Below, piece by piece: positions 1 through 26,651 of a DNA stretch of 26,651 nucleotides. Origin of the DNA: a virus; IMG/VR virus record IMGVR_UViG_3300035698_022952, positions 1 to 26,651 of that record; one strand, written 5' to 3'. Numbering within the stretch: position 1 is the stretch's first letter; every line of letters begins with the position of its first letter. The notes under the pieces were generated by a model, which had not been told where the DNA came from, did not search any database, and was given only the letters and a program-made list of their open reading frames with translations. Both the position numbers and the translations under genes were made by a program.

Positions 1-333
1 AGGCTCGAGGTTGTCCAGCGCACGCATGAGCGCGACATTGCGTGGGTTGCCGAGCGGCTGTCCAGCGCGCTCGAACTAGCCGACGACGCGCGGGTCGAGG
101 CCGAGGAGCGAGCCGACCAGCTCGAAGCGCAGGCCCAGCTGGCCGAGGCCGAGCTGACCGCGCTCCGGACGAGGCACTCGCAATGCCCGAGCGCCGAGCA
201 CGAGCGCGAGCGGCACAAGGAGGCGCAAGGGCTCCGGCGCGCGATCCAAGTGTGCAACGAGAAGCGCCGGAAGGCCGAGACCCAGCGGGACCGCGCCGAA
301 CGGCTGTTGGCGTTCATCGAGGGGGACCAGTGA
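1..333 (+). CDS. Partial coiled-coil protein (5' end outside window)
   Basis: Reading frame 1 is open from the first base to a TGA at 331-333, giving at least 110 residues with no start codon inside the window, so the gene begins upstream. The product is highly charged, rich in Glu, Arg, Ala and Gln, with long runs lacking Pro or Gly, as expected for an extended alpha-helical coiled coil. Two Cys residues lie in the second half. No signal peptide or membrane segment is seen in this part. GC3 is high, as in neighbouring real genes. It precedes the possible fibre gene at 411 by 77 bases. A virion-associated or lysis-accessory (Rz-like) protein is possible, but nothing specific supports either. 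I do not recognise the family. Confidence 0.6.
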   Translation, partial: RLEVVQRTHERDIAWVAERLSSALELADDARVEAEERADQLEAQAQLAEAELTALRTRHSQCPSAEHERERHKEAQGLRRAIQVCNEKRRKAETQRDRAERLLAFIEGDQ

Positions 334-410
334 GCTACCCGAGCTATCGACCAAGCGGCTCCGACCGGCCGTGCTAGCGCCAGGGGCAGTGGGAGCCTAC
401 GATCTCGCGC

Positions 411-851
411 ATGGCCCCCCCCGAATATGCCTCGCGGCCGGTCGCGTCGTCGTCGGACGACCTGCGATCGCGGCGCGCACTCCAGGCGCTCGCGTCCGAG
501 CAGGCCGGCGAGGGCATGGCGCTGGACCGCGCTGGACGGATGGGCGTCCGCATCGCGCCGAGGCAGCCGCTCGTGGCCGACAACGAGGGTCTGCGGTTGG
601 AGGTCGGATCGGCGCTCGAGGTGCGTGGAGGCAGGGTCGAGCTGCGAGGCGAGCGCGGTCCTCGGCGTCCACGCGGAGGGCACGGCGGGACGCTGCGTGG
701 GTCATACGCGACTCCGGCACCCGTCGGCGTGACGTACGTGCAGTCGGACCTCCAGGCGACGATCGACACGCTCAAAGACAACGCCACGACCATGCAAGCA
801 CAGCTTGACGGCGCGCTGGCGGCACTTCGCGCGCTCGGCGCGCTCACCTAG
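411..851 (+). CDS. Hypothetical, possibly fibre- or tail-associated protein
   Basis: A 146-residue ORF. An in-frame stop at 375-377 means ATG 411 is the first usable start; the ribosome site is weak (GGAG at 392-395, a long 15-base spacer). The frame has the high GC3 seen in neighbours, unlike overlapping ORFs in other frames. Residues about 55-85 alternate hydrophobic and charged residues with Gly turns (LRLEVGSALEVRGGRVELR), suggesting short beta repeats. The C-terminal 40 residues (from about VTYVQSDLQATIDTL) form an amphipathic helix suited to trimeric coiled-coil assembly. Such a beta-repeat plus terminal coiled coil is common in phage fibre or appendage proteins, but the family is not identified. 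It ends 9 bases before the next gene. Confidence 0.5.
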   Translation: MAPPEYASRPVASSSDDLRSRRALQALASEQAGEGMALDRAGRMGVRIAPRQPLVADNEGLRLEVGSALEVRGGRVELRGERGPRRPRGGHGGTLRGSYATPAPVGVTYVQSDLQATIDTLKDNATTMQAQLDGALAALRALGALT

Positions 852-860
852 GGGACACGC

Positions 861-1838
861 ATGGACACCATCACCATCATCGGCGGGCTGGTGCTCGCGT
901 GGCTCGTTCTGTCCCCGATGGCCTGGCTTGACGCGCTCTACTTGTCGCTTTGGGGGTCGGCGACCGGCACGTCGGGCTCGGGCTTCGGCAGCCTAGATGG
1001 GCTCCTCTTCGGGTCCGGCGCGAAGAAGATCGACACCTACGGCGAGGACGGCGTGCGCGAAGTGCTGGCGCAGGGGTCGCAGAAGCAAGACCTCATGTAC
1101 GAGCGCGCGGGGGCGCTCCTCGGAGAGATGCCGGGGCTGGTCAACGAGGGGTACGAGCGAGCGCAGCGGCAGGTGTCGGACCTCTCGCGTGAGCGGTCGC
1201 AGTCGATCCTCGACGCGCAGACCGCCGCGATGGGCGAGATCGAGGAGTCGTTCACTTCGCGCGGCATGAGCGCCTCGACGGTGCGGAACTCGGCCCAGCG
1301 AGCGCTCTCGAGCGACACGCAGCGGTCTCTGGGGGCGCTCTCGGGTCAGATGGCCGGGATCCTCACGGGGCTCGAGCAGCAGCGGACACAGCAGCTCATG
1401 GGCGTAAATCAGATGCAGGCGCAGCACGCGCGCGGCTTCGGCAACGCTCAGTGGGGGCAGGACATGGCGCGGGCCAACGCAATCATGAGTAACCCGATCA
1501 TCCCGCCGCAGCAGGGCATCATGGGCGACCTGATCGGCCTGGCTGGGACGGCGGCTCTGGTCGGGTGTTGGGTGGCGCGCGCGGCGTTCGGAGCGCAGAA
1601 CCCCGAGTGGCTGCTTTTCCGGCGCTGGAAGGACCGCTACGCGCCCCAGTGGTTCCGCGAGGGGTACAACCGGCACGGGCGCTGGATCGCCAAGTTCGTG
1701 CGCGGGCCGCTGCGACCGCTCGTGCGGTGCTGGATGCGCGCCAAGATCGCGTCGATGCCCCTCGAAGACCGCACGCTCCCCAAGTGGATCACGGCGCAGA
1801 GCAAGCGCGAGCCCGTCAATCCTCACTACGAGCACTAG
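861..1838 (+). CDS. Putative DNA-ejection / inner virion protein
   Basis: 325 residues, starting at ATG 861 behind an AGGGGA ribosome site (about 851-855) that overlaps the upstream stop. Residues 5-31 are strongly hydrophobic and could be a membrane segment; a second apolar stretch lies at about 221-236. Residues 60-205 are helical, Gln/Ser/Ala-rich and coiled-coil-like. Residues 236-296 form an unusual Trp/Arg-rich module that starts CWVARAAFG, continues through NPEWLLFRRW and APQWFREGYNRHG, and ends RCWMRAKI. I recall similar terminal modules from virion-associated proteins of environmental short-tailed phages, but could not check this. Position before another helical protein and the giant polyvalent gene suits a protein ejected with DNA to cross the envelope. 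Role inferred from composition and context. Confidence 0.6.
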   Translation: MDTITIIGGLVLAWLVLSPMAWLDALYLSLWGSATGTSGSGFGSLDGLLFGSGAKKIDTYGEDGVREVLAQGSQKQDLMYERAGALLGEMPGLVNEGYERAQRQVSDLSRERSQSILDAQTAAMGEIEESFTSRGMSASTVRNSAQRALSSDTQRSLGALSGQMAGILTGLEQQRTQQLMGVNQMQAQHARGFGNAQWGQDMARANAIMSNPIIPPQQGIMGDLIGLAGTAALVGCWVARAAFGAQNPEWLLFRRWKDRYAPQWFREGYNRHGRWIAKFVRGPLRPLVRCWMRAKIASMPLEDRTLPKWITAQSKREPVNPHYEH

Positions 1839-1844
1839 GGCACC

Positions 1845-3158
1845 ATGCCGCAGATTGTCAGACCGACGCAGCACCCCTGGTCGCAGGGCATCCAGCAGAT
1901 CACGAGTCAGGTGGCTCGGATGCCTCAGGAGCAGCGTGAGCAGGAGCGCCACGAACAGTGGCTAGGCCAGCAGGAGCGCCGTGGCGAGCGCGAGGAGCTG
2001 ACGCAGCAAGTCGAGCAGATGGAGTGGGCGCGCATCCAGCAGCGCGCGACCGTCGACGCGGCGAACTACGCGCAGAAGTACCCCGACATCGGCAAGGTCG
2101 TGAGCCGCCAGCTCGAAGCGTTGGCGTCGATCCAAGACCCGGCCGAGCGCTCGAGGTTCCTCGCGGAGCAGCTCGGGCGCGTGACGGCGATGGGTCGGTT
2201 GCGGGACATCCAGGCGTTCCGCGACGAGCTGGCGCAGGGGATCCAGGAGGGCCAGTACCAGATCCAAGACCCGATCGAGGGCGAGGAGGAGGGGGTCGAC
2301 TCCCAGCCGATGCTCCTCGAAGCGAAGCGGCTCCTTCAGGCTCTCGAGACGCACGGGTCGCAGATCACGCCGGAGCAACTTACGCAGCTCAAGGCGGCGG
2401 ACACGGAGCTGCGGCACACTTTGGCGCAGGAGACGGCCCGGCTCAGGCGGAGGCAGGCCGACCTCACATGGGGGCAGGAGAAGCTCGGGGCGACGGCGAC
2501 GACGACGCGGGAGCACGCTCAGATGCAGGCGGCGCTGGCGAAGTTCCAGCATGGGGCGATCAGTCGTGAAGACTTCGTGGCCGAGGTCGTGGAAGCCGAG
2601 ACGGGCGTATTGACGCAGCGATCGCCGAAGGCGATGGCGAACAAGGTGTGGGAGGACAGCGTCAAGTGGGCGTCGAGCCAGGACTTCGCGGTCAAGGACG
2701 CGACCGGTGCGACGGACTGGACGAAGGTCGAGGCGCTGGCACGTGAGCGTGCTCTTTTGATGAGCCAAGACCCGCGCTTCTTGCCGCCGCCGGCAGTAGG
2801 ACAAGGCGGCGCCGGCGCTCAAAGGCGCGCTGTGGGGACAGACGCGCCGGCGGATTCGGTCGGCGCCGCCTCCTTGTCCAAGGAGAAGCAAGGCGCGCTG
2901 ATGGAGGCGGCGAAGAACGACCGCCTGGGGCTCGCAAAGGCGATGCACGAGATGGGGCTTCGGAGCTTCGACGAACTACCGCCCGAGTTCCGAGCCGAGC
3001 TTCTCGCGGCCAAGCGCGAGTCGGAGGCGAAGGCCGCAGCCGAGGGCGAGGAGAAGAAGCGGCGCGGCCAGAAGCGCACCCACAGAGGGCTGACCCGCGA
3101 TCAGTGGGACAAGCACAGTCGCACGATCACGGGCAAGGCGAAGTACGGTGACGACTGA
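1845..3158 (+). CDS. Putative inner virion / ejection protein, helical
   Basis: 437 residues, beginning 6 bases after the preceding stop. The protein is almost entirely hydrophilic and helical: Gln/Glu/Arg-rich coiled-coil segments cover roughly residues 20-75 and 150-240, followed by a more globular region to about 315, a flexible Gly/Ala stretch (about 325-350) and a basic Lys/Arg-rich tail (about 395-437). There is no signal peptide or membrane segment. Length, composition and location between the membrane-segment protein and the giant polyvalent gene suggest a second internal core or ejection protein; the basic tail could contact DNA. No catalytic motif (for example lytic transglycosylase) is visible. 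Its TGA overlaps the next ATG by one base (TGATG). Confidence 0.55.
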   Translation: MPQIVRPTQHPWSQGIQQITSQVARMPQEQREQERHEQWLGQQERRGEREELTQQVEQMEWARIQQRATVDAANYAQKYPDIGKVVSRQLEALASIQDPAERSRFLAEQLGRVTAMGRLRDIQAFRDELAQGIQEGQYQIQDPIEGEEEGVDSQPMLLEAKRLLQALETHGSQITPEQLTQLKAADTELRHTLAQETARLRRRQADLTWGQEKLGATATTTREHAQMQAALAKFQHGAISREDFVAEVVEAETGVLTQRSPKAMANKVWEDSVKWASSQDFAVKDATGATDWTKVEALARERALLMSQDPRFLPPPAVGQGGAGAQRRAVGTDAPADSVGAASLSKEKQGALMEAAKNDRLGLAKAMHEMGLRSFDELPPEFRAELLAAKRESEAKAAAEGEEKKRRGQKRTHRGLTRDQWDKHSRTITGKAKYGDD

Positions 3159-3262
3159 TGCGCGTGCCCCCGAACCCCGAAGACGGCATTGAACGCTGGG
3201 AGTGGGTCATGCTTGGCGCGCTGGCGCTTCTGATGGTCCTCGCCGTTGCGGTGTCCCTATGA
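3158..3262 (+). CDS. 34-residue single-span membrane microprotein
   Basis: A short ORF of 34 codons. Its ATG shares a base with the upstream TGA (TGATG at 3156-3160) and its own TGA overlaps the ATG of the giant gene (ATGA at 3259-3262), so both junctions have the geometry of translational coupling. About residues 1-13 are hydrophilic (MRVPPNPEDGIER), a WEW aromatic belt follows, and residues 17-34 are a continuous apolar helix (VMLGALALLMVLAVAVSL). This predicts one transmembrane segment at the extreme C terminus. No function can be assigned. It could be a holin-like or ejection-channel accessory peptide, or mainly serve to couple translation of the giant gene. The overlaps and clean amphipathic layout argue it is real. 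Confidence 0.6.
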   Translation: MRVPPNPEDGIERWEWVMLGALALLMVLAVAVSL

Positions 3263-6200
3263 GCACGCAGGACGCGAAGGCGACGCAGGCCGGAGAGCTG
3301 GCGGCGCTTGAGGCCGAGCTGGACGCTGCAATGGCGGCGGACGCTCCGGCCGAGGGGCAGACCGTGAGCGGGTTCGACTTCCTGGCCGAGATGGACCCCG
3401 AGCTGGTCGAGTTCGCGGGCCAGGTGGCGCGAACGGAGCCGATCGGGTTCCGCGAGGCCGCGACCCACGAGTGGGCGCAGAAGGTGCCAGGGACGGGGCT
3501 CGTGTCGAGCATCCTCGACGCGAAGGGTCTCCTCGAGGCGGCGAAGGCGCTCCAGGACGGCGAGGCGACGCCCGAGCAGGTCGAGTCGATCATCGACGTC
3601 ATGAGCTGGACCGCGCGCGCCGAGAAGGGCGGCATGGGCTATTGGGCTGGCTCGATCCTCTCGGAGATGCCTGCTTACATGCTCGAGTTCGCGGCAACCG
3701 GCGGCGTGGCCGAGGTTGTCCGTGGGACGGCCGTGAAGGGCGCGAGCGCGGCGGCAAAGAAGGCGGTAGGGAAAGCGGTCGCGGGCGCCGTCGAGGGCGC
3801 GGCAGCGCGTGCTGCGACGTCGATGGCGGGCAAGCTGGCCTCGAAGGTCGGCGCAGGCAAGGTGTTGGGCGCGTCGCAGCGCGCGGCGATCCAGGCGGCA
3901 ATCGCCCCGAGCACGATCGCGCAAGCGTACGAGCGGATGCTCCCCGCGATGGGCTACGCCGAGGAGGCGAAGGGCGTCTCGCACGGTCTCGGGCTCGTGA
4001 TGGCGGGAACGGTGGACGACACGTGGGGCGCGATGCTTGAGGTGGCGCCTGCCGCCTGGGGCGACCAGTTCATCGAGTTCCTCTCGGAGCGCGGTGGCGA
4101 CCTCCCACCGCTGGCGCACCTGCACCGGCTGCAAGCGGCCGTGATGGCGAAGTGGCTCAAGCTTCGTCCGAGCAGCACGGTGGCGCAGTTCTCGGAGAAG
4201 GTGGCCTCGGAGGCTGGCTGGAACGGCGTGCTGGGCGAGATCGGCGAGGAGTCGCTCGGCGCGATCCTTCGCGCGTCGGTGGGGCTCGGCGAGTGGGATC
4301 AGGTCATCCCCGAGGGCGACCAGCTTGCGGGCATGTTCGTCGCGTTCTCGACGCTCCCAGTCGGCTCGGCGGCGCTTCAGAAGGGGCTCCAGGTGTGGTC
4401 GGAACCGCTCAAGATGGGAGACGGCACTGGGACGTTCGAGCCGGACGCGGACGAGCTGGCCGAGGCCGAAGCGGAGGCGGACGACTTCTTCGACGACGAC
4501 CTTGAGGACGGCGGGGGCGAGCCGATCGTCGACACGGGCGAGCTGGACCCGCCTGGCGTCGAGGCGGAGGCCGAGGCGGAGGCCGAGCCGGAGTTCGAGC
4601 CGGAGTTCGAGCCCGAGGCCCCCGAGGAGGCGCCGCCCGTCGTCGAGCCCGAGCTAGAGCTGGAGCCCGAGGTCGAGCCCGAGGTCGAGCCCGAGGCGAC
4701 GCGCGAGGCGACGCGCGAGGACGAACTGGAAGCGCTCGAGGATGAGCTGGACGCCGGGCTTGACGCCGGGCTTGACGGCGACGAGGACGCTCTCGCACCC
4801 GAGGACGAGGCACAAGCTGATGAGCCCGAGGGGGAGGACGTCTCGGAGCCGATTGAGATCGACGAAGCGCCCCCGTCAAGTGACGCACCACCGTCCGAAC
4901 CGTCCGAACCGTCCGACCGCCCGGCCGAGGAGGCCACCGAGGCCACCGAGGACGTTGAGGACGTTGAGGACGTTGAGGACGCTCCCGACGACGACCACGA
5001 GAGGGTCGCCAAGCACGTGCAATCGGCGCTCCTGGGGGGCACCGAGCGCGTACAGATGCGCGACGTTCGCGCGGCCTTCCCCGATCGGGACGCGAAGGCT
5101 CTCGAGGAGGCTGCGGAGGCTGGCGTGACGCGGGCCGCGCGGCAAATCTTCCAAGGGGTCGAGGAGGCCGACGACTTCGAGAGCGCGGAGGCCGAGGGCT
5201 TCGAGCGCGTGCTCGACCTCTACAAGCGCCAGCCGCGCTTCATCACGCGGACTTCGACCTCGTCGGAGCTTCAGCAGTATTCGACGCCGGCGCCCCTGGC
5301 GTGGATCGCAGGGCGGCTCGCGGGCTTGCACGGGAAGCTCCTGCCGTCGACGCGGCCGAAGGTGCTAGAGCCGACCGCAGGGAACGGGATGCTCCTCACG
5401 ACGGCGACCGAGAAGGCCGACTTCACGGTCAACGAGCTGTCCGAGGGACGGCTCGACGAGCTACGGCGTCGCGGCCTCAAAAACATCACGGCGCTCGACG
5501 CCACCGAGGCCACGTTCGAGCGCAAGTTCGACGCGGTCGTAGCGAACCCGCCTTTCGGGAAGGCTAGAGGGGAGCGCGGCGACGACACTCGGAAGCTCTC
5601 GGCGCCTGGCATGGTGCAAAGCACCGATCAGGGACACGTGATCGCGCTGCGGGCGCTCGACGGTCTCCGTGACGACGGCCGCGCCGTACTCATCCTCTCG
5701 GGCAAGAAGCACCTCGGGCGCGCTGACGCCGCAGAGACGGTCGAGAAGGGCAAATACAAGTCGAGGAACGATCGCGCCTTCTGGCGCGCGCTCCACGCGA
5801 ACTACAAGGTAGAGGACGTCTTCACGGTCGACGGCCGACTCTACGGGGGCCAAGGGGCAGCCTGGCCGGTGGACGTCGTCGTGATCGGCGGGCGCGGAAA
5901 GACCGAGGGCCGCGCCTGGCCGTGGGTCGAGCGTCCCGAGATCCTCACAACCTGGAAGGCGATTGATGAACGTACACGCGAACATGTGGAGCTGGTGTCC
6001 GCCCGGCAGGAGCCCGGTGATCGGCGCGGTCCAGATCCCAGCGGGGACGCAGATGGTGAGCCGCGAGAGGTACCGGACGGCGCTTCTGGAGAGGGTGGCG
6101 ACTCTTCTACGGGAGGCGGGGGAGGAGGGAATCGCGTACCTGGCGAGCGGCCCGTACGACCTAATCCCGATGCAGTTCCCGACTCCGACGGCGGGAGCGA

Positions 6201-9200
6201 GGGCGATTCTCGAGGAGCCAGCGATCGGGGATCAGACGCGACCTCCGGGGATTCGGTGGCCGGTGAAGGTAACGGCGTCGAATCGGATCGCGGAGAAAGC
6301 GATCAGGACGACGGATCTACAACAGTGGATCTTGAGCCTGGAGCCCTAGCTGACCTCCCGGACGGCGAGCAGATCGCAGACAAGATCCGGAAGCAGGAGG
6401 AGGCCCGGAAGGCGGCAACCGAGGCCCACGAAGACTCCGAGTTCCAGGTCGACTACGCGCCGCGGAGCAAGGCGTTGTCGGTCGGTACGAAGATGCCGAA
6501 GCAGCAGCTTCAGGCGCTCCAGAACGCGCTCACGCAGCTCGAGGCGCAAGTCGGCGGTGTCGACTCGTTCGTGCGGAAGAAGCTCGGCTACAAGTCGAAC
6601 GAGGCGCTCTTCAAGGCGTTCAGTGCCGAGCAGATCGACGCGATCGCGCTTTCGGTGTGGAACACCGACAACGGCGAGGCGCTGATCCTCGGGGACCAAA
6701 CGGGCGTCGGTAAAGGGCGCGTCGTCGCTGCCACGATCGTTTACGCGATCAAGAACAAGAAGATTCCCGTGTTCCTCACGGCGAAGCCGGGGCTCTACGT
6801 GGACATGGTCCGCGACCTCGTCGACATCGGGTTCCCGAACATCAAGATCCTGCCGACGAACAAGGATCTTCGCGGGAAGAAGGCGCTGCCGCTCGAGGGT
6901 GGCGAGAAGCTCGCATCGCTCAAGCCTTCCGAGTACGCCGCGGCGATGGAGTCGCTCTCGAAAGGCAAAATGCCCACGGGCTTCGATGTCATCTTTACAA
7001 CGTACGACCAGCAGACGCCGCGGGGCGCTCTCGCCGACTACCAGGCAGGGCTGGTCGGCGTCATCCCAAACGCCTTCTTGATCCTTGACGAGTCGCACGA
7101 AGCCGGGGGCGAGAAGGAGCCCGAGACCGACAAGGACGGGATCCTGAAGGAAAACCGCTCAACGTGGCTACGACGCCTCGTGCGGATGGCGGACTCCGTG
7201 CTCTACAGCTCGGCGACCTACGCGAAGAACCCCGACGTGATGAGCCTCTACATGAGGACAGGCATCTCGCGCGTCATCCAGAGCGGTGCCGAGCTTGCCG
7301 AGCTCCTGAAGAAAGGCGGGGTGCCGCTACAGCAAGTGATCTCGAACATGCTGGTCAAGGCCGGCCAGTACGTGCGGCGGGAGCGCACCTACGACGGGAT
7401 CAGCTTCGACATGATCGACGCGCCGACCGACGAGAAGCGCATGGGCGTCGTGACGGAGATGGTCGAAGGTCTCTTCCAGCTCGACCTCACGATGGACCAC
7501 GTGAGGACCGGCTACGCCGAGGCGGAAACGACCGGATCGGGCAGCGCGACGGCCCAGGACAGCGCTACGGGGTCGGCCGGCGCGGGGCAGTCGACGTTCT
7601 CGTCGGTGATGTACCACCTCGTCAATCAGGTGCTCTTGAGCGCCAAGGTCGACGGGGTCGTGGACCGCGCGATCAATGCGCACAAGCGCGGCGAGAAGCC
7701 CGTCATCGCCATCTCTAACACGAACGGCGCGCTCCTCACGGACTACACCGAAGCCCACGACATCGCTTTCGGCGAAAAGATCGAGGGCTTGGGGCTCAAC
7801 ACGGTTCTCGAGAACTACCTCCACAGGATGCGCACGGTCCGCGTCGTGGACCCCAACACCCGCGAGTCAGAAACGGTCTACCTTGATGACGCCGTGCTCG
7901 TTGGGTTGGGCTTCAAGAAGGAGCTCGACAGGTGGAACGAGCTACAGGCGAAGCTTCACGTTTCAAGCTTGGGGGAGCTCTCGGCAACGCCGATCGACAC
8001 GATCCTCTCGCGGCTCCGCGCCGCGGGAATCCGCATGGGCGAGCTCACGGGCCGCACCGAGCGCGTGGACGTCGACGCCGGCAACGTGTACGCGAAGCGC
8101 GAGCACAGCCAAGGCAACTCGAAGAGGACGATCCGTGACTTCCAAGAGGGCGAGCTCGACGGCCTGATCGTGAACCGCTCGGGTGCGACGGGCTACTCGA
8201 TGCACGCGAGCCGGCGCCCTGCCGACACGGACAAGCGACCGCGCGCAATGCTGATAGCCCAGGCGGAGCCCAACGTCGACACGTTCATGCAGATGCTCGG
8301 GCGGATCAACCGGACGGGCGAGGCGATCGGCGAGGACGGAAAGCCCGTCAAGCCGCGCTACGAGTTCCTCGTGACCGATCTTCCCGCGGAGCGCCGGCTG
8401 GCGTCGATGCACGAGGCCAAGATGGCGAGCCTCAACGCGCACACGACGAGCGCGCGGGCGGGCGCGGTGTCGGTCTCGGCCTCGGACTTCATGAACCCGA
8501 TCGGCGACGAGGTCATGTATTCGATCCTCTCCGAAGACGCCGCGCTCGCTCAACGGTTGGGGTACGGCGAGGTGGACGTCGGAACCGACGACGACGATCA
8601 TCACGCTCCGGAAGAGAAGAAGAAGGGGCCGAAGATCGGCACCCCCGAGAAGCCCAAGGAAGGACTCGCGCGCCAAGCGTCGGGTCGCTTCATGGTGCTG
8701 CGGCCCAAGGAGCAGGCCGAGCTCTACGAGCAAATCGACGCGATGTACGCCGAGGCGCTCCAGACGAGCAACACGTTGGGCTTCAACTCGCTCGAGGCAC
8801 AGGTGTTGGATCTCTCGGCCAAGCCGGCCGGAGAGTCGGTCGTCATCTTTGCCGAGCGGGAAGGGGATGGCCCGTTCTCCGAACAGGCGGTGGTCGAGAA
8901 GCTCGAGGTCAACAACCTTGACCCGCCGCCGTCGTACAAGGAGGTGCAGAAGAGCATCGCAAGCAAAGCGCGTGTCGTCGCCACGCCAGCGGACATCGCA
9001 CAAGCCTCCGAGACCGTCGAGGGCGCGCACAAGCACCTGATGGAGATGCTTGGGCGGTTCACCCCCCGGCCGGACGACGTCGAGGGACTTCGGACGTTCC
9101 GCGAGGCGATCGAGGAGAAGTTCACGTTTGGCGCCTCGCGCCTTCCCTTGGAGCTCACGCGGCCGAGCCATTGGGCGGACTACGAGGCTTTCAAGGCGAT

Positions 9201-12200
9201 CTACCATCGGATGCTTCGGGTGCTCACGGTGAACGCGGAAGAGGCCGGGGAGCTCGAGACGCAGGCCGAGAAGGACGCCGCAATGATCGAACGCCGCGCA
9301 GCGGAGGCGGAAGGGCGCGAGGTCAAGGGCGTCAAGGCGCCGAAGGCCGTCAAGGCCGCCGCGGCGATGACCAGAGCCGCGGTGCAGCAAGCCGAAGAGG
9401 CGGAAGAGGTGATTAGCGCCGTGTGGAAGCGCCTCAAGGTCGGGGAGCCGGTGCAGATCGGCTACCCGACCAAAGACCTCATCACGGACGAAGAGACGCG
9501 CTCCTTCGTGCCTGGCGTCGTTGTCAGCATGGAGTGGCGCCGGAAGCGCAAGAGCCCGTACGCCTTGAGCGATTGGGTCGTCGCGGTGCAGACGTCGGAC
9601 GCGAAGGCGCCGATCCACGTGCCGCTCTCGAAGCTCGCCCGTGGATGGTCGATCGACCCAGAGTCGGAGCGCTACGTGTCCGAGGCTTTTGATGCGAGAC
9701 GGAAGCCGCGCGAAATCCGCGAGGTGGGCACGGGGAACATCCTCGCAGCGTTCAAGGTGATGGGTGGCAAGGGCCAGATCGCGCACTTCACGCGCGCGGA
9801 CGGGACAACCGACTTCGGGGTCGTCTACGCGCGCGGGTTCAAGTCCCAGGAGGCGCTCGATGCGAATCCCGTCGTGCTCCAGGCCGGCCAGGTCGCCGAC
9901 TTCTTCGATCAGGTCGGGGACGCCCCCGCGGCGGTCTACTCGGGACCGCTCGCGATCACGCGCGACAGGGGCACCTACGTTCTTTCGGTCAGCGCGCGGA
10001 AGGGCAAGCCCTACTACCTCAACCGGAACGTGCGATCCCTCGTCGGCGACTTCACGCGCCGAGACGGCAAATGGACCGCACGCATTGATGACCCCATGAC
10101 GCTCCGGGTAGCGCTCGAGACGTGGGCGAACGAGATCCAGGCCGAATACACCGTTACGGCTAGTGGGCTCAAATACTACGCACGGGAGGCGGCAAGCACG
10201 AACGTAGCTGGCTCGCCCGTGGGCTCGCCAGCGCGCACACCGGGCTCGACGTCGGCGCGCGAGGGCGCGCTCAGGACTCACCGGCCGTCCGAGTTCCGTA
10301 GCACCGAGGACCGCATCGCAGATGGGCTCAGGGGCCGGCTGGCGAAGCCGCCGCGGGCGCCCAAGCGGGGACGTATCACGATCCCCGAAGTCATCGACAG
10401 CTACTCGCGCATCCTGCTCGCGGCCGGCGCCAACACGCCGATCCGCTTCGGGCACATGCGTGGGCGGAAGTACGCCGGCTACTTCATCGTGTCGCCCGAG
10501 CTCATCCGGGTGCGCGTGCGTAACGACATCCGCACCGCGGCGCACGAGGTAGCTCACGCGCTCGAGAAGGCCGTCTTCGGGTGGTCCAAGGGCGGACCGT
10601 GGCGTGCTCCGAGAACCTCCATACAGATGCGCCGCGAGCTCATGAAGCTGGGCCGCGCGCTCTACGGGCAAGAGAAGCCCGAGGGCGGGTACAGGCGCGA
10701 AGGCTGGGCCGAGTTCGTGCGAATGTGGATCACGGAGTCTGACCGCGGGCGCGCGGCGGCGCCGCACACCTTCCGCTGGCTCAACGACGTCTTCCTCGAG
10801 GCGCGTCCCGACGTCAAGCGCGAGATGTACGCGGCGCGCGAGGCGACGACGCTCTGGCGCAAGCAAGGCAGCCTGGCGCGCGGGCAGGCGCACGTTATCG
10901 AGCCGGGCACGTGGCGCTACCGCTACGAGAGGTTCCGCGAGAAGTGGACAAAGGACCGCACGCTGGGCTCGTTCCTCGACGCTCAGTGGTCGCTCGGGGA
11001 CCTCACGGCCCAGGTGGAGCGCCTCACGGGTAAACCGCTCGAGCCCTCCAAAGACCCCTTCATGCTCGCCCAGGCGACCAGAAAGCGCGCGGGGGCGATC
11101 GTCGAGCAGATGGTCGAGACGGGGATGCTCGACCTTGGCACGAACGTCGTCGGGCCGGCGCTCGCGGGAATCCGCAGCCTCGTCAAGAAGAACGAGCGCC
11201 ACGACTTCATCATCTACCTCCTCGCGCGCCGGACGCTGGCGCTCGCGGGGCACCCCGACTACGTCGCGTCGCACCTCATCACCACGGAGGGCATGGTGCC
11301 GTCGTTCAAGCCTCGGGACACAGGCATCAGCCTCCCGGACGCCGAGCAGATCATCAAGGAGCTCGACTCGGTCAGCTTCGGGGTCGCGGCGGACCGCGTC
11401 TACCGTTGGGCGGACGGGTTGCTTGACTACGCCGCGCAGGCGAGCCCGCAGTACGCGACGGTCGTGCGGCACATCAGGAAGGTCGACCCCGGCCAGTACG
11501 TGCCTCTCCAGCGCGAGTTCGATCGGATGATCGGCTCGTACAAGGGTGGCTCCGCGGCCGGTGGGAGCCCGGTGCAGCGGCTCAAGGGCTCGACGCGCCG
11601 GATCAAGGACCCCTTCCAGAGCCTCATCGCCAAGGCCGAGAAGATGGTCGCCATGAGCCATCAACGGATGGTGCTCGAGGCCGTGATGGAGCTCTCGAAG
11701 GTCGAGGGGATCGGCAAGTTCATCGAGGTCGTGCCGGTCTCCGAGGCGCCCGTGGCGGCGCGCACGGTCGAGGAGCTCATGCGCGAGCTCGAACGCACGA
11801 CGGGCCTGGAAGCGCGGCTCACGATCGAGGGGGGCGGGTGGGAGGGTCTCGCGCCGGACGAGGCCGGCCTCGTCTTCCGGGACTCGATCAAGTTCTTCGC
11901 GCCGGTGTGGCAGCCGAAGGGGGACGAACCGATCTTCCCGATGATCGACAAGGTGGGAAAGATCAAGTGGATCCGCGTCAAGGACGTCAACTTGCTCGAG
12001 GCTCTGCACGAGATGAACGTGTACGAGCTCAACCCGTTTCTGAACGCGACGCTCGGGGCCAACGCGCGCATGTTCCGGCTCGGGACGACCGGACTCCGGG
12101 CCAGCTTTGGGCTCGTGACGAACCCGCAGCGGGACATCGTGACGGCGCTCCTCAACAGCCGCGCGTCGGCCAACTCGGGCCAAATGTTCCTTCAGATTAT

Positions 12201-13599
12201 GCGGATGCTCTTTCACGCGGGGCTCCACGCGGCAACGGGCGAGGCGCACGACCCGGCGCTGCGCGCGTACCTCCAAATGGGCGGTGAGCTGGTGCAGAGC
12301 ATGGGGCAGGACACGGCCCACGTGCATCGCGCGAGCCGGCGCCTCTTCGAGTCCAAGAAGGAGCGCGCGCTCGACGCTCGCAACTGGATCGACGTCATGC
12401 GGTCGGTGCTCCAGATTCCCGAGGTCGCGGTCCGTGCGGCCGAGGTCAAGATGGTGGGGCGCGACATCGGCTGGACGCCGGGGGAGGATCTGACGCTCGA
12501 TCAGCGCATCCGGCTCTCGACAGCGGGCGCGACAGTGACGACCGACTTCACACGCCAAGGGGCTATCTCGGCCCTCATCAACCGGATGGTGCCGTTCCAC
12601 ACGGCTTCGATCTCGGGCAAGATCGACCACTGGAACGCCTACAAGCGGAACCCGGTCAAGTTTCTCATCCGGGTGGTCTCGAGCCTCACGGTCCCGTCGC
12701 TGATCTCCTACGCCTTCTTCCACGACGAGGAGTGGTTCGAGGAGATGGACGCTTCGGAGCGGGCGCTCTACTTGCTGATTCCCGTTCCTGGGACGAACGA
12801 GGTTTTGAAGATCCCACGCCCGCACGAAGTCGGCGTGCTTTTCGGTGGTCTCCCGATCGCCTTGCTTGACGCCTGGAAGTACCAGGATCCCGCCGCGGCG
12901 ACGCAATGGCTCAACGAGTTCAAGGAGGCGCTCGAGGCGCCGCTCGTGCCGCCCCTGGCCGAGACGTCGCTCGAGCTCGCGGCCAACTACGACTGGTTCT
13001 TCGACCGGCCGATCGTGCCGGCGCGCGAGCAGCGGCTCCCGAAGGCCGAGCAGCACGGCGCGTACACCGCGGGGCTCGCAGTGTGGGCCGGCGAGGTCTT
13101 AGGCCAGAGCCCGCGGAAGATCGAGCACGCGATCGGCGGCATGTTCGGCGGGGTCGCGCTCGACCTGCTGCACGGGCTCGACTTCGGCGGCACGGGGAGC
13201 AAGGACGTACGGAACCCCGAGGCGGCGGACTTCCCGGTGTTCGGACGCGCGTTCCGGCGCGGCGGGGCGACGATCACCAGATCGAAGTCCATCGACGCGC
13301 TCTACGAGACGCTCGACTTCGCCCAGCTCAGGAGCAACAGCCGGAGGCACGAGGAAACGCCGGCCGAGCGCCAGCAGCGTCTTCAGCTCGAGGACGCGAC
13401 GAGGGCGCTAACAAAAATGGGCCAAATGCGCTCGACGGAGCCCAAGCGGTCGGTTCGCGCGCTGATGAGTCGTAAGATGGCGCAACTCGCCAAGGACGCG
13501 GTAAGCGACTTTGAAGCAGGCCGCCTGCGCCGCGAGTTCTACCGATTCCAGCGACAACGGGCCGAACGCGACCTCGATCTCCGCGAGAAGCGAGAATGA
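3259..13599 (+). CDS. Giant polyvalent protein: DarB-like methyltransferase + Strawberry-notch helicase + metallopeptidase + LPD38-like
   Basis: 3446 residues from ATG 3259. This start is preferred over an in-frame ATG at 3202 because it forms an ATGA overlap with the microprotein gene. Order: Ala-rich helical region with apolar stretches (about 30-390); acidic Glu/Asp/Pro repeats (about 394-588); adenine methyltransferase (about 660-900) with QYSTP, motif I VLEPTAGNG at 702 and catalytic NPPF at 763-766; low-complexity linker; SF2 helicase of Strawberry-notch/DarB type (about 1090-2300) with Walker A GDQTGVGKG (Lys1152), DESH at 1277, SAT at 1318 and QMLGRINRTG at 1678; zinc peptidase HEVAH at 2429-2433 with likely third ligand Glu2485 in GWAEF; and a long C-terminal LPD38-like region (about 2850-3350) containing TNPQRD at 2954. 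P1 DarB is injected and protects DNA from type I restriction. A role in the virion with delivery into the host is inferred. All catalytic motifs look intact. Confidence 0.9.
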   Translation: MSTQDAKATQAGELAALEAELDAAMAADAPAEGQTVSGFDFLAEMDPELVEFAGQVARTEPIGFREAATHEWAQKVPGTGLVSSILDAKGLLEAAKALQDGEATPEQVESIIDVMSWTARAEKGGMGYWAGSILSEMPAYMLEFAATGGVAEVVRGTAVKGASAAAKKAVGKAVAGAVEGAAARAATSMAGKLASKVGAGKVLGASQRAAIQAAIAPSTIAQAYERMLPAMGYAEEAKGVSHGLGLVMAGTVDDTWGAMLEVAPAAWGDQFIEFLSERGGDLPPLAHLHRLQAAVMAKWLKLRPSSTVAQFSEKVASEAGWNGVLGEIGEESLGAILRASVGLGEWDQVIPEGDQLAGMFVAFSTLPVGSAALQKGLQVWSEPLKMGDGTGTFEPDADELAEAEAEADDFFDDDLEDGGGEPIVDTGELDPPGVEAEAEAEAEPEFEPEFEPEAPEEAPPVVEPELELEPEVEPEVEPEATREATREDELEALEDELDAGLDAGLDGDEDALAPEDEAQADEPEGEDVSEPIEIDEAPPSSDAPPSEPSEPSDRPAEEATEATEDVEDVEDVEDAPDDDHERVAKHVQSALLGGTERVQMRDVRAAFPDRDAKALEEAAEAGVTRAARQIFQGVEEADDFESAEAEGFERVLDLYKRQPRFITRTSTSSELQQYSTPAPLAWIAGRLAGLHGKLLPSTRPKVLEPTAGNGMLLTTATEKADFTVNELSEGRLDELRRRGLKNITALDATEATFERKFDAVVANPPFGKARGERGDDTRKLSAPGMVQSTDQGHVIALRALDGLRDDGRAVLILSGKKHLGRADAAETVEKGKYKSRNDRAFWRALHANYKVEDVFTVDGRLYGGQGAAWPVDVVVIGGRGKTEGRAWPWVERPEILTTWKAIDERTREHVELVSARQEPGDRRGPDPSGDADGEPREVPDGASGEGGDSSTGGGGGGNRVPGERPVRPNPDAVPDSDGGSEGDSRGASDRGSDATSGDSVAGEGNGVESDRGESDQDDGSTTVDLEPGALADLPDGEQIADKIRKQEEARKAATEAHEDSEFQVDYAPRSKALSVGTKMPKQQLQALQNALTQLEAQVGGVDSFVRKKLGYKSNEALFKAFSAEQIDAIALSVWNTDNGEALILGDQTGVGKGRVVAATIVYAIKNKKIPVFLTAKPGLYVDMVRDLVDIGFPNIKILPTNKDLRGKKALPLEGGEKLASLKPSEYAAAMESLSKGKMPTGFDVIFTTYDQQTPRGALADYQAGLVGVIPNAFLILDESHEAGGEKEPETDKDGILKENRSTWLRRLVRMADSVLYSSATYAKNPDVMSLYMRTGISRVIQSGAELAELLKKGGVPLQQVISNMLVKAGQYVRRERTYDGISFDMIDAPTDEKRMGVVTEMVEGLFQLDLTMDHVRTGYAEAETTGSGSATAQDSATGSAGAGQSTFSSVMYHLVNQVLLSAKVDGVVDRAINAHKRGEKPVIAISNTNGALLTDYTEAHDIAFGEKIEGLGLNTVLENYLHRMRTVRVVDPNTRESETVYLDDAVLVGLGFKKELDRWNELQAKLHVSSLGELSATPIDTILSRLRAAGIRMGELTGRTERVDVDAGNVYAKREHSQGNSKRTIRDFQEGELDGLIVNRSGATGYSMHASRRPADTDKRPRAMLIAQAEPNVDTFMQMLGRINRTGEAIGEDGKPVKPRYEFLVTDLPAERRLASMHEAKMASLNAHTTSARAGAVSVSASDFMNPIGDEVMYSILSEDAALAQRLGYGEVDVGTDDDDHHAPEEKKKGPKIGTPEKPKEGLARQASGRFMVLRPKEQAELYEQIDAMYAEALQTSNTLGFNSLEAQVLDLSAKPAGESVVIFAEREGDGPFSEQAVVEKLEVNNLDPPPSYKEVQKSIASKARVVATPADIAQASETVEGAHKHLMEMLGRFTPRPDDVEGLRTFREAIEEKFTFGASRLPLELTRPSHWADYEAFKAIYHRMLRVLTVNAEEAGELETQAEKDAAMIERRAAEAEGREVKGVKAPKAVKAAAAMTRAAVQQAEEAEEVISAVWKRLKVGEPVQIGYPTKDLITDEETRSFVPGVVVSMEWRRKRKSPYALSDWVVAVQTSDAKAPIHVPLSKLARGWSIDPESERYVSEAFDARRKPREIREVGTGNILAAFKVMGGKGQIAHFTRADGTTDFGVVYARGFKSQEALDANPVVLQAGQVADFFDQVGDAPAAVYSGPLAITRDRGTYVLSVSARKGKPYYLNRNVRSLVGDFTRRDGKWTARIDDPMTLRVALETWANEIQAEYTVTASGLKYYAREAASTNVAGSPVGSPARTPGSTSAREGALRTHRPSEFRSTEDRIADGLRGRLAKPPRAPKRGRITIPEVIDSYSRILLAAGANTPIRFGHMRGRKYAGYFIVSPELIRVRVRNDIRTAAHEVAHALEKAVFGWSKGGPWRAPRTSIQMRRELMKLGRALYGQEKPEGGYRREGWAEFVRMWITESDRGRAAAPHTFRWLNDVFLEARPDVKREMYAAREATTLWRKQGSLARGQAHVIEPGTWRYRYERFREKWTKDRTLGSFLDAQWSLGDLTAQVERLTGKPLEPSKDPFMLAQATRKRAGAIVEQMVETGMLDLGTNVVGPALAGIRSLVKKNERHDFIIYLLARRTLALAGHPDYVASHLITTEGMVPSFKPRDTGISLPDAEQIIKELDSVSFGVAADRVYRWADGLLDYAAQASPQYATVVRHIRKVDPGQYVPLQREFDRMIGSYKGGSAAGGSPVQRLKGSTRRIKDPFQSLIAKAEKMVAMSHQRMVLEAVMELSKVEGIGKFIEVVPVSEAPVAARTVEELMRELERTTGLEARLTIEGGGWEGLAPDEAGLVFRDSIKFFAPVWQPKGDEPIFPMIDKVGKIKWIRVKDVNLLEALHEMNVYELNPFLNATLGANARMFRLGTTGLRASFGLVTNPQRDIVTALLNSRASANSGQMFLQIMRMLFHAGLHAATGEAHDPALRAYLQMGGELVQSMGQDTAHVHRASRRLFESKKERALDARNWIDVMRSVLQIPEVAVRAAEVKMVGRDIGWTPGEDLTLDQRIRLSTAGATVTTDFTRQGAISALINRMVPFHTASISGKIDHWNAYKRNPVKFLIRVVSSLTVPSLISYAFFHDEEWFEEMDASERALYLLIPVPGTNEVLKIPRPHEVGVLFGGLPIALLDAWKYQDPAAATQWLNEFKEALEAPLVPPLAETSLELAANYDWFFDRPIVPAREQRLPKAEQHGAYTAGLAVWAGEVLGQSPRKIEHAIGGMFGGVALDLLHGLDFGGTGSKDVRNPEAADFPVFGRAFRRGGATITRSKSIDALYETLDFAQLRSNSRRHEETPAERQQRLQLEDATRALTKMGQMRSTEPKRSVRALMSRKMAQLAKDAVSDFEAGRLRREFYRFQRQRAERDLDLREKRE
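4438..5004 (+). repeat. Acidic in-frame tandem repeats inside giant gene
   Basis: Short direct repeats, mostly of 6, 9 or 12 bases, all multiples of three, so the frame is kept. Visible units include FEPE-type and EVEP-type repeats (about 4591-4692), a 12-base unit encoding ATRE twice (about 4696-4719), a 12-base unit encoding DAGL twice (about 4750-4773), a 9-base unit encoding SEP repeats near 4891-4916 and a 9-base unit encoding EDV three times (about 4952-4980). The product is a disordered polyanionic spacer between the N-terminal helical region and the methyltransferase. Slippage or unequal recombination probably varies its length between relatives. Confidence 0.8.
5954..5959 (+). promoter_or_regulatory. 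Shine-Dalgarno for the nested ORF
   Basis: GGAAGG lies six bases upstream of ATG 5966, a near-ideal ribosome site inside the giant coding frame. In the giant frame these bases are part of ordinary Trp-Lys-Ala codons, so chance is possible. The site is better than those of several accepted genes in this window, and it favours ATG 5966 over the adjacent TTG at 5963. Confidence 0.5.
5966..6349 (+). CDS. Nested 127-residue protein overlapping the giant gene in another frame
   Basis: An ORF wholly inside the giant gene, shifted by one base, over the linker joining methyltransferase and helicase. By hand count about 82% of its codons end in G or C, against about 54% for the giant frame across the same bases; the giant frame's usual high GC3 returns on both sides. 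So codon constraint switches frame close to this ORF's start and stop. The product has balanced composition: a Trp/Pro N terminus (MWSWCPPG), an amphipathic helix (ERYRTALLERVATLLREAG), then AYLASGPYDLIPMQFP and a helical C terminus ending QQWILSLEP. The giant frame here is Gly/Asp/Ser/Glu-rich and disordered. No signal peptide or membrane segment. I do not recognise the family. It may be a co-expressed partner or regulator of the giant protein, or a formerly separate gene engulfed by a fusion. Confidence 0.6.
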   Translation: MNVHANMWSWCPPGRSPVIGAVQIPAGTQMVSRERYRTALLERVATLLREAGEEGIAYLASGPYDLIPMQFPTPTAGARAILEEPAIGDQTRPPGIRWPVKVTASNRIAEKAIRTTDLQQWILSLEP

Positions 13600-13603
13600 G
13601 GCC

Positions 13604-13933
13604 ATGCCCCAAGACTCCATGAGCACTGTGCTGACCAAAGCCTCGACCATCGAGCTCTCCCTCGTGCTCCTGATCGTCGGAGGGATCGCCGGTGGCTCCG
13701 CTTGGTGCACGAAGATTTCGATCTCGCAAGCGCAACTCTCGACCGATCTCGAAGAGCTCGGGGTCAACATGGTCACCGCCTCGGTCGACGTCGTCCGCCG
13801 GCAAGAGCTGCGCTCGTGGATCGACGGCGTCAACCGCGAGATGCGCCAGTGGAACGATCACGTGAACAACACTCTGACCCTCGAGGGGCCTAACCAGATC
13901 CGCCGCCTCGAGTTCCCCTACCCCCCCCGATGA
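13604..13933 (+). CDS. Single-span membrane protein, possible lysis or envelope protein
   Basis: 109 residues from ATG 13604, two bases after a short TGAGG and 4 bases past the stop of the giant gene. A more upstream in-frame start at 13511 would overlap the giant gene's conserved C terminus, so it is not preferred; ATG 13619 is an alternative. Residues about 17-37 form one transmembrane helix (IELSLVLLIVGGIAGGSAW). The rest is a hydrophilic helical domain and a Pro-rich C terminus (FPYPPR). This N-in, C-out shape with a following lipoprotein gene resembles an inner-membrane spanin paired with an outer-membrane spanin, but the sequence itself does not prove it. It overlaps the lipoprotein gene as ATGA (13930-13933). 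Confidence 0.6.
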   Translation: MPQDSMSTVLTKASTIELSLVLLIVGGIAGGSAWCTKISISQAQLSTDLEELGVNMVTASVDVVRRQELRSWIDGVNREMRQWNDHVNNTLTLEGPNQIRRLEFPYPPR

Positions 13934-14421
13934 AGCAACTACTCCTGATCACCGCCCTTGCCCTTGCCGCTCTCCTCTCTACCTCGTGCGTTGCCACCCA
14001 GGCCGACATCGCGGAGCTGGGGGACATGATCGAAGAGCGCGACGTCGCCGTGCAGGAGGCGCGTGCGCTCTACGCCGATGGGCTCATCACGCCCGAGCAT
14101 CTCGGCAACCTCTTGGCGCAAGCCAACCAGGACGCCGCCAGGGCCGTGAACGCCAAGGTGGACGATATCCAGGGCCGCGGCGCCCAGGTCATCAACTCCC
14201 TGCCGACGACCGGGAACGGCCTCGTGGACATCGCTATCGCGCTCGCGGGCATGTTCGCCACGTACAAGACGGCCGAGAAGACGATCAGCAACAAGGTCGA
14301 CCACAACCGCGACGTCAAGCGTCTCTTGCGCCACGAGCCGGTCGCGGTGGCTGATCTTGCAGAGCCGTCATACAAGATGGGTACGCCCAGCATGTCGAAG
14401 ACGACGATGGGGACCCGCTAG
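13930..14421 (+). CDS. Putative lipoprotein, possible outer spanin
   Basis: 163 residues, starting at the ATGA overlap with the membrane-protein gene and lacking its own clear ribosome site, so translation is probably coupled. The N terminus is a lipoprotein signal: a Lys (MKQ), a Leu/Ala hydrophobic core and a lipobox-like LSTSC with Cys20 as the likely lipidated residue; Ser at -3 is not the most typical choice. The mature part is helical and acidic to about residue 90, then has a moderately apolar stretch (about 97-112, including GLVDIAIALAGMFATY), then a basic region. It is longer than most outer spanins, so a different envelope or virion role is equally possible. It is the last gene of the plus-strand block. 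Confidence 0.65.
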   Translation: MKQLLLITALALAALLSTSCVATQADIAELGDMIEERDVAVQEARALYADGLITPEHLGNLLAQANQDAARAVNAKVDDIQGRGAQVINSLPTTGNGLVDIAIALAGMFATYKTAEKTISNKVDHNRDVKRLLRHEPVAVADLAEPSYKMGTPSMSKTTMGTR

Positions 14422-14431
14422 AAGACCATTA

Positions 14432-14494
14432 GCGGCGAGGGTCGGCGATTCGACGCTTCGAGCCGTGGACTTGCACCACGAGGGCTCTCGCCGC
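14432..14494. terminator. Hairpin between convergent blocks, possible bidirectional terminator
   Basis: GCGGCGAG (14432-14439) and CTCGCCGC (14487-14494) are perfect 8-base inverted repeats in the 80-base gap between the converging lipoprotein and tail genes. The 47-base loop has smaller self-complementary parts, including TCGA-CGCT-TCGA. There is no real T-run on either side (only CCCTTCCCTT to the right), so it is not a textbook intrinsic terminator. Its location is where both blocks need to stop. Confidence 0.35.
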
Positions 14495-14501
14495 CCTTCC
14501 C

Positions 14502-17500
14502 TTAGCGCCGCGTGCGCGTCCGGCCCGCGTGCTGGATGGTGAGTACCCCTTGCTCGTAGGCCCAGCGAGCGCTCGCGTCGCCGCCGCTGAACAGTTGGAC
14601 CCAGAAGTACGCGCCGCGCGTCCTGATGGGCAGGTTCTCGTTCTTGCCGGCGACGAGCTCGCCCTCGTGCACGGGCAGACCGCGGACGTCGGGGCGGTCG
14701 GAGGCGTAGAGCCGGTAGCGGCAGCCGTCGAGCCCGTTGTCGAGGTGGATCGTCATGCGGTTCGCCCGCACTTCGCGCCCAGGGACGGGGCTCTTGACGG
14801 GGCCGATGAGCACGCTCGCGCGGATCGGGAAGGTGTCGTCGTCGGCCGCGCGCGTGTCGAAGTAGCGCACGCGGCCGTCGGAGTGACCCGTGATGATGAC
14901 GCGATCATCGGCCTCGTCGCCGTCGAAGACGGTGAGCGCCGTGATGTTGATAGTGGGGTCGCCGACCTTGAAGGGCCAGAAGGCGCCGGTCTTGGTCGAG
15001 TAGAACCAGGCTTGGAGGTCGAGCGTGCCGCCCTTGGCGAAGGGGCAGGGGACGATGATGAGGCGCTTGTCGACGGAGTCGAAGGCCATGCGCCAGTGGA
15101 CGGTCGAGAGGTCGTAGCCGGCGAGTGCACGCGCGACGACGTCGCGTGAGACTTCCTCGATCTGGCCGGTAATGGGCTGCATGACGTAGAGCCCGCCGCG
15201 CGAGCCGATGAACCAGACATTGCCGCGGTCATCTTGTGTCCAGGCGCGGCCGAAGGCGCCACCGATGGAGGTCGAGACGAGGTCGTTCTGGCCGCTCCTC
15301 GCGGGGTTCCCCGTCATGCGCCAGATGGTGTGGTCGCAGAGCCACACGGCGATGTCGTCACGGTAGGGGACGAAGCCGTTGATGAGGTCAGGGAGCGAGC
15401 CCGCCTCGGTGTTCTGGCTGTAGACGGCCTGGCGCACGTTGGGGACGGGCGGCTGGCTGTCCCAATCGTTCGGGTCGCCGATGGCGCTCATGGCCCAGCC
15501 GCCGGGGTCGTCAGCGAAGCGTGCGAGGACCGCGCGCCCTTGCCAAAGCTCGCCGATGCGTGCTCGCTTCGGGAGGGTGCCGCGTTCGGCGACCCACGGA
15601 ACGACGGTGTCGAGCTTCGGGTCGTAGACGACGAGGTTCTCGCCCTCGGTGAAGTACGCCTTCTGGTACGCGATGAAACCGTGCACGTACTCCTCGTCGC
15701 CGGCCGCAGCGGTCATGGGGGACGCCGAGACGATCGTAACGGCGAGGTTGGTGAAGCGGATGACGCCGCCGTTGGTGATGACGAGGTTGATGAAGCGGCG
15801 GGGGGATAGCTCGTTGATGCGCGCGTTCACGAGTCGGAGCTTCTGGACGGCCGGCGTCGCCGGGGAGCCGTCGTGGGGCGTCGTGCCGCCGAGCACGTAA
15901 CAGAACTCCATCCGCGTAATGCCGTCGTCTTCGTAGTCGGGGTGCGAGGGGGAGAGCTCGCCGCGGCGCAGGTCGTCCTTGCCGCCGAACTGCTGCGGCA
16001 GCGCGACGCCGTAGATAGGCTGGTTGTCGTTGCCGTCTTGGATCCAGTCTTCGATGCGGGTTCCGTCGATGTCGTAGACGGCGAGGTCGAGCGGCGTGTT
16101 GCCGATGCCCGACTCGTTCGGCACGTAGAGGTTGTCGAAGTCGTCGACGGCGATCTGCACTGGGATGCGGTTGTTGGTCGATTCGTCGAGCCCCACGGGC
16201 ATGATGCTCCAGGTGCCAGCACCTGTCGCCACGTAGCTGTCGCCGAGGTCTTGGATGCGGCGTACCTCGGCCGTTGTGCCGAACTCGATGCCAACGTCGG
16301 AGCCGTTGTAGCCGGGCGCGCCGCTGTTGCCGACGGTGACGATCGAGCCGTCCGAGAGCACGCGCACCGCCAGCCCGAAGCCGTTACCGGCGCCGCCTTG
16401 GACGTCGTCGGCGATGACCCACTTGAGCGCGCCGTTGGGCGCCAGCTTGACGAGCAGCTCGCCCTTCGAGCGGTACTTACCGAGGCCGACCGATTCGGCG
16501 TTCTCGGGCGGGTCGAGCCGATAGGGGTGCTCGTACCAACGCCCATAGACGCCGGGCAGGTTGCCGGCCGTGTGCACGCGGGGGACCCGGTAACTCGGCG
16601 TGTCTTCGCCTGGCAGGACGGTCTGGATGCCGTACTTGTGCGCGAGGTAGCCGATGATCCGATCGAAGTTCGTCGGCGTCTCGGGCGCGTACATGCCGGC
16701 CGTGACGCTGGCGCCCGAGCCGCCACCCGTGACCGTGACCGTGGGGACGCTCGCGTAGCCCTCGCCGGGGTCGGTGATAATCGTCGTGACAATGCGCCCT
16801 GAGGAGTCCGACTCCCAGGTGCCGGTGGCCGCGCTCGACGGCGAGCCGCCCGAAAAGGCCAAGACGCCGCTCGTCGAGGTGCCGTAGCCGGAGCCGCCAT
16901 CGACGATGTTGACGGCCATAACCTTCGAGCCTGTCGCCTCGAATGGGTAGTCGGCGCGCTCGAGGATGGTGGGGTTGACTCGAGAGTCGGGGTCCTTGCG
17001 GTCGATGACGAGGATCTCGTAAATCTCGCCGGCGAACTTGCCGATTGAGTCGAGCGCGTCGGTGAACGTGCCGACCTTGCCGACCTCGAGGGTCCAATCC
17101 TCGTTCTCGCCCGAGCCGTTGACGCGCTGGGTCCACCTGTCGATCGGGTGTCCGTTGACGTCGAAGAACGAGCGGCTGGTCGAGGCTACGCCGCCGTCGA
17201 GGGTCGAGACGCCCACACCGCCGTCGCTGGAGAAGGCCGCGATGATCGTCCCGCGGCCGGTGTCGGCGCCGGTGAAGCTGAGGTCGGGGTCGCCGTGGTC
17301 GTGCACGTCGCCGTAGTGCATGGGCGTCTCGCCGGAGCCAGAACCCTCGCCGTCGTCGGGATCAATCGGCTCGACGCCGCCGCCAGGCGCATCGGTCACG
17401 GTGTGGAAGATGAGACTGCCGGCATCAAAGTTGTTGGCGCGCGGGTTGTCGTCGGCTTCGGCGTTCCAGATCAGGGCGTTCGGGCGGTTCGACCGCTGCG

Positions 17501-17969
17501 ACTGCTGGCACATGACCGAGTGCTGGTTCGTCACGACCGAGGTGGTCTCGTCCTTCGGGCGGAAGACGATGAAGCACATCCACTGCGCCGAGCGGTTGAG
17601 ATCATCCAGGTCGACGTAGGCTGGGAAGAGCGTCTTCTGACGGTCGCGCTGGTCGGGGCGGACGGTGCCGCTGGCGCCCGATCGAAGAGCCTGGTCGGCG
17701 CCGAATTGGAACTCGACCGACGAGCGCCCGACAAGCGCGTTGCGGCGGATTACGGGGGGGTTGTTGCCGTCGTCGATGTCGGCGACGAGATGGCGCTCGT
17801 TGCCCGAGCGGTCGCGCCAGGTAATGAGCTGGTCATCCGTCTCCGGGACGGTGCCGCCTGTCGTGACGAGATACTCGTCCTCGGTCGTGTGCCAGCGCCA
17901 GATCACGTGGGGCTCGATGCCCTCGGCGAGCTCTTCCTTGAGGTCTTCGGGCGTCCACCCGACGCGCAC
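14502..17969 (-). CDS. Large beta-rich tail hub / DNA-stabilisation-like protein, C-terminal part
   Basis: 1155 residues if started at GTG 17969, the first start codon after the upstream TAA. The ribosome site is poor (GGTGG three bases away). Residues about 45-340 look like a LamG/concanavalin-type domain (WRDRSGNERHL, later MCFIVFRPKD). About 348-426 hold two Gly-Ser-Gly-Tyr/PTVTVTGG-type beta repeats. The remainder is beta-propeller-like, with repeated GxxWFIG/GLYVMQ-type blades and many Asp/Gly turns. The C terminus (WAYEQGVLTIQHAG then GRTRTRR) is of the kind seen in tail-hub or packaged-DNA-stabilisation proteins of short-tailed phages. It is in the same frame as the preceding gene, separated by TAA at 18006-18008, and the 39 bases between stop and GTG encode protein-like sequence. 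Probably one gene with its neighbour. Stop is TAA. Confidence 0.75.
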   Translation of the reverse strand: MRVGWTPEDLKEELAEGIEPHVIWRWHTTEDEYLVTTGGTVPETDDQLITWRDRSGNERHLVADIDDGNNPPVIRRNALVGRSSVEFQFGADQALRSGASGTVRPDQRDRQKTLFPAYVDLDDLNRSAQWMCFIVFRPKDETTSVVTNQHSVMCQQSQRSNRPNALIWNAEADDNPRANNFDAGSLIFHTVTDAPGGGVEPIDPDDGEGSGSGETPMHYGDVHDHGDPDLSFTGADTGRGTIIAAFSSDGGVGVSTLDGGVASTSRSFFDVNGHPIDRWTQRVNGSGENEDWTLEVGKVGTFTDALDSIGKFAGEIYEILVIDRKDPDSRVNPTILERADYPFEATGSKVMAVNIVDGGSGYGTSTSGVLAFSGGSPSSAATGTWESDSSGRIVTTIITDPGEGYASVPTVTVTGGGSGASVTAGMYAPETPTNFDRIIGYLAHKYGIQTVLPGEDTPSYRVPRVHTAGNLPGVYGRWYEHPYRLDPPENAESVGLGKYRSKGELLVKLAPNGALKWVIADDVQGGAGNGFGLAVRVLSDGSIVTVGNSGAPGYNGSDVGIEFGTTAEVRRIQDLGDSYVATGAGTWSIMPVGLDESTNNRIPVQIAVDDFDNLYVPNESGIGNTPLDLAVYDIDGTRIEDWIQDGNDNQPIYGVALPQQFGGKDDLRRGELSPSHPDYEDDGITRMEFCYVLGGTTPHDGSPATPAVQKLRLVNARINELSPRRFINLVITNGGVIRFTNLAVTIVSASPMTAAAGDEEYVHGFIAYQKAYFTEGENLVVYDPKLDTVVPWVAERGTLPKRARIGELWQGRAVLARFADDPGGWAMSAIGDPNDWDSQPPVPNVRQAVYSQNTEAGSLPDLINGFVPYRDDIAVWLCDHTIWRMTGNPARSGQNDLVSTSIGGAFGRAWTQDDRGNVWFIGSRGGLYVMQPITGQIEEVSRDVVARALAGYDLSTVHWRMAFDSVDKRLIIVPCPFAKGGTLDLQAWFYSTKTGAFWPFKVGDPTINITALTVFDGDEADDRVIITGHSDGRVRYFDTRAADDDTFPIRASVLIGPVKSPVPGREVRANRMTIHLDNGLDGCRYRLYASDRPDVRGLPVHEGELVAGKNENLPIRTRGAYFWVQLFSGGDASARWAYEQGVLTIQHAGRTRTRR

Positions 17970-18005
17970 TTGCCACCCGTCGAGGTAGGCGGGGTTCCGG
18001 CCGCG

Positions 18006-18008
18006 TTA
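18006..18008 (-). other. In-frame TAA separating two parts of one tail protein
   Basis: The stop codon of the 288-residue ORF is in the same frame as the 1155-residue ORF below it. Reading through gives CEWFD, stop, RGRNPAYLDGWQV, then the annotated GTG start, with no break in protein-like character. TAA also ends two other genes here (20267 and 14502), so genome-wide TAA recoding is unlikely. Nonsense mutation, sequence error, regulated readthrough, or two genuine genes remain possible. Confidence 0.6.
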
Positions 18009-18872
18009 ATCGAACCACTCGCACGCCACGAGGATTGACCCGTCATCTTTGACGTCGATGTCGGAGACGGGGTAGGGCACTTCCTGGACGAGCCGCTCGA
18101 AGGGGTTGGCGCTCTGGATCCCCTCGTAGACGACGATGTACGACTTCCAGGTCTCGGTGCTGTTCTGCGCCGTGTAGAGCTTGCCGTCGCGCACGAGGCA
18201 GACGTTGACGTAGCCGTGGAGGTCCTCGGCCTCGATCGCCCAATGCTCGTCGTACTCCTCCTCGGTCGTGTCGTTCGAGATGAATGCCGGCCGGAACTTC
18301 CGGAGGAACGAGGTCTCGGAGCTGTCGCCGAGGTAGATGCCGGCCGCGTGCGCCTCCTCGGGGCTGGTCGTGAAGCCCTTGCGAACGCCGCCGTTGCCGA
18401 CGTAGACGTTGCCGCGGATGTCGAGCGCGAAGCCGCGGATCTGGGCGTGCTCGTCGCCTCCTGGCACGCTGACGCGCGCCATCTCCTGTCCGTCGCCGGA
18501 GAGCTTGACGAAGCCATCGGGGCCGTCGACGACGAAGAGGTTGCCTTGGGCGTCGGATGCCGCGCGGCGCGCCTCGAGCTTCGAGGGGAGCTCGAACGAC
18601 CACTCGACATCGGGGTTCGCGGTCTCGACCTCGTAGTCGATCTGCTTCTGGTCGTAGGCGAGCTGGAGGATCTCGGAGATCTTGTTGCCGGCGCCCGTCG
18701 GCACGTAGCGCGAGAGACCCGGCCTCGAGCCGCCACGGTTGCGTCCACCCGCGGGGTCGACGTTGACGACGTTCATCGCCTCCTCGGTCGAAAGCGCCGG
18801 CTGGTCCTCGTGGGAGGAGTCGTCGTTGCGACCCCGACGCGGCCAAGGAAGGTCGAGCGGGTTGACGGGCAT
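18006..18872 (-). CDS. Tail hub / DNA-stabilisation-like protein, N-terminal part
   Basis: 288 residues from ATG 18872, which overlaps the adaptor's stop as TGATG; the longer ORF running to 19217 lies over the adaptor gene and is rejected as a start. Residues about 32-55 carry the motif NVVNVDPAGGRNRGGSRPGL, characteristic of the N termini of tail proteins that receive the DNA end in short-tailed phages (an early Asn, then Gly-Gly and Arg-Pro-Gly). From about 90, NHL-like or propeller-like strands follow (ASDAQGNLFVVDGPDGFVKL, DIRGNVYVGNGG, VSDIDVKDDGSILVACEW). It ends at an in-frame TAA; the C-terminal hallmark of the family is in the next ORF, so this is probably the N-terminal third of a protein of about 1456 residues. 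Confidence 0.75.
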   Translation of the reverse strand: MPVNPLDLPWPRRGRNDDSSHEDQPALSTEEAMNVVNVDPAGGRNRGGSRPGLSRYVPTGAGNKISEILQLAYDQKQIDYEVETANPDVEWSFELPSKLEARRAASDAQGNLFVVDGPDGFVKLSGDGQEMARVSVPGGDEHAQIRGFALDIRGNVYVGNGGVRKGFTTSPEEAHAAGIYLGDSSETSFLRKFRPAFISNDTTEEEYDEHWAIEAEDLHGYVNVCLVRDGKLYTAQNSTETWKSYIVVYEGIQSANPFERLVQEVPYPVSDIDVKDDGSILVACEWFD

Positions 18873-20191
18873 CAGGAGGGACCGGCGACGATCGTGGCGA
18901 GGACACCGTGGTAGCGGCGCCGCGAGGTGGAGAGCGCGCCGCCGCGCATCCGGTTGAACGTGGGCTGGATCATGCCGTCCGAGCGCTTGAGGAAGCGGAA
19001 CTCGTCGGAGGCGGTCACGCGCGCGCGGATTTGCTGCGCGACGACGCCGTTCTCGGGCTCTTCCCACCCCATCGCCCAGGAGCGCGCGAGCTCGATGAAG
19101 AGGCCGTCGAACTGGTCGGGGATCGGGATGTAGTCGTTGTCGTCCTCGAGGTTCGCCCAGCGCGCGCGGTAGACGATGTTGAAGGCGTCGAGGTCCGAGC
19201 TCGAGGGCGTCGGCCACACTTCAAGCGTCGGCTGCTTCGAGGAAGGGTGCCATACGCCGGTGTCGTTCGGCGAGTAGGCGCGCGCGCGGCCGGCGCCGCT
19301 CGACACCTCTTCGACCTGTGCACCGAAGAAGAAGCTTGTACCTGTGAGGGCGGCGGTGAGGCCGCCCTGGGGCGTGAGCGTGACTTCGAGGTCGCCGTCG
19401 TGCGGGTCGTGCAGCACGGTCACTTCGAGGCGCACCCACCCGTCCGGCCCTTCGGTGAAGAACACTTGCCCATCCCCGGTGACTTCCGCGGGAACGAGCG
19501 CCGCCGTGTCGGTGGCCCAGGTGTGCGTGGCGAGGGTCTTGTTGACGCTCGCGCCCGCGGCAAGCTTGATCGCGGTCGAGGCCGCGGCGCTCCCCGTACC
19601 TTCGTGGAGGTAGCAAGAGAGGTTGTACCAGCCGGCGCGCGTGAGCCTGGCCGGGATGCTTTGGTAGAGCCGGACGTTGTTCGCGTTGACGTCGGAGACG
19701 AGGTCGGCGGTGATGACTCCGTCGAGTGGGTTGGCGAGCTGGTTCGCCGTGACCGTGGGGCGGAGCGTCGCGTTCGGATCGTTCCACGTGGAACGATCGA
19801 GGCGCTCGGTAGAGGCGAGGAGGTTCGGAGTGCGCGGCAGCCGGTAGCCGACAGCGCCCCAATAGCGCCACGAGCTCGTCACCGTGAGGTCTTGGGCGCG
19901 CATCGTCTGGATGTCCGCGAGGTCAGTCCACTCGAAGCGCTTGGCGAGGTTCTCCTTCGCCTCGACGCTGATGATGCGCTGGACGTCGGGCGGTAAGACA
20001 ACGTGGTCCTCGCCCGCCTCGAGCGCGAGCTCGTGGAGCCCTGAATGGACCGTGAGCCAGCGCCAGGGGTGCATGGCGGTCAACGTGTGGCCGGCGCGGT
20101 TGACGACCTCGAGGAGCCCAACCTCGGACGCCAGGGGGCCGCCGAGCTCGTGCCGGATGTGCTTGGCGACGTCGGCGACTTGAAGCGTCAT
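18872..20191 (-). CDS. Head-to-tail adaptor with inserted carbohydrate-binding-like domain
   Basis: 439 residues from ATG 20191; no Shine-Dalgarno is visible, and a strong hairpin ends 18 bases upstream. The N-terminal ~120 residues (helical, with HPWRWLTV near 41) and the C-terminal ~125 residues (PTLEVWPTPSSSD, then YRARWANLEDD, YIPIPDQFDGLFIELAR) together resemble connector/adaptor proteins that sit under the portal ring. Between them, residues about 122-311 form a separate beta-sandwich: it opens with NLLASTERLD and W136, contains WYNLSCYLHEG and GWVRLEVTV, and ends with FFFGAQVEEVSSGAGRARAYSPND, the usual layout of carbohydrate-binding-like (CBM_4_9 type) modules in phage virion proteins. 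The insert probably projects from the neck and may bind glycans. Role is assigned by synteny and motif style. Confidence 0.7.
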   Translation of the reverse strand: MTLQVADVAKHIRHELGGPLASEVGLLEVVNRAGHTLTAMHPWRWLTVHSGLHELALEAGEDHVVLPPDVQRIISVEAKENLAKRFEWTDLADIQTMRAQDLTVTSSWRYWGAVGYRLPRTPNLLASTERLDRSTWNDPNATLRPTVTANQLANPLDGVITADLVSDVNANNVRLYQSIPARLTRAGWYNLSCYLHEGTGSAAASTAIKLAAGASVNKTLATHTWATDTAALVPAEVTGDGQVFFTEGPDGWVRLEVTVLHDPHDGDLEVTLTPQGGLTAALTGTSFFFGAQVEEVSSGAGRARAYSPNDTGVWHPSSKQPTLEVWPTPSSSDLDAFNIVYRARWANLEDDNDYIPIPDQFDGLFIELARSWAMGWEEPENGVVAQQIRARVTASDEFRFLKRSDGMIQPTFNRMRGGALSTSRRRYHGVLATIVAGPS

Positions 20192-20208
20192 GGCTGGATG
20201 ATGCAGAA

Positions 20209-20244
20209 CGGGCGGGGAGCGGTCCAGAGACCGCGCCCCGCCCG
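20209..20244 (-). terminator. Strong hairpin between capsid and tail genes
   Basis: CGGGCGGGG (20209-20217) pairs with CCCCGCCCG (20236-20244), and inside it GCGGTC (20219-20224) pairs with GACCGC (20229-20234) around the tetraloop CAGA. The sum is 15 base pairs with a single A-G mismatch. It lies in the 75-base gap after the decoration gene and before the adaptor. On the minus strand only TTCTG follows, so a classical U-tract is missing. It could act as an attenuating terminator, an RNA-processing site, or a 3'-end stabiliser that keeps capsid mRNA more abundant than tail mRNA. Confidence 0.55.
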
Positions 20245-20266
20245 CCTGGAAGGGGCTACGTGAGCC

Positions 20267-20764
20267 TTAGAGGCCGATGCTCCCCGGCGTGAAGAGCATC
20301 CCGTTGTCAAGCCAGACCGATGCCAACGTTCGAGTCGTCGGCGTGGTGAGCGCCTGGCGGCAGATCGCCATCGTGCGCTCGCCGGCGGCGGCGACCGAGT
20401 CGAAGTTCTTGTTGGCGGCGACGACCAGCGGCGAACCGTTGGTTGGCGACCCGGACGCGGCGATTACGAAGGCCTGGCACCTGCCGAAGACCTGGCACTT
20501 GATCGTCTGACCGGCTGCGGTCCAAGGCTCGAGGGCCACGACGAACAGCCCCGGCCCGCGGCCTGTGAGCTGCGCGCCGGAAGGAACGATGATGTGCTGG
20601 AAGCCTCCAGAAACATCCTCATTCGTGAAGTCGACGCCCATGACGTCGCCTGCGACACCGGAGGCGGTATCGACGATGAAGCGGGCGGTCATCTCGGCGG
20701 GGTAGACGCCGGCGCCTTTGCTGGCACCGGGTCCACCCGTGGGAAGGAAGGGATTGGGGGTCAT
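20267..20764 (-). CDS. Head decoration (capsid-stabilising) protein
   Basis: 165 residues, starting at ATG 20764 with GGAG (20774-20777) about seven bases upstream, overlapping the stop of the capsid gene. The protein is Gly/Ala/Val/Thr-rich and beta-dominated with few charges. Features such as GAGVYPAEMTARFIVDT, GRGPGLFVVALEP, IKCQVFGRCQAFV and a terminal LDNGMLFTPGSIGL fit small trimeric decoration or cement proteins on HK97-fold heads. Its place directly behind the major capsid gene is typical. The assignment rests mainly on size, composition and position; homology to a specific family was not established. The gene ends with TAA, 22 bases before the strong hairpin. Confidence 0.65.
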   Translation of the reverse strand: MTPNPFLPTGGPGASKGAGVYPAEMTARFIVDTASGVAGDVMGVDFTNEDVSGGFQHIIVPSGAQLTGRGPGLFVVALEPWTAAGQTIKCQVFGRCQAFVIAASGSPTNGSPLVVAANKNFDSVAAAGERTMAICRQALTTPTTRTLASVWLDNGMLFTPGSIGL

Positions 20765-20771
20765 GGTGTGG

Positions 20772-20777
20772 TTCTCC
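20772..20777 (-). promoter_or_regulatory. Ribosome binding site of decoration gene
   Basis: GGAGAA on the minus strand lies seven bases before ATG 20764 and overlaps the capsid gene's stop codon (20777-20779). A strong site here suits a protein needed at about capsid stoichiometry. Confidence 0.6.
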
Positions 20778-21985
20778 TACGAGGAGTAGACGCTGCCCGT
20801 GGGGGCAACGATGCCTTGCCGCTGGCGGCTGGTACAGACGAGGTTCCACCAGATCGTGAGCGGGACGACCCACGTATCCGGCACGTTGTGGTGCCGGCTC
20901 GGCATGTCCTTGTAGAAGTATCGTTCCTTCTGAAAGACCGGCTGGAGGTAGTTGCCGTTGGCCCAGATGTAGCGCGGCCCTTTGTCGGTGGCGCCGAACT
21001 CGTCCTCGAGGCCGTTCGAGCCGTCGTCGTAGTATGCGCCTTTCTCGAAGGTCGAGTTGTGGACGACCGGGATCCCGTTGTAGGTGGGATTCGGTTGGGA
21101 GGGATCCTGCGCGCCGACCGCGAAGGCATCCTGCGACGCTCGCATGAGCTGTGAGTAGAGCGTCCGGCCGCGACGCGAGGTCACGATCTTCTGCTTGTTG
21201 AGTCGCGGGTTCTCGAAATACTGCTTGGCCGTTTCCGGCACTTGGTACTCGATGTCGAGCATCATGTTGTCGAACGCGGCGATGATGTTGGCCGCGTCGT
21301 TGACCGTGGTGGTCGAGTAGCGCCGGACCTTGGGCTTCCAGCGCGAGACACCTTCGTCGTCCTCGAGCGCGGCGTCAGTCGGGTCGAAGCCCTCCACCGT
21401 CGTCCACGTGTTGCCGGTGAAGTTCTCGCCGAATAGGCCGTTGGTGTCCTCGTTGATGAACGCGAGGAGCGAGTAGGGAGAGGTCTTGCCGTCGCCCGAA
21501 CCCTCCATCTTGGCCTTGTCGGGAACCGCCCAGAGCTGGTTCTCGAGGCCGTTCCAGACCGTGACCCACATGACCTGTTCCTTCTCGTCACGCAAGTCGA
21601 CGAACGCCTGGAACCGGTACTGGTCTTTGCCCTCGGAGATTGACTTGTTGAGGAGGATCTCCTGATCAACCCACGACATGTGGGCCATCGAGAAGCGCCA
21701 TTGGGCGGTGCCCTTCTGGAGCACTTGAGGGTTGACCCAGTCGTGGGGCGCGCCCGGCTGGTACTCCTCAAACGTGCCGTTGTCTTGGAAGATGATCGAG
21801 AACTCGATGTTCTCGCCACCTTGAAGCATCTTCTTGACGCCGTAGGCGCCGTCGCCGGAACACAAGCTACCGAAGTGGTAGGTGTTCTTCTGAGCCTCCA
21901 TGACGAGGCCTTTCGGGCTCGTGATGGTCGTGGGGCCGGTCGCCGCCACAAAATCCGCGAACGCAGAGAGCGTTGTGCCGCTCAT
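20777..21985 (-). CDS. Major capsid protein
   Basis: 402 residues from ATG 21985, with the best Shine-Dalgarno in the window (GGAGGT at 21993-21998, spacer of seven). Placement between scaffold and decoration protein, length close to the usual 300-430 residues, and a high content of Phe, Trp, Tyr and Asn support the capsid role. The C-terminal half has the pattern of capsid proteins from short-tailed phages: NIIAAFDNMMLDIEYQVP, a basic RRGRTLYSQLM, NGIPVVHNSTF, GPRYIWANGNYLQPVF, then TWVVPLTIWWNLVCTSRQRQ and a terminal GIVAPTGSVYSS. No protease is seen nearby and the mature N terminus is not evident, so maturation by cleavage is not supported. It would form HK97-fold hexamers and pentamers of the head. 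Confidence 0.85.
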   Translation of the reverse strand: MSGTTLSAFADFVAATGPTTITSPKGLVMEAQKNTYHFGSLCSGDGAYGVKKMLQGGENIEFSIIFQDNGTFEEYQPGAPHDWVNPQVLQKGTAQWRFSMAHMSWVDQEILLNKSISEGKDQYRFQAFVDLRDEKEQVMWVTVWNGLENQLWAVPDKAKMEGSGDGKTSPYSLLAFINEDTNGLFGENFTGNTWTTVEGFDPTDAALEDDEGVSRWKPKVRRYSTTTVNDAANIIAAFDNMMLDIEYQVPETAKQYFENPRLNKQKIVTSRRGRTLYSQLMRASQDAFAVGAQDPSQPNPTYNGIPVVHNSTFEKGAYYDDGSNGLEDEFGATDKGPRYIWANGNYLQPVFQKERYFYKDMPSRHHNVPDTWVVPLTIWWNLVCTSRQRQGIVAPTGSVYSS

Positions 21986-21992
21986 CGCGCGT

Positions 21993-22027
21993 ACCTCCGT
22001 ACTGTTGGGCAGCTCTCGAAGCCGCCC
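21993..22027 (-). promoter_or_regulatory. Hairpin plus strong ribosome site upstream of capsid gene
   Basis: Within the 56-base gap upstream of the capsid start, GGGCAGC (22007-22013) and GCCGCCC (22021-22027) can pair on the minus-strand RNA with one G-U pair around a seven-base loop. GGAGGT (21993-21998) follows immediately. The hairpin may protect the 5' end of a capsid transcript or hold the ribosome site open. No sigma70-type promoter could be confidently read in this GC-rich gap. Confidence 0.4.
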
Positions 22028-22041
22028 GGTCTAAAAGGCTC

Positions 22042-23043
22042 CTAGAGACCCATCGACCGCTGCACGCTCGTGATGTCGCCGGGGATGTGGCCCTTCTTGT
22101 GCACGGCGAGGAACGCTTTGCGGTCCTGTTCGGCTTTCGAGAGGGAGGCATCGCCGCGCTTCGATCCAGGCTTACGCGTCGAGGGGGTGGAGCCCCTGCG
22201 GGTGCCGCGATCGGTCTTCGTCAGCTTGCCCTTGCCCAACTCGAGCATGACGGCGTCTTCGACGACACGGTTCAGCCCTTCGAGGGCGTCGCCGTTCTTC
22301 GTGTAGGCGCCGGAGGCCCAAAGGGTTTTGGTTTTCGCTTGGACGCGTTGCCAGACCGAATCTTTGGCAAGGCCTGGGAAGTCTCCCGTCAGCCTTTCCC
22401 GTGCCTCGGCCATCGTGCGGGAACCGATCAACCGTAAAGCGAGGCTGGCGTCCCCTTGGACACCCTGCATCGACTTGACGGCCGCTTCGGCGACCCCACG
22501 AAGAACCTTCGCCACGGGCTCGCTTGCTTCCGTCTCGAGGCCGAGCTCCTCCACCAAGGGCGCCGCGATCGCACTCCAATCAACGCTGTCAAGCGTCGAG
22601 GGAGTCGTGCTGGTCGTGGCGTCCGAAGGAGCTCCGTCCTCGGGCGTAGCCGCAGCATCCTCGGTCTTGGCCTCGGGTCCGGCGAGTGAGCGGGCCAACT
22701 CGGCCAACTGCTCGCGGTTGAGACTCTCGATGATGCTATCCGGGATGTTCGCGCGCCGGAGCGTGGCCAGGGTCTCGGCCGTCAGCTCGGGCGCGTCCTC
22801 ATCGCCGTCCTCTTCCTCGTCCGTTTCAGCGAACAGGGCGGTCGTGTCGTCGTCGTCGGCGTCCGCGCTCGGGGCAGCGGTCTCTTCGACGTCGTCGGGT
22901 TCCTCGGTATCGACGAGCGCTTGGCCCGTCGCCGCGGCGTAGGCCGCGCGATCGGCAGCGTTGCGTTCGGCCGGGGTCGGGCCGGTGGGCTCGTCGCTCG
23001 AGGGAGTCTCGGGCGCTTCGGTGCGGGGGGTGGCGAGTGCCAT
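22042..23043 (-). CDS. Scaffolding protein
   Basis: 333 residues just upstream of the capsid gene. The N-terminal ~80 residues are Pro/Ala/Glu/Asp-rich and disordered, with runs of acidic residues (for example ADADDDDTTALFAETDEEEDGDED). A helical middle follows (ETLATLRRANIPDSIIESL, later VAKVLRGVAEAAVKSMQGV). The C terminus is basic (TRRGSTPSTRKPGSKRGD, then AVHKKGHIPGD), as expected for the capsid-binding helix-turn-helix end of phage scaffolds. Acidic N terminus, helical core and basic tail, together with the position between portal and capsid genes, make this a good scaffold candidate, acting as a temporary internal core of the procapsid. There is no protease motif. The ribosome site is weak. 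Confidence 0.8.
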   Translation of the reverse strand: MALATPRTEAPETPSSDEPTGPTPAERNAADRAAYAAATGQALVDTEEPDDVEETAAPSADADDDDTTALFAETDEEEDGDEDAPELTAETLATLRRANIPDSIIESLNREQLAELARSLAGPEAKTEDAAATPEDGAPSDATTSTTPSTLDSVDWSAIAAPLVEELGLETEASEPVAKVLRGVAEAAVKSMQGVQGDASLALRLIGSRTMAEARERLTGDFPGLAKDSVWQRVQAKTKTLWASGAYTKNGDALEGLNRVVEDAVMLELGKGKLTKTDRGTRRGSTPSTRKPGSKRGDASLSKAEQDRKAFLAVHKKGHIPGDITSVQRSMGL

Positions 23044-23084
23044 AGGCGCGATTCTGTGGTTAGAGGCCGGGCGTTACAAGGACT

Positions 23085-23504
23085 TCAAAGATCCTCGGGG
23101 CGTCCGAAAACGCCTCCGGGGTCGTCGACGGTCTTCTCGGGCTTGCCGATCTCGCGCTCGCCGTCGTAGACCAGGCTGTCGCCGTGCATGTTGGCGACGG
23201 CGACGGTCTTCTCGATCTCGGCCCACGAATTGAAGCGCGGGAAGCCGGTCGCGGGGTCGAACTCGCCGCCTGCGTCCCGGTGGTGCTTGTAGTTCCGGGG
23301 GAGCGAGCGCGCCACGAAGCGCCGCGGCTTCGAGACGGCGGCACGCTGGAGGGAAGGCACGAGGCGCTTCGCTGTGACACCGCCGTGGGCGTGCAGGACG
23401 TAGAACCGGCCGTCGATCGGGGGCAGGAGCTTGTCCGTGTCACACATGTCACACGTAACGTCGAACTCGAAGCCGTCGCGCGTGACGAATGGGTAGCGCG
23501 CCAT
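23085..23504 (-). CDS. Small protein with a CxxC pair, between portal and scaffold
   Basis: 139 residues from ATG 23504, directly after the portal stop. A good AAGGAG site sits eight bases upstream (23513-23518) inside the portal gene's end. Near the N terminus is CDMC (residues 18-21), a single CxxC pair that could be half of a zinc site, though a second pair is missing. The middle is basic (LQRAAVSKPRRFVARSLPR), and the C-terminal half contains FPRFNSWAEIEKTVAVANMHGDSLVYDGE. Small zinc-ribbon-like proteins are sometimes found at this place in phage head modules, but I cannot assign a function. High GC3 and the ribosome site support that it is expressed. Confidence 0.6.
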   Translation of the reverse strand: MARYPFVTRDGFEFDVTCDMCDTDKLLPPIDGRFYVLHAHGGVTAKRLVPSLQRAAVSKPRRFVARSLPRNYKHHRDAGGEFDPATGFPRFNSWAEIEKTVAVANMHGDSLVYDGEREIGKPEKTVDDPGGVFGRPEDL

Positions 23505-25493
23505 CTACGCGGCTCCTTGCGCCTGTGGCGCGCGCTGTGGTTCGGGAGAGGGTTGCCCACCGCCGAGGTCCGGCCCCTTGGCCGGCTGGGCGCCCTGGCG
23601 CGTGGCGTTGATGCGCGGGCCGAGGTCGCGGCCGATGCGCGGGCCGGAGGGAGCGGCGCTCGCTTGGGCTTCGGTGCCGAGCATCATCGCGGCGAGCTGG
23701 GCCGCGAGGTCGTAGTCGATCAGCGACGTCAGTTCGGGCAGCTCTTGGAGGCGTGCGAGGGTCTCGGCGAGCTGTGCGACGCGCATGTGCGGCATCGAGA
23801 GCGCCATCTGGCCGAGCACCTGCGCCGACTGGAGGAGTTGTTGGGCGCGGAGCGAGCGGAGCTGCTCACTCGAGCGCTCCATCGAGTAGGCGACGATCGT
23901 GAGGTCGAGCGCGTCGAATGGGTCGTCTTGGAGCGTCCCGCGCTGGCGATCCACTTCGGCCGAGAGCGCTTCGATGATCTCCTCGGGGATGTCCGCGAGG
24001 TCGGGGAATATCTGCCGCGCGCGCCGGATCGCGTCGCCCTTGTCGATACCGCCGAGGTAGATCCCGCCGCCCTCCTCTTCGGAGAGGCGGAAGGCGACTC
24101 GGTCGTCGTGGTAGAGGTACCAGGCGACGGTCGAGAGCATCTCGACCACCTTCTCGCGGAACTTGACCGCCAGGAACCCGAGGCGCGTCGCCGAGGCGGT
24201 GGCCGCGATCTGGTTCTCGGTCGCGGTGCCAACGCCGGTGACTTCGCCTCGAGCGCCGTCCGACATGCCGGACACGCGCTGGAGTGTCTCGCGCGCCTTC
24301 TGCTGCGCCACGAGGAGCTGGTCGGTCAATCCGCCGAGCTCGACTTGCATGATCCGTGTGCGGAGGTCCTGCTCGTTCATGCCGGAGAGGGGCACGACTT
24401 CGCCGTTTTGGGCTGCGATGACCGCGTCGGCTAGGTCTGCGTCGCTCCCGTCGACGAAGACGAGGCGCTTGTAGCCCTCGACGCCGTCGCGGATGGCGAG
24501 CGCGATCGCGTTGTTGTAGTCATCCTGGCTCTTCGTGGCGGCGAGCGGCGCGAGCGTGATGCCCTCGGTGGGCACGAAGTAGCCGGGGAAGAACGTGTAG
24601 GGGCCGGTGCGCGGGCCGTAGAAGGGCGCGGGTTCGCGGATGAAGTGCTCTTTGCCGAGGTCGCCGCCCTTCTCGGCCCAAGCGCCGATCTGGTTCGCGG
24701 CGATGTAGAAGATCGCGCCGTGGTACTCGGAGCCGGGGTAGTCCTTGGGCTTGATATCGTAGCCGGCTTCGGCAAGGTCGGTGGGCGTGACGTCGCGCGC
24801 CCAAATCACGTAGACGTCGATGCCGTCGCGTTCGTGGGTGGTCTCGCCGTGGATCTCCTCGCCTTGGTCGAGGTCGCGCGTAACCATGAGGCCGGCCTCA
24901 ATCTCCTCGAGCACTTCGAGGTTCCAACCGGAGTCGTCGTCGGCTTTTGCCTCCTTCGCGATCTCGCCGCGATCCATCGAGGCCACGTGCCCCATCCAGC
25001 GCCAGCGCTTGTAGTTGCGTTCGGTGGTGTCCCACACGAACTCGTCCATCTCGAGCTTCGTGGCGGTCGGCCAGAAGGGAGGGTCCTCGAGCTCCTCGGT
25101 GCCTGGCATGGGCGCGGGGGCGACGAGCGAGACCGCGTACTTGAAGGCGTAGTCGGTGGCGAGCTGTTCGATGAGCTCGCGGCAATTGGACTGGCGGATC
25201 CAGCGGTTAGTGCCGGCCTCGAGCGACTCGGCCTCGTCGACGGCGCCGGGGTTGCCGCTCCTCGAGGTCTTGAACTTCGTCTGTGGGGCCGCGTAGCCGA
25301 GCTGCGGCATGAAGACGCTGATCCACTCGTAGGCGTGGTTCTCGGGGTTCTCGTCGGCGGACTGGCCCGACTTGTAGCCGGGGCCGGTGTAGCGCTCGAT
25401 CGTCTCGCGCATCCCGCTGAGGTACTGCGAGCGCGAGGCCTCGGCTCCTTGGATGCGGCGCGCCCAATCGGAAATTTTGAAGCTGAGGCTCAT
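23505..25493 (-). CDS. Portal protein
   Basis: 662 residues from ATG 25493, overlapping the previous stop as ATGA. The size fits portals of short-tailed phages (about 500-730). The N terminus holds WISVFMPQLGYAAPQTKFKT, the usual region in which a hydrophobic helix leads to a Pro and short strands. The middle contains FFPGYFVPTEGITLAPLAA and SQDDYNNAIALAIRDGVEG, and the stem-like helical part SATRLGFLAVKFREKVVEML precedes WYLYHDDRVAFRL. After residue ~560 come long Gln/Leu helices (barrel or crown-like), and the last ~50 residues are Pro/Gly/Gln-rich and probably disordered. It would form the dodecameric ring at one vertex through which DNA is packaged and released. Order TerL, small gene, portal, scaffold, capsid supports this. 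Confidence 0.82.
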   Translation of the reverse strand: MSLSFKISDWARRIQGAEASRSQYLSGMRETIERYTGPGYKSGQSADENPENHAYEWISVFMPQLGYAAPQTKFKTSRSGNPGAVDEAESLEAGTNRWIRQSNCRELIEQLATDYAFKYAVSLVAPAPMPGTEELEDPPFWPTATKLEMDEFVWDTTERNYKRWRWMGHVASMDRGEIAKEAKADDDSGWNLEVLEEIEAGLMVTRDLDQGEEIHGETTHERDGIDVYVIWARDVTPTDLAEAGYDIKPKDYPGSEYHGAIFYIAANQIGAWAEKGGDLGKEHFIREPAPFYGPRTGPYTFFPGYFVPTEGITLAPLAATKSQDDYNNAIALAIRDGVEGYKRLVFVDGSDADLADAVIAAQNGEVVPLSGMNEQDLRTRIMQVELGGLTDQLLVAQQKARETLQRVSGMSDGARGEVTGVGTATENQIAATASATRLGFLAVKFREKVVEMLSTVAWYLYHDDRVAFRLSEEEGGGIYLGGIDKGDAIRRARQIFPDLADIPEEIIEALSAEVDRQRGTLQDDPFDALDLTIVAYSMERSSEQLRSLRAQQLLQSAQVLGQMALSMPHMRVAQLAETLARLQELPELTSLIDYDLAAQLAAMMLGTEAQASAAPSGPRIGRDLGPRINATRQGAQPAKGPDLGGGQPSPEPQRAPQAQGAA
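23513..23518 (-). promoter_or_regulatory. Ribosome binding site inside end of portal gene
   Basis: AAGGAG on the minus strand, eight bases before ATG 23504, within the last codons of the portal gene. It fixes the start of the CxxC protein and implies independent initiation rather than pure coupling. Confidence 0.6.
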
Positions 25494-25705
25494 TGGTAGT
25501 GATCGGTCATCTGCCGAAGATCGAGGAAGACGGCATCGCGGACCTCGGCGGTCGTGACCCCAACGTCCGGCCAGGAGGCATCCACGTGCCCGAGCTGTGC
25601 AGCGAGGTACTGCGCGGCCTGGCGCACGACACGGCGAATCTGGCGGTCGGCGAGCTGGCGCTCTCGCTGGTCGCGTCCCTCAAGCTGGTAGTCAATCGTC
25701 GTCAT
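25490..25705 (-). CDS. 71-residue protein coupled between terminase and portal
   Basis: The ORF from ATG 25705 is joined at both ends by ATGA overlaps: with the TerL stop (25702-25705) and with the portal start (25490-25493). A longer version running to 26047 overlaps TerL and is rejected. The product starts MTTIDYQLEG, has a strongly charged helix (RDQRERQLADRQIRRVVRQAAQYL) and ends LDLRQMTDHYQ. No membrane segment or known motif is seen. Possible roles include a terminase or portal accessory protein; the evidence is only location. The double overlap makes it very likely real. Confidence 0.65.
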   Translation of the reverse strand: MTTIDYQLEGRDQRERQLADRQIRRVVRQAAQYLAAQLGHVDASWPDVGVTTAEVRDAVFLDLRQMTDHYQ

Positions 25706-26651
25706 CGTTGGCGCCGTCTGTCGCGTCTTGTGCCGCGGCGGTCGGCCTTGATGCGCTTGAAAACCTCGTCGTGGCCGAGTAGGTGCCCAAGTGTGCCGGG
25801 CTGGAAGCGCGGAGTCACGGGCGAGTCGGCCTCGCCGCCCGGCAGTTTCTTGCCCCAGACCCAATTGAAGACCCCTCGCGCGGTGTCGCAAGCGTGGTCC
25901 GCGTTGGCCGGATCGGGCTCGTCGCGGATGGCCTTGCCGTCCTCGCGCTCGCGGTAGACGTAGGCGGGAATCTCTTGGGCGAGGCCGATCGGCTGATGGC
26001 GCTCGCGGAGGTCCTTGTCGACGCCATAGCGGGCGATGTTGCGGCAAATGAAGACGTTGTCTTGCTTGAAGCCGACCCTGACCCGGTCGATGCCAGCGGG
26101 CTCGCCGTGCTCACGCTTCTTCGACCAGGGGCGCCAGAGGCCTTCGGGGGCCGTGCGACCGCCCATTCTCGAGCAGTAGCGATTTAGATGGGCAATCGAG
26201 CGCGGCTCGGCCGAGTCGGCGACGCCGGCGACGTATCGGAACTCGTCCCAGAGCTCGGCGGCCCACTCGCCCCACTGGTCTAGGTCCGTCTCGGCGCGGT
26301 AGACCTCGGCGACGAGGAAGCCGACGTTGTCGGCGGTGAAGCCCCATACCTGGAGGCAGCCGGGGGCGCTGTAGCCGAAGTCCTTGCCGGCGACGAAGCG
26401 CACGAGGCGGTGCGAGCGGTAGATCGGCTGATTCTCTGCGTCGGCGCCCGCCAGCACGTGAGCCCAGTGCTCGCCGGTCCAACTGCGCTCAAGCTCGGCC
26501 GAGACGAGGTGGCGGTAGGGATCGTAGGTGTCCCACACGAGGCCGGTGGCGGCGATCCACTTGCCGTAGAAAAGGCGCTGGAGCCGGATGCCGGTGAGGT
26601 TGTTGCGCAAGTCGGTGAGGTACTCGACCCCCTCCGGCGTCCACGAGCTGC
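25702..26651 (-). CDS. terL: Large terminase subunit, C-terminal part (5' end outside window)
   Basis: The frame is open to the window edge, so this is the C-terminal ~315 residues; the ATPase half lies beyond 26651. The first visible residues (SSWTPEGVEYLTDLRNNLTG, then RLFYGKWI) are the link from ATPase to nuclease. The RNase-H-like nuclease is well marked by three acidic motifs: the Asp in GKDFGYSAPG, the Asp in VADSAEPRSIAHLNR, and the Asp cluster in ADHACDTARGVFNW. These coordinate the two metals that cut concatemeric DNA. TerL also docks on the portal and drives packaging. The basic C-terminal tail (RRGTRRDRRRQR) could bind DNA or the portal. The stop overlaps the start of the small coupled gene by ATGA. 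Confidence 0.88.
   Translation of the reverse strand, partial: SSWTPEGVEYLTDLRNNLTGIRLQRLFYGKWIAATGLVWDTYDPYRHLVSAELERSWTGEHWAHVLAGADAENQPIYRSHRLVRFVAGKDFGYSAPGCLQVWGFTADNVGFLVAEVYRAETDLDQWGEWAAELWDEFRYVAGVADSAEPRSIAHLNRYCSRMGGRTAPEGLWRPWSKKREHGEPAGIDRVRVGFKQDNVFICRNIARYGVDKDLRERHQPIGLAQEIPAYVYREREDGKAIRDEPDPANADHACDTARGVFNWVWGKKLPGGEADSPVTPRFQPGTLGHLLGHDEVFKRIKADRRGTRRDRRRQR

Follow-up and report, generated by a model that had tools for sequence, protein, structure and literature searches.

A single gene in the window analysed here (positions 1-26,651 of the linear, 26,651-base IMG/VR virus record IMGVR_UViG_3300035698_022952) encodes a giant polyvalent protein of 3,446 residues, in which an adenine methyltransferase, a Strawberry-notch (SNO) SWI2/SNF2-type ATPase, a predicted zincin metallopeptidase and an LPD38 C-terminus follow one another in this order. 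We propose, with a probability of about 0.7, that this protein is packaged in the virion of a podovirus-like phage and co-injected with the genome, its C-terminal part being a carrier that delivers a DNA-protecting methyltransferase-SNO payload. The window is a 26.6-kb fragment, and the protein is known here from its sequence alone. The first-pass annotation had read four modules in one intact chain in the order given above; the open reading frame, the domain matches and the predicted fold agree with this, and all the residues that it had named (NPPF, Lys1152, DESH, GRINRTG, HEVAH and Glu2485) are in place. Its assignment to the polyvalent proteins is borne out by the several disparate activities in one polypeptide, the LPD38 domain and the late-gene context.

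The gene (3259-13599, plus strand, as are all modules given below) starts with the ATG at 3259, overlaps the preceding ORF by ATGA and runs in an unbroken frame to the stop at 13599. Its GC content by codon position (0.68/0.46/0.87) agrees with that of the adjacent genes; by the same measure a long antisense ORF (7963-13056) was rejected as a mirror artefact of the giant gene. A search of NCBIfam gave no match, and the protein as a single query found no close relative in the viral contigs or genome contigs searched. The Ala-rich N-terminal region (residues ~93-202; 3535-3864) has related stretches in two other giants, a metagenomic one (L026) and that of Bacteroides phage BS-TP4; first-round matches were weak (phmmer E about 2e-4 to 3e-4; blastp 9e-7), and the iterated profile reached E values of 1e-34 and 2e-25, respectively, after their inclusion. 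It is followed by an acidic low-complexity tract (residues 396-605; 4444-5073) with 40% D/E and 4% K/R, encoded by 9-, 12- and 24-nt tandem repeats, which is probably a linker. A conserved DNA mimic was rejected for this tract, as no member of a set of 80 related SNO giants is as acidic over 150 residues.

The adenine methyltransferase domain (residues 671-876; 5269-5886) carries an STP motif, EPTAGNG and, at residue 763, NPPF. It matches the Pfam N6_Mtase family at an E value of 0.004, which is under the curated cut-off, a DNA methyltransferase family of the PHROGs (E 2e-7), a methyltransferase profile of PADLOC (E 3e-10) and P1 DarB (blastp E 6e-9, 30% identity across 147 residues). Motif IV reads NPP[FYW] in the window protein and in all 80 SNO giants, and NVPF in P1 DarB. 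Given this NVPF, the methyltransferase of P1 DarB (L186:10469-17236) may be divergent or inactive.

The SNO ATPase (residues ~1085-1880; 6511-8898) was identified by two direct Pfam matches over the curated cut-offs, AAA_34 (residues 1139-1395, E 1.8e-20) and Helicase_C_4 (residues 1593-1759, E 1.9e-13), together with unbroken motifs: Lys1152 within GDQTGVGKGR, DESH at 1277, SAT, and GRINRTG at 1681. This combination places the protein among the SNO ATPases; at first reading the segment had been called a helicase. In the SNO tree it falls inside an all-viral group of seven (SH-aLRT 99), separate from the plasmid rows, and its nearest relative is a metagenomic sequence (L099) with 43% identity; long branches make the finer placement unsure. 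Downstream of the ATPase lies a domain (residues ~2052-2298; 9412-10152) that is common to the plasmid methyltransferase-SNO proteins and resembles SH3/Tudor-like barrels in weak structural matches, all with Z under 7. Within it, a motif RExR...TGNILAxF (residues ~2151-2166; 9709-9756) is strongly conserved and common to the phage SNO giants.

The metallopeptidase segment (residues ~2373-2518; 10375-10812) matches no profile in Pfam, PHROG or PADLOC. Its HExxH (HEVAH at 2429) and Glu2485 are invariant across the homologue alignments (n=8 and n=50), and 48 of the 69 viral SNO giants counted have a HExxH C-terminal to the SNO module, where shuffling of the residues would lead one to expect 1.2; a chance occurrence of the motif is thereby ruled out. 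An AlphaFold2 model of residues 2320-3446 (50-row alignment; mean pLDDT 81.8, pTM 0.76) predicts three strands followed by the HExxH helix and, after it, a helix bearing Glu2485, which is the layout described for the polyvalent zincins, with a three-stranded sheet and a Glu on the second helix (PMC5512222). The earlier peptidase call thus holds through invariance and predicted fold, the check by structure prediction having given the zincin layout. By VIA-align the modelled segment superposes on zincins of the lethal-factor catalytic domain type (Z 9.5, rmsd 3.7, 139 aligned residues) and on Pro-Pro endopeptidases (Z 8.8, rmsd 3.4, 127 aligned), matches that concern the predicted fold alone and do not indicate a substrate.

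Between the peptidase and LPD38 lies a conserved helical region (residues ~2545-3100; 10891-12558), delimited by profile and predicted structure. The LPD38 domain itself (residues 3157-3326; 12727-13236) is a direct match to Pfam PF18857 (E 1.4e-29; 104 bits, curated cut-off 27), as had been noted. Foldseek gave no match of the helical/LPD38 region to solved structures at E <= 0.001; the VIA-align rows for the C-terminal model are nearly all of the peptidase and barely cover the helical/LPD38 region. The 1,127-residue C-terminal model matches many predicted phage-protein structures over most of its length, with E values down to 2e-33. The names among these matches (RelA/SpoT, LT_GEWL, type I methylase) imply that the same C-terminus is paired with different payloads. 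Many relatives are short (1.3-2.2 kaa) and have the C-terminal region and no match to the methyltransferase or SNO, while others bear InPase, ParB, LPD3 or transglycosylase domains N-terminal to it. A constant C-terminus with exchangeable payloads across relatives supports a role of these ~1,000 residues (zincin, helical region and LPD38) as a constant carrier in delivery or assembly.

Two scans of IMG/VR yielded 160 loci. Of the ORFs found, 69 exceed 2,500 residues, carry the methyltransferase and SNO and have an intact 3' end, a set that includes one cultured phage, some 5'-open ORFs and some near-duplicates; 42 of these 69 match the C-terminal profile at E < 1e-5. By tblastn in phages, Bacteroides phage BS-TP4 and an Acinetobacter phage have the methyltransferase-SNO pair, and phages of Vibrio, Shewanella, Thalassomonas, Bacillus and Pelagibacter have the C-terminus; the peptidase segment is present, with HExxH aligned, in BA3-like phages and VvAW1. 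The combination and order of modules had been singled out for comparison with described polyvalent proteins. They are not unusual: dozens of viral contigs share the same order, which rules out a unique architecture. The earlier interpretation is sound in kind, yet this set of modules occurs commonly in viral metagenomes and has been annotated piecemeal in cultured phages.

Two mid-sized genes and a small membrane ORF precede the giant gene. The first two encode a 325-residue protein (861-1838, plus strand) and a charged protein of 437 residues (1845-3158, plus strand); both lack a family match and are probable ejection proteins by position, and no homologue of either was found in the collected loci. 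The third ORF, of 34 codons (3158-3262, plus strand), encodes one predicted membrane span and overlaps both neighbours (TGATG and ATGA); it is likely a real, translationally coupled gene overlooked by length cut-offs. The terminase, portal and head-closure genes of the window are all on the minus strand. Downstream of the giant gene, an ORF for a membrane span and a polar helix (13511-13933) is followed by one with a lipoprotein-like signal, STSC (13930-14421), which may be a spanin-like lysis pair. The giant gene thus lies next to late or virion genes, the context used to recognize phage polyvalent proteins, and looks to be placed in a third ejection-protein slot among them. Same-strand ORFs are found immediately upstream of the giant in 20 related loci, and in VvAW1 and BA3 the giant is directly downstream of a gene annotated as DNA ejection. 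Phage DEV, with its ejection genes gp73-gp72-gp71, of which gp71 is a virion RNA polymerase of 3,398 residues (PMC10925440), is a precedent for a giant in such a position.

Packaging of the window protein may be argued from a homologue. Burkholderia phage JC1 gp69 (4,515 residues) matches the C-terminal profile over residues 3621-4513 (E 1.5e-73) and was detected by mass spectrometry, with 51 unique peptides, in CsCl-purified virions (PMC9144972); by analogy, the window protein would be a virion component too. We propose that, upon infection, it would exit the capsid via the tail, either together with the DNA or before it. Once in the cytoplasm, its SNO ATPase would translocate along the duplex entering the cell, and the methyltransferase fused to it would meanwhile N6-methylate adenines; this methylation would keep host restriction from attacking the phage DNA. 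Methylation of the incoming genome with SNO translocation was proposed for the methyltransferase-SNO pair by Iyer et al. (PMC5512222). Since the peptidase belongs to the constant part, it would most likely act on the giant protein itself, at assembly or after ejection, freeing the payload from the carrier; the virion RNA polymerase of N4 has such a zincin domain, yet is packaged unprocessed (PMC5512222). Injection, like packaging, is inferred from JC1 gp69 and from a gene position in which podoviruses have their ejection proteins, and methylation, DNA protection and self-cleavage are what the domains would predict. The fact that P1 DarB, the sole functionally tested relative, has only the methyltransferase in common with the window protein, and there with NVPF for NPPF, counts against this explanation, as do the N6_Mtase match under the Pfam cut-off and the negative search of solved structures with the helical/LPD38 region.

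The gene order would also suit a protein that forms the inner-membrane part of the ejection conduit, in the slot of T7 gp16 or DEV gp71, where the SNO module pulls the genome in and methylation is secondary. The place of the giant gene behind two smaller genes and a membrane ORF, the same-strand upstream ORFs of the related loci, the dsDNA translocase type of the SNO ATPase and the proposal that DEV gp71 pulls DNA in (PMC10925440) all speak for it. We nevertheless consider it unlikely, as many phages have the same C-terminus in short proteins without a SNO motor and as neither sequence nor fold comparisons tied the protein to known ejection proteins. No better a chance is given to a peptidase and/or methyltransferase directed at host proteins or host DNA instead of the phage's own: Iyer et al. 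allow such a reading (PMC5512222), and the zincin fold is similar to that of secreted effector-type metalloproteinases, but a shared fold reveals no substrate, and the peptidase is part of the C-terminus that stays constant as payloads vary, which points to a function in assembly or delivery. Rather more speculative is a combination of entry motor and antirestriction device, in which LPD38-type C-termini would be the third conduit component and dock at the inner membrane, and the fused SNO would use ATP hydrolysis to reel the genome in, with the methyltransferase marking the DNA on its way through. Least probable is an unpackaged late enzyme that methylates progeny DNA inside the cell ahead of packaging, with which the late-gene location by itself and the presence of the same methyltransferase-SNO pair on plasmids, which have no capsid, are compatible, but the carrier was not found among the plasmid proteins scanned and carrier-bearing JC1 gp69 is a virion protein (PMC9144972).

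The results show that giants built from a methyltransferase, SNO, a peptidase and LPD38 recur widely among phages as one design, in which the C-terminal carrier is constant and the payloads are exchangeable, the carrier being linked via JC1 gp69 to virion-detected proteins. Packaging, ejection and perhaps processing of such giants become testable in cultured phages by simple point mutants.

P1 DarB (2,255 residues), whose methyltransferase is homologous, resides in the phage head and protects DNA in cis (PMC5512222, PMC9024508), which speaks for the packaged, DNA-protecting reading. Of the likeness to DarB that had been suggested, the homologous methyltransferase stands and nothing else aligned: DarB has an SNF2-type motor, no HExxH and no LPD38, and matches neither the SNO profile nor the C-terminal profile. 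Its motor gives no significant blastp match to that of the window protein, whereas the motors of VvAW1 gp1 and JC1 gp69 do align. LPD36, an N-terminal feature of P1 DarB, gave no Pfam match in the window protein, although distant forms could escape. With the methyltransferase alone homologous, the window protein is ruled out as a DarB orthologue.

Plasmid proteins (Chroococcidiopsis pB and others) share the methyltransferase, SNO and post-helicase domain with 34% identity, the best matches being cyanobacterial, and in these the peptidase/LPD38 carrier was not found. A Thalassospira plasmid record (L182) has an 18.5-kb gene for a giant SNO protein and may be a phage-plasmid. BS-TP4 gp3 (5,391 residues) shares the methyltransferase, SNO, LPD38 and part of the N-terminus; unlike the window protein, it has N-terminal ddrB-ParB and InPase domains and no HExxH. 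JC1 gp69, of the Bcep22 gp75 family, is encoded at the end of the virion module and shares the methyltransferase, an SF2 motor, HExxH and LPD38, but its motor is of the SNF2 type and it has an additional N-terminal transglycosylase and LPD3. The "DarB-like antirestriction" protein gp1 of Vibrio phage VvAW1 (3,640 residues) has the methyltransferase, an SF2 motor, a HEMAH peptidase and LPD38 in the identical order, with a motor of the SNF2/DarB type where that of the window protein is SNO. The IMG/VR giants, such as L163 (3,684 residues) and L121 (3,768 residues), have methyltransferase, SNO, HExxH and LPD38 in the same order, and the module spacing of L121 resembles that of the window protein; they differ in their low identity (28% for the C-terminus of L163), in the longer N-termini of several and in that none has the acidic tract. 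The window protein therefore belongs to a large, already partly described family of giant proteins.

Follow-up and report, generated by a model that had tools for sequence, protein, structure and literature searches.

Sequence evidence for a conserved out-of-frame gene within the methyltransferase–helicase linker of DarB-like giant proteins

Does the linker between two enzymatic domains of a giant viral protein also encode a second protein, read from the same strand in another frame? This question is raised by a 26,651-base virus fragment from IMG/VR (hereafter the window). Within its giant gene, the original prediction had singled out an ORF of 127 codons in a different frame with GGAAGG six bases before its ATG; both the coordinates and the site were confirmed (Table 1). 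Comparisons of the window with its relatives indicate that this ORF is almost certainly a real, conserved gene that encodes a protein in a shifted frame of the giant gene.

Table 1. Position of the nested gene relative to the domains of its host gene in the window.
Feature	Position	Strand	Remarks
Nested gene	5966..6349	+	127 codons, TAG stop; frame +1 of giant gene
Shine-Dalgarno-like GGAAGG	5954..5959	+	6 nt before nested ATG
Giant host gene	3202..13599	+	Polyvalent protein: adenine methyltransferase, strawberry-notch helicase, LPD38
N6-adenine methyltransferase region of giant protein	5206..5964	+	NPPF motif; end coincides with nested gene start
Giant-frame linker	5965..6384 (approximate limits)	+	Gly/Asp/Ser/Arg-rich, hydrophobic residues scarce; open, residue identity nearly unconstrained
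Strawberry-notch-type SF2 helicase region of giant protein	6430..8605	+	AAA_34 plus Helicase_C_4

The host gene comprises 3466 codons, the ATG at 3259 being a likelier start than 3202, and its product matches the domains AAA_34 (1.8e-20), Helicase_C_4 (1.9e-13) and LPD38 (1.4e-29). Joining an adenine methyltransferase to a downstream SF2 helicase on a single polypeptide that also has LPD domains, it is a DarB-like methyltransferase–helicase dyad, homologous to dyads of plasmids and phages and in agreement with the combination of adenine methyltransferase, SWI2/SNF2-like (strawberry-notch) helicase and LPD domains given in the available text of the polyvalent-protein survey (PMC5512222). In that portion of the survey, the role put forward for DarB-like dyads is to modify or protect DNA as it enters, with P1 DarB as the source of the virion-borne, DNA-protecting function ascribed to them, and there is no mention of a nested gene or of a third, separately translated component (PMC5512222). 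For the giant protein of the window, virion-borne DNA protection is a putative function carried over from P1 DarB. Downstream of the giant gene, ORFs on the minus strand match portal and head-closure/tail PHROGs.

The length of the nested ORF is no evidence in itself, because the +1 frame stays equally open when the giant protein is synonymously recoded (p = 0.25-0.66), and it was discarded as support. What argues against chance is the product. A profile HMM built from 72 relatives, with the window excluded, was compared with 323 six-frame segments of the window and matched the nested ORF only (60.9 bits, E=3.5e-18); when the giant was recoded synonymously 2 x 3000 times, the best result reached 18.7 bits versus 61.8 for the real ORF. 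The giant protein can thus account neither for this family membership nor for the collapse of its own GC3 across the overlap. GC at the three codon positions is 0.61/0.54/0.82 in the nested frame and 0.82/0.61/0.53 in the giant frame across the same bases, matching the 82% and about 54% of G/C-ending codons originally estimated, although the nested GC3 of 0.82 is in large part due to the abundance of G at position 1 of the giant codons. GC3 of the giant gene averages 0.87 and, in 384-nt windows over its whole length, is lowest (0.53) at starts 5959-5968, as opposed to 0.78 at the next independent minimum. That the codon signature switches at the ends of the ORF, as had been predicted, was borne out by unsupervised change-point detection on the GC3 profile of the giant gene, which returned 5962-6351, i.e. 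the nested ORF to within one codon (logLR 48 versus no more than 11.8 across 20 permutations); GC3 inside this segment is 0.52, and it is the sole stretch of collapse in the gene. The same collapse is seen in 54 GC-rich relatives, with giant-frame GC3 of 0.80 in the flanks versus 0.43 in the overlap.

Direct look-ups with the nested or the giant protein returned no relatives from IMG/VR, genome contigs, phages or plasmids because divergence is too great, and relatives of the nested protein were therefore reached via alignments of the flanking helicase and methyltransferase. A homologous +1-frame gene was found in the methyltransferase–helicase linker of about 110 distinct IMG/VR contigs and, in addition, on plasmids and chromosomes. 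At nearly all of the ~110 viral loci, no stop interrupts the giant frame between methyltransferase and helicase, and the +1 frame has an open run of ~90-190 codons; stops are usually abundant in the +2 frame. The nested gene begins at a median of 14 nt past the end of methyltransferase homology, starts with ATG in 100 of 107 cases and fills a median 92% of the linker. AGGAG or GGAGG lies 5-10 nt before 65 of 101 nested ATGs (64%) versus 8 of 2469 control ATGs (0.3%), the controls being out-of-frame ATGs within the same genes. The GGAAGG of the window is weaker than the family norm, in which AGGAG at 7 nt predominates (about half of the relatives). The nested gene is predicted to be translated in vivo.

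Copies of the nested gene were found in Picosynechococcus PCC 7002 (plasmid pAQ6), 7003 and 7117, Chroococcidiopsis, Thalassospira, Bacteroides phage BS-TP4, Desulfovibrio, Paracoccus, Prevotella, two Vibrio genomes and others, so that the bacterial carriers span several phyla (Cyanobacteria, Alphaproteobacteria, Desulfovibrio and others); AT-rich relatives conserve it as well. In Picosynechococcus PCC 7002, a tractable laboratory strain, the copy occupies approximately 100507-101013 on the complementary strand of NC_010480.1 (pAQ6), within SYNPCC7002_RS15125. The copies from Vibrio, Bacteroidales and a few others lie beyond the reach of the profile and were assigned by position, frame and mutual similarity. 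On the Gloeobacter morelensis plasmid pGMOR1, the nested gene is annotated by the RefSeq pipeline PGAP (WP_230844304.1; a prediction), which cuts the giant annotation short to make room for it. A profile search of 24 chosen dyad-bearing, 292 cyanobacterial and 385 alphaproteobacterial genomes yielded 29 distinct places. All 27 that were inspected proved to be methyltransferase–helicase linkers with an open giant frame, and the remaining two comprise one without an inspectable locus and one weak stray (L279, 20 bits). The profile of the short type of nested protein described below had no matches in Alphaproteobacteria, a set without a positive control. Stand-alone homologues, a search for which the original prediction had proposed, turned up in none of about 700 genomes, and the collections of phages and plasmids and IMG/VR likewise contained none that the searches were sensitive enough to detect; because the two larger genome runs scored only the best candidates per genome, a very divergent copy could have escaped.

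On a helicase tree of 157 rows, the presence and absence of the nested gene amount to two changes. Dyads without it are mainly chromosomal Bacteroidota, most of them with linkers of 138-204 nt, along with some gammaproteobacterial, betaproteobacterial and Acinetobacter dyads. The refuting case set out in the original prediction, relatives with the linker but without the nested frame, did not occur anywhere in the clade to which the window belongs. The nested family is old and, as far as could be searched, confined to the methyltransferase–helicase linker position. Its age and wide distribution, and a giant frame that evolves nearly freely, lend no support to the earlier suggestion that a new protein was overprinted in a disordered linker. 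The other suggestion, that a small gene was swallowed when methyltransferase and helicase fused, is no more than a candidate: dyads lacking the nested gene are fused too, usually with linkers of the size just stated, so that the gene is no less likely to have entered a fusion that already existed, and a three-gene intermediate did not turn up. The nested gene may have been inserted at the point where an earlier fusion had joined the two domains, or it may have arisen by stop loss in a methyltransferase–small gene–helicase operon.

Which of the two frames is constrained was read from 23 independent pairs of relatives, each difference being sorted by its effect in both frames; omega values derive from raw counts without multiple-hit correction. 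In the 11 closest pairs, omega of the nested frame was 0.36 (0.27-0.47), compared with 0.88 and 1.23 for a pseudo-nested control frame in the methyltransferase and helicase flanks, respectively, which shows purifying selection in the nested frame. The giant frame had an omega of 0.81 (0.63-1.02) in the overlap versus 0.29 in the methyltransferase and 0.17 in the helicase flank, and its synonymous change collapses, the reduction for which the original prediction had proposed an overlap-aware test. The outcome is the same whether the nested or the giant frame guides the alignment. Moreover, the giant frame of 108 overlaps contains no stop at all, although synonymous shuffling of the nested codons would lead one to expect about 174; the third frame contains 1168 versus 1139 expected. 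Only 17 of 137 members have a giant-frame ATG or GTG near the nested stop, meaning that the helicase mostly depends on read-through; since most members have no such restart, the giant frame must stay open. Judged by these substitution patterns, constraint falls on the nested gene, and the giant linker is a permissive by-product. With a median identity of 22% versus 44% in the helicase, the nested protein is the faster-diverging of the two; their distances are correlated (r=0.90; permutation maximum 0.34).

Nested proteins, in which W10, P12, L40 and R43 are conserved, come in a long type (A3, about 130 aa, with an N-terminal W-x-P motif) and a short type (A4, about 95 aa). Profile comparison unites the two in one related family: hhalign aligns them over 67 columns (E 1.1e-7), and iterated searches from a long or a short seed converge on 131 and 101 members, mostly shared, with the iterated profile matching 0 of 49 +2-frame decoys and no reversed sequences. 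The product is predicted to be a small globular folded protein, with AlphaFold models reaching a pLDDT of 89.3 and a pTM of 0.83 for the window and 90.7 and 0.82 for the short type. Neither model matched the PDB, and that of the window also had no match in BFVD. Pfam, PHROG, NCBIfam and PADLOC contained no assigned family, and no nuclease family, that matched the nested protein. A match to the virion protein family PHROG_21641 (E 0.009, 29 residues) is absent from the other 72 members and was treated as chance, and a weak TorD-like (TtrD) likeness of the short type (probability about 0.1) was not used. Net charge is +1 in the window, with a family median of -8 and a range of -15 to +2, and the proteins are mostly acidic (median pI 4.5). 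A DNA-mimic antirestriction protein of the Ocr/ArdA kind was rejected, the charge being too low and a family or fold match lacking.

The best explanation overall, and one that we consider reasonably probable, is a genuine nested gene with internal initiation whose product is a partner of the methyltransferase–helicase. Some ribosomes on the giant mRNA would translate the entire giant frame, while others would start at the internal site where the methyltransferase domain ends and produce a folded protein of 95-170 residues. Keeping the giant frame free of stops through the overlap would leave methyltransferase and helicase joined, and the near freedom of its residues there would result in a flexible tether rich in Gly, Pro, Arg and Asp. 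The small protein would be an obligate accessory subunit or a dedicated chaperone or regulator made in place from the giant message; DarB-like dyads would accommodate a chaperone, a keep-quiet factor or a third subunit. A three-cistron model with helicase restart was rejected on the rarity of restart codons noted above, as was a frameshift, which is not needed because an upstream +1 stop lies at most 10 codons from the start in 83 of 108 cases and nearly all members have their own ATG.

That the nested protein is a physical or functional partner of the giant seems, on balance, somewhat probable, given its linker-only location, the correlation of distances and the two-change distribution on the tree. 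The partner, inhibitor or anti-defence protein conceived of in the original prediction can be narrowed accordingly: a dedicated partner fits better because the nested gene was never found without the giant, and anti-defence specifically gained no support. However, co-inheritance is partly forced by the nesting, so that the mirror-tree correlation would be expected for an unrelated passenger too, and divergence faster than that of the helicase, unusual for a core enzyme subunit, speaks against a partner role. As plasmids also keep the nested gene, a role in virion packaging alone would not explain it.

It is unlikely, albeit worth serious thought, that the nested protein acts alone, for example in anti-defence or host takeover, and that the nesting merely ensures co-expression with the giant. 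The giants are DarB-like conflict proteins according to the available text of the survey (PMC5512222), and acidity and fast divergence are often found in inhibitors; yet, the searches described above uncovered no stand-alone homologue, plasmids and chromosomes retain the nested gene as well, and its modest charge is unlike that of the DNA mimic Ocr. More doubtful still is a purely regulatory role, in which nested translation would tune ribosome traffic, helicase restart or co-translational folding and the peptide would be incidental. This would fit the precise location of the nested frame on the domain boundary and the overlap of its stop with a giant-frame ATG in a few relatives (e.g. Gloeobacter, Thalassospira), but not the purifying selection on nested residues, the conserved motif, the confident fold or the scarcity of nearby restart codons.

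We regard it as very improbable that the nested gene is a selfish insertion element like the ShiLan domain, a hidden HNH homing endonuclease of mycobacteriophage DNA methylases that is patchy, actively homing and without a detectable ribosome site (PMC11855218). The two share their architecture: a phage gene for a DNA methylase contains a second gene in another frame and stays open across it, with no in-frame stop (PMC11855218). In contrast to ShiLan, the window family matches neither HNH nor any other nuclease family, follows the host-gene tree, has a strong ribosome site, separates two domains and occurs on plasmids and chromosomes as well as in phages. Chance opening of a frame by a Gly/Asp/Ser-rich giant linker in GC-rich DNA, finally, has a negligible probability: openness itself is expected, as synonymous recoding yields +1 runs of like length, but the family membership of the product, nested-frame selection, the collapse of giant synonymous change, the ribosome site and conservation in AT-rich relatives are not, and the selection test together with the leave-window-out profile refutes this explanation.

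Out-of-frame nested genes are a known kind, ShiLan being the nearest to the family described here and differing in product, mobility and distribution. In Bacillus subtilis, comS encodes a small regulatory protein out of frame inside the giant multidomain gene srfAB; it lies in a coding domain and has, as far as is known, a narrow distribution, unlike the nested gene of the window family, which takes up practically the entire linker and has been conserved in several phyla. Rz1/Rz and phiX174 E/D are phage lysis genes that resemble the window family in being nested out of frame on the same strand with their own ribosome sites, whereas the latter matches no profile library searched and extends beyond phages. 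No report of the nested family was found in the open-access literature, with most subscription journals and preprints lying outside the search.

To our knowledge, long, deeply conserved out-of-frame genes of bacteria and phages are few and disputed. The present case combines about 110 contigs, frame-switching selection with flank controls, a ribosome site and a confident fold, and it offers a clear example of a host frame that rides free on a nested one. Since annotation pipelines keep one gene per stretch, they have missed what would be a component of a widespread DNA-modification system. That this family of phages, plasmids and chromosomes from multiple phyla, only ever nested and without detectable relatives or known fold, is the overlooked third component of a DNA-protection machine, with the linker as a coding by-product, is a view that we hold to be evenly balanced between right and wrong.

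In the Gloeobacter plasmid pGMOR1, whose locus (L002) carries the methyltransferase–helicase dyad in one giant frame, RefSeq annotates the nested gene itself; as a consequence of this call, the helicase CDS is made to begin within the nested gene's last codons and the methyltransferase half is left without annotation. The underlying giant frame of 1961 aa is intact. For the giant gene of the window, an ATG (MSTQDAKATQ) is the likelier start than the listed GTG.

Opposite the giant gene runs a long antisense ORF whose codon register exactly matches that of the giant gene. We do not count it in favour of a gene, because its openness is accounted for by giant-gene codon usage: TTA, CTA and TCA, the codons that would place stops in the antisense frame, occur only 14 times in all 3466 giant codons.

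Positions of features in the window and in pGMOR1 (GC3, G/C share at third codon positions of the giant frame)
Feature	Position	Strand	Remark
GTG, listed giant-ORF start	window 3202	+	
ATG, likelier giant-gene start	window 3259	+	
Acidic Glu/Pro/Asp repeat region, giant protein	window 4400-5000		GC3 0.78, second-lowest in giant gene
Antisense ORF	window 7963-13056	-	1697 codons
Nested gene, RefSeq	L002 3222-3671		
Helicase CDS start, RefSeq	L002 3668		

Among the relatives, the dyad lies on large genomic scaffolds in Vibrio sp. MEBiC08052 and V. ruber (L207 and L210), where the nested genes are divergent and do not match the nested-protein family profile; the two are closely similar to each other. 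Five further loci (L015, L022, L024, L031 and L083) have linkers of 1-1.8 kb, with more in-frame giant sequence 3′ of the nested gene, and L022 has in addition an open +2 frame of 179 codons. The genome of the cyanobacterium Nodosilinea sp. LEGE 07298 (L175) alone carries five dyad copies, each with a nested gene of its own.
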